This document shows, piece by piece, positions 1 through 64,000 of a DNA stretch of 64,000 bases (the stretch's first letter is position 1; each line of letters opens with the position of its first letter). Source of the DNA: Myxococcales bacterium (lineage in GTDB: Bacteria; Myxococcota_A; Bradymonadia; UBA7976; UBA1532); contig PCCS01000001.1 of assembly GCA_002731825.1 (NCBI GenBank), positions 69,480-133,479 on the forward strand, in the 5' to 3' direction. Under the pieces are notes generated by a model. The model saw nothing but the letters and a program-made list of their open reading frames with translations, was not told the DNA's origin and made no database searches. The position numbers and the translations under genes were made by a program.

Positions 1-1416
1 GTCTTGTTTGAATACGCGTTGTGGAAGCCTTTGGTTTTTCTCGGTCTTTGGGGCGCAACCTTGTCCAGTGCTGTTGGGTCTATCTTGGCGGCTCCAAGAA
101 CATTGCAGGCCCTGGCTGTCGATGGCGTAGCGCCTAAAATTCTTGGACGAGGCCGAGGACCGGCAAACGAGCCGGTGATCGGACTTTGGTTTTGTTTCGG
201 GCTCGCTATAGTCAGTATGACGCTCGGTACTTTGGATGCAATCGCCCAGGTACTGACCATCTTTTTTCTTGCGACCTATGGCATCACAAATTTGGCATGC
301 GGTCTCGAGATATGGGCGTCCAATCCAAGCTTTCGACCGACTTTTAAAATATCCGCATGGGTTCCGCTCTTAGGCGCTGGTGCCTGCTTCTATGTCATGA
401 GCATCATCAGCTTCGGCTCCATGCTCGCCGCAGCGGCCATTTGTTTATTGATTTATACCTTCGTTCAGCGTCGATCTCTCAATGTCACCTTTGGCGATGC
501 TCGACATGGTTTATGGTCTGCCTTAGTGCGAACGGCCTTACAGCATTTACATAAAACCGATTATCACGACCAGAATTGGCGTCCCAATCTGCTTATATTC
601 GGTGGAGATAAGGCGCGTCGAAGTCACCTACTGGAATTGGGGGCATCGGTTGTCCAAGAGCAGGGCATTACCTCTTATATTGAGATGTTACAGGGTGATG
701 TATCCGACCTGGCCAGCGTACGGGCAGAGAAACAGAGAGCGCTGCATGGCTCTCAGGGCGATTTTTCCAACGTGTTTTTTCGGGTCGACATCGTCCCTGA
801 GGTCTACCGGGGCATCGTGACGATCGCTCAATCGTATGGCATCGGCAGCCTTGAGGCGAACACTGTGATGCTTGGTTGGTCTAGTAAGGAAGAACGCGCA
901 GACGAGTATCTGGGCATGCTGCAAGAGCTTGTGCTCTTGGAAAACACGTTGATGTTAGTTAACTACGACCACGGAAAACATTACGGAAGCCGCAAAGAAA
1001 TTCATATTTGGTGGCGCGGTTTGCAAGCAAATGGTGGTATGATGCTGCTCTTGGCCTATTTAATCTCGGCTGACCGCCGTTGGCGCGGTGCCCGGGTGAA
1101 GGTCATTACGGTAGTCAACTCCGAAAATGACCGTGTTCAAGGACAAGCTCGGCTCAAGCAGCACCTCAAGAGTGCTCGATTGACAGCCGAGCCGGTCGTT
1201 TTATTGTCCAATGAGATGCCGATCAATGATTTAATGGCTGAATACAGCCGGGATGCTGACCTCGCGATCGTAGGAATGCGACTCCCGAATAAAGAAGATG
1301 ATGCGAAACAAGTTTTTCGCGACTATAATCGCCTATTGGCAAGTTTACCGACGACGATACTGGTTCACAGTGGCGGTGCTTTTAAGGCCGCTCCAGTACT
1401 GTTCGACAATGATTAA
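1..1416 (+). CDS. SLC12-like cation:chloride cotransporter / APC-superfamily permease, 5' truncated by window edge
   Basis: TM segments with 'AAPRTLQALAVDGVAP' and 'EPVIGLWF', plus a soluble C-terminus with 'IHIWWRGLQANGGMMLLLAYLI', similar to the SLC12 C-terminal domain (D-WW-DGG-LL-P motif). Confidence 0.75.
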   Translation, partial: VLFEYALWKPLVFLGLWGATLSSAVGSILAAPRTLQALAVDGVAPKILGRGRGPANEPVIGLWFCFGLAIVSMTLGTLDAIAQVLTIFFLATYGITNLACGLEIWASNPSFRPTFKISAWVPLLGAGACFYVMSIISFGSMLAAAAICLLIYTFVQRRSLNVTFGDARHGLWSALVRTALQHLHKTDYHDQNWRPNLLIFGGDKARRSHLLELGASVVQEQGITSYIEMLQGDVSDLASVRAEKQRALHGSQGDFSNVFFRVDIVPEVYRGIVTIAQSYGIGSLEANTVMLGWSSKEERADEYLGMLQELVLLENTLMLVNYDHGKHYGSRKEIHIWWRGLQANGGMMLLLAYLISADRRWRGARVKVITVVNSENDRVQGQARLKQHLKSARLTAEPVVLLSNEMPINDLMAEYSRDADLAIVGMRLPNKEDDAKQVFRDYNRLLASLPTTILVHSGGAFKAAPVLFDND

Positions 1417-1455
1417 TAGGGTGGTGCGTTAAGTGCCACCACGAGGTTCATCACG

Positions 1456-4400
1456 ATGACAGGTTTGTTGCGTCAACCTGACCGCAAGATAGTGACAAAA
1501 GAGCGGGCTTTAGCCGTCTTAAGACGGCTGGGCCTAGATTGGGCATGTGAGCCAGGATTACTGCCGTGGCCCTTACCTCCCGTTGTTCCCCTCAGCCGCA
1601 AGTCCAATCGCGATTGGTGGGTCGGCGATGAGTCCATGGTGAGTTATCAGGGAGATGATGACGGATTCCCATTAAAAGGCATCTGGTCCAGCGATAGAAA
1701 TGCCCGACACGGTGGGCAATGTTCTGAAGTGGCCGCCGCCATCCTCGTTCATTGCTGGAACATGCCGCAATACAAGCCGATGTTCAACCTGCCGGAATGG
1801 GAACTTGAGCTACACGATGTTGTTGCAGGTCGACAGTCCCAACAGGAAATGTATCCCCTTGGCCGAATTCGCTATCGCTTGACGGATGCGCCATCAAATC
1901 GCCCTGATGCACTGCCACTTGAACGGGAGTTAATTCGTTGGTCCCGAAGCGATGGTCGGGCCATGCGTCCCCGATTAATGACCGATGATGGGTCCGAGAT
2001 TCGACTGGATCGAGCCTGTATAAACAATGAAGATTCTGCGATTCACGACTTGGTCTCGCTTCTGCGGCAGTGGAATCGTTCGACCGTCCAATCGGCCGGA
2101 CCGAAGGTGGCGGATTTCCGGCAGCGCGTGATCGCCCGCGTTTTTGACCATCTCTTGGACGTGGATGACCTTTGGTACGGTGAGGCCAGGCTGAAGCCTA
2201 TACGCACTCCATTTCTACCGACTTTGACGGCCGTCGAAGAGGGCGATGAAATCTCGCTCTCTTGGGAGCCGTTAATCATTAAATTGTACCCTTTTGGAAA
2301 TGGGTTTGCGGTGTGTGCCGATGGCACCATCCGCCCACTAGCAGATTCACGTTTGTTAGAGGTGTCCAACCGGTTGATCGAGGGACTACCGAGATTGTCG
2401 GTCGATGAGGTCGACCTATTTGTCGATCGAGTTGTTCTCGCCAGTGCATTGCCATGCCTAATGGATGGGCCAAGGCTCCCCGAGATTCTCGATGCAGACC
2501 GCATCACCGGTCGGATTCGTTTGTACGAGGATGAGTCATTTCTATGTCTGGACCTCGCCTATGTTTATCGTCTCGATGGCGATGAATATGAGGTCGCAGC
2601 GGCCACCTTAAACAGCCAGCATCGATCAAAACGAGGTATTTTTCGAAGAGACCCGCATCGGGAAGCGAATCTAAGAGCTGAGGCGCGTGCGACCTTGGGC
2701 GTTGCGCTCCCTGCACGGATAGAAGGAGACGCGGCGTACCGCATTCTACTCGATGGGCTTCCCAGGCTGCCCGAGGGCTGGCATGTCGATGCTGATCGAG
2801 ATCTACTTCGATTTAAGGTCAGTGGACGTTTGGCTACGAAGGTCAGTGTTCCGTCCGAAACGGATTGGTTAGATTTAAAGGTCGAATTCTCCCATGACGG
2901 TCAGGTCATCGACAGTCTTGACGTTTTAAAGAGCTGGCGAAAGGGAGAACGCTTTCATCGCTTAGACGATGGTACACTCGTTCATTTACCCATGGAGTGG
3001 TTACAACGGCACGGGGTTGTACACGAAGAACTCGAAGCCATTCGGGCAACAAATGAGGGCCGTATTCCTCATTACGCAGCGCCCATGTTAGCGGATCTCA
3101 TTGGCGAAGCCGATGGAGATGTGTCCATTTGGGAAGAACGCATGGCTGAACTAGAAGAAGCCTCATCAGTACCAGACCGGGTCCAGCCGTCAGGCCTCAA
3201 AGCCGATCTACGCGAATATCAGCAAGCCGGTTTCCGATGGCTTGCTTGGCTTAAAGACCGCTCATTCGGCGGTGTCCTTGCCGATGATATGGGTCTGGGT
3301 AAGACCGTCCAAGCTCTTGCTCTCCTGCTCGATGAACATCAATCCTCTGAAGGTGGACAGTCGTTGGTTGTCGCACCCACATCTGTCATTTATGCATGGG
3401 AAGAAGAAGCAGCCCGTTTTACGCCGGACCTAAAGGTGGTTGTCTATCATGGATCCAATCGACCGAAGGAGCCACCAGAGGACGCGGACATTATCGTTAC
3501 ATCCTATGGGCTTTTGAGGTATGCGGCTGATGCATTCAAGAGGTCTTGGAAATGCTTGGTCCTCGATGAGGCCCAGCGCATTAAAAATCCTGAGAGTCAC
3601 GTTGCTAAGGTCGCGCGCGGATTGACAGCGAGTTTTCGTCTCGCGCTCACGGGCACTCCGTTGGAAAATAGGCTCTTGGAACTTTGGAGTATTCTAGAGT
3701 GCCTCATGCCTGGTTTCTTTGGGCCCAGGACAGCATTTAGGCGGCGATACTCGATTCCCATTGAGCGGAATAGAGACGAAGAAGCCCTGTCGAGACTTCA
3801 GCGACGCATTCGCCCCTTCATTTTGAGAAGATTGAAGAGTGAAGTGGCGCAGGAACTGCCACCCAGACAAGAGCAGGTTCTTTATTGTGAATTGGGGCCG
3901 GAACAACGACGTTTGTATGAACGCGTTCGAAATACGTATCGGCAAAGTGTCCTCAAGAAGGTCAACGAGACTGGGGTTGGTCGGTCCACTCTACCCGTGC
4001 TTGAAGCATTAATGCGCCTTCGACAAGCATGTTGCGACCCGGGTCTATTGCCTTTTCCCGAAGCTGAGGAAGTCAAAGAGTCAGCGAAACTCGATCTTTT
4101 AGTAAACACACTCGATAAGACCATCCCGGCCGGTCATCGTACCCTCGTGTTTTCGCAATGGACCTCTTTACTGCAGCGTGTCATCCCTCGGCTAGATAAA
4201 AATAATTGGACGTATTTGTATCTCGACGGGCGGACGACCAAGCGCCATGAATTAGTCAAAAAATGGAACGATCCCGAAGGCCCACCTGTTTTTCTCATCA
4301 GCCTCAGAGCGGGCGGAGCGGGTTTAAATCTCACTGGAGCCGACCATGTGATTCATCTCGATCCATGGTGGAATCCCGCCGTTGAGGACCAGGCAACCGA

Positions 4401-4839
4401 TCGTGCTCATCGAATTGGCCAGACCAAGCCCGTCGTTGCCTATCGATTCGTCGCGCGCGACACGGTCGAGGAAAAAGTGATTGCCCTGCAAGATCGAAAA
4501 CGGGCGCTCTTCGATATGACTGTCGAACAAGGGCGTTTCCCGGTCAATCAATTAACCCGTGAGGACATCGAGTCATTTTTCGATGGAGATGCTCAACCGG
4601 GTGATGACTCACCTGCCGAGGAAATGAGCGGTGTCAGCATCGATGTTGATTCCGCGAGTAAAGAGCAAGCATCGAACATTCTACTCGACCACGAGCACCC
4701 TCTAACCCCGGCCATTGTTGTCGAGTTGACAGGTTGGCCCGAGGAAGAGGCTGATGCGTGGTTAGACGACCAAGTGAACTTAGGTACGCTTGAAGCCGTA
4801 AATCATGACGATGGTCGCCATTTCATCCGAGCAGAGTAG
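1456..4839 (+). CDS. SNF2-family DEAD/DEAH helicase
   Basis: Walker A 'DDMGLGKTVQALALL', 'LVLDEAQRIKNPES' (DEAQ), 'LTGTPLENRLLELWSI', 'ISLRAGGAGLNLTGADHVIHLDPWWNPAVEDQATDRAHRIGQ'. Confidence 0.95.
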   Translation: MTGLLRQPDRKIVTKERALAVLRRLGLDWACEPGLLPWPLPPVVPLSRKSNRDWWVGDESMVSYQGDDDGFPLKGIWSSDRNARHGGQCSEVAAAILVHCWNMPQYKPMFNLPEWELELHDVVAGRQSQQEMYPLGRIRYRLTDAPSNRPDALPLERELIRWSRSDGRAMRPRLMTDDGSEIRLDRACINNEDSAIHDLVSLLRQWNRSTVQSAGPKVADFRQRVIARVFDHLLDVDDLWYGEARLKPIRTPFLPTLTAVEEGDEISLSWEPLIIKLYPFGNGFAVCADGTIRPLADSRLLEVSNRLIEGLPRLSVDEVDLFVDRVVLASALPCLMDGPRLPEILDADRITGRIRLYEDESFLCLDLAYVYRLDGDEYEVAAATLNSQHRSKRGIFRRDPHREANLRAEARATLGVALPARIEGDAAYRILLDGLPRLPEGWHVDADRDLLRFKVSGRLATKVSVPSETDWLDLKVEFSHDGQVIDSLDVLKSWRKGERFHRLDDGTLVHLPMEWLQRHGVVHEELEAIRATNEGRIPHYAAPMLADLIGEADGDVSIWEERMAELEEASSVPDRVQPSGLKADLREYQQAGFRWLAWLKDRSFGGVLADDMGLGKTVQALALLLDEHQSSEGGQSLVVAPTSVIYAWEEEAARFTPDLKVVVYHGSNRPKEPPEDADIIVTSYGLLRYAADAFKRSWKCLVLDEAQRIKNPESHVAKVARGLTASFRLALTGTPLENRLLELWSILECLMPGFFGPRTAFRRRYSIPIERNRDEEALSRLQRRIRPFILRRLKSEVAQELPPRQEQVLYCELGPEQRRLYERVRNTYRQSVLKKVNETGVGRSTLPVLEALMRLRQACCDPGLLPFPEAEEVKESAKLDLLVNTLDKTIPAGHRTLVFSQWTSLLQRVIPRLDKNNWTYLYLDGRTTKRHELVKKWNDPEGPPVFLISLRAGGAGLNLTGADHVIHLDPWWNPAVEDQATDRAHRIGQTKPVVAYRFVARDTVEEKVIALQDRKRALFDMTVEQGRFPVNQLTREDIESFFDGDAQPGDDSPAEEMSGVSIDVDSASKEQASNILLDHEHPLTPAIVVELTGWPEEEADAWLDDQVNLGTLEAVNHDDGRHFIRAE

Positions 4840-4877
4840 GGGTCGCGCCGCTTTAGCCCGTTTTATCAAGGGCGGGC

Positions 4878-5204
4878 TTAGGCTTTGCCAGTCGCTGCAT
4901 CGAGCAATGTTTGAAGCTCGTTGCTCAAGTACATTTCGCTTACGATATCGCTTCCACCTACAAACTCGCCGTCGATATAGAGCTGTGGAATTGTCGGCCA
5001 ATTAGCATAGGTCTTAATGCCCTCACGAATGGTGGGGTCACTGAGAACATCAAACGATGCGAAGGGTTTGCCGTGATCTTTTAAGATCATCGCAACGCGA
5101 GATGAAAAACCACATTGTGGTTGGTCGGGACTGCCCTTCATAAACAGCATGATTGGATACTTTTTGACAATTTCATCGATTCTTTCTTGAGTTGTGTCAG
5201 ACAT
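4878..5204 (-). CDS. grxD: monothiol glutaredoxin, Grx4/GrxD family
   Basis: CGFS active site 'QPQCGFSSRVAMIL', 'WPTIPQLYIDGEFVGGSDIV'. Confidence 0.93.
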   Translation of the reverse strand: MSDTTQERIDEIVKKYPIMLFMKGSPDQPQCGFSSRVAMILKDHGKPFASFDVLSDPTIREGIKTYANWPTIPQLYIDGEFVGGSDIVSEMYLSNELQTLLDAATGKA

Positions 5205-5206
5205 CT

Positions 5207-5458
5207 TTAGCTGGTCTCCGTTTCGTATTGTTCAGGGGTTAATGTTCGAAAAGTAAGTGCATGAATCGGTCCATGCATAAGCTCTCCCAAAGCAGCATAC
5301 ACACTTCGATGCTTTTGAAGCCTCGACATGCCCTCGAATGCAGCCGACACGATGGTTGCTTCCCAATGGTCACCACCGCCGGTATAGTCTGCTAAGTGGA
5401 CCTCTGCATCATCAAAAGCGGCTTTAATTCGATTACTCATCTCATCTTTGAGATCCAT
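5207..5458 (-). CDS. BolA family protein
   Basis: 'AEVHLADYTGGGDHWEATIVSAAFEGMSRLQKHRSVYAALGELMHGPIHALTFRTLTPEQY' is BolA-like; 2 nt upstream of the CGFS glutaredoxin. Confidence 0.9.
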   Translation of the reverse strand: MDLKDEMSNRIKAAFDDAEVHLADYTGGGDHWEATIVSAAFEGMSRLQKHRSVYAALGELMHGPIHALTFRTLTPEQYETETS

Positions 5459-5618
5459 ATCACATCCCTTGTCGCTAAACTCTTGCAGAGGGTGCCGAAA
5501 AATTGCGTTGTCTGCAACTGAATGCGGCTGATCGGAGCCGATCTTTCAAAACAGGGGTGTTGACGACTGGGCTTTTGCGATTAACATCCATGGGCCTACA
5601 TTGAATTAGGGAACGGTT

Positions 5619-6569
5619 GTGTCCGACAAGGACGAGACAAAAATCAAAGTCGTCGAACGAGAGGAACGTCCGCCCGCGCGCATGGATGTCAGCTCGAAAG
5701 AACTACTCGCGGCTGATGAGTTGACGCGCTATTTGGCTGAGATCAGGCGGTATCCCTTATTGACGCGTGAACAAGAAATTGAACACGCGACGACCTATTT
5801 TGAATCTGGCAGCAAAGCCGCTGCCCGTAAACTCGTCACAGGCAATCTTCGACTCGTCGTCAAAATTGCAATGGAATACCGACGTGCATGGGTCAATGTT
5901 CTCGATTTGATTCAAGAGGGCAATATCGGGTTGGCTGAAGCTGTCAAACGCTTTGATCCATATCGCGGAGTGCGGTTTAGCAGTTTCGCGCGCTACTGGA
6001 TTCGCGCTTTAATTTTGCAGTTTATTCTAAAAAATTTCCGGATGATTAGCTTTGCCAATACACGGGCTGGTCGAAAACTCTTTTTTCGATTGGAAAAAGA
6101 GAGGGCTCGACTCATGAACGAGTTTGGTGAAGCGACACCGAAAATGCTGGCTGATAATCTCGACGTATCGGAAGACGATGTTGTTGCCGCGACGTTACTT
6201 CGCAAGCCGACCCTATCGCTTACGGCACCTAGAAATGCCTCCGATGATGATGGGCGTACCCTTGGAGATTTAATCGCGGACAGCGCGGACGACGTGGAGT
6301 CGCAGGTTGTCCATTCAGGCTTGATGACCACCGTAGACGTTCAGATGAAAGCGTTCGCCGAGATGCTGACCGATGAGCGGGAACTTGCCCTTTGGTACGA
6401 GCGTTTAATTGCGGAGGACCCCATTTCACTTGCTGCATTGGGCACTCGTTTTGATGTATCACGAGAGCGGATAAGGCAGATCGAAGCGCGACTTAAAAAA
6501 CGATTAAAGGCTTATTTAACAGAAAAACTGGGCGATAGTTTGCAGTTGGACTTTACAAATCACGACTAG
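5619..6569 (+). CDS. rpoH: RNA polymerase sigma factor, RpoH (sigma-32)-like
   Basis: GTG start; sigma region 2 'NLRLVVKIAMEYRR..NVLDLIQEGNIGLAEAVKRFDPYRGVRFSSFARYWIRALILQFILKNFRMI' followed by 'KLFFRL'; region 4 'ISLAALGTRFDVSRERIRQIEARLKKRLK'. Confidence 0.88.
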   Translation: MSDKDETKIKVVEREERPPARMDVSSKELLAADELTRYLAEIRRYPLLTREQEIEHATTYFESGSKAAARKLVTGNLRLVVKIAMEYRRAWVNVLDLIQEGNIGLAEAVKRFDPYRGVRFSSFARYWIRALILQFILKNFRMISFANTRAGRKLFFRLEKERARLMNEFGEATPKMLADNLDVSEDDVVAATLLRKPTLSLTAPRNASDDDGRTLGDLIADSADDVESQVVHSGLMTTVDVQMKAFAEMLTDERELALWYERLIAEDPISLAALGTRFDVSRERIRQIEARLKKRLKAYLTEKLGDSLQLDFTNHD

Positions 6570-6605
6570 ATGCGCAAACAATTAGCCCAAACTCAGAGGA
6601 GCAAG

Positions 6606-7067
6606 ATGATGGCGATTCAAGATGATTTAAACACGAAAATGAAGGCGGCAATGAAAGCCCGTGACAAGCAAATGCTTGGTTTGATTCGCATGCTCAAATC
6701 TAAGATGGGCGAGCGGACGATTGGGAGCGGCTTTACTGGGGACGTGAATGATGCCCTCTGGCTCGAGGTCATGGAAAAGTATTGCAAGAGTCAGAAAAAG
6801 GCGCTGGCGCAATTTGAAGAGATCGACCGACCCGAAGCTCAGGAGCATGTCGACCAGATCAAATGGGAGCTTGAGACAGTCGGAGCGTGGCTTCCGAAGA
6901 AAGCCGATGAGGCGACCATGAGGCAATGGGTTGATGATGCCGTTGCCGGATTGGGTGGACCAACGGCTCATTTTGGTGCTGTCATGGGGGCCGTGATGAA
7001 AGCGCATAAAGCGGAGGTTGATCCGGGGCTTGTCCGTCGTTTGGTCGAGCAGGCTCTATCAAACTAG
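6606..7067 (+). CDS. GatB/YqeY domain protein
   Basis: 'LNTKMKAAMKARDKQMLGLIRMLKSKMGER' and 'FGAVMGAVMKAHKAEVDPGLVRRLVEQAL'; start moved from 6570 to the ATG after 'gaggagcaag'. Confidence 0.82.
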   Translation: MMAIQDDLNTKMKAAMKARDKQMLGLIRMLKSKMGERTIGSGFTGDVNDALWLEVMEKYCKSQKKALAQFEEIDRPEAQEHVDQIKWELETVGAWLPKKADEATMRQWVDDAVAGLGGPTAHFGAVMGAVMKAHKAEVDPGLVRRLVEQALSN

Positions 7068-7131
7068 GCTAACAGGCTCTTCACAGCGGTCATAGTAGCG
7101 TGTTAGCGTACGCTCAGTAGGAGGTGATGGC

Positions 7132-7359
7132 ATGCCATTTGATTGGATGGACTCTCAGGTAAGTGGAACCCGAAAAGGCCCGAAGCAGCAGGTGCATCGG
7201 GCCGTGTTGGAACAGGCAGGGTTGCTGCGACGAATGGGATATGACGCGAAATACGCAACCATGCGCTGTCTCGCCAATGTACAATGGCAGTACGATGGTC
7301 AGCCTGCCCCCTTAAGCGATACCGAAATTAAGAAGCTTGTGGGTTCAGTTTACAACTAA
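7132..7359 (+). CDS. conserved-looking 75-aa hypothetical protein
   Basis: Strong Shine-Dalgarno 'aggaggtgatggcATG' and a clean ORF in an otherwise uncovered gap. Confidence 0.6.
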   Translation: MPFDWMDSQVSGTRKGPKQQVHRAVLEQAGLLRRMGYDAKYATMRCLANVQWQYDGQPAPLSDTEIKKLVGSVYN

Positions 7360-7371
7360 GGGCTCGACAGT

Positions 7372-7938
7372 TTAGCAAAAGTGAGCCTCATACGCCGCGA
7401 TAGCCTCATTCAAACGCATTCTGAGGTACTCGCTGGCCGATCCCAGTTTCTCCAGAATCATTCTAGCTTCCTTGGCGTAAGCCCGCCTTTTCCCAAGGGT
7501 CCAATGCGGTGGCGGTGGCTGTAGGTTGGTGATGCGGTCAGCCAGCTTGACTGCTCTGACGTCAGGCGGCTGTGACAGTAATCTGTTCACTGAATCGAGC
7601 ATTGCGTCGGCCTTGCTCAAATTTTCGTTCTTAGTTAAAGCCGCTACCCCGTCTGCCACATCAGAACCAAAGGACGCCTTGAGTTCAGCGTAGGTGATTG
7701 CCGTGTCTTCCAAGACATCATGGAGACATGCACACTGGATTGCCAGGTTTGGCTTCAAAAACGATTCGACTGTTAAGGCGGCACAGATTTCCATGGTGAC
7801 CATGCCTACGTGTACACAGTACGGTAAGCGGTCTTGATCAGGCATCGTCTGAGTTTTGTGCGCCAGAGCAGCGTACCGATAGGCTTTCAGGAATCGCTCT
7901 TGACTCCAAGCAGCCCCTTGCGGTCTTTCGCTTAGCAA
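7372..7938 (-). CDS. stand-alone HD-domain hydrolase of the SpoT/RelA (small alarmone hydrolase-like) type
   Basis: 'LPYCVHVGMVTMEI', 'ACLHDVLEDTAITYAELKASFGSDVADGVAALTK', 'RAVKLADRITNLQ'. Confidence 0.85.
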   Translation of the reverse strand: MLSERPQGAAWSQERFLKAYRYAALAHKTQTMPDQDRLPYCVHVGMVTMEICAALTVESFLKPNLAIQCACLHDVLEDTAITYAELKASFGSDVADGVAALTKNENLSKADAMLDSVNRLLSQPPDVRAVKLADRITNLQPPPPHWTLGKRRAYAKEARMILEKLGSASEYLRMRLNEAIAAYEAHFC

Positions 7939-8162
7939 GCGGGTACTGTCCCATCATTCGGAGGGGTGACTCGCCAGGGGCCTGTCTCCGATTGCATGTC
8001 CTGTAAGCAAATCATCAGGCGCGACCAGCTTGTACTGACAGCCTTAACTGGGATGCGTGGGGGGGGGCTTCCTGGTGAGATTTGTATGACCATGCCGTGG
8101 CCATCGATGATCGGATCTACGCTCAGCGTCTCATGTTGACCTAACTGCATGTGGTCCTTCAT
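7932..8162 (-). CDS. 76-aa hypothetical protein containing a homopolymeric C9 (plus-strand G9) tract
   Basis: ORF overlapping the HD gene start by 7 bp; G9 at about 8059-8067. Confidence 0.4.
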   Translation of the reverse strand: MKDHMQLGQHETLSVDPIIDGHGMVIQISPGSPPPRIPVKAVSTSWSRLMICLQDMQSETGPWRVTPPNDGTVPAC

Positions 8163-8427
8163 TTTCTTTCGTCTCCTCGAGCGTCACCTATAGCCCCCCA
8201 TAGCGCGCTCGACCCAGTGCGTCTACCCCAGCTGATCTACGGATTCAAGTGACAAAATCAGTATTTTGGCCAGCAATCGTCTATCAGATACTCCAAGGTA
8301 TCGACATTGTTATCAATTCTGTGTCTTGGCACGGTTGACTTCAATTATCTCAGCGTTATGCTGGACATGGGGAAGCACGACTGGGCAGAGCAAACAGGTG
8401 CTACATTTTATATGTATGGGGTTTTCG

Positions 8428-10149
8428 ATGTCGGACAGAATAGAGCGCCTAATTGAGACGATTCGTGATTCAATTATCGGCTGTGATCAGGCGATTGATG
8501 GGCCTTATGGAGTCCGTAGAGTTGTCTATGCAGATCACACGGCATCGGGTCAGAGTGTTAATTTTATCGAGGATTTCATCCGTCGTGAGGTGATGCCTTT
8601 TTATGCGAATACCCACACTCAGATGTCTGGGACAGGACGACAAACAACTCAGTATCGTGATGATGCTCGAGAGATCATTGCAGAGGCAGTTGGTGCCGAT
8701 GAACGAGACGTTGTTATTTTCTGTGGTTCCGGGGCGACCGCCGCCATCAATAAGATCATTGCCGTTTTAAATTTAGCCGTGCCGGCCGACCTAGACGCAC
8801 GATACCACTTAACAGGGCAGATCCCTGAGGCTGAACGGCCGGTGGTCTTTATCGGCCCTTATGAGCATCATTCCAATGAACTGCCCTGGAGAGAGTCTAT
8901 TGCCGACGTGGTTGTCATCGACGAAGACGAGAATGGGCGTGTTGACCAGCGGCAGCTTGATGCAGAACTCAGAAAGTATGCGGCGAGGCCACTTAAGATA
9001 GGGTCTTTCTCAGCTGCGTCAAATGTGACTGGTGTTGGGTCGAATACGCGGGACATCGCCGCGCTGCTTCACAAGCATGGCGCACTCTCTTTCTGGGATT
9101 TTGCCGCGGCGGGTCCATATGTCGAAATCGAAATGAACATGGCTGACGAGAAGCCTGACGGTCAGCTTGTCTATAAAGATGCCATTTTTCTCTCGCCTCA
9201 CAAATTCATCGGTGGTCCCGGTACACCCGGTATCTTAATTGCCAAAAAGCACTTGTTCACAAATCGCGTTCCGTCCTCGCCTGGGGGTGGCACTGTCGAT
9301 TATGTCAGTCAGGATCAGCACGTGTTTTCCTCGAATATTGTAGAACGTGAAGAGGCCGGGACACCCAATATCCTCGGTGCGGTCCGCGCTGGACTGACTT
9401 TTCAGCTCAAAGAAGCTGTTGGGGTGGAGATGATTCAGACGCGTGAACACGACTATATCCGGCGGGCCATCGCCAAGTGGAAAGCCAATCCAAATATCAG
9501 AATCCTGGGTGACCATGACCGTTGGCGACTGTCTATCGTCTCGTTCATGGTTCGTTATGACGATGAGCGCTATCTCCACCATCACTTCGTTGTTGCCTTA
9601 CTCAATGATCTTTTTGGCATTCAATCTAGAGGGGGTTGGCAGTGTGCGGGTCCATACGGACACAGGTTGCTCAATATCGATTTGGCTCGGGCCGAAGCCA
9701 TTCAAAAAGAAGTTCTGCGTGGCTGTAGAGGCGTGAAACCGGGTTGGGCGAGGATGAACTTCAATTACTTTATTTCAGAGACTGTATTCGACTATTTGGT
9801 GGAGGCGGTTCTTTTGATTGCCGAACACGGATGGCGGCTGTTACCGGATTATGAGTTCTGTCCTGAAACAGGCCGTTGGCGCCATCATCAAGCTGATGCG
9901 GGGTCAAAGATGAGCCTGCATCGAATTGGATACAGTGGTGGTCGGATGGAATACCGATCGCGTCATGCGACCGAACCCGAGGCAGCCTTGTCTGCTCACT
10001 TAAGTGAAGCCCGCTCCGTAATGCAAGACTCAGGCAAGGCATCGGGGCGTACACCCGATAAGTTGACTCTAAACGCCGACTATGAGTCCTTGCGTTGGTT
10101 TCCCTTGCCCACAGAAATCGCCATGCGGCTCAAGTCAGAAGCACACTAG
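8428..10149 (+). CDS. class-V aminotransferase / cysteine-desulfurase-like PLP enzyme
   Basis: '[20 protein letters not shown]', '[24 protein letters not shown]', '[14 protein letters not shown]', '[24 protein letters not shown]' (PLP lysine region). Start set at ATG 8428 (MSDRIERL). Confidence 0.85.
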
Positions 10150-10155
10150 GCGCGT

Positions 10156-12771
10156 TCAGCGAACGCCCATCAGTCGGATGTCTTCTATTCCATCGACTTT
10201 GACGTGGACTACGTTCTTCTCTGTATCCCATAGCCAAGCCGCTTCACCCGCAGCTAATTCCATTGAACTCTCGACTCTGTTGAGCGACACGGCGCCGTAT
10301 TGGACATCCATGGGGGCACCGGTGAGGTTCATTACATCATACTGACGCAATGCCGGGTACGTTTCACCGGCAGTGGATGTCAAGACCAGGTCATTTCCAT
10401 CTGTTCGGTGTGTGATGGTCGTGCCATCGTAGAGGGTGAAACTGTGTTCGGGGCCAGCTGCGACTCGCACATGCAGACGGCCAGGATCATTCGCAAAAGA
10501 CTCTATGCCCTCGACAGTGGTCGGTGAGAGCGTATCGATGGTCTCCCGCAAGAGTGGGATAATTCCACCCGCTCGCACATACAATGGGAGCTTCGAGAGC
10601 GGTGCATCAACCCCCAACTCTTGACCGCCTTCGATGGTCTCACCCGTCCACCAGTCTAGCCATTCTCCATCTGGGAAGGGCACAAGCTTCGTCCGTGCAT
10701 CTCCGACAACAACCGGTGCCACAAGGAGATCGTCACCGAAGAAATACACATCAGATGGATGAAGTCCTGCCTCGGGATATTGGAGACCGTAGGCGCGTTG
10801 AATCGGCCGACCGGTTTGTTTAATTTGACGCGCATAGGTCCATGCATACGGAAATAAACGTAAATGCAACCGGGTGTAAATTCGATACCAGTCGAGCATT
10901 TCTTCATCGAAACCAGTGTCTGCGTCAAATTCCCATGCGACATTGTTTGTGTTTGTCCCGACTTGCATAACGCTGGACAGCGCCGTTTGCTGAAACCAGC
11001 GCGTGAACACTTCTTTACTGGGTGGCGCGCGTCTATAGCCGCCCGTGTCCGAGCCGTAGAATGGATAACCCGATGGCCCCAGACTAAGACCTGCGATGAT
11101 ACTTGCAATTAAGCCACCAACAGCACCGTATTCTTCATCTCCGTCCATGACTCGCTCGCGATGCTTTGCGAAATTCGCGTCGAGGTCTCCGGGCCAAACG
11201 ATCACACCATTGGTCTGCCCACCCCAGGTTGCTGAACGAACCAAGAGAAAGCCGCCGGTTTCAGGTAGAGTTTCTGCATACACCTGGTGATAGAGGGTTT
11301 GATAGCGCGCATGCATTGTCTGATCATTAGAGCCATCAAAGAACTCCCAATTACCGCGAGCGAGAAAAATGCCAGGAACAATGTCTTCTGCGTAATCGAG
11401 TTTGTAGCCCTCGACGCCTGAATCAGAATAGCGCCGAATCAAGGATTGCCACCAGGCGTAAGCATCAGGGTTTGTCAGGTCGATGGGGCTGCCCCACTTG
11501 CTTGTCGCGAGCCCAATACGGCTTGGATAATAGCCCTCGCGGTCGGCGGTATCTCTCAGTTCTTGGGTACTCTCTGTGAGCTCATTACCTGCTTCTTCAG
11601 CACCGACATACGGCGTGTGCCATAGGGCAAAACGAAAGCCCATGTCATGAATAAAATCGATCATGTCTTGGGGTTCATCAAATTTTCGAGGGTCCCAATC
11701 GAATGAATTGACCGCACTGGCGTAGGGTCTATCAATCCAGTAACCACTGGTCGCCAGATCTAGATCTCTAATCGTCTGAATATCGGATCTAACCTGGGCC
11801 TCATCATCATTTTCATCGCGCCAGATCCATGGCCCATAAGCCCATTCTGCAGGGAGCTTAGGAAAGCCGGTTAATTCGTAATAATGCCGTGTTAAATCTA
11901 AGGTCTTGTCTCCCGTAAAAATGTGGAATTGGAGGCCTTCTGCCGTCGCCACACCCGTACCAAAGATCGCATCGATAACGGTATCTTGAGTCTTAGCGAC
12001 ATCAAATACACCAGGTCTCAAAGACTCGACGAATAGACCCCAGCCCCGATGACCATAAAGTAAGGGGATTGGAATGTGTGCTTCATTCACGCTGCTTTCT
12101 AGTTCTGGATCTAATTCGATCTGCATGGGTCTCAAATACCCACGATTATTCACATCGTCGAAAACCTCACCCATACCATAGAACGCTTCGCTTTCATCCA
12201 CATTGAGGTTGACTCGCATGTAGCCAACCGGCCCTTCCGGCGCGACAAAGCGGGCCGTTAGGCGATCGTCGGCTGAAATTCTGAAGATGAGTTGACCTGT
12301 ACCCAATTGCTCGTATGTCAATTCGAGTACGGCCATATCGCCATCGGCCGTCAGTTGCCCGGCGCTCGGCAACTGCCATACGAGCCCGGCCGGATCTGAT
12401 GCTGCGTTACCATCCAAAATATAGAAGGGGTCGTAGTTTGCAGCCTCTGTGATCTCGTCCAGTGTCCCCAATTGAAACCCGGAAATGGGCATGCTGAATC
12501 TGAGGGTTTCACCGTGGTAGACGAAGAGCGATTGCTGACCTTGCTCAAATCGAACGAGAAGATCACCGGAGGCCAAGACGTCGACGGCAGCCGCAGCTTG
12601 CCCCGAATCGACCTCGATGGTCGCCATGTCGTCTAAAACGCCTAAATCAGCGTTGTCAGATACGCTTTGATCGAGACCAGCCGGTGTGACGGTTGGTCCA
12701 TCAGTACAGCTGATCAGAAACATCAAAAAACAGGTTGCTGTCCATTGTCTAAACATCATCATTCTCACCAT
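10156..12771 (-). CDS. glycoside hydrolase family 31 (alpha-glucosidase/alpha-xylosidase type) lipoprotein
   Basis: '[12 protein letters not shown]', '[12 protein letters not shown]' (GH31 nucleophile region), '[11 protein letters not shown]', '[14 protein letters not shown]'; lipobox 'LMFLISC'; ATG overlaps the stop of the upstream glyoxalase gene (ATGGTGA). Confidence 0.9.
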
Positions 12772-13190
12772 GTTCCAGAGTTCTTCATCGTTGCCCAAGG
12801 CGCTGAAATGGGCAGGGCATCACCTTTTTGTAGCAGTTCAACGGAAATTCCATCGGGGCTTCGAACAAATGCCATCCGCCCGTCTCGTGGTGGGCGGGCT
12901 AGGGTGACCCCGCGATCGCTTAAATGCTGACAAACGGTGTAGATGTCATCTACTTCGAATGCCAGATGTCCAAAATTTCGTCCGCCGTCGTACGGGTCAA
13001 GCTGATCCCAATTATACGTCAATTCGATTTGAGCGGGGTCATCGGATGCGCCCGTTTCCAAGAAGATAAGCGTAAACCGCCCTCTCTCTGATTCCCTTCT
13101 TCTGACTTCGATCAGGCCCAGTCCATCGCAGAAAAAGTCCAGTGCTGCGTCTAGATCTAAGACCCGTATCATCGAATGCAAAAAACGCAT
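12765..13190 (-). CDS. glyoxalase I-like VOC protein
   Basis: '[26 protein letters not shown]', '[30 protein letters not shown]', '[17 protein letters not shown]'. Confidence 0.9.
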
Positions 13191-13263
13191 AAATCCCCGT
13201 GATGATCAGTGTTAGCCGGGCGAATATACTCGCGCGAGTCGACAAAGCGAGTGGAAAATTAAT

Positions 13264-13286
13264 ATTTACGTGAAAATATCGTAAAT
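13264..13286. promoter_or_regulatory. inverted repeat ATTTACG-N9-CGTAAAT, candidate operator
   Basis: Perfect 7-bp arms in the divergent intergenic region between the glyoxalase and BtpA-family genes. Confidence 0.4.
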
Positions 13287-13326
13287 TTTGTCTCAAATAG
13301 GGTCGGATATTGGGAGGTGCTGAATC

Positions 13327-14130
13327 ATGAATCAGCTGTTTAAAAACACGCATGCCAGTCTCATTGGAATGGTTCATCTAAAACCTTTGCCCGGCAGTCA
13401 TGGGTGGGGCGGGTCAATGGATCAGGTGATTGATGGTGCGTGTTCGGATGCTGAATGCTTGATCAAGAATGGCGCTGATGGACTCATCGTTGAGAATATG
13501 GGTGATGTGCCTTATTTAAAGGGCTCGGTGTATCCAGAGACCGTTGCGGCCATGACCCTGGCCACCAAGGCTGTTGTCCAACTAGGAATGCCAACCGGCG
13601 TCCAGGTGCTGGCAGGGGCCAATCGAGATGCACTTGCCATCGCCCATATTACGGGTGCCCATTTTATCCGTGTCGAGGGCTTTGCCTATGCACACGTGGC
13701 AGATGAAGGCTGGCTTGACGCGTGCGCTGGTGAGCTGCTGCGGACCCGTCAAAACCTCGGTTCAGATGTCCAGATTTGGGCCGATATTCAAAAGAAACAT
13801 TCCGCGCATTCGGTGACGGCCGACCTGAGTTTAAGTGACTGGGTCCACGGGGCTGAATTCTGCGGTGCCGATGGGGTGATTATCACGGGAACTCGCACAG
13901 GACGCGCACCGGACCCTGACGTCCTCTCAGCCCTCGGTCATGCACGCTGTCTTGTGGCCATAGGCTCTGGCATAACAGACGAGAATATACATCTCTACGC
14001 AGACATAGCCAACGCGCTCATCGTGGGGAGTTCCATTAAAGAAAATGCAGATTGGCGCCGGCCTGTCTGTCCCAAACGGGTGAGACGACTCCGTGATGCC
14101 TTGGACCGCACGGTCGCTTCGGCGGTTTAG
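13327..14130 (+). CDS. BtpA/SgcQ family protein
   Basis: 'LIGMVHLKPLPGS', 'GADGLIVENMGDVPY', 'GVQVLAGANRDALAIAHITGAHFIRVEGF', 'GADGVIITGTRTGRAPD'. Confidence 0.88.
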   Translation: MNQLFKNTHASLIGMVHLKPLPGSHGWGGSMDQVIDGACSDAECLIKNGADGLIVENMGDVPYLKGSVYPETVAAMTLATKAVVQLGMPTGVQVLAGANRDALAIAHITGAHFIRVEGFAYAHVADEGWLDACAGELLRTRQNLGSDVQIWADIQKKHSAHSVTADLSLSDWVHGAEFCGADGVIITGTRTGRAPDPDVLSALGHARCLVAIGSGITDENIHLYADIANALIVGSSIKENADWRRPVCPKRVRRLRDALDRTVASAV

Positions 14131-15998
14131 TTTTCGATGCGGTCAAAGCACTGCGCGTCGTATTCGATGCGAATTGTTGCGCCCCTCGGCGGATGGTGGT
14201 CGGGCTCAAAAACGATACGGTTTTCATCAGCTTCATAGGCTACGCAGTTTTCTTCGCACGGCTGCAGGGGTCTGTCTTGGGCGTATAATTCGTCGTCGAC
14301 AAACACCTGAACAGTTGCTGGCACGGCAGCCAACCTCAATGACCATCTGGCATCTCTCTCCGGGTTTAGCCGACCCACCTCATACTCGTCGACGCGGGCG
14401 TCAGTTTCCGTACCAGTTCCTGTGATTCGGAGTGTCACAACGTCGGTATTTTGAGCGTCCGTGGTGACGTTGATCTCGCAATTTTGCCGCCCCGTTGCTG
14501 TGGGCTCAAATTGAACGAGAAAGGCCGCTGATTCTCCGCGCTCAAGGGAGAGGCAATCTCCAAAATCCGGCGTTTCCAGTAACTCGAATTGCGCGCAGTC
14601 TTCGCCGGATAGCGCGTAGCTGTAGGCGCAGATTGGCACAAACCCGACGTTCTCAGCGCCGATGCGACCTTGTCGTGAGGCACATGTACCCGATGTCGTC
14701 TCATCAAAGTCGACGACATCCGGAATAGAGCCAACCATAGCCCGCGCACCGGACCCACGGAGCAAGACCTCCTCAGAGCGGTTCATATTGGCGAACTCAT
14801 CGAAATAGGCGACCGTGAGCACACCTCGTTCGCCCACTGGGTTCGGAATGGTCGGCGCATATGTCAGAGACAGTGTTCGGGAGGTCATCGGCGGCATCAT
14901 GCCGAGTTCAATGGACTGAGAAATCGTGAACGCATTTGCCTCCTCTCCAGCGGTTTGCTCGACAGCGACATCTCTAAGATCACAGGGCCCGGTGCCGTGA
15001 TTGGTCACCACGACGTCAAGGGCTCTCTGTCTACTGATTCGAACGATTTCGAAGTCGAGATTGCCGGGTTCAGCTCGAATCAGGCAGCGCTGACCACTGC
15101 CGCCTCGGGCTCTCAGGGGAATAGACAGAGATTCACTATCCATTTCTCGAAAGGAAATGAAAAGTCGGCCTGTTGCAACCTCATTTGGAATCAATCGATT
15201 ATTCGTATATTGAATCGTTAGTGAGAGAGAGTCTCCTCGCTCGAGTACTGTCCCGGCGAGCTCTGTGCCTGAGCGAGAGGACCAGCTGAAATCTTCGTCT
15301 CCATCCAAGACGATTGTCGATATTGTGCGGACAGTGTCACCACAATTGATGATGGTAAATTCAAACTGGCCACTGCGTATACCGGCATCCACTGAGCCGA
15401 CATCAACAGAACTGGGGCGTGCGTTTATGCAATTTTGTGCCACCCGACCGATGAGTTGAACCGGATAAGACATCGCATTTGGATCGTCGCTGGACATGGT
15501 CAAAGTCGCTTCATGGGTCGCGGCGTCGGGTGCTAGATAGACGATTTCAAGCTCAAGGCTTGTCCCTGGTTCCAGGATGCGGGGCGTCTCTCCGAGACCC
15601 GTAATTTCAAAATATTGGGCCTCTCGCTGCGGCTGCACTGTCAGTGATTCGATCGTAAGCGGTGCATCCCCAACATTACTCAAGGTCAGTGTCTCAGGTG
15701 CGCTTGGCATCCCGGCGAGACCGACCAGGCTAACGGAATTTTGGCTTACATCGAGGTCTGGGGCCGGGTCTGGCTCCATATCGATTTGCATGTCTAATTC
15801 CACATCGGTTGGATTACCGGAGTCGACGCTGTTTTGCATATCAGCTCCCTCGGCCGATTCGCTACCCGATGAATCGCAGGCGATTTGGACGAGCGCCATG
15901 CTTAGAATCAACAAAACGTAACCAAGTGTTCTCATCCGTATTTGTCCTATCTTTATATTTGCCTGATGCACATTCAATGGACCATCAAGGGACAGCAT
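14127..15998 (-). CDS. choice-of-anchor D / ASH-domain lipoprotein
   Basis: Lipobox 'ALVQIACDSSGS', Asp-rich linker, repeated 'LTLSNVGDAPLTIESLTV..EPGTSLELEIVYLAP' type Ig-like domains. Confidence 0.8.
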   Translation of the reverse strand: MLSLDGPLNVHQANIKIGQIRMRTLGYVLLILSMALVQIACDSSGSESAEGADMQNSVDSGNPTDVELDMQIDMEPDPAPDLDVSQNSVSLVGLAGMPSAPETLTLSNVGDAPLTIESLTVQPQREAQYFEITGLGETPRILEPGTSLELEIVYLAPDAATHEATLTMSSDDPNAMSYPVQLIGRVAQNCINARPSSVDVGSVDAGIRSGQFEFTIINCGDTVRTISTIVLDGDEDFSWSSRSGTELAGTVLERGDSLSLTIQYTNNRLIPNEVATGRLFISFREMDSESLSIPLRARGGSGQRCLIRAEPGNLDFEIVRISRQRALDVVVTNHGTGPCDLRDVAVEQTAGEEANAFTISQSIELGMMPPMTSRTLSLTYAPTIPNPVGERGVLTVAYFDEFANMNRSEEVLLRGSGARAMVGSIPDVVDFDETTSGTCASRQGRIGAENVGFVPICAYSYALSGEDCAQFELLETPDFGDCLSLERGESAAFLVQFEPTATGRQNCEINVTTDAQNTDVVTLRITGTGTETDARVDEYEVGRLNPERDARWSLRLAAVPATVQVFVDDELYAQDRPLQPCEENCVAYEADENRIVFEPDHHPPRGATIRIEYDAQCFDRIEN

Positions 15999-16019
15999 AC
16001 GTCTGTCTTCCGATGGACG

Positions 16020-16760
16020 CTAGAACGCATTCAGTGCATCGATCAAAGCGCTCAAGACGTGCGCATGGGATTCAGAGTTTTCGAGTAGATCTTGGCGTAT
16101 CTCGAATTCGATATACGGGATAGTGTTGCTTCGCCCGTGGTGGTTAGCCGAATACATGAGCTCGCCTGTCAAGCCAGAGTAGGGGGCATTGAGTGCGCTC
16201 CGAATGCCATTCTTCTCCAAAATTGAGGCCAGTTCTTTTGCCTTGTCCTCATCTCGATCGAATAAAATGCCAACGTCCATCGGTCGTTTGGCGCCATTCC
16301 AAATCGGGGTGAAACTGTGAATAGAGATAAGCTTCAGTTCCGGGTTTTTGTTTTTTTCGCGGGCGACGGCCTGGCTGACTCCGGAATGAAACGAGTCGTA
16401 GAGTGACATGCGCCAGTCTCGGTCCTCGGCGCTGATGTTTTCGTTAAACGAGACGGGTATAGACTCGCAATGCGACACGATCAGCGTGCTCGACTCCGGA
16501 TGACGGTTGACGTCTATGATGAGCCGACTTTCTGTCCCAAGCACGCCAACACTTTTGAAGGCATCGCAGAGGGACTGAGTCAATTTTTCAGCCCCAAGGT
16601 CATAGCCCCAATGCATTTTCAATAAGCGCTGATCCGAGGCCGTTGGCGTATGCCTTGAGACAGCATTAGATGCGTGTTCGCAAGTCAGAATGAAGCGCCC
16701 TTTTGAATCAGGGCTCTCTCCAATAACCCGATAACCGATGGAATTTAGGGACTCATTCAT
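16020..16760 (-). CDS. N-formylglutamate amidohydrolase family protein
   Basis: 'FILTCEHASNAVS', 'HWGYDLGAEKLTQSL', 'RLIIDVNRHPES', 'ISIHSFTPIWNGAKRPMDVGILFD'; 4-bp overlap with the upstream carboxylase. Confidence 0.88.
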   Translation of the reverse strand: MNESLNSIGYRVIGESPDSKGRFILTCEHASNAVSRHTPTASDQRLLKMHWGYDLGAEKLTQSLCDAFKSVGVLGTESRLIIDVNRHPESSTLIVSHCESIPVSFNENISAEDRDWRMSLYDSFHSGVSQAVAREKNKNPELKLISIHSFTPIWNGAKRPMDVGILFDRDEDKAKELASILEKNGIRSALNAPYSGLTGELMYSANHHGRSNTIPYIEFEIRQDLLENSESHAHVLSALIDALNAF

Positions 16761-19700
16761 ACAGCACTTGGCGGATGCGTCACAGGCTGTGCGATCCCCA
16801 TCTCATTGGCATCATCTGCTAAGACCTTGATGATGTACTGTCTCAGCTGAGACGGTTTTATAATGTCATCGATCGACCCGACCTCTTTAGCCCTCTGAAC
16901 CGAGTGAATGGAGTCAAACCGGGCCGCCAATTCACTGGTGGCTTGATTCTTGGCATCATCATCGCCCCCCAATTCGAGCGCCCGTTTGCGTACGTCACCG
17001 GCGAACACCACCGCAGCGGCTGGTGCGCCTCCAATCACCGAGGCATAGCTGCCTTCCAACGCCACTGATTTTAGCTTCGCATTCAGCGCCTTTGAAAAAA
17101 CAACATAGGCACCCCCATGATATCTGGACAGAATGACAAACATGACAGGTCCGTCAAAATTCGTGATCGCCCGTCCAATTTCAGCGCCGTATTCCAATTG
17201 CCAGTGTCTCAGAGACTCAGGCGAGCCGTCGAAACCGGACAAGTTGGCGAGTACGACCAGTGGTCTAAATCCACTTGCCGCGTTGATGGCTCGCGCAATC
17301 TTTCGCGATGCCTGAGGGTACAGTGTCCCACCGGCCAATGTGTCTGGTCCACCCGCAACACGTTGCCCCAATCTCTCGAAGGGCTGGTTTTCGACGCCCA
17401 AAACCATTGCGCTGTACCCACCGATTCGGGCTTCCCAAACCACACAGGTTTCTGCGCCATGCATGGCGGACCAGCGTTCGACCGGAGACGTGTCTTGATC
17501 TGTCAATGCGGCCATGACGGGGCGAATTGCAAAGGGACGTTTTCGGCCGGGGTTATGCTCCTTCGAAAAGATTTCTCCGATGTATTCGAATCCATGACCC
17601 AGATCACTCGGATATTTGGTTTGAGAGAAATCACGCTCATCGGGGTCTGCTGTTTTGATTCGCGGCGGGCGATTTTGACCCGGCGGGACATAGGTTTGTT
17701 GGTAATATCGATAGAGCAAGTCGTAGGCACCGCCCAAATCAGCTGCATGTGCTTGGGCCTGTCCATTGGGACCCATAATCGCCGTATAACCACCCAGAGC
17801 TAGATCATCTTCGGCGGAGACACATCCTGAGAAATCCAATGCACGCTTGCCCGTGAGAACCATCGTGCCTTGGTCGGTCATGATCAATAGGCCTCGGTTG
17901 TGCATCATCATTGTGGCTTCCGCATTCCAGTAGGCTTGCGCGCCGACACAAATACCGGGCACCAAGATGTTGATTTCACCCCCTTTTTGAGTGAAGTGTA
18001 TGATCTTGGCTAAGACTTGAGCCGTCCAGTCCAGATTTTCCGTTCCGCTATCCCAATCGATGCGGGCGCCCGCACTGACAGCCACCCATTCAATAGGCAC
18101 GTTCAACCGCTCGGCTAGCTCGATTGCGGATACGATGCGACGGCATTCAGGCTCCGCTAATGCACCCATCCGGCGGGTCGGGTCAGAGAGTAATAAAACT
18201 CTCGTCAGGGATGTATTCAATGCATGTGACCGGCTCCGAATCACCCCGAAGACGACGCCGCTTTCATTCCCCCCCCTCGGCCGATCAGCGACCCGCCGTA
18301 ATCGTCCACCCTCATCTAGGTCATACTCCTCAAATTTACCGCTTGGAAAGTCGGGGCTTGATTCAAGTAGGTCCACCACTTCGTAAGGGTGAGTCAGCCC
18401 TCGCCTCCGAGCCGCAACGATTCGGCTCTCATACTCCGTTAATGGCATCAGTGGTCTATGGGATGCAGGGTTGATTCTAAAGTCGATATGCTCACCACCG
18501 GGTCTTCGATTGATCGATAGGTCCATCAGTGGTGTGATTCCATTTTCATGAGCATCATCCTTAAATCGAGCCCGCACCACCACCTTCTCGAGTCCGATGG
18601 CCAAGGCGGCCGGAATCAGCCGTTCGATGTAATTCCGCATGACATCAAGGGCCAAGGGCACGATGGGGACCAGGCTTAAGGTGATTCGATTCCATTGATT
18701 TCTGCGCCTCGGATCATGGAGATCACGAGCGGCTTCAATCGACCGGACAGCCGCGTGGAAGACGCGCTCGACATGGGGCAGATGAAGGGGCGTTCCAGGG
18801 GCTCTTTCAAGCGACCTGACTTCACCGTACGCAAGAAATCGAATGTCCCTTGAATTCTCCCAAGCCTTTGCCAAGAAAAGGACTACATCTTCATCACTTG
18901 GCATGCGCTGGAAGTCGAAACGAGATAAACGATCTAAATCCAATCGACGAGCGGTACTCGGCGTGACGTCACGTCTATCGGTCCGCTCGCTGCCATCGGC
19001 ATAGAAGCGTCTTACGGCTGTTCGATTGCCACAGACGGCAACCAAACAGAGTTCATGCCAGCTGGATAAGCCATTGGTACCCCGTTCGATGTCTTTGACC
19101 AGACCGTCAAGAATGAGGTGCGGATCGTCATCGGCATCCGGTGCCAATACAACATCGAGTCGATCCATGGACGGCTCTGCTCGGGCGGCATCGAGCAAGG
19201 CCTTGGTCTCAGTCGGCTGTGCTGTGACACAGACCACAACTTTCTCTCCGTTAATGATTCGGAATGCGGGTCGATCACCCAGTTCAAAACGCAGGACTTG
19301 AGTCGACTCATCCTGCCATTCAAGTCGCCGGGCAACAGCTTCCGCAGCGATGGCACATCCCTTAGCCGCCTCGGGAGCGAACCCCGGCACCAGAGATTCG
19401 GGTGCTTGCAAGACTTCATTCCAATCCGCTTCACCGTCGCGCAGCCAGCTCAGCAATGCCCGTGCTCGGTGTTCTGCCCTGGCTAAAAGTCGAATATGAG
19501 CAAGGCGTTCGAATAGAACGTATCGAGCGCGATCCGCCGCTTCGATGACTGGCCCGAAGCGCGATGGATCTAAGTCCGTCAATCGATCGAGCAGTTGAAT
19601 GGGGGCTTCTTCCAGTTGTCTAAGGGCCATGACGGCAGCCGGTATGGTCTCAGGTAAAGCTTCACCAGCCCGTTTAAGACGCATGATCGCGTCGTCGCGA

Positions 19701-21958
19701 GCATCCGACGGGTCAAGACTCTCGACGCCGAAGCGGGCAACACTGGCTTCCAGAATCGCTTTCCGCTCATTGGACAGACCACTTTGACCACGTTCTTCGA
19801 GGGTCGCCATCCAAACATCGGGTGACACTGCGTCAGTCGCACCGCTGCCACCATCTTTTTGTCGGGTTGGTCTTCGCTCAAACAGCTCGGCGACATCGGC
19901 AAAAGACTGTAAAATGCCCTCTGCGACGTCAGCTTTCAGCGATTTCATGTCGGTTGCGAGTTCCTGAGACTCGAAGTCCCAGCCGACCACGGCCGATGTC
20001 ACCCGTGGTCCGGCCTGGGCTCGTGTTTCGGCATCCGATTCCCATGGCAATGTCGCCGACTGCCCACTGGTATCCTTTTCCTCACCGTCTTCCGATTCGA
20101 TCATGATGAGCGCTTGGCCACTTTTGACCTGTCCGCCACTCTGGACGACGATTTCACTCACGACACCTGTCAGCGGCGCATCGACTCGGACTTCCATTTT
20201 CATTGATTCTAATATGATGACCACATCACCTGCGGTGACCGTGTCGCCCACATTGACCGGCACCTTGAGGACGAGTGCAGCCGATGGGGCCGCAACCAGA
20301 CCCCCAGATGACTCGGCGACACGATGGGGCACACCATCTACAGCATAGTTTACATCACCGGGCGCTCTCTCGACTCGATATCGCCTGCCCTCCACTGTAA
20401 TCCAGCTCTGGTATGGACCATCGGCGACATAGGAGACATTTAATCGACCGCCAGACCCATGTAATCGAAAGTCCTCTGCGCCAAGGCGATAGACATGGAA
20501 CGTCTCGCCGGCTTCAACGCGATGACGTTCGACACCCTGCGCTCGGTCACCCTTCGCTAAAAAACGATCGATTGCAGCTGCCATCATCGCGATACCTGCA
20601 CCAACGGGTGGGTCGACGCGCAGACGGTCTACAAGTCCAATATCGACATCGCCATTACGGAAATCTTCCCGTGACAGCAAAGCTCTAAGAAAAGACAGGT
20701 TGCTGGTTCCGCCCTCAACCACGATGCGCGTCTGTTCCAGCGCCCTCGACAAACGAGCGATTGCAACCTTACGATTTGGGCCCCAAGCGATGACTTTAGC
20801 GATCAATGGATCAAAGTCGGCGGAGATACTATCGCCTTCGTTAAATCCCGTGTCGACGCGTAGTCCTGGACCAGATGCGAGTACAAATCGAACCAAACGG
20901 CCGGGCGCTGGCATAAAGTTGTTATACGCGTCTTCTGCACACACTCGAGCTTCGACCGCCCACCCGCGTTGATTCATCTGAATGTCATCGAGAGAGCCGC
21001 CCCGTGCGAGTTCAATTTGAGCTCGAACTAAGTCGACGCCAAAGACTTCTTCTGTCACAGGATGCTCAACCTGAAGGCGTGTGTTGACCTCTAGGAAATA
21101 AGGCTCATCTGCATCTAGGTCATACAAAAATTCGACGGTGCCAGCGCTTCGATAATTGACGGCAGAACAAAGGCGTTCAGCCGCCTCCGTGCACGCATTA
21201 TAAACAGCGTCAGGTAATCCGGGGGCAGGGCACTCCTCGATGACCTTTTGGCGGCGTCGTTGCAAAGAACAATCACGAACGCCCAGAATCTTAACGCGCC
21301 CCTCACCATCACCCAGAACTTGCACTTCGATGTGTCGCGCGCGCCGGACAAACTTCTCCATGAAAACGCCAGCACTTTTAAACGAGCGCTCAGCTTCATC
21401 ACGCGCTGAGACAAATTGTTCGACCAGTTCACTGGCCTCATTAACCAGACGAATCCCCCGCCCACCGCCTCCACCGGCGGCCTTCAGCAAAAGTGGGAAA
21501 CCGATCTCAGTCGCGGCGTCAGTCGCCTTCGCTGGATCGGTGACAATGGCCCAGGGGGCCACAGGCACTCGGTGTTCCTCAGCTAATTTTTTTGCTTGTA
21601 TCTTATCGCCCAGGTCATTCATAACCTGCGGACGAGGGGCCAGTAGGGTCATTCCAGCGGCTTCCAGGGCAGCGCAAAATTCACCGTCCTCTGAGGCGAA
21701 GCCCCAGCCGAGCCATGCTGCGTCACACTCTGTCTTTTTCAGGCCGTCTATCACGGCATCGGAGTCTAGATACGCGCTTCGTCCCTCACCGATTCGGACC
21801 GCATGATCCGCGGACCGAACATAGACTGAGTTTAGATCTGCATCTGTGTAGAGCGCCACCGACTCCGGCGCATTCTCTTCTTCTCGTCTCAGCGCATCAA
21901 GCGCGTTGAGAAAACGAATGGCTGGTTCACCCCGATTAACAATTCCAATGCGTTTCAT
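16757..21958 (-). CDS. single-chain biotin-dependent acyl-CoA carboxylase (BC-BCCP-CT in one 1733-aa polypeptide)
   Basis: BC: 'MKRIGIVNRGEPAIRFL', 'FPLLLKAAGGGGGRGIRLV', 'EVNTRLQVEHPVTEEVFGVDLV'; biotinyl site 'ILESMKMEVRVDAP' at about nt 20197-20213; CT: 'GGEINILVPGICVGAQAYWNAEATMMM', 'RPLVVLANLSGFDGS', 'FVILSRYHGGAYVVFSKALN', 'GSYASVIGGAPAAAVVF'. Confidence 0.93.
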   Translation of the reverse strand: MKRIGIVNRGEPAIRFLNALDALRREEENAPESVALYTDADLNSVYVRSADHAVRIGEGRSAYLDSDAVIDGLKKTECDAAWLGWGFASEDGEFCAALEAAGMTLLAPRPQVMNDLGDKIQAKKLAEEHRVPVAPWAIVTDPAKATDAATEIGFPLLLKAAGGGGGRGIRLVNEASELVEQFVSARDEAERSFKSAGVFMEKFVRRARHIEVQVLGDGEGRVKILGVRDCSLQRRRQKVIEECPAPGLPDAVYNACTEAAERLCSAVNYRSAGTVEFLYDLDADEPYFLEVNTRLQVEHPVTEEVFGVDLVRAQIELARGGSLDDIQMNQRGWAVEARVCAEDAYNNFMPAPGRLVRFVLASGPGLRVDTGFNEGDSISADFDPLIAKVIAWGPNRKVAIARLSRALEQTRIVVEGGTSNLSFLRALLSREDFRNGDVDIGLVDRLRVDPPVGAGIAMMAAAIDRFLAKGDRAQGVERHRVEAGETFHVYRLGAEDFRLHGSGGRLNVSYVADGPYQSWITVEGRRYRVERAPGDVNYAVDGVPHRVAESSGGLVAAPSAALVLKVPVNVGDTVTAGDVVIILESMKMEVRVDAPLTGVVSEIVVQSGGQVKSGQALIMIESEDGEEKDTSGQSATLPWESDAETRAQAGPRVTSAVVGWDFESQELATDMKSLKADVAEGILQSFADVAELFERRPTRQKDGGSGATDAVSPDVWMATLEERGQSGLSNERKAILEASVARFGVESLDPSDARDDAIMRLKRAGEALPETIPAAVMALRQLEEAPIQLLDRLTDLDPSRFGPVIEAADRARYVLFERLAHIRLLARAEHRARALLSWLRDGEADWNEVLQAPESLVPGFAPEAAKGCAIAAEAVARRLEWQDESTQVLRFELGDRPAFRIINGEKVVVCVTAQPTETKALLDAARAEPSMDRLDVVLAPDADDDPHLILDGLVKDIERGTNGLSSWHELCLVAVCGNRTAVRRFYADGSERTDRRDVTPSTARRLDLDRLSRFDFQRMPSDEDVVLFLAKAWENSRDIRFLAYGEVRSLERAPGTPLHLPHVERVFHAAVRSIEAARDLHDPRRRNQWNRITLSLVPIVPLALDVMRNYIERLIPAALAIGLEKVVVRARFKDDAHENGITPLMDLSINRRPGGEHIDFRINPASHRPLMPLTEYESRIVAARRRGLTHPYEVVDLLESSPDFPSGKFEEYDLDEGGRLRRVADRPRGGNESGVVFGVIRSRSHALNTSLTRVLLLSDPTRRMGALAEPECRRIVSAIELAERLNVPIEWVAVSAGARIDWDSGTENLDWTAQVLAKIIHFTQKGGEINILVPGICVGAQAYWNAEATMMMHNRGLLIMTDQGTMVLTGKRALDFSGCVSAEDDLALGGYTAIMGPNGQAQAHAADLGGAYDLLYRYYQQTYVPPGQNRPPRIKTADPDERDFSQTKYPSDLGHGFEYIGEIFSKEHNPGRKRPFAIRPVMAALTDQDTSPVERWSAMHGAETCVVWEARIGGYSAMVLGVENQPFERLGQRVAGGPDTLAGGTLYPQASRKIARAINAASGFRPLVVLANLSGFDGSPESLRHWQLEYGAEIGRAITNFDGPVMFVILSRYHGGAYVVFSKALNAKLKSVALEGSYASVIGGAPAAAVVFAGDVRKRALELGGDDDAKNQATSELAARFDSIHSVQRAKEVGSIDDIIKPSQLRQYIIKVLADDANEMGIAQPVTHPPSAV

Positions 21959-22266
21959 TTAAACCCCCTTGGCCCTGTATCATCCCGCCGCACCTATTAG
22001 CATCGAGTCGACCTGTTTTTCTATGCTTGTCGTACGATGGCTAAAGTTATCTCTATGTCTGACAGATTTTTTTAAGAATTTTAATCTATTTTAGAAAGGT
22101 GTCGGTTCCTCGCTGATGTCTCGTCTAGCCAGCGGTCATCCGTCCATGAGATGGAGGAATCGATCGGACTGTCCTGTGGTGGTTCTACTCCGCAATGGTC
22201 TGGTACATTGTTTCGGCTACATAAGGGCGTGGTCATATGGATTGATCTCATGCCTTTGGAGGACTG

Positions 22267-23664
22267 ATGTTTAAGACCCGCTGGAATCGATGCACCGCTT
22301 GCATTTTTGTATTGGGGTCTTTGGTTGGGTGTGCTGGCGCTGAGATAGACTCTCCCGAGACAGAGCCGCCTATTTCGAGAGATGCAGGCATGAGGCTGAT
22401 CTTAGACGCTCAGTTGCCGGCGTCTGATGCCAACCCCGCATCGCCAAATCTAGACTCAGGCTTGATGGATTCTGACCCCATCGATGTGGCTATTGAGATG
22501 GGTGATCTACAATGCCGTGAGTTGTCAGAGTGCCTCGCCGATTGTAGTGACCCTGATTGTTCGCTCGCCTGTCGTATGGCCGCACCTGATATGTCGACGG
22601 CTCTCTATGATGCTATCTTCGTCTGTGCATCGGCGAACGACTGTGCACGGCCAGGGGGTAATTATGACCAAATGTGTATGACTCTGAATTGTGCGGCGGA
22701 GCAGAGAGCGTGTCTTGGACCGCCCCCTCCGGGGCCACCACCGCCCATGGGTGATTTGACGTGTCAGCAACTTGATGACTGCTTGTCTGAGTGTGTGCCC
22801 GGCGACCTCGACTGCCGTGACACCTGTGTTTCATCATCGAGTCAGCAGGGATACGATCAACTATTGATAGTGCAGATGTGTGTCGAGACCGCCGAGTGTG
22901 AGCCCACCGACTTTGCCTGCATTTTGAGAGCCTGCGAGGGCAGTTTAGCCACATGCTATGGGTCTGTTATCAGACCTCTTGGCGATGCGACTTGTGACGA
23001 TTTGAATCGCTGTTTAGGTGAGTGCTCTGAGGGCGAGACCGATTGTTTCGATGGCTGCTATCGGAGCGCCAGTGAAGCTGGGTATAATCAATTTCGGGCC
23101 GTTGTAGCCTGCGTTGGAGGCACCCAATGTGGCGACGATGACGGTGATTGCCAGAGGATGGCTTGTCCTGCAGAATTTGAGGTTTGTTTTGGTCCAGCCG
23201 CCCCACCCCCGATGGGGATGATGACATGTGATGAATTGAATGCATGTCTTGGTAACTGCGCAGAGGCCGATCAGCTGTGCATCAATAATTGTATCGGTCG
23301 GTCCTCTCAAATGGGGTACGACGCATTCTTAGCGGCCGTTGATTGTATCGCAGAATCAAACTGCCCAGAGGACGATGCCGCCTGCCGGCAAGCGGCGTGT
23401 CAGATGCAAATCGAGGCGTGTCTGGGTCCACCGGCTATGCCCACGGGCAATTCAACATGCGCGCAGCTCAATGAGTGTTTGGCGACCTGTATGGAGGATG
23501 ACCGAGATTGCGTTGACAGCTGCATACGTGCCTCGAGTCCGGTTGGCTTCCGGCTGCTTCAAGACGCGATTCAATGTGTTGAGGATGCGGGCTGTATGCC
23601 CGCTGACCTTGAATGTCAGCAGTCCAATTGCGCGGCCGAAATTCAGGCTTGTTTTAGTCCCTAG
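22267..23664 (+). CDS. cysteine-rich repeat lipoprotein (five 10-Cys repeats)
   Basis: Lipobox 'LGSLVGCAG', Asp-rich linker, five about 70-aa repeats with near-invariant cysteine spacing. Confidence 0.85.
   Translation: MFKTRWNRCTACIFVLGSLVGCAGAEIDSPETEPPISRDAGMRLILDAQLPASDANPASPNLDSGLMDSDPIDVAIEMGDLQCRELSECLADCSDPDCSLACRMAAPDMSTALYDAIFVCASANDCARPGGNYDQMCMTLNCAAEQRACLGPPPPGPPPPMGDLTCQQLDDCLSECVPGDLDCRDTCVSSSSQQGYDQLLIVQMCVETAECEPTDFACILRACEGSLATCYGSVIRPLGDATCDDLNRCLGECSEGETDCFDGCYRSASEAGYNQFRAVVACVGGTQCGDDDGDCQRMACPAEFEVCFGPAAPPPMGMMTCDELNACLGNCAEADQLCINNCIGRSSQMGYDAFLAAVDCIAESNCPEDDAACRQAACQMQIEACLGPPAMPTGNSTCAQLNECLATCMEDDRDCVDSCIRASSPVGFRLLQDAIQCVEDAGCMPADLECQQSNCAAEIQACFSP
22513..23652 (+). 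repeat. five tandem 10-Cys protein repeats (R1 22513-22713, R2 22762-22956, R3 22993-23187, R4 23227-23421, R5 23458-23652)
   Basis: R2-R5 all fit C-x5-C-x3-C-x6-C-x3-C-x17-C-x5-C-x6-C-x4-C-x6-C exactly. Confidence 0.93.
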
Positions 23665-23669
23665 CGGCG

Positions 23670-24440
23670 TTACCAGCGGCCGAGGTAGCGGTCCGCTTTT
23701 GACATCCGTTGCCACGGTGCCCGCACGTCAAAAGGCATGGGAGGCAAGACGCGTGATTGGAGCCGAGGCATCAACTGCGCGCGTTCGGGCAAGATGTGCT
23801 TTGAGCAAATGAGCGTCCGGTTTGATTTGACGACGCCGGGTATGACGACCGCATCGGTTGAATAATCGACCCATAGAGCAAACATGGTGTCTACAAAGCG
23901 GCGTCCCGGCAAAAGATTGACCACAATCAATCCGTTTTCAGCCAAAAGCGTCATGATATTTTTAACGTAGGCTCGGCTACTGCATGCGTCCGGAATCCCG
24001 ATAGCGTCATAACAATCGACGAAGATCAGATCATAGCGGCCTTGAGACGGCGCGCCGACAAATGTTGATGCGCATGAAATCTTTACATCGAGATTGCGTA
24101 GACGGTTTAAACCAAAATACGTGGAGGCCGCTCTATAGACCGTCTCATTTAATTCAACGGCTGTAATCTCGATCTGCGGATACAGGTTGCTTAGGAGTTG
24201 TGGAATCGCGCCAACGCCAAGACCAAGGCAGAGCGCCCGACTCGGGTTTGGCAAAGCCAATGTCGCTGCCAGATGGCTATGGAGATATTCGGAGCGAAAA
24301 TCGAGCCGCCGATACCGATGCTGATAGCCCTGGATCAATTCTTGGTTATCGGCCATGCGCAGGCAGCGGTAGGGGCCGCGGTCGAAGACGACCACGGACT
24401 CTCCGGCACCTTCTATGGTTGTGACATAGCGATCAGACAC
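23670..24440 (-). CDS. spermidine synthase-like SAM-dependent methyltransferase fold protein
   Basis: 'ALCLGLGVGAIPQLLSNLYPQIEITAVELNETVYRAASTYFGL', 'YDLIFVDCYDAIGIP'. Confidence 0.8.
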   Translation of the reverse strand: MSDRYVTTIEGAGESVVVFDRGPYRCLRMADNQELIQGYQHRYRRLDFRSEYLHSHLAATLALPNPSRALCLGLGVGAIPQLLSNLYPQIEITAVELNETVYRAASTYFGLNRLRNLDVKISCASTFVGAPSQGRYDLIFVDCYDAIGIPDACSSRAYVKNIMTLLAENGLIVVNLLPGRRFVDTMFALWVDYSTDAVVIPGVVKSNRTLICSKHILPERAQLMPRLQSRVLPPMPFDVRAPWQRMSKADRYLGRW

Positions 24441-24555
24441 GAGACATCCGCTAACTGGTTCCTGGGTTATGCCCGTATAGCACTATCGTGTGTCCGATTG
24501 TATCCATCGTGCTGAGCTTGCATAGACACCGTGTCTGACTGTATCGTGCGCTCTG

Positions 24556-25611
24556 TTGTTGATGACTGGTGAGAGTGTATTCATGCGTACCCAAATTCTA
24601 CTGGTTGGCTTTCTTGTTTCGGCTATCGGTTGTCAGTCCGATAGCGACAACGGGGATGTCATTATACCCAGTGTCGAGCGAGACATGATGAGAATAGATG
24701 AGCCTCGAATTGCGGACGTCTCGATTCCCGATATGGCCTCCGTCAGTGATGGGGCGACCAGCGATTCATCTGGCATCGATCCCATGGGTGATGGGTCCGT
24801 CGTCGATGCAGGTCTGCCCGATACATCGATGGCCGTTGATGCCGGGTTTGTGGATGCAGATGCACCGGGCATGGGTAACGCGCCCGTGCCGCCTAATTGT
24901 GTGGATAACGGTCAAAATTGTGGTGAGGTGTGTCGTTGGGTATCCGAGTGCGCGTTTGCGGGAGGCTGTGTCACGGAAGACGCCAACCGTCCGGCCCTGA
25001 TCACGTCTTGTCTGAGAACATGTAATGAAACGCCACCGTACGCCGACATCATGTGCGGTTTTAACAGCTGTGTACCGACCCTCGACCTTGCCAATAATGA
25101 TGGCAGCTTCGCGGCACTCTGCCGCGGGGAGCTACCGCCTGAAATGAACGACCAAGGTGTGGCAGAATGCATCGCGCTCAATCAGTGTCTCGGCGATTGC
25201 ATGGGCGACCAAGTGTGTTTGGATGCCTGTTCTGCTAATGCCACACCGGAGGCCAATGAACGCTTTCAGGCCATCATCACCTGCCTTCAGCAAAATCAAT
25301 GTTTCACACCGGCAGGAGAGCTTGACCAAGCGTGTTTAGACCAAAACTGCGAAGTTGAGTCTGAGCGGTGTCTTGGACCGCAAGTCCGGCCCATTGGGCA
25401 GGGGACATGTAATGGACTTCTCACATGTTTAAATGAGTGTGTAGACGGTGATAGAGCGTGCATTAATGTCTGTGTTCAATTGAGTAGCCCTGCGGCATTC
25501 GCCCTGTACCGGGCTGCTGTCGATTGTGTCCAAGACAATTGTATAGGGAACGATCCGCAATGCCAGCAGCAAAATTGCGGAGCGGAAATCAACGCATGCG
25601 TGGCCAATTAG
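24556..25611 (+). CDS. cysteine-rich repeat lipoprotein, paralogue of 22267-23664
   Basis: Lipobox 'FLVSAIGCQSDSD', Asp-rich linker, one divergent Cys-rich segment plus two canonical 10-Cys repeats. Confidence 0.85.
   Translation: MLMTGESVFMRTQILLVGFLVSAIGCQSDSDNGDVIIPSVERDMMRIDEPRIADVSIPDMASVSDGATSDSSGIDPMGDGSVVDAGLPDTSMAVDAGFVDADAPGMGNAPVPPNCVDNGQNCGEVCRWVSECAFAGGCVTEDANRPALITSCLRTCNETPPYADIMCGFNSCVPTLDLANNDGSFAALCRGELPPEMNDQGVAECIALNQCLGDCMGDQVCLDACSANATPEANERFQAIITCLQQNQCFTPAGELDQACLDQNCEVESERCLGPQVRPIGQGTCNGLLTCLNECVDGDRACINVCVQLSSPAAFALYRAAVDCVQDNCIGNDPQCQQQNCGAEINACVAN
25168..25599 (+). repeat. two 10-Cys repeats (25168-25371 and 25408-25599)
   Basis: Same C-x5-C-x3-C...x17...x4-C-x6-C framework as 22513-23652. 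Confidence 0.88.
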
Positions 25612-25748
25612 GCCATTTGCTATCACTTCGTATCGGCTTTGGTTATTCCGGTTGTCGAACCTATCGGCCTTGGGATTGAGCTGGTGGGTCGGCGTTCATG
25701 AGATCCACCAGCAACCCCCTCTATGCCGGCTTTTACGACTGGATGCCG

Positions 25749-28232
25749 CTATAAGGTTTCCAAAAACTCGATGAGGGGTGCACGCTCTGCCTCTGAGAGG
25801 TCGCGATATCGATCGACGGCCCCTTGAGCTTCGCCCGCATGGTCTATGATGGCTTGATGGATTGTTGTTGCTGACCCGTCATGCATATACGGTGCAGTAT
25901 CAGATAGACCCCAGAGGGGCGGTGTTCTGTATTCACCCGCCATCGCTTCACCGTCGGGCACAGCCTGTCTCGAATCACCCAGTACGTCATGGAGTAAGAG
26001 GTCGGTGTATGCTGGTACAGAGCCCTCCATGCCGACTAAAGTGGGGATATGGCATTGACCACAGCCGATGAATTCAAAGAGGCGCCGCCCACTCGGGACG
26101 TCTTTCTTTGGCTTATGGGGTGCCAATTGACCGATGTAGAAAACCAGGTTGTCCAGCGTCACGGCCCCTATCTCTGGGTCTGGAACAGAATCGGTGTCTG
26201 TAGTGCTTCCGAAAGTATATTCCGGGGTGATGTCACGCCCATCGTCGTCCAGTAAGACTAAGCTTGGTACAGTCAATCCAAGCTCGACACTGACCGCGTC
26301 TCGAACGAATTCGATTAGGGATGGTATTTGCGCTTTCCAGCCGAACCGCCCAAGACGCCCATCTACGAAGATGTGTCCGCGGCCACTGATCCCATCTCCG
26401 TCGGTATCCATTGGGTCGGCATTGGCGAGAATGGCTTCGGGTGAAACACGTTCAAGTATGCCGGCCCCGAGAACTGTCGGGGTCTGGCGAGACTCCGTAA
26501 ACATCTCCGGCGCGGCTTCTGGACGGCTATGACCGGGCGTCGCAAGTTTAGCGAGCACGGTCCCTCCAGCCGGGGCGATGAAGCGTCCGTTTTCATCATA
26601 TGTACCAAATCGGGTTCCATTGACACCCAAGGGGCCCGCACCGCCAACCACCGGTTCAAAGTGACACCCGCGACAGCTGTCACCGCTGAAGTAAGGGCCA
26701 AGACCCTCGCTTAAGTAAACGTCCCGATCGAAGAGACTGCGGCCGGCTAAAAATTGGCCTTTTTCGGCATCTGCTAAGGGGTAGAGTGGGCCGCCTAGCT
26801 CGCCGACATCAGCGATCGGCGTATTGGGTGGAATCAGTCCGTCGGTTTTTTGTGATGCGCCACCCAGACTCTCAAGGAAGGCGATCACCGACTGCTGTCT
26901 CAACGGGGTCAAAGCCAGGTATTGGTCTCGACTGCGTTCGGCTTCACCACCGTGCAGCGAAATGGCTTCGTCCAATGTATCGGCTCGACCATCATGTAGA
27001 TAGGGTCCGACGGATGTAATGCCCCAGAGTGGCGCAGTTCGAAATTCTGAACCCGTGGCTATCCCCATGGAAATTCCATCGGCGAGCGCTGGACCCATAT
27101 CGTGAAGTAAAAGATCCGAGTAGGGGAAGATCATACCGCGCGGACCGGCTAAGCCAGACACATGGCAGTCTGCACAACCGATGTTTTCGAATTCTTTGAG
27201 GCCAGCTCGTGTGAGTTCAGTTGGTTCATCTGGTGGGGGGACAGCTAAGAGCATGGCCCAACTCACGAGGGCAAAGAGGGTATCTTCGTCCATTTCGGGG
27301 TCTGGGATATCATCGTCATCGGTCAACGGTTCTGAGGGCGCAGCAGCTTGATGGAAGCGTTTGACTTCCAGGGGACTATTGATGGTGGTGACTCGGCTAT
27401 CGGCCTCATCGAGAACGGATGGAACCGGAAGGTTTGCCTTTGCGTCGGCGCTCAATGGGTCCGTCGTAATGCCAATGTGATTGAAGATGGGGCCTCGAAT
27501 AAAGCCTTCCACACTGACGGTCTGTGATTTCGTGCCAAAACGTCCGACGAAGCCGCGGTCATAATTTGGTCGGCCACTAATCCCATCACCGTCCGCATCG
27601 TCGGGGTCGGCATTTTGTAGAATGCTCTCTTCAGGGATTTCGGCCAGTAAACCGATTCCGAAGAACGGGATCGGATTACGAATTGCGGCTGTATTTGCTG
27701 TCGAGTCAGGGGTCGGTCTCTTGGTCTCGATTGGCCACCGATACGAACTGAGTATGCCGCTTCGATCTCCCGATGGAATAAAACTCCCATCAGATGTCGT
27801 CTGACCTTGAATGATAAAGTCTCGATAGTGCCCTGCCGAACCTCCAAAAACTGGTTTCTCATGGCAGGCCCCACAGAAGGTGACGTTAAAAATCGGCCCG
27901 AGTCCCTCGTCAGGCGTAAACCGCTGTTGGACAATCTCCTCGCCGCGCCTGAACACGGCTCGCTGGGTCTCCGTTGCATCTGGCAAAATGGCCCCCTGAG
28001 GCGCATAAATTCCAACGGCCGGCGGTACCCCGACCTCGCTCGACGGGTCACCGCATCCGATGGCCATTAAAATGACCAACCAATAGCTGTTGCACTGAAG
28101 ATGCCTCAAGAATCGACCTTTCCCCGCCAATAGGCCAGCAGCTAATCTAAGCGATTCGCGCTGTCGAAGTCTACATAAGTTTGCCCATTGAAAGAGTCGG
28201 TTTGTTCTCTTGTCCGCCAATGGTCTTTGCAT
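25749..28232 (-). CDS. tandem-duplicated di-haem oxidoreductase (DHOR/thiol-oxidoreductase-like), putative lipoprotein; start codon uncertain
   Basis: Two homologous halves, each with two CxxCH motifs: 'CGACH', 'CADCH' and 'CRGCH', 'CGQCH'; 'TAPLWGITSVGPYLHDGRADTLDEAI' and 'TPPLWGLSDTAPYMHDGSATTIHQAI'; 'LMAIGCGD' lipobox. Confidence 0.88.
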   Translation of the reverse strand: MQRPLADKRTNRLFQWANLCRLRQRESLRLAAGLLAGKGRFLRHLQCNSYWLVILMAIGCGDPSSEVGVPPAVGIYAPQGAILPDATETQRAVFRRGEEIVQQRFTPDEGLGPIFNVTFCGACHEKPVFGGSAGHYRDFIIQGQTTSDGSFIPSGDRSGILSSYRWPIETKRPTPDSTANTAAIRNPIPFFGIGLLAEIPEESILQNADPDDADGDGISGRPNYDRGFVGRFGTKSQTVSVEGFIRGPIFNHIGITTDPLSADAKANLPVPSVLDEADSRVTTINSPLEVKRFHQAAAPSEPLTDDDDIPDPEMDEDTLFALVSWAMLLAVPPPDEPTELTRAGLKEFENIGCADCHVSGLAGPRGMIFPYSDLLLHDMGPALADGISMGIATGSEFRTAPLWGITSVGPYLHDGRADTLDEAISLHGGEAERSRDQYLALTPLRQQSVIAFLESLGGASQKTDGLIPPNTPIADVGELGGPLYPLADAEKGQFLAGRSLFDRDVYLSEGLGPYFSGDSCRGCHFEPVVGGAGPLGVNGTRFGTYDENGRFIAPAGGTVLAKLATPGHSRPEAAPEMFTESRQTPTVLGAGILERVSPEAILANADPMDTDGDGISGRGHIFVDGRLGRFGWKAQIPSLIEFVRDAVSVELGLTVPSLVLLDDDGRDITPEYTFGSTTDTDSVPDPEIGAVTLDNLVFYIGQLAPHKPKKDVPSGRRLFEFIGCGQCHIPTLVGMEGSVPAYTDLLLHDVLGDSRQAVPDGEAMAGEYRTPPLWGLSDTAPYMHDGSATTIHQAIIDHAGEAQGAVDRYRDLSEAERAPLIEFLETL

Positions 28233-28261
28233 ACAGCACTAGACGGCTGTTGGCACTCTTC

Positions 28262-29251
28262 TTACTCGGCGTGCCTCATTTCAATCGCGCTGCCTTGCCA
28301 GGGTGGGTTTCTATCGAGGGTGCCTCCGACCGCGATCCGGTAGCCACTATCATGTCCCCATACACCATGAAGTAAGCTGGTCTGGGGATTATCTTGTCGT
28401 TCGTACGATAGGTCGTCCAGGTCGACTGAGAGAATACGACCTCGTTCACCCACGACGGTGGCGTGTCCATCGGCTGAAACCCAAACGCCATTGAGACCCG
28501 GTTCCGTCTCTAGGACTTTTGGTGTCCATTGTTCGCCGTTGTAACTAAGGATAATTCCATTGGCTCGGCCTCCGACGGCCAAGATTTGATCAGGCCGATG
28601 TCCCCACAAACTGATAATGTCTCTGGCTGTGCCGGAATTTTGCTGGCGCCATGATCGGCCATCGAAGTGTAGAATCGTACCCTTGGCACCTACGGCGTAG
28701 ACATTATCGGCGCTCGTACCCCATACCTTGAAGAGCGCTCGAAAAACTCGATCCGTTTCCGGCAGGTCGATCCGTTGCCATTGCCCGTCCACACGCTCTA
28801 ACAAGATGGGATCGGGTTCGCCTGTGTCGATGGGGTTTCCGCCAACGGCGAATACCCGATTCGAGTCTGCTGCCCAAACGCCCCACAGTGGGGCCGACAC
28901 ACCTGATTGTTCCACCACCCATTCGTTGGTATTTGGCGCTTTATGAAGAATGCGACCGGTGTTACCCACAATCCATTGGTGGCCATCAGCACCGTGGGTC
29001 CAATTAAGGAGTGATCCATCGGGGATGGTTGCAAGGGTCCACTGACCATCACGTTTATGCCAGAGAACACCGCTGTCCGGTTGCCCGCCGACAACCCATA
29101 CCTCGTCGTCGGCCCCCCAGGCACATAGGTAGGCGCCGAGTGTCGGCTCATCAAATGCTATTTGCCAGTTTGATTGCCCATTCGAATCAGAACCTGGGCT
29201 ACAATTGAGAATGCCCACGAGGCACCCGATGAGGAGAGGGAATCGAGGCAT
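28262..29251 (-). CDS. beta-propeller-like lipoprotein (VWG..VYAVG repeat)
   Basis: Lipobox 'LVGILNCSPG'; repeated 'VWGTSADNVYAVGAKGTILHFDG' / 'LWGHRPDQILAVGG' units. Confidence 0.8.
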   Translation of the reverse strand: MPRFPLLIGCLVGILNCSPGSDSNGQSNWQIAFDEPTLGAYLCAWGADDEVWVVGGQPDSGVLWHKRDGQWTLATIPDGSLLNWTHGADGHQWIVGNTGRILHKAPNTNEWVVEQSGVSAPLWGVWAADSNRVFAVGGNPIDTGEPDPILLERVDGQWQRIDLPETDRVFRALFKVWGTSADNVYAVGAKGTILHFDGRSWRQQNSGTARDIISLWGHRPDQILAVGGRANGIILSYNGEQWTPKVLETEPGLNGVWVSADGHATVVGERGRILSVDLDDLSYERQDNPQTSLLHGVWGHDSGYRIAVGGTLDRNPPWQGSAIEMRHAE

Positions 29252-29350
29252 AATCTTTTGGTCGGCTATCGATTGAAATGAGGTTAGGGTAGCGCGGAAC
29301 GGGTCTGACTCCCGCGCATCAAGCCGCTGGAGTCAGTCGAAAACAGCGCC

Positions 29351-29896
29351 TTATTCGAGTGGGCGAACGGAGAAAATACCAGCACCGCCGAGAACTTCGC
29401 CCGTTGGGGTGACACCACCGACACGTTCAAAAGTCGAATAGGAGGTATTGCAATTCAGATTACCCATCGCCCGTGCTGTAAACGACGAATTTTGTCCGAC
29501 GCCTGCCGATAGGAATGCATACCAGTAGTAATGGGGGTCATCGACAGCAAAGTTTAGCCCCTGCCAAACCGGATGCTTCCATGCTTCCGGGTCCGGTGCG
29601 CATTTGTCACCGTCCTGACCACAGCATGGGTTATTTCCCGGAGCCGGACCATAATTCATTCCAACCCCAGGGAACTGTGGAACGATCACACCACCTTGGC
29701 GGTCTGAGTGTTCCCGTTCGTAGTAGACAACGCCCCCGTCGAAGAGCTTTCGCAAGTTCATGACGGCCTCTGTCGTTTTTGAGCGTCGCACATATTTTTG
29801 AAATGCTGGAATCGCAATGGCGGCAAGCATGCCTAAAATTGCCACGACGATCATCATTTCGATCAATGTAAATCCACGAGATACCCGGACTTTCAT
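29351..29896 (-). CDS. type IV prepilin (PilA-like), second full-length copy
   Basis: 'MKVRVSRGFTLIEMMIVVAILGMLAAIAIPAFQKYVRRSKTTEAVMNLRKLFDGG': class III signal peptide with E5; C-terminal half co-linear with the protein at 41240. Start moved from 30043 to 29896. Confidence 0.92.
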   Translation of the reverse strand: MKVRVSRGFTLIEMMIVVAILGMLAAIAIPAFQKYVRRSKTTEAVMNLRKLFDGGVVYYEREHSDRQGGVIVPQFPGVGMNYGPAPGNNPCCGQDGDKCAPDPEAWKHPVWQGLNFAVDDPHYYWYAFLSAGVGQNSSFTARAMGNLNCNTSYSTFERVGGVTPTGEVLGGAGIFSVRPLE

Positions 29897-30240
29897 ACGA
29901 TGGTCCCCTCCAAATGAGCCCCTGCCCTTAAGTCTCAGTCTGTGTCGAGACGTGATTTCATGTACGTTCACACTAGTATCAGATCTCATGCCAATAATTG
30001 TTTTTTCAGAAAAAAACAGTCTTTTATCATTAAAGTTAAACACTTAGATTCTAATTTGCGCCCCAACGATTAGAACGCATCCCTGTCAAGAGTGCCATAA
30101 ATCGTCACTCAGTGACAATTTTTGTAATACTAAAAAAATTCACCATTATTGTAAATGAAGTCTCTATCGAAATCAATCATTACATGTATGTTTCTGTAAG
30201 ACAATATAGTCAAAGGAAAGAGTCGCCGTTTTAACTAGGG

Positions 30241-30831
30241 TTACCACCAGTAGGTCAAACCCAGTTGTCCAATGGGTGTCGAATGGCGAAATGCGACAAT
30301 GGCTAATCCGCCAGGCATTAATTCAGTCGCACCATCTTTTGCATCGATCAGCGTGGCATCGTCGGCACCCATGAAGACTGCGATGCCAAATTCTGTATGA
30401 ATGGATATATTGTGAGTTGGAAACCAATACACCCGCATGGGTAGGTCGAAGCCAACTTGTGTCACTTCCCGGGTACTGGCCGATAAAGTGCCGCTGTTAT
30501 CAGTGCTCGATACGGAGCCGGTTGCCAAATTGAAGCGGGCTCCGATGGACAGAGCGCCCTGCCTCGAACTTAAGAGATGGAAGTGTCCACCGAGGCCGGT
30601 TGCAAACGAGATCCTTGGCTCGATCAGCTCGTCTGCGTAGCTAAATCGGCTCATGCCAACGATGGCCTCAATGGCAAGGCTACCCAGACCGTAGTTCATA
30701 CTGAGACCCATCGGCCCTCCGATTCCATGGGCGTAGCCAACACCCACTTTACGGTCGATACCTGTTCCCTGGGCTGCCATTGGCACAGCCACACACGCTA
30801 AAATCATCAGTAAATAGAATCTTATGGCCAT
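30241..30831 (-). CDS. hypothetical exported, outer-membrane-like protein
   Basis: N-terminal signal 'MAIRFYLLMILACVAVPMAAQG', alternating beta-strand-like sequence, terminal 'LGLTYWW'. Confidence 0.55.
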   Translation of the reverse strand: MAIRFYLLMILACVAVPMAAQGTGIDRKVGVGYAHGIGGPMGLSMNYGLGSLAIEAIVGMSRFSYADELIEPRISFATGLGGHFHLLSSRQGALSIGARFNLATGSVSSTDNSGTLSASTREVTQVGFDLPMRVYWFPTHNISIHTEFGIAVFMGADDATLIDAKDGATELMPGGLAIVAFRHSTPIGQLGLTYWW

Positions 30832-30957
30832 GTTAATTCACCTGTTGTTTAGCAAAGCGTTTAGCGCAAAACGGAGCGATGTTCCAGCGCGACCGTACGC
30901 CGTCAATGAAGTTGTTGTCGTTGACAGATCATGTCCGCCTACCCTAATCAGGTATCT

Positions 30958-31914
30958 ATGAGAGTTTTTCGACATTACGCAGATGTCAAAGGGGTCGGTC
31001 CGACGGTGACGGCCATTGGCAATTTTGATGGCGTACACTACGGGCATCAGCACTTACTCGACCGAGCCCAGACGCGCGCGGTGTCGATGGGCGCGCAGGC
31101 AGCTGTTCTCACCTTTCACCCGCATCCCGCCGATATTGTCGGGCGAGCTAAGCCAGTTATGCCACTGTATTCGTTAGTTGACCGTTGCCAATTCTTAAAT
31201 GGGTATGGCATCGACACAATTTTAGCGCAGACCTTTGATCTTAAGTTTGCTGCGTTGACCCCACGCTTATTTGTCGAAACCGTACTCGTGGGCGCCCTCA
31301 ATGTGAGTGCCGTGGTCATCGGTTATAATTTCGCGTTTGGTGCAAAGCGAGCCGGACGTCTGCCCGAACTAAAACAGCTTGGCGACGAATTCGGATTTGC
31401 AGTGGAGGTCATTGCGTCCGTGACCGATGCGCCCGACTCTGAGATTTCCAGCACTCGAATCAGAAAAGCCGTACTTGAGGGGCGACTGGCTGATGCGTGT
31501 TCTTGTTTGGGTCGCCCGCACGCATCAACGGGTTTGGTTGTGCAGGGCGAGCAACGTGGGCGGGAGATTGGGTTTCCCACATTAAATGTATCGCCGGAAA
31601 CGCAGACACTGCCCCCGGTCGGCGTGTATGCTGGTTGGTTAGACACTGGTCATCACTGTTATCCGGCCGTGGCCAATTTGGGACACACGCCAACCTTTGG
31701 GGAGGCTAGGCCAAGACGCCTCGAAGTACACGCGCTTGATGTTGAACTGCCTGCCAGTTATGGACAGCGTGTTCGTTTCTATTTTTCCACTCGGCTCAGA
31801 GCTGAGCAGAAATTTGAATCAAAAGATGGGCTAATTAAGCAGATTAGCCGTGACTGCCAAGCCGCTCGGCTGGCCTTAGCGGGCGAACCTAAACCGCGCA
31901 CCTTCGGGCTTTAA
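30958..31914 (+). CDS. ribF: bifunctional riboflavin kinase / FAD synthetase
   Basis: 'TAIGNFDGVHYGHQHLLDRA', 'LTFHPHP', 'ISSTRIRKAVLEGRL', 'RGREIGFPTLNV', 'GVYAGWL'. Confidence 0.95.
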   Translation: MRVFRHYADVKGVGPTVTAIGNFDGVHYGHQHLLDRAQTRAVSMGAQAAVLTFHPHPADIVGRAKPVMPLYSLVDRCQFLNGYGIDTILAQTFDLKFAALTPRLFVETVLVGALNVSAVVIGYNFAFGAKRAGRLPELKQLGDEFGFAVEVIASVTDAPDSEISSTRIRKAVLEGRLADACSCLGRPHASTGLVVQGEQRGREIGFPTLNVSPETQTLPPVGVYAGWLDTGHHCYPAVANLGHTPTFGEARPRRLEVHALDVELPASYGQRVRFYFSTRLRAEQKFESKDGLIKQISRDCQAARLALAGEPKPRTFGL

Positions 31915-31921
31915 CCACGCC

Positions 31922-32737
31922 ATGGGCTATCGACTTGGTCTCTTAGGACGGGATATCCAAAACAGTCTCTCGCCCGTACTTCACCAGGCTGCTGCTCGCC
32001 TGTGCGGGCTTGATGCCGTTTACGAACTCATCGATGTTCAGCCCCATCAGCTCGCCGGCGTCTCCGCTGCCTTAAAACAGGGCCGATGGCATGGAATTAA
32101 TGTAACGGCACCTTACAAAAACTGGGCCTTCCAGCATGTATCCAAACAGGGTCATCGCGCCGCAGACCTCAAGGCTGTGAACACCATCAGCGTTGACTCG
32201 AAGGGCCAGCTTCACGGCCTTAATACCGACTGGTTTGGCGTCGGTCGCTTGCTTTCAGATCTGCGTGAAGGGGCGATTTTGATCCTCGGTAGTGGACGCA
32301 TGGCGGAGACCTGTCTCGCTTGGCTTTTGGGACATGAATATTCAGATATCACCATAGCCAATCGCTGTTCAGATCGTTTCAATGAACTGAAAAAAAGGGC
32401 ACCCAAACAGGTCAAATCGATTTCTTTTGATGAGTTGGAACACACTCTTGGTCGCTACCCAACCATCATCAATTGTTTGCCTCGAACCTGTTATGACATG
32501 CTAGACAGCTGGGCGTGGAGTCGAGAGGCCGCTATGGATGCGTTCGTTGACCTAAATTACGGCGGTCGCACCCGGGGCTTTCTAACCCGATTCGATGGGT
32601 CCGGTCGCTCCGTTCACGATGGTGTCGACGCCCTGATCGAGCAGGGAATCGAGTCATTTGTTCATTGGACAGGTCATCGGCCGGGTCGAGAGCATGTTGC
32701 CCATGCAGTAAAAAAGGTATCCCTAAGCGAACGCTGA
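31922..32737 (+). CDS. aroE: shikimate dehydrogenase-like protein
   Basis: 'LGLLGRDIQNSLSPVLHQAAARLCGLDAVYELIDV', 'GINVTAPYK', 'AVNTISVDSKGQLHGLNTDWFGV', 'ILILGSGRMAETCLAWLL'. Confidence 0.82.
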   Translation: MGYRLGLLGRDIQNSLSPVLHQAAARLCGLDAVYELIDVQPHQLAGVSAALKQGRWHGINVTAPYKNWAFQHVSKQGHRAADLKAVNTISVDSKGQLHGLNTDWFGVGRLLSDLREGAILILGSGRMAETCLAWLLGHEYSDITIANRCSDRFNELKKRAPKQVKSISFDELEHTLGRYPTIINCLPRTCYDMLDSWAWSREAAMDAFVDLNYGGRTRGFLTRFDGSGRSVHDGVDALIEQGIESFVHWTGHRPGREHVAHAVKKVSLSER

Positions 32738-32849
32738 CATTGACACGAGCCGGCACGCGACTCACAATCATTGCGTGGCACGGGGCAGCCAGGGTCGATC
32801 TCACTGGCACAAGAAGCCTGACGAGCAAGAGGTTTAAGAGGGCGCAAAT

Positions 32850-34544
32850 ATGTCGGAACGAATCGGTGAGCTACTCGTTAGAGAAAATCTGATCAGTTTA
32901 GCTGACTTGAAGAAAGCACAGGACACCCAGCGGGCAAGTGGTGAGAACCTGACTTATACTTTGACTAAACTTGGCATGGTTGGAGAGAAAGACCTCACCA
33001 AGTTTATGAGTCAGCATTACGGTGTGCCAGCGATCAATCTTGATGAGTTTGAAATCGACGAAAATGTGATCAAGCTGATTCCGAGACAGCTTGCCCAGAA
33101 ACACCAGATCTTGCCTATCAATCGCGCCGGCTCAGTGTTGATCGTTGCGATGAGCGATCCCTCGAATCTAACAGCCATCGACGACGTCAAATTTAACACG
33201 GGCTACAATGTCGAGACCGTTGTTGCCAGTGACGAAGCCCTGCGCGAAGCCATCGAGCGCTATTACGACCAATCGGTCAAATACGAGCAAATTCTCGACG
33301 ATATCATCGATGCGGAGGTCGATGTTGTCGAAGGTGAAAAAGACGAGGATATCGTCGACCTCGAGAAATCAAGTGAAGAAGCCCCTGTGGTTCGATTGGT
33401 CAACCTGATCTTAGTGGATGCCATTAAAAAGAATGCATCGGACATTCATATCGAGCCTTATGAGAAATCGTTTCGGGTCAGATATCGAGTCGACGGTGTT
33501 CTCTACGAAATCATGAATCCGCCCCTTAAGCTGCGTAATGCCATGACCAGTCGTATTAAGATCATGTCGCAGCTCGATATCGCAGAGCGCCGCTTGCCGC
33601 AGGATGGTCGTATCAAGATTAAGATGGGCGGCGGCCGTGAGATGGATTTCCGCGTCAGCGTTTTACCAACTTTGTTTGGTGAAAAAGTCGTTATGCGTCT
33701 TCTCGATAAGTCTAATCTCGAGTTGGACATGACCAAACTGGGCTTCGAACCGGCCCAAATAGACGTCTTTAAGGATGCTATCTACAAGCCATACGGAATG
33801 GTTTTAGTGACCGGGCCGACCGGGTCGGGCAAGACAACGACCCTGTATTCGGCTTTGTCTGACCTAAACAAAACCAGCGACAATATCTCGACGGCAGAAG
33901 ATCCTGTTGAATTCAACCTTGGCGGTATCAACCAATGCCAGATGAACGACTCAATTGGTCTTAACTTTGCGGCGGCCTTGCGCTCGTTTCTGAGACAAGA
34001 CCCCGATATCATCATGGTCGGTGAGATTCGTGACTTTGAAACCGCTGAAATTGCTGTTAAAGCGGCTCTAACCGGTCACTTGGTGCTGTCGACGCTGCAC
34101 ACCAACGATGCGCCATCCACGGTACATCGTATGCTAAATATGGGCGTTGAACCGTTTTTGGTTACCGCATCGGTCAACGCCATTGTTGCCCAACGTCTGG
34201 CACGTCGAATCTGTAAAGAATGCGCCGAACCAATCAAGGTCGAAAAACAGGCCCTGATCGACTTGGGAATGACAAAAGAAGACGCAAGTACGGCCGAAGT
34301 TTTTGAAGGCAAAGGGTGTCGTACATGCAATGAGACAGGTTTCAAGGGCCGGGTTGCGCTTTACGAAATCATGCCCATGAGCGATGAATTGAAAGACTTG
34401 GTTTTGCAAGGGGTGTCTTCTGTTGAGCTCAAGCGCGAGGCCATTGCCCTTGGTATGAAAACACTTCGACAATCGGCCCTCTCAAAGCTGCGGGAAGGTG
34501 TCACGACCATCAGTGAAGTTGTCAGAGCCTCGGCTGCTGATTAA
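32850..34544 (+). CDS. pilB: type IV pilus assembly ATPase
   Basis: 'GPTGSGKTTTLYSALSDLN', 'ISTAEDPVEFNLGGINQCQMN', 'LRSFLRQDPDIIMVGEIRDFETAEIA', tetracysteine 'CKEC..CRTC'. Confidence 0.97.
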   Translation: MSERIGELLVRENLISLADLKKAQDTQRASGENLTYTLTKLGMVGEKDLTKFMSQHYGVPAINLDEFEIDENVIKLIPRQLAQKHQILPINRAGSVLIVAMSDPSNLTAIDDVKFNTGYNVETVVASDEALREAIERYYDQSVKYEQILDDIIDAEVDVVEGEKDEDIVDLEKSSEEAPVVRLVNLILVDAIKKNASDIHIEPYEKSFRVRYRVDGVLYEIMNPPLKLRNAMTSRIKIMSQLDIAERRLPQDGRIKIKMGGGREMDFRVSVLPTLFGEKVVMRLLDKSNLELDMTKLGFEPAQIDVFKDAIYKPYGMVLVTGPTGSGKTTTLYSALSDLNKTSDNISTAEDPVEFNLGGINQCQMNDSIGLNFAAALRSFLRQDPDIIMVGEIRDFETAEIAVKAALTGHLVLSTLHTNDAPSTVHRMLNMGVEPFLVTASVNAIVAQRLARRICKECAEPIKVEKQALIDLGMTKEDASTAEVFEGKGCRTCNETGFKGRVALYEIMPMSDELKDLVLQGVSSVELKREAIALGMKTLRQSALSKLREGVTTISEVVRASAAD

Positions 34545-35623
34545 TGTTGGACCTCCATCAGCTGCTCCAATCGATGGTGCGAGAGGGCGCGTCTGATCTC
34601 CATATTACCTGTGGAACGCCGCCCAACTTAAGAATTGATGGACACTTGGTGCGTTTAAAGGCCCCACCGCTCACACCAGACCAGACAGCTCAGCTCTGTC
34701 TTTCGGTCTTGAACGAGAAGCAGAAGCAGCATTTTTTAGCACACCAGGAACTCGACTTTAGTTTCGGCGTTAAAAACTTGTGCCGATTCCGGGCTAACTT
34801 CTTTATGCAGCGTGGGACCATGGCGGCTGCATTTCGGTCGATCCCCAGTACGCTTCCTCAATTTGAACAGCTGGGGCTTCCAGATGTCATCGGTGGGCTG
34901 ACGGCTCGGACACGCGGGCTGATTCTGGTCACTGGCCCGACCGGCTCTGGAAAGTCAACGACCCTCGCAGCGATGCTCGATAAAATTAATCGAGAGCGGC
35001 ACCACCACATCATTACGATTGAAGACCCGATAGAGCACATCCACAGTCACAAAAATTGTATCGTTAACCAGCGTGAGATCGGCCAAGACACAGATGGCTT
35101 CCGGGGGGCCTTGCGCTATGTCTTGCGTCAAGACCCAGATGTGGTCCTCATCGGTGAAATGCGAGATTTGGAGACGGTTCAGGCGGCGCTCACGATTTCT
35201 GAGACGGGTCATTTAGTTCTGGCAACATTGCACACGAACTCAGCCCTCCAATCCATCAATCGAATCATCGATTTGTTTCCACCCCATCAACAATCACAAG
35301 TCCGTGCTCAATTAAGTTTTACGCTTGAAGCCGTCGTCAGCCAACAGCTGCTCATGAAACGAACAGGTGTTGGCCGTGTATTGGCTGCTGAAGTCATGTT
35401 GACGACGCCTGCTATTTCCAATCTGATCCGGGAGGACAAAGCCCATCAGATCTACAGCCAGATGCAAGTCGGACAAGCTAAATATGGGATGCAAACGATG
35501 AATCAAGCGCTGTTTGATCTAGTCCAAAAAGGCGATTTGTCCGAGGTTGATGCGATTAACCATTCGAATGACATTGAAGAACTGAACAGCATGCTGCAAG
35601 ATTTAGCGCGAAGTCGTACATGA
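34544..35623 (+). CDS. pilT: twitching motility (pilus retraction) ATPase
   Basis: 'GPTGSGKSTTLAAMLDKIN', 'HHIITIEDPIEHIH', 'VLRQDPDVVLIGEMRDLETV', 'LTISETGHLVLATLHTNSA'. Confidence 0.96.
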   Translation: MLDLHQLLQSMVREGASDLHITCGTPPNLRIDGHLVRLKAPPLTPDQTAQLCLSVLNEKQKQHFLAHQELDFSFGVKNLCRFRANFFMQRGTMAAAFRSIPSTLPQFEQLGLPDVIGGLTARTRGLILVTGPTGSGKSTTLAAMLDKINRERHHHIITIEDPIEHIHSHKNCIVNQREIGQDTDGFRGALRYVLRQDPDVVLIGEMRDLETVQAALTISETGHLVLATLHTNSALQSINRIIDLFPPHQQSQVRAQLSFTLEAVVSQQLLMKRTGVGRVLAAEVMLTTPAISNLIREDKAHQIYSQMQVGQAKYGMQTMNQALFDLVQKGDLSEVDAINHSNDIEELNSMLQDLARSRT

Positions 35624-35766
35624 TCCCCTGCTCAATGTGGGTGAATGTCGACGTAATTAATGCCGGCGTTATTGTTGCCGATAAGAGTAATGTGCCATGA
35701 GCTTTCGCGCTGACGAATCTCGGGCTATGATAGAGTGTAGTGGTTGAATAGACAGGGGACGTTTAT

Positions 35767-36972
35767 ATGACCGAGTGGGTCTGGGAGGGTCGCACACGCT
35801 CCGGAGAACTTCGGAAAGGCGTGATCGAGGCCGAATCGGAACGGGATGTACAAGCCCGGCTTCGCCAGCAAAATATTATGGTCGAAAAGGTTCGGCAGAA
35901 GAGGAAATCCATCTCGCTGTCATTGGGTGGTGGAGTTTCAGCCGCTCAGCTGGTCGTTTTTGTACGCCAATTTGCGACGATGATCGACGCGGGGCTTCCT
36001 CTTGTTCAATGCCTTGAGATTTTGTCGAGCCAGGAGCCGAGTAAATATTTCCGGTCCGTCCTTCTTGATGTGAAGGCGAATGTGGAAGGTGGGTCAACTT
36101 TTGTCGATTCACTTAGACGCCATCCCAAGGTTTTTGACAGCCTTTTCGTGAACCTCGTCGCAGCCGGTGAGATCGGTGGTATTTTGGATACCATTCTCAA
36201 TCGTCTTGCGACATACATCGAAAAGAACGTGAAGCTGGTTCGCCAGGTTAAGGGTGCACTGATGTACCCAACCGTCATTGTCATTATCGCGTTTGCGGTG
36301 GTTTTTGCACTTCTCAAGTGGGTCATTCCGACCTTTGCAAAAATGTTTCAGGATATGGGTGATGCCCAGATGCCTGAACTGACCGTTGCCGTCATCGTGG
36401 CATCTGAGTGGTTTCAAGCCAATTTCATCTGGGTTCTCATTGGCCTTGGTTTGTTTCTCGCTGCTTTTCTGAAGGCGATTCAGACGGAAAAGGGGCGTTA
36501 CATATTTGATGCGACCTTGCTCAAGCTACCCGTGATTGGAACACTTCTGCGTAAAGTTGCTGTGGCTAAGTTTACGCGAACGCTGGGTACGATGATCGCC
36601 TCGGGCGTACCGATTCTAGATGCATTAGAGATCGTCGCTAAAGCGGCCAATAATAAAATTATTGAAGGCGCCATTTACTTCACCCGTGACAAGGTGTCAG
36701 AGGGGAGTAATATGGCTGATCCATTGCTCCAGACCAACGTTTTTCCCTCGATGGTTGTTCAGATGATATCCGTGGGTGAGAGCACGGGGGCTATGGACAC
36801 CATGCTTCAGAAAATCGCTGATTTTTACGAGGATGAGGTCGAAGTCTCAGTGGAAGGTTTGACCAAGCTGTTAGAGCCAATTGCTATGGTGTTTATCGGT
36901 GGGATCGTCGGGACCATCATGATCGCGATGTATCTGCCAATCTTTTCGATTGCTGGAAACGTCAAACAATAG
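35767..36972 (+). CDS. pilC: type IV pilus inner-membrane platform protein
   Basis: GspF-type: 'FVRQFATMIDAGLPLVQCLEIL', 'FTRTLGTMIASGVPILDALEIV', 'LTKLLEPIAMVFIGGIVGTIMIAMYLPIF'. Confidence 0.96.
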   Translation: MTEWVWEGRTRSGELRKGVIEAESERDVQARLRQQNIMVEKVRQKRKSISLSLGGGVSAAQLVVFVRQFATMIDAGLPLVQCLEILSSQEPSKYFRSVLLDVKANVEGGSTFVDSLRRHPKVFDSLFVNLVAAGEIGGILDTILNRLATYIEKNVKLVRQVKGALMYPTVIVIIAFAVVFALLKWVIPTFAKMFQDMGDAQMPELTVAVIVASEWFQANFIWVLIGLGLFLAAFLKAIQTEKGRYIFDATLLKLPVIGTLLRKVAVAKFTRTLGTMIASGVPILDALEIVAKAANNKIIEGAIYFTRDKVSEGSNMADPLLQTNVFPSMVVQMISVGESTGAMDTMLQKIADFYEDEVEVSVEGLTKLLEPIAMVFIGGIVGTIMIAMYLPIFSIAGNVKQ

Positions 36973-37044
36973 GCAAGTGAGACTCTGTCGACTTTTGCCC
37001 CCGGCCGCCGCCACTCTGTAACGACGCTAGAGAACGTGTAAGCC

Positions 37045-38754
37045 ATGTCCATTGGAACGACCCTAGATGCCAAGGTGGGCTTTGTAAATCGGACGACACC
37101 GGAGATCGTGACCCGCCTCGAATGGCTCATGTTCTTTCGAGTTGTCCTCATCACACTTCTACTGGGCTCAACCTTAATCTTTAGGCTGACTGCGCAAGAC
37201 GTTCTCAGTACGTCGAAACGCTTGGGTCTCCTCGGTTTGATCGTTGGAACGTATGCGTTGACGATCGTCTATGCGATTTTATTGCGAAGTCTTCAGGAGC
37301 ACTTTGAGCGGTTTGCATACGTTCAAATCACCGGAGACTTGATTATCAGCGCCATGCTCGTCTCGCTGACCGGTGGGACCGACTCGTTATTTTTAGTTCT
37401 CTTCTCGCTTTCGGTGCTTGCAGGCTCAATTATACTCGGTCGACGTGGCTCGCTGTATGCCATGTTGATCGCAACCATACTCATCGTTTTGTTGGTTTTG
37501 CGTGAGTCCCTGGGGTGGGGGGTACCTGCCGGTCCTGTGGGTGATCAAAAACTCCTTGCCGTGTTTTTGAGCGGCCTGACAAACGTCACAGCTGTGTTTT
37601 TAGTTGCATTGCTTGCAGGCTATTTGTCTGAGCAAGCACGCGCTGCAGGGCAGCGATTGATCGATGCCAGCCGTGACATCGAAGCATTGAAGGTTCTCAA
37701 CGGACATATCATAACCAGTATTCAGAGTGGACTCGTCAGCTTTACACTCGATCAGCGCATCATTTTTTTTAATCCGGCTGCCGGCCGGATTACCGGCTAT
37801 GAACCCGAGTCAGTCCTCTATGCTCGAGCACACGAGTTATTTCCGGGTCTTGAGCAGCGATGTGATTCAGATTTGTTAGAGCAATGGGAAGGGGAGTTTC
37901 GTCGGGTCGATGGACGACACTGCGCGCTGAGTTATAACCTCTCGCCTTTGAGGGACGGGCAAAACCGACATCAAGGCTGGATTCTGATCATCCAGGATTT
38001 AACTCGTTTGCGTGAAATGGAAGACAGCGTCCAGAGAAGTGAGCGATTTGCTGCCATTGGTAAAATGGCAGCAGGCATTGCTCACGAAATCCGAAATCCC
38101 TTGGCCAGCATGAGCGGAAGCATTCAGATTCTCTCGAAAGCTGGAAATTTAGCGGGGACAAATCATCGTTTGATGCAAATTGTCTTACGAGAAACCGACC
38201 GGTTGAATGCTTTGGTCACCGAGTTTTTGCAATTCGCGAGACCCAATCCGCCTGCGATTGAGCGGGTCAGCTTAAAACCCATTCTTGATGAGCTCGTTCT
38301 GGTTTTTCAATACCTCCAGGGACACGAGGAGCAGACGCTTAGAGACGTTGAGATTACATTGGAACTTGAGATGGAGGACGATGTCGCAATCGACGCCGAT
38401 CCGAGACAGCTCCGACAGGTCTTTTGGAACTTATTAAATAATGCTGTGCAGGCGATGCCCGAGGGTGGCCTGATTCGACTTGAAGTTGAACAGCGTCGTC
38501 GTGAAATTGAAGTTAGGATAGAAGACAAGGGCGTTGGTATACCCGTTGATTTACTCGACCGGATTTTTGATCCATTCTATTCAACGAAGAAGAGGGGTAC
38601 TGGCTTGGGACTGGCACTGGTACATCGTATCGTGGAAGAACATAGCGGCCGAATTCATGTTTTCAGCCAACCGGGTGACGGAACGCGTTTTTCCGTCATC
38701 TTGCCGAAGATCTTGGCCGCCAAGCAGCTCAGTTATGAGGAGTTAGAGTCGTGA
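37045..38754 (+). CDS. pilS: PilS-like sensor histidine kinase
   Basis: N-terminal TM region, PAS, 'AAGIAHEIRNPLASMSGSIQIL' (H box), 'NLLNNAVQAMP' (N box), 'GTGLGLALVHRIVEEHSGRI'. Confidence 0.92.
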   Translation: MSIGTTLDAKVGFVNRTTPEIVTRLEWLMFFRVVLITLLLGSTLIFRLTAQDVLSTSKRLGLLGLIVGTYALTIVYAILLRSLQEHFERFAYVQITGDLIISAMLVSLTGGTDSLFLVLFSLSVLAGSIILGRRGSLYAMLIATILIVLLVLRESLGWGVPAGPVGDQKLLAVFLSGLTNVTAVFLVALLAGYLSEQARAAGQRLIDASRDIEALKVLNGHIITSIQSGLVSFTLDQRIIFFNPAAGRITGYEPESVLYARAHELFPGLEQRCDSDLLEQWEGEFRRVDGRHCALSYNLSPLRDGQNRHQGWILIIQDLTRLREMEDSVQRSERFAAIGKMAAGIAHEIRNPLASMSGSIQILSKAGNLAGTNHRLMQIVLRETDRLNALVTEFLQFARPNPPAIERVSLKPILDELVLVFQYLQGHEEQTLRDVEITLELEMEDDVAIDADPRQLRQVFWNLLNNAVQAMPEGGLIRLEVEQRRREIEVRIEDKGVGIPVDLLDRIFDPFYSTKKRGTGLGLALVHRIVEEHSGRIHVFSQPGDGTRFSVILPKILAAKQLSYEELES

Positions 38755-40124
38755 GTCGTATTCTGGTCGTCGATGATGAACTCTCCATGAGAGAGTTCCT
38801 TGAGATATTTTTTTTGCAGCATGGACACGAGGTCACGGTCGCAGCCGATGGAACCGAGGGCGTCCAATTACTCCACGAACAAGAGTTTGACCTGGTGATT
38901 ACAGACTTACGGATGCCAGGAACCCACGGCATGGTTGTTTTGCGTCGTTGTCGCGAGCTGTACCCTGAGACGCCCGTCATCGTCATGACGGCTTACGCGT
39001 CTACGAATACGGCCATCGAAGCGATAAAGATCGGCGCTTACGATTATTTCAGCAAGCCATTTAAACTAGATGAAATTCAGGTGGTCATCGACAAAGCCCT
39101 CGAGCGGCGTCGACTGGTCGTGGAAAATCGTGCCCTGAGAGCCCGTCTTGAGCAGCGTGGCAATACGAGCGGGCTCATCGGTCGTTCCCGGGCGATGAAA
39201 GAGGTTTTTTCAATGATTCGCCGGGTGGCTTCGACCCGGACGAACGTCCTGATCCTTGGTGCGAGTGGAACGGGCAAAGAATTGGTTGCCCGTGCGATAC
39301 ACGACCAGAGCGAACGGCGAAACAAACCGTTTTTGGTGATCAACTGCGCGGCCATTCCTGAGAACCTGCTGGAAAGCGAGTTGTTTGGTCATCGAAAAGG
39401 GGCATTCACCGGAGCCCACACGGACCGAGTCGGCATGTTTCAAGCAGCCAATGGGGGCACCTTACTCCTGGATGAAGTCGGCGATATGCCTATGGGTATG
39501 CAAGCAAAGTTGCTCAGGGTCTTACAAGAACGCAAGGTCAAGCAAGTCGGAGATCTGAGAGAAGTGCCTGTTGATGTGAGAGTGATTGCTGCAACCAATC
39601 GCGAACTCGCCGATGAAGTGAATGAAGGCCGCTTTCGAGAAGACCTTTACTACAGACTCAACGTCATCTGTATCGAGCTTCCGCCGCTTCGCGACCGCCC
39701 GTCTGACATTTCTCTGCTCGCGCACCATTTTCTCAAGAAATACGCCGGAGAGTTTGGCAAGTCTATCGACTCGATTCAACCCGAGGTTTTGCAACGCCTG
39801 CATCGTCATCCTTTTAACGGCAACGTTCGCGAACTCGAAAACCTTATGGAACGTGCGACAGCTTTAGCCGAGGAAAATGAGATTTCTTTGGCTCATTTAC
39901 CGCCCGGTTTTGGACACCATCAGGTTGGCACTGGCACAGGCAATGCAGATGTGGAATTACCCCTAGACGGATTAAATCTTGATGCGCTGATCAATCAGAT
40001 TGAGCGTGATCTCATAGAACAAGCTCTACAGCGCACTGGTGGTCGCAAAAAAGACGCCGCCAACCTCCTTGGAATTACCTTTCGTTCATTCCGATATCGG
40101 CTGGATAAGCTGGACATGAGTTGA
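38751..40124 (+). CDS. pilR: PilR-like sigma-54-dependent response regulator
   Basis: Receiver 'ILVVDDELSMREFLEI', AAA+ 'GASGTGKELVARAIH', 'GAFTGAHTDRVGMFQAANGGTLLLDEVGDMP', Fis-type HTH 'GRKKDAANLLGITFRSFRYRLDKL'. Confidence 0.95.
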   Translation: MSRILVVDDELSMREFLEIFFLQHGHEVTVAADGTEGVQLLHEQEFDLVITDLRMPGTHGMVVLRRCRELYPETPVIVMTAYASTNTAIEAIKIGAYDYFSKPFKLDEIQVVIDKALERRRLVVENRALRARLEQRGNTSGLIGRSRAMKEVFSMIRRVASTRTNVLILGASGTGKELVARAIHDQSERRNKPFLVINCAAIPENLLESELFGHRKGAFTGAHTDRVGMFQAANGGTLLLDEVGDMPMGMQAKLLRVLQERKVKQVGDLREVPVDVRVIAATNRELADEVNEGRFREDLYYRLNVICIELPPLRDRPSDISLLAHHFLKKYAGEFGKSIDSIQPEVLQRLHRHPFNGNVRELENLMERATALAEENEISLAHLPPGFGHHQVGTGTGNADVELPLDGLNLDALINQIERDLIEQALQRTGGRKKDAANLLGITFRSFRYRLDKLDMS

Positions 40125-40178
40125 GGGTCCGGAACCACGCTGTACTAATCATTTTCGATTGAGCGTCTCTTGTGACTG

Positions 40179-40207
40179 GGTGACAAATTTTGTCACCGGT
40201 GACAAAG
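40179..40207. promoter_or_regulatory. GGTGACAAA-T-TTTGTCACC palindrome plus a third GGTGACAAAG half-site; candidate regulator-binding cluster
   Basis: Perfect 9-bp arms, then an immediately adjacent direct copy; about 200 bp upstream of the sigma-54-like promoter. Confidence 0.5.
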
Positions 40208-40408
40208 ATCGTCTCTACTTGTCGGTCGGTTCAAGAAAACTTAAATTATTTCCAAGTAAGTATGTTGACTACATGTAGGACAATGTATATGATGTGGACA
40301 CGTAAGGAGGTCTAGGCAGTGATTTAAGCCGCTTGGACCGCTTCGATGTGAAACGAAAAAGGCTGGATAACCCACTTTTTTTGTTTTTGGCAAGCAGGAT
40401 TAGAGTTT

Positions 40409-40425
40409 TGGCACGAATTCTGCTT
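40409..40425 (+). promoter_or_regulatory. sigma-54 (-24/-12) promoter TGGCACGAATTCTGCTT
   Basis: TGGCAC with GG-N10-GC spacing, directly downstream of pilR and 39 bp upstream of the pilin-like gene start. Confidence 0.75.
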
Positions 40426-40463
40426 GCTAGGATGAGTGTGACGGACAGGGGAGCAAGTCTCGA

Positions 40464-40982
40464 GTGAGGACACGAACTATCAATGGGTTTACTCTTGTCG
40501 AACTCATGATCGTCGTGGTCATCATCGGCGTTCTCTCTGTCCTGGCGATAACAGGATACCGAAAGTATACGTATGCTGCACGCAACGCAGAAGCTGTTCA
40601 ATTCCTAGGAGGTGTTCGAGCAGCGCAGTTAGCATATTACCAGGCGAACGGTGTGTTCTGCGGCTCCAACAGTGACGCTGTTTGGCCCCGCGATGTGCCG
40701 TCGATGGACTCGGGCAAAATTCGCTGGAACGACCCAGCAAATCCGATTCCGGCTAATAACGCTTGGCATGACCTGGCTGTGGAATCACCTGGGTCTGTGT
40801 GGTTTCAGTATAGGATGGCGGCCGGTCGGTCTGGCCAAGATGGAGGAGCGGCAATACGGAACTCCAATCGGCCATGGTTCTGGGCGCAAGCCAACGGTGA
40901 CTTTGATAGCAATGGAGTCTTGTCGACGTTTGAAGTCACGTCCGAGAAGCCTGAAATCTATCGTCATAATGAGAATGAATAG
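40464..40982 (+). CDS. type IV prepilin-like (minor pilin/pseudopilin) protein
   Basis: GTG start; 'MRTRTINGFTLVELMIVVVIIGVLSVLAITGYRKYTYAARNAEAV'. Confidence 0.88.
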   Translation: MRTRTINGFTLVELMIVVVIIGVLSVLAITGYRKYTYAARNAEAVQFLGGVRAAQLAYYQANGVFCGSNSDAVWPRDVPSMDSGKIRWNDPANPIPANNAWHDLAVESPGSVWFQYRMAAGRSGQDGGAAIRNSNRPWFWAQANGDFDSNGVLSTFEVTSEKPEIYRHNENE

Positions 40983-41142
40983 TCCGTGTATGGGTGGCCG
41001 GTGACTAGGGCTCGATACCCGGAGTGGATAACGAAAAGTTTTTGGAGATTTTCTTTGCCGGATATAGATTAACATCAGACGGTGTTAATCGGCTCTTTAA
41101 TCAGGCGATTTTGAGCCACCGGTAGGTAGTAGAAGACTATGT

Positions 41143-41219
41143 GGGCATAATGCCCATGGGATAGGATGGGACTCGGGGGAGGGCCATCGGTTCCTGTAAA
41201 ATAAGTTCCCTCCCTCCCC
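41143..41219 (+). promoter_or_regulatory. pilA leader: palindrome GGGCATAATGCCC (41143-41155), G4 motif (41158-41183), hairpin GGGGAGGG/CCCTCCCC (41176-41183 / 41212-41219)
   Basis: Directly read G-tracts and perfect complementary arms just upstream of the ATG at 41240. Confidence 0.6.
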
Positions 41220-41239
41220 GGGAAAAAGAGGTCCGCATA

Positions 41240-41794
41240 ATGCGTAATCTAAAGAAGGGAGCCAAAGGCTTCACCTTGATTGAGCTGATGATTGTTGTGG
41301 CAATCATTGGTATTTTGGCCGCTGTCGCGATTCCTGCGTTCATGAAGTATATTCAGCGCTCGAAGACATCAGAGGCGACAATGAACATCCGTAAGCTGTT
41401 CGACAGCTCTGTCTCGTACTTCAACGAGGAACAAGCGGATCGGACTGGACGAATTCTTCCTCGCCAGTTCCCTACAACAGCTGAAGCTCCAGACCCAGGT
41501 GTTTGGAATGGTGGCGTTTGTAAGGACGGCGACAGCCAGAAGTTCCAACCAGACCTGCAGACTTGGGATGCACCAACATGGCAAGCACTCAACTTCGCAG
41601 TCGAAGACCCGTTCTACTTCAAGTACACATATGACTCGAAAGAACAGGGCGCTGGCGCTCACTTCACCGCTCGTGCGAACGGTGACTTGAACTGCGACCA
41701 GACGCAATCGACTTTCGAGCGTATCGGTACAGTCGATGCTCAGAACAACATCAGCGGTGGTGCTGGTTTGTTCACGAACAACGAGCTGGAATAG
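41240..41794 (+). CDS. pilA: major type IV prepilin
   Basis: '[41 protein letters not shown]'; followed by a strong terminator; sits after pilSR. Confidence 0.95.
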
Positions 41795-41820
41795 TTCGAT
41801 AACTGCTTAGCAGTTGAAAA

Positions 41821-41848
41821 AGGCGTGCTTCGGCACGCCTTTTTTTTT
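41821..41848 (+). terminator. rho-independent terminator after pilA
   Basis: AGGCGTGC-TTCG-GCACGCCT followed by a T run. Confidence 0.95.
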
Positions 41849-41969
41849 GCTCCCAGACAGGAACAATTGTGCTTTCTATGGACTCTTGCGTGCGCAGCCC
41901 TTGCGTCGGACGTAATCCCCGGTTAGCTTCGGCACATCGATAACGCTAAACGGCCAGTGAACGCACCTG

Positions 41970-42902
41970 ATGTCCCCTCAGTCCCAAGCCAAATCAAGAT
42001 TACGTAGCCTCCTGACGAGTGGCTTGGCTCTCGTGGTTTTCTTCAGTGCGATTCTGGTCAATCAATCCAGCCTCCTGGCTGTCCGACAATTAAAAGATAA
42101 CGCCACATTCGCCGAGTCCACGGAAGTCATCTATGTACCCGACATTCGTCAAATGAGGTTGATGACTTTAGGCTACAATCAAGCGGCTGCAGATTTCGTT
42201 TGGATTCGGACTCTAGAGTATTTTGCCAGGCACTTTAAGGGCGACCGAAAGTACCCCTGGTTAGAACACTTTCTAAATCAGATTGTCGCTCTCGACCCTG
42301 ATTTCACCAAAGTCTACCATTGGGCCGGAGCAAATGTTCTATACGGGCGGCGCTTCACCAATGAAAATGTACGGCGGTCAAGTCGTTACTATGAGTTGGC
42401 TTTAAAGCAAAACCCCGATGACTATGAAGCGGCTTATCGTCTCGGACTCAATCACTACGTCGAACTGAAAAGCAAAGACCCCGCAGAGTCGAGAAAAAAC
42501 CGAGAATTAGGATTAGCCTACTTCGAACGGGCCGCTAACACACCTGGAGCCCCGGATCGTGTCAGGAGTTTAGTCGCCTCCATTTCCAGTCGACTCGGCA
42601 AGCACCAATTGGCTCTACAGTATTTAGTCGACCTCTACACGCAGACCCAAGATGTTGAACAACGACAGTCAATACTTGGACGCATAGAGGCACTCAAGAA
42701 AAATATCGGAGACGGGAGCATTGCCGATGATGCAATGCGTTTTCAGGCTCAATGGCAGCAAAACTTTCCGTACATACCGGCCTCTCTTTACTCGATTCTA
42801 GGAGAACCGACCGACCAGCTTTCGGAAGACCGAAGTTGGCGTTCACTGGTCTCTGATATCGCAATATCGACATCCATCGAAGACGATGGGACTGGACAGT
42901 AA
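41970..42902 (+). CDS. membrane-anchored TPR-like protein, positional equivalent of PilG
   Basis: N-terminal TM; 'YYELALKQNPDDYEAAYRLGLNHYVEL'; lies after pilA in the pilGHI position. Confidence 0.55.
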   Translation: MSPQSQAKSRLRSLLTSGLALVVFFSAILVNQSSLLAVRQLKDNATFAESTEVIYVPDIRQMRLMTLGYNQAAADFVWIRTLEYFARHFKGDRKYPWLEHFLNQIVALDPDFTKVYHWAGANVLYGRRFTNENVRRSSRYYELALKQNPDDYEAAYRLGLNHYVELKSKDPAESRKNRELGLAYFERAANTPGAPDRVRSLVASISSRLGKHQLALQYLVDLYTQTQDVEQRQSILGRIEALKKNIGDGSIADDAMRFQAQWQQNFPYIPASLYSILGEPTDQLSEDRSWRSLVSDIAISTSIEDDGTGQ

Positions 42903-42904
42903 AT

Positions 42905-43867
42905 ATGATTCGCGATGCTCATATCGTCATCACAGGTGGGGCTGGTTTTATAGGCAGTGCTCTCGCCGAACGCCTCTGTGAACACAATCGAATTACGCTC
43001 TTCGATAATCTCCATCGAAATGCGCTTTTGGGTACGTCAATTCTTGATCGGGACAATGTCAATCTCGTACGCGGTGATGTGCTCGACGCAGCGTCGATGG
43101 ACCCAGTCATCAAGGATGCAGATGTCGTCGTTCATATGGCATCGATTGCTGGCGTCGATACGGTGATGAAAAACCCGACGTTGACGATGCGAGTGTCACT
43201 TTTGGGGACCATAAATGCCCTGCAATCGGCCTATGCGAGTGGGCGCTGCACTCGTTTCGTTGATTTTTCAACCAGCGAAGTATTCGGTAAGTATGCCTAC
43301 AAAGTCGCTGAGGGCGATGCCACGAGTCTGGGTGCTGTTGGTGAAGCCCGCTGGACCTATGCTGTCTCTAAATTGGCGACGGAGCATCTGGCACTGAGCT
43401 ATTATAAGCAGTTTGGATTACCAACCGTCAGCATTAGGCCTTTTAATATTTTTGGTCCGAGACAAGTCGGAGAAGGCGCCGTACATCATTTTATCAATCG
43501 AGCCATTCGTGACGAAACATTGACCATCCATGGAGATGGCTCTCAGATTCGTTCTTGGTGTTATATCGATGATATTGTCGATGGTGTTTTGGCGACCTTA
43601 GAAAACGATTCAGCCATTGGGCATGCGTTTAACATTGGTAATCCAAGAAGCACTCTGACCATCTACCATTTGGCTAAGCTCATCGTTCAATTAGCCGATT
43701 CGAATAGTGATGTTGCTTTCCAGGAGATGAATCGTGCAGACGTCGAGCTTCGGATCCCCAACATTGATAAAGCGCGCGAATTATTAGGGTACACGCCTAA
43801 GGTTAATCTGGACGAGGCGCTCAAACGAACAATCGCATGGTATCGCAAACAGAAAGCACTTAGCTAG
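42905..43867 (+). CDS. NAD-dependent nucleotide-sugar epimerase/dehydratase (extended SDR)
   Basis: 'IVITGGAGFIGSALAERL', 'YAVSKLATEHLALSYYKQFGLPTVSIRPFNIFGPRQ'. Confidence 0.92.
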   Translation: MIRDAHIVITGGAGFIGSALAERLCEHNRITLFDNLHRNALLGTSILDRDNVNLVRGDVLDAASMDPVIKDADVVVHMASIAGVDTVMKNPTLTMRVSLLGTINALQSAYASGRCTRFVDFSTSEVFGKYAYKVAEGDATSLGAVGEARWTYAVSKLATEHLALSYYKQFGLPTVSIRPFNIFGPRQVGEGAVHHFINRAIRDETLTIHGDGSQIRSWCYIDDIVDGVLATLENDSAIGHAFNIGNPRSTLTIYHLAKLIVQLADSNSDVAFQEMNRADVELRIPNIDKARELLGYTPKVNLDEALKRTIAWYRKQKALS

Positions 43868-44849
43868 GCTCAGTCTCAGGTGTATCTTGGTCTGATAACT
43901 CATGGGCTGATTTCCCCAAGATCAAATGAATCAGACCGCCGGCGCCACCGAGTAGCCAATTGGACATGGCAAAACCGATAGACAGGGCCAACGCTTGCTC
44001 TGCTGTACCGAGTTCCAGGAGAGGTAATATCGCCACCAGGGCCGCTTCTCTTGGACCCAGTCCCGCGATGGCTAATGGAACCACCGAGGCGACCAAAGCG
44101 ATGGGTACAATCACCGCTAAATCCAACACGCTCAAACCCAGCTCCATAGAGTGTGTGAGGACCCAAAACCCAAGAATTGTGATGCTATGAGTAAACAGGC
44201 TCAGTCCCGTTGCAACGACCACAGCCATGGGGCTTTCCAATTGTGGTGCACCTGTCCACCAGCGCGCGATACGACGGCCTAACAAGCCCCCACCAATCAC
44301 CAATGCCAGTAAACCCATCAAGACGAGAGACCAAACACCGCCGTCTTCTACCCCCTTCAATTCTGGCCCAGTGAGGATGCCTATTCCAAAAAACACACCC
44401 AGAGCGGCCAAGCCGATCATGCGTTCCGAGACAATCACGAAGTAGCTTGCGCTGGCCGCTTTGAAACATCGGCGCGCAATGAATGCTCGACCCAGATCTC
44501 CACCGACCGCACCTGGGACGAAAATGTTATAGAAATGACCGATGAGATTGAGTCGGAACAAATGACCGAATCGAGGTCGGTCAGTGGCGCCAAATCCAAA
44601 CATCAGGGTACGCCATCTGATAGCCGCAATCGCAAGGTTAAAGCAGCCGAGGCAGGCGACCAGAGCAATCGCCCACCCATGGGTCAGTATGTCTTTAGGT
44701 AGCGTCTCCAAGTCGAGATGGGTACTGAGCCATGCTGCGATGGCCATGAGAGCCATCAGTCTCACCAGCCATGGAATGAGGCTTTTCCCAAGTGACTTTT
44801 TTCTCGTTTCCGCCGCGTTCATATGGGCATCCTGCGCATGACCAGGCAA
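43860..44849 (-). CDS. flippase-like (lysylphosphatidylglycerol synthase TM/UPF0104) membrane protein
   Basis: Multi-TM; 'RWRTLMFGFG', 'HLFRLNLIGHFYNIFVPGAVGGDLGRAFIARR', 'GLGPREAALVAILPLLEL'. Confidence 0.85.
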   Translation of the reverse strand: MPGHAQDAHMNAAETRKKSLGKSLIPWLVRLMALMAIAAWLSTHLDLETLPKDILTHGWAIALVACLGCFNLAIAAIRWRTLMFGFGATDRPRFGHLFRLNLIGHFYNIFVPGAVGGDLGRAFIARRCFKAASASYFVIVSERMIGLAALGVFFGIGILTGPELKGVEDGGVWSLVLMGLLALVIGGGLLGRRIARWWTGAPQLESPMAVVVATGLSLFTHSITILGFWVLTHSMELGLSVLDLAVIVPIALVASVVPLAIAGLGPREAALVAILPLLELGTAEQALALSIGFAMSNWLLGGAGGLIHLILGKSAHELSDQDTPETEPS

Positions 44850-44985
44850 CTAATCAAGGGATTAATCAGACTTGGTTTTTTCACACCCTATGCGACTAAA
44901 TCACGGGTGTACGTTTTCAACCGTTGAAGTCCAGGCCGGGTTTTGTCAAAGTGCCCCCAATGGCTTATTTAGAATGTGATTATAG

Positions 44986-45975
44986 GTGAGTTTAGCCCTT
45001 GAAATTGATGGTTTAACCAAGACCTTCCACCTTGGGTTTCTCGGAGCGCTTCGGCCGTTTCGAAAAGTTGCTGATGCCCTTCAGATGAAGGGGATTGCGT
45101 ATCGTGTGGATGCGGTGAGAGGGATTTCGCTCAACGTTGAGCAAGGTGAGATTTTTGGTTTTCTAGGCCCAAACGGCGCCGGTAAAACAACAACCATCAA
45201 AATGCTCATGGGTCTGATCCATCCGTCTGCAGGCAGCGCACGAATATTCGGTCAGTCAATCGGTCACATCCAGACTCGGGAGCGGATTGGTTTTCTACCA
45301 GAACATCCCTATTTCTATGAGCATCTAAAGCCCATCGAATTTCTCGAATATTACGCACGCTTATTTCCTATGACAGCGAGAGAAGGAAAAAAGCGAGCTC
45401 AAGCCTTGATCGATCGCGTTGGTCTAAATCATGCGGTCGACAGGCCCCTGCGTAAATATTCAAAGGGCATGATTCAGCGGGTTGGACTCGCACAAGCTCT
45501 TATCAATGACCCAGACCTCGTCATTCTCGATGAGCCCATGTCAGGACTCGACCCAATGGGCCGCAAGGATGTGCGCGACATCATTTTGGAATTGAGCGAG
45601 CGAGGTAAAACGATTTTCTTCAGCAGCCACATTCTACAAGATGTCGAGATGTTATGTAGCCGAGTGTCCATATTAGTCGATGGACAAATTCGTCGTGAAG
45701 GTCAGTTGTCTAGTCTATTGAGTGAGGGTCAAACTGAAGTCGAAGTGACTCTGGCGGATATCGGGGACGCGCAGGTCGAGGCTTTGAGTGCCTTTGCGAA
45801 GCGGGTCCAGAAAGTCGGCAAGGCCTATTCTTTTTCCACGGCTGATCAGGGGCGCGCGAATGCGCTTATCGAAGCGGCACTGACCGTTCAAGGGACGATT
45901 GTTAGAGTTGTGCCCATCGCGCGCAGCTTAGAGTCGGTCTTTGTCGAGCAAGCGGCCAGTGAGGTTCAATCATGA
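44986..45975 (+). CDS. ABC transporter ATPase, PilH-like by position
   Basis: 'FGFLGPNGAGKTTTIKMLMGLIHPSAG', 'YSKGMIQRVGLAQALINDPDLVILDEPMSGLDPMGR'; GTG start. Confidence 0.93.
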   Translation: MSLALEIDGLTKTFHLGFLGALRPFRKVADALQMKGIAYRVDAVRGISLNVEQGEIFGFLGPNGAGKTTTIKMLMGLIHPSAGSARIFGQSIGHIQTRERIGFLPEHPYFYEHLKPIEFLEYYARLFPMTAREGKKRAQALIDRVGLNHAVDRPLRKYSKGMIQRVGLAQALINDPDLVILDEPMSGLDPMGRKDVRDIILELSERGKTIFFSSHILQDVEMLCSRVSILVDGQIRREGQLSSLLSEGQTEVEVTLADIGDAQVEALSAFAKRVQKVGKAYSFSTADQGRANALIEAALTVQGTIVRVVPIARSLESVFVEQAASEVQS

Positions 45976-46757
45976 GAAAGATCCTGGCGGTTGCCCAAAA
46001 TACATTTCGTGAGGCCATACGAAATCGAATCTTTGCCAGCCTGATTTTCTTTACCCTCGGTCTTCTTGGATTCACCTTGGCAATGAGCTCGGCGTCCCTC
46101 CATGAAGAAGTGCGCTTAATGACTGACGTGGGCTTATTTCTCACGTCGACCGCCGCGGTCTTCATCTCAATTTTTACCGGCGTCAATCTGGTCTACAAAG
46201 AACTTGAGCGTAAAACCATTTACACTCTGATGGCAAAGCCCTTATCCAGACCACAGTTTCTGCTTGGGAAATATTTGGGTCTTCTACAAACCATGTTTGT
46301 TTTGGTCTCGGTTATGGGTCTGATGCTATGCGGAATTTTATCGAGCGTGGGCGGCCATGTAGGCATGGCCATTCTCCAGGCGATCTGGCTCATTTTTATC
46401 GAGGTGACCATCGTCGTGGCCGTCGCTTTGATCTTCTCCAGTTTTTCGACACCCTTTTTATCTGGGCTGATGACCCTCGGCGTTTTTGTGGTAGGACGCT
46501 TTGTGGATGCTCTCCAAAATTTACGCCTGGGTGATGCTGACAAGCCTGACGCAATGACATCAGTGGTCAGTACTCTCATTCGTGGGATCGTTCGCATTGT
46601 CCCCGATTTATCCATCTACAATGTGACACCGCAGGTGGTCTATAATCGTCCCATGACGGCGGAATTTATCGCCCAGTCTTCGCTGGTCGGACTGACTTAT
46701 ATCGTGGTTTGTTTGGGCATTGCGTCCGTTCTGTTTTCCCGACGAGATTTTGTCTAG
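45972..46757 (+). CDS. ABC transporter permease, PilI-like by position
   Basis: ABC-2-type multi-TM protein; 4-bp overlap with the ATPase gene. Confidence 0.88.
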   Translation: MRKILAVAQNTFREAIRNRIFASLIFFTLGLLGFTLAMSSASLHEEVRLMTDVGLFLTSTAAVFISIFTGVNLVYKELERKTIYTLMAKPLSRPQFLLGKYLGLLQTMFVLVSVMGLMLCGILSSVGGHVGMAILQAIWLIFIEVTIVVAVALIFSSFSTPFLSGLMTLGVFVVGRFVDALQNLRLGDADKPDAMTSVVSTLIRGIVRIVPDLSIYNVTPQVVYNRPMTAEFIAQSSLVGLTYIVVCLGIASVLFSRRDFV

Positions 46758-47399
46758 ATGCTCCGCTGGGTCATTTTTGGCATTTGTTTTATTATCCTTG
46801 GTCTGTGGGGCCGTACGTGGTGGTCATCCCGTGCGGAGTTTACCCGGGCTGTCGCCTTGGAGCGTTCGGGCAAGATAGAAAAAGCCATCGAGCATTATCA
46901 ATATGCGGCCCGCTGGTACTCTCCCCTCGCGACCACACCGATCAGTGCTCGGTCCGCCTTACAAAGAATCGCCATAGATGCAGTTAAGAACAATAACGTG
47001 GACATCGCGCTCAAAGCCTATCGACGTCTTCGCGGCGCGATTTTATCGACACGCGGCATAACCAACCCAGGACACGCATTATTGCCGTCGACCAATGATG
47101 CCATCGCGGGATTGATGGCTCAGCAACAATTAGGATTAGCTGATGCGAGCAGTGCAGGCCGGACTGAGGCCGACTTGAAGGCACATCATTTACGCCTGCT
47201 TCAATTGGACCCGATCCCAGGTTTTGGGTGGTCGATGCTGATTGTTTTAAGTTTCCTAGGGTGGGTGTCCGCAGTCGTATTTACGATTCGGCGGGGGCTG
47301 AGTGCTGAACTTACAGTGGTCAAGGGCCCCTTTCTCAAAGGGACTCTTGCGACCATAATTTTACTGGGGCTCTGGGTGTTTGCGCTCTTTCGAGCCTGA
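46758..47399 (+). CDS. membrane protein with TPR-like N-terminal region, co-transcribed with the ABC genes
   Basis: 'VALERSGKIEKAIEHYQYAARWY'; three predicted TM segments; begins at the permease stop codon. Confidence 0.65.
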   Translation: MLRWVIFGICFIILGLWGRTWWSSRAEFTRAVALERSGKIEKAIEHYQYAARWYSPLATTPISARSALQRIAIDAVKNNNVDIALKAYRRLRGAILSTRGITNPGHALLPSTNDAIAGLMAQQQLGLADASSAGRTEADLKAHHLRLLQLDPIPGFGWSMLIVLSFLGWVSAVVFTIRRGLSAELTVVKGPFLKGTLATIILLGLWVFALFRA

Positions 47400-47534
47400 C
47401 GGCGTAAACGGCTCTAGATCAGAGAGCCAAAAGGAAATTCTCTATTCGTTGCTTTCGTCCTTGACCCGTTGGCCTTGCTTGTCATACACGCTCTCTGCTC
47501 GGTTATTTTTGGTTGATAGGTCGTCAACGGACCC

Positions 47535-48215
47535 TTGTTGAAGGATGTGTGGATGCGAGCTGCGGCTTTTTACGATGTCGACGGAACGCTCGTCGGTGCC
47601 AATGTGATACATGCGTACGCATTTTATGCACTCAATGACAGCACCTTGACTGGGAAATTAGGTCGAACGACGAAGTTGTTGGCATCGCTGCCTATGTATG
47701 CTGTTGCGGACCGTCTCGGCCGGAAATTTTTTAATGACATTTTCTATCGTAATTATGCAGGCCTACACGAAGACCGCTTGTGGGTGCTGGGCGAAGAGTT
47801 ATTCGAAAAAGTCATTCAGAAGCGTCTCTATCGGGAAATGCTCGATCTGATAAAACGCTCGCGCAGCGAGGGGTATCAGCAGGTTTTAATCACCGGTGCC
47901 ATCGAACAAATGGTCAGGCCGTTGGCTCGTTACCTAGAGGTTGATGCATGGTTTTCCAATCAACTCGAGATCGAAAACGAGAAAGCGACGGGGCGATTGT
48001 GTCCACCGGTGCTCGCTGGACCGGAAAAAGCTGCCTTCATTCGTCGATATGCGTTAGAAAACGACTTGGACCTCAATGCGTGTCGGGCCTATGCAGACAG
48101 TGGAAGTGATATCCCGATGCTGAGTACGGTTGGTCGCCCAATCGCGGTCAACCCGGATTCGAATCTGAAGGCAACGGCCAATGCCCATGACTGGCCGATC
48201 ATTTGGGCTAAATAG
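47535..48215 (+). CDS. HAD-IB (SerB-like) phosphatase
   Basis: 'AAAFYDVDGTLVGANVIHAYAFY' (DVDGT), 'LITGAIEQMVRPLARYL', 'ACRAYADSGSDIPMLSTVGRPIAVNPD'. Confidence 0.88.
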   Translation: MLKDVWMRAAAFYDVDGTLVGANVIHAYAFYALNDSTLTGKLGRTTKLLASLPMYAVADRLGRKFFNDIFYRNYAGLHEDRLWVLGEELFEKVIQKRLYREMLDLIKRSRSEGYQQVLITGAIEQMVRPLARYLEVDAWFSNQLEIENEKATGRLCPPVLAGPEKAAFIRRYALENDLDLNACRAYADSGSDIPMLSTVGRPIAVNPDSNLKATANAHDWPIIWAK

Positions 48216-48241
48216 GCAACCCGACGCTGTCAGGAGTTAGC

Positions 48242-49852
48242 ATGGCACGACCAAAACCCAGGATTTCTCGTGAGTCGAACATCGAGTTTATTGACGATAA
48301 ATCCGGTGCCAGAATGGTGCATTACGGAACCCGCTTTCGAGAAGTCGTTCTGCCTCGCGGCAGTCGGGTTATTTATCCCAATGCGCCATTGGACCCCCTC
48401 GGCAATCCCAAAGCAGCCATCCGCTATGCGCTCAACCACCCTGAAGGCGCCGACCCATTTTTTGCTCAGCTTAAGCCTGGAATGAAGCTCACTATCGCGA
48501 TGGACGATATCTCGCTTCCATTGCCTCCCATGAAGAGTCCAGATCTCCGAGAGCTGATCTTGACGGAATTGCTTAAGCAGTGCGCAGAATATGGCGTTGA
48601 TGACATCCATATTATTATCGCTGTATGCCTCCACAGGCATATGACAGGTCCTGAGATCCGTAAAACCGTCGGCTCTAAGATTTACAACGAATATTACCCT
48701 GACCGCCTCTATAATCATGATGCTGAGGATTTGGACAACATCGTCGAACTCGGCGAGACCGACCATGGTGAACGCGTGCGTTTAAACAGGCGCGCAGCCG
48801 AGAGCGATCTACTTGTTTACGTAAATATTAATCTCGTGCCCATGGACGGAGGGCATAAGAGCGTGACCGTTGGCTTGTGCGACTACCTCTCCGTAAGTGC
48901 CCATCACAACACACATACAATGCATCGTTGTCACAGCTATATGGACCCAAGGCCAGACAAGTCCAGATTGGCAAAAATCTGTAACCGAATGGGCGAGATC
49001 GTCGATAAAGAATTAAATGTTTTTCATATCGAAACGGCGTTGAATAACCGCATGTATGGAGGGCAACTTGCCTACCTAGGGCGTCCAGAGACAACCTGGT
49101 CGGAGTTTGACCGGGCGAAGTTTCAAGGGAGTTGTGCTCTGCTGGAAAGACTCCCAGAAAGTGCCCGGCGCAGCTTCTTTGAGAAGATACCGTCCCACTA
49201 TGAATTGACGGCGATACATGCGGGTGCAACAGAACCCACCCATGACAAAATTCTGGATGCATGTTTCAAGCAATATGCAGTCCCCGTCAAAGGGCAATGT
49301 GACGTTTTAGTCAGTGGGATTCCCTTTATTTCCCCTTACAACGTCAACAGCATTTTGAATCCCTTACTGATTCAAGTCATGGCGCTCGGTTATCTTTTCA
49401 ACATGTATCGGGGCTCACCTTTGATTAAGAAAGATGGGGTGATGATTCTTTTTCACCCATGCCATGAGTCCTTCAATCGAACCCACCATCCATCCTATGT
49501 TGAGTTTTATCATCGGATTTTATCCATTGGGACCAATAGCTACGATATTCACCAATACGAACGTGAATTTGCAGAGAACCCAGACTACATCCACATGTAC
49601 CGTCACGGAAATGCCTACCACGGCGTACACCCGTTCTACATGTGGTATTGGGGTGATGCTGGCCGCGCTTGGGTCGGCAAGGTCATCGTTGTCGAGCCTG
49701 AAAACCTTCGCGTTCCAAAGCAGCTTGGTTGGGAGTCGGCCCCGGATTTCAATACGGCCATGGATATGGCTCGTTCATTTCTCGGTAAGCCACACCCCGA
49801 AGTGACGATGTCTCACGCGCCGCCTATCATGATCGCCGATGTGGAGGCCTAA
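48242..49852 (+). CDS. LarA/DUF2088-like (lactate racemase superfamily) protein
   Basis: 'MKLTIAMDDISLPLPPMKSPDLRELILTELLKQC' and 'DIHIIIAVCLHRHMTGPEIRKTVG', resembling LarA motifs (DD-S-P-P; HR-MT-E). Confidence 0.7.
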   Translation: MARPKPRISRESNIEFIDDKSGARMVHYGTRFREVVLPRGSRVIYPNAPLDPLGNPKAAIRYALNHPEGADPFFAQLKPGMKLTIAMDDISLPLPPMKSPDLRELILTELLKQCAEYGVDDIHIIIAVCLHRHMTGPEIRKTVGSKIYNEYYPDRLYNHDAEDLDNIVELGETDHGERVRLNRRAAESDLLVYVNINLVPMDGGHKSVTVGLCDYLSVSAHHNTHTMHRCHSYMDPRPDKSRLAKICNRMGEIVDKELNVFHIETALNNRMYGGQLAYLGRPETTWSEFDRAKFQGSCALLERLPESARRSFFEKIPSHYELTAIHAGATEPTHDKILDACFKQYAVPVKGQCDVLVSGIPFISPYNVNSILNPLLIQVMALGYLFNMYRGSPLIKKDGVMILFHPCHESFNRTHHPSYVEFYHRILSIGTNSYDIHQYEREFAENPDYIHMYRHGNAYHGVHPFYMWYWGDAGRAWVGKVIVVEPENLRVPKQLGWESAPDFNTAMDMARSFLGKPHPEVTMSHAPPIMIADVEA

Positions 49853-52800
49853 GTGGCGGACACGAGCGAAAAAACAAGCCTTGGCGAGATCCTAAATGTC
49901 ATAGACAGTTTTTCTGGTAAGCATATTTTCATTACCGGAGTGACTGGATTTGTGGGCAAAGTTTTACTCGCGATGCTTGCGGCTCGTGTACCCACGGTGC
50001 GTCGGGTCAGTGTCTTAGTCCGTACGAACCGTGATTACGACAACGCACGACGGCGGTTTGACGCCGTTGTTGCAAAATCCGAACCCTTTGATGCTGTCGC
50101 CAAGACAGTTGGCAAAGACGCGTTGAAGGTGTGGTGCGATGATGTTGTCAATGTCGTCAAGGGGGATATCAGCCTCGAACGTCTCGGTTTAAGCAAAAGA
50201 GCCTACCAAGAGCTCACCGAAAACGATCCGGTCGACCTCATTTTGCATTGCGCTGGCAATGTGAATTTTAATCCCCCCCTCGATCAGGCCTTGATGGTGA
50301 ATTCCATGGGCGTCGCCCATAAGGTCGAATTTGCTCGAGATGCCGGATGCCCGCTCGTCCACATGAGTACCTGTTTTGTTGTTGGACAGCGTTCGGGCCC
50401 CATCGATGAGAATCGAACAATTGTTGGCTATGCCCCCAATGGACGTGAATTTGACCCGGAACGCGAGCTGTCCGACGCAGTGTTTCTCGCCGCAGAAGTC
50501 AGACGAAGAGCTGATGCTCAAGCCCTTGAATGCAGATTCCTTGATGAAGCTAAAAAGAGACTGACTGACACCGGGCTGGATTATGAGGACCCACAGCGCT
50601 TACAGGCGGCCTTTGAGGCCCGAAAGACCCGCTGGGTCAACGACGAACTCACGCGAGAGGGCATGGAGCGCGCCCAACAATGGGGATGGACGAATACATA
50701 TACGTATACAAAAAGCCTTGGAGAACAGCTCACGCTCAAGCGCGCTGCCGAAATGGGCGTACGTGTCTCCATCGTTCGGCCGGCCATCGTGGAGAGCGCT
50801 GTTGAATTTCCTTTTTCAGGGTGGAACGAAGGCGTTAACACTTGCGCCCCCTTTGTCTACATCATGTACAAAGGACACCGGTTTATACCCTGTAACCCGG
50901 ACAACATTCTCGACCTGGTTCCCGTTGATTATGTATGTCGCGGCACTATATTGGCCGGTGCTGACTTGCTGTCTGGTGGTTCGTCCCAGGTTTTTCACTT
51001 AGCCTCGGGCGATTCAAATCCGCTGCGCATGCGGCGCGCCGTTGAGATGACAAATTTGGCCTGGAGACGGCATTATGACCGTCATGAAAAAAACCTAATT
51101 AAACGCCATGTCATGCGTAATCTGGACTCCATCCCTGTGGACCGAGAGACATACAATCGAATCAGTGCACCGCAAGTCAATCGTGTGACTAAATCGACAC
51201 GAGCCGCGCTTAAAATGATTCCGAAATCTTGGCTGGGTCCCGTTCGACCTTTGGTCAAGCAGCTTGATGGGGCGCTGGCTGGACTGGAGAAAGCAAGCGG
51301 AGTTTGTAACTCAATCTTGGATTTGTTTGCCCCCTTCGTCGAAGAGAACAACCCGTGCTTTAGCACGAGCAATATCAGAACTTTGAGTACAAGATTGCCC
51401 CAGGGCAACACCAGTGAGTTTGCATTTAGTATAGCTGAACTCGATTGGCGCCACTACTGGATCGATGTCCACATGCAGGGGCTCCAAAAGTGGGTGTTCG
51501 GTGAACTAGACGATCGCATGAGGCCGGTTCGCAAGGTCGCCAAAGCACGGGATTTAGTCGAAGTCTTCAGGACCGCGTGTCGTGCACACAAAGAACGTAA
51601 AGCGGTTAGTTTTTACACCGCCGAGCAGGGGGTTGAGTCAACCTATACCTACGGAGAAGTGTGGGATGCGGCGTGCCGAGTCGCCGGCTATCTGAAGGAC
51701 AAGGGGATCAAGCAAGGCGACGCCGTCGTGCTGATGAGTAAGAACGAGCCGGCCTGGCCCATGGTCTACTTTGGAATTCTTCTGGCGGATGCGGTGGCTG
51801 TTCCGGTTGATTTTGAAATGCCCGATGCGGAGTTGGGCCGAATTCTAGAGAAATCTGAGTCAAAGCTCTTGATTCATCACGAGGAACGATTACCCGATCA
51901 CACGTGTCCAATGGCCTCCATTGATGCCGTCTTTGATTCTGAACCTTTACTCGACATTGAGTGCCGAGATCGAAGCGACGAGGTTGCCAGTCTTTTGTTT
52001 ACCAGTGGGACCACGGGTGATCCAAAAGGTGTCATGTTGTCGCACGGCAATTTCACAGCGCTTCTCGCCTCACTGCACGGTACGTTTCGTGTTGACCATA
52101 AGGATCGTTTCTTAAGCGTTTTGCCCTTATTTCATACGTTTGAGTTTAGCTGTGGATTGCTGATGCCATTGAGCGTGGGCGCTCACGTGATGTATCTAGA
52201 TGAATTAGAGGGTGGGATTTTACGTGAAGCCCTCTCGAATTTTAGACCCACCGGGCTTATCGGTGTGCCCGCCTTGTGGGATGTCTTGCATCGTCGAATT
52301 GAGACCGAAGTGCGCGACCGAGGTGAAGCAGCTCACTTGGCATTTACAGGGATGTTACGCCTCTCTAGGTTTTTGAAAAAACAGTATGGGGTTAATTTAG
52401 GACCCATGTCATTTAGTGAGGTTCACCGGATGCTGGGTGGTCAAATTCGGCATTTGATCAGCGGTGGGGCCGCGCTCAGTGAGCCGGTTCTCAACGCCTT
52501 CGAAGGCCTTGGTTTCGAACTTCTCGAAGGCTATGGCCTGACGGAGGCCGCACCTGTTTTGAGCGTTCGTCGTCCCGGCGATCGCAAGGGGTCAGGCAGT
52601 GTTGGAACTGGGCTACCAGGTGTCAGTATACATGTGCTCGACCCGGACGCAGATGGTGTTGGTGAAGTGGTCGCCAGGGGAGCCAACGTAATGGCTGGGT
52701 ATCTAAATGACCCGGAAGCCACCCGTGATACGGTCAAAGGCGGTTGGCTACACACCGGTGATCTGGGCCGACTCGACAAGGATGGCCGTCTCACCTTGGT

Positions 52801-54475
52801 GGGTCGACGCAAAGAACTGATCGTCACCAGCAGTGGGAAGAACGTCTATCCCGATGAACTAGAGTCCGTTTACAGCGACCACGATTTGATCGAGGAAATT
52901 TGCATCGTTGGCATTCCGGATCCGCAGGGTGATCAGCGGGTCGGTGCTTTGGTCGTTCCAGTCGACAACCCACCCGCTGATTATCAAGCGCAAATCAAAG
53001 GCCACTTTACCAAAATCGGTATGGGCCTCGCGGATCATCAACGGATTCGGACACTTCGATTTTGGACTGAAAAACTGCCTCGTACAGCCACTCGTAAGAT
53101 TAAACGAGCTGAGGTGAGAGACCAATTGATTCGCTTAGTAAGTGTTGGCAAAACCTCTAGACGGGAGGGGATGTCTGTTCCCGTTGGACGTGAGCCCGCT
53201 TGGCTTTATGGGGCAATTGCGGCCCTTTCAGACCTTGAATCTGTTGATGTCACACCTGAGACACAGCTGCTTCAAGACTTGGGTCTGAGCAGCTTGCAGT
53301 ATGTTGAGTTGAGACTCTTAATTGAGGAAAAGGCCAAGACCAGTCTCGACCCGGAGCGTCTCGCTGCATGTGCAACGGTCGGCGAATTAGCGCAACTGGT
53401 CGACTCGAAAGACTTTGGTAAGCCAACTGTCGTAGTGGATGTGCAAGAGGCGCGTCGAATGCCGGAGTCATTGGCAGACTTAGGAAGACAGTTTCTCGGT
53501 TCCGCTCAAAACAAGCTCTATGACCAGGCGTTTCAGGTGCAGGTCAGGGGCACTGAGAACATCCCTAGAAATAGCCAAGTTCTCGTCATCAGCAACCATT
53601 CGAGCCATCTCGATATGGGCCTGGTGAAATATGCACTCGGTGATTATGCGCCGAATCTATCCACACTTGCAGCGAGTGATTACTTTTTCGACAAGCAATA
53701 TAAACGAGACTTTTTTGAACCATTTACCAATCTCATCCCGGTTGAGCGAAGCGGGTCATTAGAAAAGAGTTTGCGCCATGCGGAAACGGCCCTTCATCGA
53801 GGACGGATCGTCCTTGTATTTCCCGAGGGAACCCGTTCACAGGATGGTCAGCTACAAGAATTCAAGCATGGGGTCGGTTATCTACAGCAGAAGAGTCAGC
53901 TGTCTGTTCTACCTTTGTACTTGAGAGGGACTTACCGGGCCTTACCCAAAGGGGCGGCCGTACCCACCAAGCGTAAGCTGACAGCCGTTATCGGACCAGT
54001 GATTGATACTGCCTTTATCGAAGAACAGACCGCCGGGATGAATCGAATCGAGGCCTATGCAAGAATTGCTGAAATTCTGCATCTCGCTGTGAGCGCCCTT
54101 CGTGATGGGCAGGCCTACCCGTGGCTCGAGAGTAAAACTGTGGCGCGTGGTCAGTCAGAGTTAGAAGCAATTTTTGAAGAACTACCTCATCGCTTCGTTC
54201 CAGAAGCTTTATCAAAACCGACGACCTGGTATTTCAGTTTAGGTGATAAGTCGGATGGAAAGTGGACGCTTCGGGCTAAAGAAGACCATGTCGAGGCGAC
54301 CCCGGGTCGACCGGTCGATGGAAATGCCGACTGCGTTTTGAAAACCGATGTGAAAACATTTACGAAAATTGTGCGTGAAGGGTATGTCCCTTCGTTTACT
54401 GAGTTCACCGATGGGCGGGTTAAAACCAATGATCCGAACTTATTAATGCAATTTAAATCGACGTTTGGACTCTAA
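49853..54475 (+). CDS. five-domain lipid megaenzyme: fatty-acyl reductase SDR - AMP-ligase - ACP - PlsC acyltransferase - SCP2-like
   Basis: FAR/SDR 'HIFITGVTGFVGKVLLAMLAARVP'; ligase 'LLFTSGTTGDPKGVMLSHGNF' and 'EGYGLTEAAPVLS'; ACP 'LLQDLGLSSLQYVELRLLIEEK'; PlsC 'ISNHSSHLDMG' and 'VFPEGTRSQDG'; C-terminal 'VLKTDVKTFTKIVREGYVPSFTEFTDGRVKTNDPNLLMQF'. Architecture resembles myxobacterial ElbD. Confidence 0.9.
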   Translation: MADTSEKTSLGEILNVIDSFSGKHIFITGVTGFVGKVLLAMLAARVPTVRRVSVLVRTNRDYDNARRRFDAVVAKSEPFDAVAKTVGKDALKVWCDDVVNVVKGDISLERLGLSKRAYQELTENDPVDLILHCAGNVNFNPPLDQALMVNSMGVAHKVEFARDAGCPLVHMSTCFVVGQRSGPIDENRTIVGYAPNGREFDPERELSDAVFLAAEVRRRADAQALECRFLDEAKKRLTDTGLDYEDPQRLQAAFEARKTRWVNDELTREGMERAQQWGWTNTYTYTKSLGEQLTLKRAAEMGVRVSIVRPAIVESAVEFPFSGWNEGVNTCAPFVYIMYKGHRFIPCNPDNILDLVPVDYVCRGTILAGADLLSGGSSQVFHLASGDSNPLRMRRAVEMTNLAWRRHYDRHEKNLIKRHVMRNLDSIPVDRETYNRISAPQVNRVTKSTRAALKMIPKSWLGPVRPLVKQLDGALAGLEKASGVCNSILDLFAPFVEENNPCFSTSNIRTLSTRLPQGNTSEFAFSIAELDWRHYWIDVHMQGLQKWVFGELDDRMRPVRKVAKARDLVEVFRTACRAHKERKAVSFYTAEQGVESTYTYGEVWDAACRVAGYLKDKGIKQGDAVVLMSKNEPAWPMVYFGILLADAVAVPVDFEMPDAELGRILEKSESKLLIHHEERLPDHTCPMASIDAVFDSEPLLDIECRDRSDEVASLLFTSGTTGDPKGVMLSHGNFTALLASLHGTFRVDHKDRFLSVLPLFHTFEFSCGLLMPLSVGAHVMYLDELEGGILREALSNFRPTGLIGVPALWDVLHRRIETEVRDRGEAAHLAFTGMLRLSRFLKKQYGVNLGPMSFSEVHRMLGGQIRHLISGGAALSEPVLNAFEGLGFELLEGYGLTEAAPVLSVRRPGDRKGSGSVGTGLPGVSIHVLDPDADGVGEVVARGANVMAGYLNDPEATRDTVKGGWLHTGDLGRLDKDGRLTLVGRRKELIVTSSGKNVYPDELESVYSDHDLIEEICIVGIPDPQGDQRVGALVVPVDNPPADYQAQIKGHFTKIGMGLADHQRIRTLRFWTEKLPRTATRKIKRAEVRDQLIRLVSVGKTSRREGMSVPVGREPAWLYGAIAALSDLESVDVTPETQLLQDLGLSSLQYVELRLLIEEKAKTSLDPERLAACATVGELAQLVDSKDFGKPTVVVDVQEARRMPESLADLGRQFLGSAQNKLYDQAFQVQVRGTENIPRNSQVLVISNHSSHLDMGLVKYALGDYAPNLSTLAASDYFFDKQYKRDFFEPFTNLIPVERSGSLEKSLRHAETALHRGRIVLVFPEGTRSQDGQLQEFKHGVGYLQQKSQLSVLPLYLRGTYRALPKGAAVPTKRKLTAVIGPVIDTAFIEEQTAGMNRIEAYARIAEILHLAVSALRDGQAYPWLESKTVARGQSELEAIFEELPHRFVPEALSKPTTWYFSLGDKSDGKWTLRAKEDHVEATPGRPVDGNADCVLKTDVKTFTKIVREGYVPSFTEFTDGRVKTNDPNLLMQFKSTFGL

Positions 54476-54478
54476 GGT

Positions 54479-55480
54479 ATGGCGACACGTCGTAAGAAGA
54501 AAAAGACGGTTTTGGTCACGGGGGCGAGTGGGTTTCTCGGTTTTCACGTGGTCCAAGAATTACTGTGTCTCGATTTTGAAGTCAGGACCTTGTCTCGTCA
54601 TGCCAACCCTAGATTGGCTGATCTTGGAGTCGAACAATACCAAGGGAGTGTGGTCGATGAGACCATTTGTATGGATGCCCTCGCTGGAATCCATCAAGTT
54701 TATCATCTTGCCGGGACCGTGGCGCGTAGCCCCGCTGACAGTGGCCTGCTCTATGATGTACATGTTACAGGGACCCGCAACATTCTGACGGCGTGTATGG
54801 CCAACAAGGTTGATGATGTTGTCTGTGTCTCCACCTCTGGCACAGTCGGCGTTGGGCGAAACCCAGATTTTGAAGCCGATGAGTCGAGTCCGGTGCCGTG
54901 GTCCATTATCGGTCACTGGCCCTACTATGAATCCAAAGCGTTGGCAGAGCGAGAAATCGCGCATTTTGTCGAAAAGGGGTTGCCGGTTCGGATCGCGCGG
55001 CCGACACTTTTATTGGGTCCGGGCGACTACAATGCGAGCAGCACGGGTGACGTAGCTCGCTTTTTGTCTGGTGAAATCAAGGCGGCGCTTCCTGGTGGCA
55101 TGAGTCTTGTCGATGTCCGAGATGTTGCCGCTGCTCTGCCCAATTTAATGAGTCATGGACGGCCCGGCGTCGGGTACTTGATGGGCGCCGCTAATTGTAC
55201 CATTCGTGACTTTCTTGTCGGCCTTGAGCAAGTCAGTGCTGTGCGCGCACCCGCTTTTACAATTCCCAATACACTCATCAAACGCTCCGGTGGATTCATC
55301 AAGCGGCTCTCGGCCATGTCAGCTTTCGGGGGGCTTGACCAAGTCACCTTCGAAATGGGGTGTCACTTTTGGTACATTGATTGGTCCCGCGCGCGTGACG
55401 AATTGGGGTTCATTCCAAGAGAATGGACCCAGACTCTCGCTGATACAGTCGCCGATATTCGAGCCATCGGGTGCCATTAG
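54479..55480 (+). CDS. NAD(P)-dependent extended SDR (dihydroflavonol-reductase/hopanoid-epimerase-like)
   Basis: 'TVLVTGASGFLGFHVVQELL', 'VCVSTSGTVGVGR', 'YYESKALAEREIAHFVEKGLPVRIARPTLLLGPGD'; starts 3 bp after the megaenzyme stop. Confidence 0.9.
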   Translation: MATRRKKKKTVLVTGASGFLGFHVVQELLCLDFEVRTLSRHANPRLADLGVEQYQGSVVDETICMDALAGIHQVYHLAGTVARSPADSGLLYDVHVTGTRNILTACMANKVDDVVCVSTSGTVGVGRNPDFEADESSPVPWSIIGHWPYYESKALAEREIAHFVEKGLPVRIARPTLLLGPGDYNASSTGDVARFLSGEIKAALPGGMSLVDVRDVAAALPNLMSHGRPGVGYLMGAANCTIRDFLVGLEQVSAVRAPAFTIPNTLIKRSGGFIKRLSAMSAFGGLDQVTFEMGCHFWYIDWSRARDELGFIPREWTQTLADTVADIRAIGCH

Positions 55481-55567
55481 CGTATCTTTCCGCACATGGA
55501 ATCCCGACTTGTTCAATCTCTGACGGCCCACTAAGGTAGGGTGACACTGCACAGGGAGGTCGGTTCG

Positions 55568-56911
55568 ATGAATCCACGTATTTTGTTTCTTGCATTCGTA
55601 CTCGTCAGCATGGGGTGTAGTGGTGGTGGAGACAGGTCTGGGTCAAGCTCCGATACAGATATGGGCGTGGTAACTGATTTAAGCGTCCATACGCAAGCCG
55701 TAGATGGGCTCACCGAAATTCGGGTGTCTATGGCCGGTATGAAGCCGCTGCTGCCTGGCTCGCCCAAAAATTTTATCGCCACAGGTCTTTTCGATGACGG
55801 CTCTGAACGCGATCTGACAGATGATGTCATCTGGACGACGTCCAATGCTGCTGTGGCGTCCTTTGAGGATGATCCAAGGCATGCATTTGCAGAGGTTAAA
55901 ACTGATGGGAACGTGGCGGTTACCGCACGTATCGGTGGGGTTGAAGGAACGCTCAATACCTGTACTTATCCCGCTGACTTTTCCCCCTATTTGAGATCCA
56001 TTCGAACTCAAGGAGGCGGAGAATGTCCCTGTGATTTGCCAGCTCCCATTCCGTATGTCTATTGGGAGAATGCCCACTATCCTAGCGGCGAGGTAAAACC
56101 CCTGAGATTTGGAGACTTACACTGCGATGAGTCCGTGAGCATCATGATCTTCGTGGTTGGCACAACATGGTGCGGCGCATGTACATCCTATGCGCAACGG
56201 ATTTCACAATCCGCTGCTGCCATTGAAGCCGCGGGCGGTCGGATTATTTTCATCGAATTGGAAGATGATAATCATGCGCCCTGTACGAGTGAAATCGCCA
56301 ATCGGCATCTGTCTCGATACATCGGCGATGTCGGAATCCGTGTCGGCGATGCTGACACGCAGCCGGGAGGCGGGGGGTACATGGCGAACTCAGGCGTTGT
56401 CCGAGCGTATCCGACGGTTGTGATCGTACGCCGATCCGACATGAGAATTATTGCCGATGACTCCACTGGCGCGCGAGATTTAGATTTGGTCGCCGTCGCC
56501 CAAAACCCTGACCAGGATTGGACAGCCCCAGCGCCAGCTATGGTCGAGAATCGATGCGATGGCCCCGACGAACAGTCCGAGCCGAACAATTCTCCCATGC
56601 AAGCAGCTCCCTTGGGGCTGGGACGCCAGGCCGGTGGTATTTGCGACGGACATGCTGATTTCTTTGAGGTAAGGGAGACGGGTCCCTGGCAACTCAATGT
56701 GGATTTTATCCACGACGTCGGTGATCTGGACGTCGCCGTCTGGGACACCAGTGTAGATGGGCCATTACGCGGTCAAAATGGAGAGGTCGTGGGTGGTTTT
56801 ACGCAGGACGACGGCGAAATTGTGGAACATGTAGGGCCGGCGCTTATTCGAATTTCAGGGTTTCAGGGTGCCAGTGCGTCGTACTCGTTGACCCTCATCG
56901 CACGCCCTTAA
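55568..56911 (+). CDS. thioredoxin-fold lipoprotein with N-terminal Ig-like and C-terminal pre-peptidase-like domains
   Basis: Lipobox 'FVLVSMGCSGGG'; 'IMIFVVGTTWCGACTSYAQRISQ' (CGAC); C-terminal 'DFFEVRETGPWQLNVDFIHDVGDLDVAVWD'. Confidence 0.8.
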   Translation: MNPRILFLAFVLVSMGCSGGGDRSGSSSDTDMGVVTDLSVHTQAVDGLTEIRVSMAGMKPLLPGSPKNFIATGLFDDGSERDLTDDVIWTTSNAAVASFEDDPRHAFAEVKTDGNVAVTARIGGVEGTLNTCTYPADFSPYLRSIRTQGGGECPCDLPAPIPYVYWENAHYPSGEVKPLRFGDLHCDESVSIMIFVVGTTWCGACTSYAQRISQSAAAIEAAGGRIIFIELEDDNHAPCTSEIANRHLSRYIGDVGIRVGDADTQPGGGGYMANSGVVRAYPTVVIVRRSDMRIIADDSTGARDLDLVAVAQNPDQDWTAPAPAMVENRCDGPDEQSEPNNSPMQAAPLGLGRQAGGICDGHADFFEVRETGPWQLNVDFIHDVGDLDVAVWDTSVDGPLRGQNGEVVGGFTQDDGEIVEHVGPALIRISGFQGASASYSLTLIARP

Positions 56912-56915
56912 AGAT

Positions 56916-58265
56916 TTATTTCGCTTCAAATGACAGTCGAGCGTGCTTTGTTTGACCAAGCCGAGACCTTGGTCCGCCACCGCTGAAAACCTGTGTGATA
57001 TACCAGCCGATTGGCCCTCGACGAACCCCAATGCCGAGTTCCGTGTAATCGCCAGATAAAAGGTTTTTACGGTGTCCTAGACTATGCATCAGGCCTTGAT
57101 GTGCATCGGCCAGAGTCGAGTTCAACGCGACATTTTCTCCGGCTGTAGCTCGCTCATACGCCACACGATCAAGGCGTTGGGTCAGCATGCCGGTCCGGGG
57201 TGAGAAATGACCCACATAGTCGTGTGTCCGCATGTCTTCGCTATGCTGCCAAGCAACCCAGTCAAGTGTTCGGACTCGTTCCAAGCGTTTCAAGCCTGCT
57301 TTTGCCCGAGCTTGATTGACCAGCTTAGTCAGATACGCTGACGGACTTTTGATAGCGGCTTCGTCGCGTGGCCATGTGTACACGATTTGGTTTGGCGGCG
57401 CGGTAGACACAACCAGCTCGATCTGCGCCAGGGGGATTGGCCCAACGGGCCCCGTGGCAATCACTTCGACGGTCCACAGCCCTGGCGATGTCTGAATACT
57501 GAACTCGAAGCCGCCAGCTTCGGTATGGACCGGGATCGACTCGATACGGCCGTCTGGACTCATGGCGAGAATGTGCGGAGTCGTATACCCGGTCTCCAGT
57601 CGCCCGGTAATTCTGGCGTTCTGGTTGGCGCTTAGGTTCGTTTTAAGGGCATGAAAATCGAATGTTTTTTTCGCCAGCAGAAGCGTAATAATTCGTAAGC
57701 GAGGGTGCTCTTGGACGATGACTTCTCCCAGACCGACATGTGGGCGGCCTTGGAATTGTGCCAACGCATCATTTAGAATTTCAATAATGGGTCCATCGCC
57801 CTGAAGAGTGGTGACCAGGACTGTTTGGTGGACACCCCAATAGGGTGCACCGCCGGCGTTCAAAAATGACGACAGGACCTTACTCGGGGCGAGGCGGCGG
57901 GTTTGTCGATAGAAAAGTGCCACTTCTTGAGCCGCATGTGACAAGGCTGGTGAGACCAAAGTCGTCTGCCCATAGCGCCCGCTTTCTTCAGCGTCAGCAC
58001 TGTAGAGGTCTCTCTGGGGTTGTCTTAAATTATAGGTCGTCTGAGCGCCATGAGGCACTTGTTTTTCTACAAATTGCTGTACTAGGTCATCCGATGTTTG
58101 ACCGAAGATAGGCCAGACCGAAGCGCCATCGATAAATACCATCAGCGCCAAGGCGAATACACCAAGTGCGGCTCCTGCCAGCACTCTGTATAGATTGGCC
58201 GTCACTGAACGTACATTTGACATTCGATTCACCTTGCCTAGGGGTGCAATCAAATAGCACCCCAT
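56916..58265 (-). CDS. CAP/SCP-domain membrane-anchored protein
   Basis: 'LVNQARAKAGLKRL..LDWVAWQHSEDMRTHDYVGHFSPRTG..ERATAGENVAL..HSLGHRKNLLSGDYTELGIGV'. Confidence 0.88.
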   Translation of the reverse strand: MGCYLIAPLGKVNRMSNVRSVTANLYRVLAGAALGVFALALMVFIDGASVWPIFGQTSDDLVQQFVEKQVPHGAQTTYNLRQPQRDLYSADAEESGRYGQTTLVSPALSHAAQEVALFYRQTRRLAPSKVLSSFLNAGGAPYWGVHQTVLVTTLQGDGPIIEILNDALAQFQGRPHVGLGEVIVQEHPRLRIITLLLAKKTFDFHALKTNLSANQNARITGRLETGYTTPHILAMSPDGRIESIPVHTEAGGFEFSIQTSPGLWTVEVIATGPVGPIPLAQIELVVSTAPPNQIVYTWPRDEAAIKSPSAYLTKLVNQARAKAGLKRLERVRTLDWVAWQHSEDMRTHDYVGHFSPRTGMLTQRLDRVAYERATAGENVALNSTLADAHQGLMHSLGHRKNLLSGDYTELGIGVRRGPIGWYITQVFSGGGPRSRLGQTKHARLSFEAK

Positions 58266-58352
58266 GTTTTTTGGAAGCGATCCAAGGCCCTAAGGTTTCA
58301 CTTTTCTTCGTTAAATGGCCGGTGAAAAAATTGTATCGACTGCCAGACGGAC

Positions 58353-59444
58353 TCAAGTATCTCGATCAAATAAGGGCATTTGCACGCCTTCTGCCTCGTG
58401 GATCAAAGCGAACATTGAGACCCCAACAAGTCGATACGTCTCGCCTGGCTCGATGTCATTGAGCAGTGCGGTCGCGGCCGCCAAGACTTTTTGAGGCTCG
58501 TCTGTTGCGTCCGGTAGATGCTGTTGCCTGGTCATGTTCTTGAAGTCGGATGTCTTGAGTTTGATTCGAACACCACCCGCCTTCAATTTGCGACGTCTGA
58601 TTCGGTCACACACGCCCACGACAGCTGCTTGGACGTGTTCCATTAACGCCTCGGAGATAGGTAGGTCTTTATCCAAAGTACGTTCCCAGCCGATACTTTT
58701 TGATCGGCCTCTCGACCCAACGTTACGGTAATCGACGCCTTGAGCTAAACGCCTATATGATGCTCCATTCGAGCCCAACGGGCCCAGTTCTTGGTCACTC
58801 GCTCTTGCGACGTCGCCGATGGTCATGAAGCCGGCTGCTGTTAAGCGATCTTGCGCTTTGGGGCCAACACCCCATAGCTTCGAGACGGGAAGGGGTGCCA
58901 AGAAGTCGGCCACCGCATTGGGGTAGACAACGGTCAGCCCGTCGGGTTTGTTGACATCACTGGCGATTTTAGCGACAGCCTTTGTATTTGCAATACCGAC
59001 CGAAACCGTAAGTCCACCCGTTGCGTCAAAAACACGTTCTTTGATTCGATGCCCCAATTCTTCCGGGCTATTAAACGTGTTGCAGTGTTCCGTCATATCG
59101 AGAAAAGCCTCATCAAGGCTGAGGGGTTCGAGCTGTTGACTAAAGGTATGAAAGACAGCCATCACGCGTTTTGATATATCGCGATATCGGTCCATTCTTG
59201 GTGGCACGACCACGAGGTCTGCGCATAATCTTTTTGCTGTCGCCATGGGCATGGCACTGCGCACACCGAATCTCCGGGCCAGATAATTTGCTGTTGCTAC
59301 AACACCCCGCGAGTTTCGGCCACCTATAGCCAGCGGCCGCGTTTTTAACTTCGGTTCATCAAGTTCTTCGACAGCCGCAAAAAATGCATCCATGTCCGCA
59401 TGGACGATCACTCGAGACCATGCATCAGTTCTATTCTGGGTCAC
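58353..59444 (-). CDS. dinB: DNA polymerase IV (Y-family)
   Basis: 'VIVHADMDAFFAAVEELDEPKLKTRPLAIGG', 'EPLSLDEAFLDMT', 'SVGIANTKAVAKIASDVNKPDG'. Confidence 0.96.
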   Translation of the reverse strand: MTQNRTDAWSRVIVHADMDAFFAAVEELDEPKLKTRPLAIGGRNSRGVVATANYLARRFGVRSAMPMATAKRLCADLVVVPPRMDRYRDISKRVMAVFHTFSQQLEPLSLDEAFLDMTEHCNTFNSPEELGHRIKERVFDATGGLTVSVGIANTKAVAKIASDVNKPDGLTVVYPNAVADFLAPLPVSKLWGVGPKAQDRLTAAGFMTIGDVARASDQELGPLGSNGASYRRLAQGVDYRNVGSRGRSKSIGWERTLDKDLPISEALMEHVQAAVVGVCDRIRRRKLKAGGVRIKLKTSDFKNMTRQQHLPDATDEPQKVLAAATALLNDIEPGETYRLVGVSMFALIHEAEGVQMPLFDRDT

Positions 59445-59597
59445 GCTAAACCCTTTTTCGCCTCGTTGTTGGGGTCGGTTCTATGGGGGCGTAATCTCAT
59501 TGTCAAAGCATTGGCCAGCGGGTGGCTGGCGGGGGAGAGAAAGAGAGCGCCGTCGTCAGACAAAACAGCGGTCATGGAATCAGCCTTCAGATGGCAG

Positions 59598-61127
59598 TTA
59601 TTTAATTTCAAGAGGGGTCGGGATCCCGGGTGGGGGTAAGTTCAGTTTTGGCCGTGCCCTACCGCGTAACATCGGGCCTGGCTGATTGTATTTGATGCCA
59701 AAGAGTCGAGAAAATGCCGTTCTCGTTCGCGAGGATAAGTATGCGCTTACAAAAGGCACGACTTGCTTTGGGTCGAAGTAGGGACTTTTCAGACCCCCCA
59801 GCTGGATTAAAATTAAAGTTTGCTCCGCGACGCTTACGGGGCATCCAGCGATTCGAATATAATCTTGGTTTTTGAGCTTGGCCATCTTTCGTCGCACCGA
59901 CCACATTTTCATGAAAATATCGTCAGCCTCTGCATCCAAGGGTCTTTTTTGGCTCCGGTCAACGTACACACTCTCCAGCTGAACGAGCTGCTCACCCAGC
60001 TGGCCAGAGTACTTAGCGCAGTCTCCTATAAAAATGATCTTCTCGCCCGGGCCTGGTTGAATGGGCTTATCGTACTCTCCAAATACCACGTGCATTGGTG
60101 GTAGCTTTTCATCGGTTTGCTGGTCATATAGACGCATGATTTCGATGGCCTCTTCGAGAGCCCCTGGACAGCCCCCCCAGCAATAATCATGGCCACCATC
60201 ACTCGGCGGTCGGCCGCCATATGCTCGAATTTTAGTCCCCTTGAAGTAGTCTTCAACCCGTATGAGGCCGACTTCGAACCCCTGGCCTCGTTCTTTGGCC
60301 TCGTCAAGGCTAAGATCGCCGACAATGTCGATTTCAGAGAGATCGACTGGCCCGAAACCATTTTCATAGGCGAGTCTAATATGTTCTACGCTCATGGGGT
60401 CGACACCGATGATATGGCAACAGACAGAATCGAAGGCGACCTGATTATTCCCCATGGCGATCAAACCCAAATCGAAGGGGGTTGGGGTGAGCATGCGCCC
60501 CTCCCCGGCGATGATGCCATCGGTCACGACAAATTGTGGTTGTACAATATATTGTAGATCAGAGACTTTTTCGTTGAGTCGATGGTCGTGATCGAGCAGT
60601 CGGTGTCGATCATCCTGGATGCCGATATAATTCTTCATCGAGAAGGTGACGGTTGTCCAGGGGTGTGCTTTGAATTTCGGACAGTTGACGAAGAAATCAG
60701 CCTGTGCGACGGGCTCAGGGGTGAAAAATGAATCCCGCAATCGCCCTTCGTGATAGAGGGGGACCTCGACCTGTGGGCATTCTTCAAAATGGTAGAATTT
60801 GAGGCCTTTAATCCGTTTTCGTAGCGAATAATAGTTTGCACCGTTATACGCAAATCGGGTCGGTACTGTAATGCCACACCGTTCGCCCACGGCCAGTTCA
60901 TCGAGTGGTTCTGGCGCCCGTCTCTCGATGGCGCGTAGAACACCTTCAAGAAATTCGACTCGGGTATGTGCGTGAGGAAAGTATGGACCGCTGGTCACAC
61001 AGTTTGGCTTCACTAAGGTGCGTCCCCGAGGATTTAGGTCCAATCGTTCCAATCCATTGAAAACCAGCTCTTCAATCCGCTGTGCGTCATAGTCTGCGCA
61101 TCGATTTAGAATCACGGTTGGTTTCAT
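59598..61127 (-). CDS. DUF362-like protein
   Basis: 'MKPTVILNRCADYDAQRIEELVFNGLERLDLNPRGRTLVKPNCVTSG', 'DFFVNCPKFKAHPWTTVTFSMKNYIGIQ'; start moved to 61127, which has an 'aggagag' ribosome-binding site. Confidence 0.78.
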   Translation of the reverse strand: MKPTVILNRCADYDAQRIEELVFNGLERLDLNPRGRTLVKPNCVTSGPYFPHAHTRVEFLEGVLRAIERRAPEPLDELAVGERCGITVPTRFAYNGANYYSLRKRIKGLKFYHFEECPQVEVPLYHEGRLRDSFFTPEPVAQADFFVNCPKFKAHPWTTVTFSMKNYIGIQDDRHRLLDHDHRLNEKVSDLQYIVQPQFVVTDGIIAGEGRMLTPTPFDLGLIAMGNNQVAFDSVCCHIIGVDPMSVEHIRLAYENGFGPVDLSEIDIVGDLSLDEAKERGQGFEVGLIRVEDYFKGTKIRAYGGRPPSDGGHDYCWGGCPGALEEAIEIMRLYDQQTDEKLPPMHVVFGEYDKPIQPGPGEKIIFIGDCAKYSGQLGEQLVQLESVYVDRSQKRPLDAEADDIFMKMWSVRRKMAKLKNQDYIRIAGCPVSVAEQTLILIQLGGLKSPYFDPKQVVPFVSAYLSSRTRTAFSRLFGIKYNQPGPMLRGRARPKLNLPPPGIPTPLEIK

Positions 61128-61148
61128 GGTGTCTCTCCTAATGGCTCT

Positions 61149-61167
61149 CCACAATAGGTGATTGTGG
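61149..61167. promoter_or_regulatory. inverted repeat CCACAAT-AGGTG-ATTGTGG upstream of the DUF362 gene
   Basis: Perfect 7-bp arms, about 22 bp upstream of the proposed start. Confidence 0.4.
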
Positions 61168-61299
61168 GCACTCTCTCAACTGTCGTCGTACCCCTACCCA
61201 TCAAATCGTCATTATTTTCCGACTCGTTTAAGACCGGTTGAATGTCCGTAAGCGGACCGCCTCGTCTGGAGCATTAGACGCATAAGTAGTCCAGATAAG

Positions 61300-61328
61300 T
61301 TGACCAGCTATTTTAAAATTGGTAAAAA
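61300..61328 (+). promoter_or_regulatory. sigma-70-like promoter TTGACC-N17-TAAAAA
   Basis: -35 at 61300-61305 and -10 at 61323-61328, 17-bp spacing, in a large intergenic gap. Confidence 0.5.
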
Positions 61329-61334
61329 AATACA

Positions 61335-61660
61335 TGTACACCACATTTTCTGTCAGGCCTTATCTGGTTTTTGATCAGGATAAGTTCGGTGTGCGACTGG
61401 GGGTCCAGCCCCTGGTAGATGCACTCACGTGTATCTTTACGAAGGCGAGATTGCCCGTCGAGCCTTCAGGGCCGAATCGCATCGGCCACCGCCGCCAGAG
61501 CTTGCCCGCTTTGGTGGCCTGCAGTGCGAGACCAATTGTCTCGTGCGACTTCGGAAGGTTTGCCCGGCCAACTGGAGCGGGTTGCGGGGAGTGCGAACTA
61601 AGCCCTGTAAGCCATCTTTTTCCCCCCGGCGAGTCTCAATAGACTTGTCGGGGGGGACTC
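61335..61660 (+). ncRNA. candidate structured ncRNA of unknown class
   Basis: About 680-bp gap lacking a convincing ORF; serial hairpins GGGG/CCCC (61399-61412), GAAGGC/GCCTTC (61441-61467), GGCCGA/TCGGCC (61470-61487), GGCCACC/GGTGGCC (61484-61519), CGAGAC/GTCTCG (61527-61543); final 15-bp GC-rich hairpin 61622-61655. Confidence 0.4.
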
Positions 61661-61664
61661 TTTT
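61622..61664 (+). terminator. GC-rich terminator-like hairpin with short T tract
   Basis: CCCCCCGGCGAGTCT-CAAT-AGACTTGTCGGGGGG (13 Watson-Crick pairs plus 2 G-U) followed by gactcTTTT. Confidence 0.5.
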
Positions 61665-61831
61665 GACGGGTGAAAACGGTTCATTATACCCCTGTTTTTG
61701 GGGTGGTCTCTCCCCATATAAAAGGACTCACTCGGGGCGCTTTACTGCGTGTCTGAGCAGCATCGATTATTGGCACACATCTCGCTTAAGTAAAAGCTAT
61801 GTCTTTTGAATACAATGAGGCCAAGAGTCGG

Positions 61832-63781
61832 CTAAAGGTCGCGGCAGCAGCGGAAACCGATGCTCCTGTGGTGAAAGTTGCGGTCTTTCCAATCCCCGTC
61901 TTGGTCGCAGGTCAAACCACCGCCGAGTACCGTTGCATAGCTGCCACCACGTACGGCCCGGAGATTTCCGCTGCTATCGAGAACCCATTCCTTGAGGTTC
62001 CCCGACAGATCGTATGCCCCATCGCGTACGCACCGTTCCATGAAGCCGCAGGTCAGTGCTTCAGACTGAATACCCGCTTGCTCGTCATCCGTGTCGTAGG
62101 TTTGTCCATTGCACAGAAGACTACGAAAACTATCTCCGTACGGATAAAGCAGGTTCTGTGCGCCTCCACAGGCACGGGCAAACTCATCGCCGGTACAGAG
62201 GCGCGCACCCGCTGCGGCGCACGCGTCTACCGCTTCGTTCCATGTGGCATCATCCCATGGAAGCACCCCCGGTCTAGAGCATGCCCGGGACTCGATAAAC
62301 GTCTCTATTCCATCATCTGGATTGGGATCGAGTCCTCGGCGGTCAGGCGTGGCCCCGGGACGACTGGCCTCGTAGGCGAAAATCTCAATATTGTCGACGG
62401 CGACAACGGAATCATCGAAGTTCTCGTCAACAAGGCCATCACAATCTTGATCAATGGCATCGCACCCCGTGTCCACATCTGTTTGCGCGTTGATGATCGG
62501 TGCATCACAGACCGTTCTGTCTCCATCGGGGCTGCAGGTCACAATACCGTTGCGACGACAGACACCCTGGCCGGACGAACAGGGCCTTGGTGTTTGGCGA
62601 TCAGCCAGGAACAATTCGTTGATGAAGTCTTCGTCGGTTCGACCATCACAGTCATTGTCCACACCATCGCATCGTCCAGTCTCATCGGCTCGTTGATAAT
62701 CGAGAGAGTAAATACACCGGAAGCCATTGGCGCCATCGCACATCGGGTCATGGGTTCGTTCAACACATCGCTGCTCTGTGACTCGGTCATTGACCAATCG
62801 ATTGGTCGTCGATATGCAGGCCAGACCCGGATGAATCTCTTGGCAATCGGCATCGATTGTACAGGTCATTTCTATGGGGACTGCTGGCACGCAAATTCGC
62901 CCATCATTACACATTTCGTCGTCTGCGCAGCCTTGTTCGGAGACACAATCAAATCGACATGCACCCTCGATGCCGCATTGAATGGGCGGTGTTTGCATGC
63001 CCATCGCCTCGTCAACTACTCCATCACAATCGTCATCGAGACCGTTGCAGAATTCGCTTGCCGTGGTTCCAATCCTCTCTGTACACCCATACTCGCAGCC
63101 GTCGGTCATGTCCGAATTCAAGTCATGAAAATTCTGGTCACACCGTTCGATGGCGCACGCCCCGGACACACACCCACTCAAGCCATTCGCGATGGCATTG
63201 CAGCTTGTTTGACACGCGCCACAATTCTGCGGGTCGGTCTCGACGTCAAAGTCTTCATCGATGTTTCCATCGCAGTCATTGTCTACGTCGTCACAGAGTT
63301 CTTGACCCCCCGCTGTGATGACGCAATCGGCCTCGCATCCGTCGGACGGCTCTCCGTTGTAGTCTATAAAACCTGGGTCACACGCGGCGATAACACATTG
63401 TCCAACCTGGCATGCAAATCGGGCATTGGGACCAGCACACGGGCGATTGCATCCGCCACAGTGGTCCGGGTCTGCGAATACTTGAATACGCACGTCCTGT
63501 TCTTCATCAATCGCGCCATCGCAGTCGTCATCGCGTCCATTGCACACCTCGGTTTGTTGAATGCATTGTCCTTGATTATTTCCACTGCTGTCGAATTCGA
63601 CTCGAAAGTCAGGAAGGCCTACGTCGGCAACGCTTGGCAACTCATCGCCTCCACAGGCGAACATTGGGCCAATGGCCAACCACACCATGAGATGATTGTA
63701 GAGACTTGTTTTCAGCCAATTTGTCTTCGTTGCCATTGCATCCATGCTTTGATTGTCTGTTGTCAGGGACCAGATAATCAA
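61832..63781 (-). CDS. lipoprotein with five MopE-like metal-binding motifs and a C-terminal SUMF1/FGE-like domain; start uncertain
   Basis: 'CNGRDDDCDGAIDEE', 'CDDVDNDCDGNIDED', 'CNGLDDDCDGVVDEA', 'CDGVDNDCDGRTDED', 'CDAIDQDCDGLVDEN'; C-term 'EAVDACAAAGARLCTGDEFARACGG..YPYGD..DLSGNLKEWV..RGGSY..GFRCC'; lipobox 'IGPMFACGG'. Confidence 0.88.
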   Translation of the reverse strand: MIIWSLTTDNQSMDAMATKTNWLKTSLYNHLMVWLAIGPMFACGGDELPSVADVGLPDFRVEFDSSGNNQGQCIQQTEVCNGRDDDCDGAIDEEQDVRIQVFADPDHCGGCNRPCAGPNARFACQVGQCVIAACDPGFIDYNGEPSDGCEADCVITAGGQELCDDVDNDCDGNIDEDFDVETDPQNCGACQTSCNAIANGLSGCVSGACAIERCDQNFHDLNSDMTDGCEYGCTERIGTTASEFCNGLDDDCDGVVDEAMGMQTPPIQCGIEGACRFDCVSEQGCADDEMCNDGRICVPAVPIEMTCTIDADCQEIHPGLACISTTNRLVNDRVTEQRCVERTHDPMCDGANGFRCIYSLDYQRADETGRCDGVDNDCDGRTDEDFINELFLADRQTPRPCSSGQGVCRRNGIVTCSPDGDRTVCDAPIINAQTDVDTGCDAIDQDCDGLVDENFDDSVVAVDNIEIFAYEASRPGATPDRRGLDPNPDDGIETFIESRACSRPGVLPWDDATWNEAVDACAAAGARLCTGDEFARACGGAQNLLYPYGDSFRSLLCNGQTYDTDDEQAGIQSEALTCGFMERCVRDGAYDLSGNLKEWVLDSSGNLRAVRGGSYATVLGGGLTCDQDGDWKDRNFHHRSIGFRCCRDL

Positions 63782-63863
63782 GAACTGAGATCATCGATTT
63801 GTAATTGCTTGCTCTGTTCCACCATTTTGAGTGACCATAGAGCGGCCGATGCGGAGGGTTCAC

Positions 63864-64000
63864 ATGTCCATTAATCAGTATTCCATAGGTCGTATCCTCG
63901 TCCCTGCACTTTTATTGTCTTGGGCATGTCAGGATCAGCAGCAAGCGCCCGTCGCTTCCGTTGGGCCACCCGGGTTCAACCAGTCGGATGTGGGCGTTCT
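63864..64000 (+). CDS. lipoprotein N-terminus, truncated by window edge
   Basis: My translation: MSINQYSIGRILVPALLLSWACQDQQQAPVASVGPPGFNQSDVGV..., lipobox 'LSWAC'; absent from the supplied ORF track because it has no stop in the window. Confidence 0.7.
   Translation, partial: MSINQYSIGRILVPALLLSWACQDQQQAPVASVGPPGFNQSDVGV

Follow-up and report, generated by a model that had tools for sequence, protein, structure and literature searches.

This locus raises the question of what the regularly spaced ten-cysteine repeats of two neighboring lipoproteins (P0001 and P0002) are, and to which known domain they may be related. In the stretch of DNA analyzed (64,000 nucleotides, referred to as the window), there are seven such repeats, R1–R7 (Table 1). 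They are probably tandem copies of an all-helical, putatively disulfide-locked module on presumed outer-surface lipoproteins, a permuted counterpart of the cysteine-rich domain of plant violaxanthin de-epoxidase (VDE) with a likely non-catalytic role in binding or targeting.

All seven repeats fit the pattern C-x5-C-x3-C-x(4-6)-C-x3-C-x17-C-x(4-5)-C-x(6/10)-C-x4-C-x6-C, and the first cysteine of R1 (22513) and the end of the last cysteine of R7 (25599) delimit the same span, across two lipoproteins, as given in a preliminary description of this DNA; the identical spacing it reported for R2–R5 was borne out by comparison of the spacings. The pattern was matched in 0 of 5000 shuffles of each cysteine-rich part (5 and 2 matches observed), and since not one of 5000 shuffles reproduced even a single repeat, the regular spacing is not due to chance. 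Using a repeat profile built from 17 sequences, we obtained E-values of 1e-17 to 1e-22 for R1–R7, which are themselves seven of the training sequences (the profile includes ten others). As also described before, both proteins are lipoproteins with an acidic tether: each has a type II signal peptide with a lipobox cysteine as read by eye (LVGC, Cys22, and AIGC, Cys17) and a lysine-free tether (in P0001, 60 aa including 9 D and 4 E; in P0002, 87 aa including 16 D and 2 E), and their content is tether and cysteine modules only. The other, N-terminal cysteine module of P0002 has no Pfam match. Within the order, relatives of it are found in 8 out of 16 genomes, with two further sites in the same genome, and one protein (L047) carries two copies.

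Table 1. Features of the two-lipoprotein locus and its surroundings (positions in the window).
Feature	Position	Strand	Basis
1733-aa single chain: biotin carboxylase, biotin carrier and carboxyltransferase-like region	16757-21958	-	
P0001, lipoprotein, 465 aa, five ten-cysteine repeats	22267-23664	+	ORF; orthologues with all five repeats
Lipobox LVGC of P0001 (Cys22)	22321-22332	+	by sequence; G21-C22 invariant in alignment A3
R1, long C7-C8 loop (x10)	22513-22713	+	spacing and profile
R2	22762-22956	+	spacing and profile
R3	22993-23187	+	spacing and profile
R4, modelled singly and paired with R5	23227-23421	+	spacing, profile, AF2
R5	23458-23652	+	spacing, profile, AF2 pair model
Unrelated gene between P0001 and P0002, polyamine-transferase-like	23670-24440	-	
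P0002, lipoprotein, 342 aa, another N-terminal cysteine module, then two ten-cysteine repeats	24583-25611	+	ORF; orthologue adjoins P0001 orthologue in L122
Lipobox AIGC of P0002 (Cys17)	24622-24633	+	by sequence
Second, differing ten-cysteine module of P0002, C-x6-C-x3-C-x5-C-x5-C-x13-C-x3-C-x10-C-x4-C-x16-C	24898-25125	+	
R6, long C7-C8 loop (x10)	25168-25371	+	spacing and profile
Natural VDE-order stretch: R6 C8-C10, linker, R7 C1-C7	25333-25542	+	VDE-order profile, G000:C1:94812-95021, E 2e-9
R7	25408-25599	+	spacing and profile
827-aa MauG/di-heme-peroxidase-like protein, two similar halves	25749-28232	-	

The repeat is a real module with a wide distribution in Myxococcota. According to the profile search, which had been suggested together with the description, it forms a true family with 20 matches in its own genome, which has five such proteins (P0001 and P0002 among them), and matches in 95 of the 284 sampled genomes of Myxococcota; a contig scan with P0001 as the single query and a search of plasmids gave no match. 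With a threshold as loose as E 10, P0001 and P0002 still match nothing in Pfam or NCBIfam, and PDB sequence searches, run with the protein as well as the repeat profile, returned nothing significant (the best matches, psbM at E 0.59 and CSF-1 at E 1.2, are chance). A common surface module of Myxococcota that was unannotated until now can be named. It is found alone, in tandem (arrays of 2–10 repeats with short Pro-rich linkers), or beside trypsin, esterase, SRCR, somatomedin-B and DUF4215 domains; 80 repeat proteins include 12 with trypsin, 6 with somatomedin B, 5 with MopE motifs and several with esterase-type domains. The long C7–C8 loop is found in 40 of 62 first repeats of arrays versus 31 of 122 later ones. 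In the same genome, two repeat proteins (L008 and L009) have Gly-rich tethers, and an 1101-aa repeat protein contains an SRCR domain and nine myxo_disulf_rpt repeats, along with a PPC match too weak to reach the Pfam cut-off. We note that five trypsin-like proteases (L034, L066, L070, L077 and L087) carry 2–3 repeats in the window order, MopE-type motifs, and hydrophobic C-terminal anchors resembling MYXO-CTERM tails.

The two-lipoprotein locus is also present in another genome from the same genus (L122). In the same-genus record CALELH010000010.1 the order is carboxylase (at the contig end), P0001, the minus-strand polyamine-transferase-like gene, P0002 and the MauG-like di-heme gene; in each of the genus's two genomes, this last gene adjoins the locus. 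P0001 orthologues with five repeats are found in three other genomes (L122–L124, alignment A3), and in the two from other genera (L123 and L124) the orthologue lies among other neighbors, which indicates no operon partner. An operon of P0001 and P0002 was considered and ruled out, because the intervening gene is on the opposite strand and the neighbors differ in L123 and L124. The combination of biotin carboxylase, carrier and carboxyltransferase-like region in one chain, as in the neighboring carboxylase, is more familiar from the acetyl-CoA carboxylase of eukaryotes.

Related bacterial repeats have the cysteine order C8-C9-C10-C1...C7 (the VDE order). One protein with such repeats (L073) scores above the curated cut-off of the Pfam VDE family, PF07137, with three repeats that fall on the first part of the profile, its cysteine-rich domain (best 3–59). 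When window repeats were rotated (C8–C10 moved before C1), they aligned with 22 VDE-order bacterial repeats over 63 columns (hhalign 98.7%, E 2.1e-16); with every cysteine masked, this comparison scored 24.7, against 200 controls (columns permuted between cysteines) that averaged 6.7 and reached at most 13.7, and a larger repeat set gave 29.2 against 8.6. The VDE-order profile, which matched 110 of the 284 genomes, also found a stretch of the unmodified window that spans the R6–R7 linker (Table 1). Complete single units occur in both orders, with 8 arrays running from C1 to C10 and 26 from C8 to C7 (strict arrays only, as neighboring CGxGxC modules blur the start and end labels). Judged by the rotated match with masked cysteines, the linker match and the single units in both orders, window-order and VDE-order bacterial repeats are circular permutants of one domain. 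The repeat had been presented as an unrecognized domain, and this stands insofar as no existing Pfam or NCBIfam model names it; it is not unrelated to known families, being a circular permutant of a bacterial repeat that matches VDE. VDE-order repeats (L073 and L098–L121) often alternate with ~30-aa CGNGxCxxGE...CPxDC modules, for which the scans gave no Pfam family.

For the seven rotated window repeats, VDE is the sole Pfam family matched (best E 0.008), and unrotated and wrongly rotated repeats gave no Pfam match. The rotated repeats reach at most 16.1 bits against PF07137, below its cut-off of 25.7, which VDE-order relatives pass and P0001 and P0002 do not. Shuffles of the rotated repeats that preserve the cysteines gave weaker VDE matches in 4 out of 10 controls (up to 11.9 bits), so part of this signal comes from spacing alone. 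PF07137 itself was matched in 26 of the 284 genomes (17 above the cut-off), while 14 control genomes gave no match. Against spinach VDE (an approximate query assembled from the fragments in Table 1 of PMC4412432 and short additional pieces), the VDE-order bacterial profile, which contains no plant sequence, scored 34.2 bits, with 0 of 2000 cysteine-preserving shuffles as good, whereas the window-repeat profile gave a weak 15.6 bits, with 96 of 2000 shuffles as good; given this weak direct score, the link to VDE runs via bacterial intermediates. Two myxobacterial proteins, L097 (G091:C257:338-1315, minus strand, 51.1 bits to PF07137) and L113 (G112:C76, plus strand, 45.2 bits), have a VDE cysteine domain with a VDE-type lipocalin region after it. 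The genes around both look bacterial, and L113 carries a lipobox; contamination from a eukaryote is therefore less likely. In PDB searches, the lipocalin part of L113 matched only VDE (3cqn, E 0.79), and that of L097 gave no VDE match.

These results bear on whether an arrangement of two nested CxnC helical hairpins closed by a further disulfide originated on two occasions, in which case the window repeat would be a myxobacterial invention only. Such convergence would fit the scores reached by shuffles against PF07137, the non-significant score of the window profile on spinach VDE, and the fact that no prokaryotic VDE homologue has been described (PMC2483416), but we regard it as unlikely in view of the 17 genomes whose VDE-order repeats pass the PF07137 cut-off, the VDE-order profile that beats all 2000 shuffles, and the adjoining lipocalin in L097 and L113. 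We infer instead that the window module is probably homologous to the plant VDE cysteine domain. An earlier study of 915 genomes found no microbial VDE homologue and stated that prokaryotes have none, and a 2008 proposal saw the cysteine-rich domain as an innovation of eukaryotes, made in the protozoan host (PMC2483416). That it is instead a bacterial module, diversified in Myxococcota in two permutations and already fused there to a lipocalin (L097 and L113), with part or all of VDE coming from bacteria, is a tentative proposal which we would not yet favor; the large bacterial family with the same module is a candidate source of the domain.

The preliminary description had suggested helical hairpins with up to five disulfides, and had called for structure prediction. 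The AF2 model of R4 (25 repeats) is all-helical, with a pLDDT of 88.1 and helices at 8–16, 23–32, 35–50, 58–64 and 66–73, and the R4–R5 tandem pair was predicted with a pLDDT of 93.1 and a pTM of 0.66, in agreement with that suggestion, as are the paired cysteine losses described here; Foldseek searches of PDB with both models found nothing under E 3. Among 242 window-order and 159 VDE-order repeats, C3 and C4 are lost exactly together in 5 window-order (p 2e-7) and 5 VDE-order repeats (the sets share at least one protein, and co-loss p-values are optimistic because repeats within one protein are related). C7 and C8 are lost together in two real repeats, both in L089; of the three flagged, the one in L045 is an alignment shift. 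L097 lacks C6 and C9 (C8-x11-C10 without C9, and Ala at the C6 position) and keeps the other eight cysteines. Losses in the C8 column only look mostly like shifts of one to three residues and were excluded as evidence for bonds.

Two disulfide maps of VDE can be compared with these losses. By mass spectrometry (MS), the pairs are C14-C21, C33-C50, C37-C46 and C65-C72, with C9-C27 inferred (PMC4412432), and the AlphaFold pairs in a 2026 review are C9-C72, C14-C65, C21-C27, C33-C50 and C37-C46 (PMC13181403). In repeat numbering, the MS map reads 8-1, 9-10, 2-5, 3-4 and 6-7, and the AlphaFold map 7-8, 6-9, 1-10, 2-5 and 3-4. C3-C4 is common to both; the co-losses of C7 with C8 and of C6 with C9 favor the AlphaFold map. 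The losses thus support nested bonds in the repeat (1-10, 2-5, 3-4, 6-9 and 7-8, as a putative exact pairing), with which the published MS pairs C14-C21 and C65-C72 (PMC4412432) disagree. A C9-C10 bond also appears unlikely from the model, as the stretch from C9 to C10 is predicted to be helical (66–73). Paired losses in the bacterial family bear on the conflict between the two VDE maps.

Taken together, P0001 and P0002 would be lipoproteins of the outer surface on which one small disulfide-locked, all-helical module is displayed in tandem copies. In each module, a pair of nested disulfides would staple each of two helical hairpins (C2-C5/C3-C4 in one, C6-C9/C7-C8 in the other), and a C1-C10 disulfide would close the module. 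With chain ends beside a disulfide in either order, the same fold would tolerate opening at C10/C1 or C7/C8. An acidic tether with a lipid anchor would carry the module in tandem copies, and in relatives the module would be joined to secreted hydrolases; we infer that lipid anchor, tether, tandem copies and hydrolase fusions fit a stable, non-catalytic module that may bind or target a surface, polymer, membrane or partner. The cysteine-rich domain of VDE is essential to plant photoprotection in a role that is unexplained, and this N-domain is likely not directly catalytic (PMC13181403); by analogy, it may be a stable binding or targeting module too.

The repeats were earlier seen as a stalk, and as a rigid spacer lifting something off the membrane they would explain the tandem arrays of 2–10, the acidic tether, the short Pro-rich linkers and the lack of any other domain in P0001. 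Single-copy forms in both orders and fusions to trypsin or esterase need no stalk, however, and in P0001 there is no cargo domain besides the repeats that could be lifted; a stalk is possible, but that the repeats are a spacer alone is improbable, and they are better seen as an accessory or binding module. That the cysteines hold a metal such as copper or iron, for which the putative metal-binding MopE-type motifs in 5 of 80 relatives might speak, is very unlikely given that VDE with the same cysteine spacing contains <1 mol% metal and has all its cysteines except C7 in disulfides (PMC4412432), and that the paired losses fit disulfides.

Among known systems, myxo_disulf_rpt (TIGR02232) and DUF4215 (PF13948) are likewise extracellular Cys-rich repeats of the same bacteria and occur together with the window-type repeat in L006 (and, by eye, in L039). 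They are ~38–47 aa long with a CGDGxxDxGExCDDGN consensus and a spacing unlike that of the window repeat, and neither matches P0001 or P0002 at E 10. In CHCH domains and alpha-hairpinins, a pair of nested disulfides staples two CxnC helices together; they have no profile match in P0001 or P0002, and they share the stapled CxnC helices with the window module, which has two such hairpins and a closing disulfide. The VDE-order repeats of Myxococcota (L073 and L098–L121), from the same phylum, are homologous to the window repeat beyond the cysteines and are likewise found in lipoprotein and multidomain contexts, but they open at C7/C8 where window repeats open at C10/C1, and are often single units between CGxGxC-type modules. 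The bacterial family offers an example of circular permutation in nature, and naturally occurring single-domain constructs from which a first structure could be obtained. Unlike VDE, the window repeats are permuted, tandem, lipid-anchored and below the Pfam cut-off, without the Glu-rich domain or the lipocalin domain with its de-epoxidase site. The VDE cysteine domain (PF07137 positions 3–60, cysteines C9...C72) and the window repeat have ten cysteines each with a common spacing of 4-6-5-5-3-n-3-14/17-5/6, which agrees only after rotation, and both VDE and the bacterial module are extracytoplasmic, with predicted nested disulfides, and appended to an enzyme (PMC13181403).
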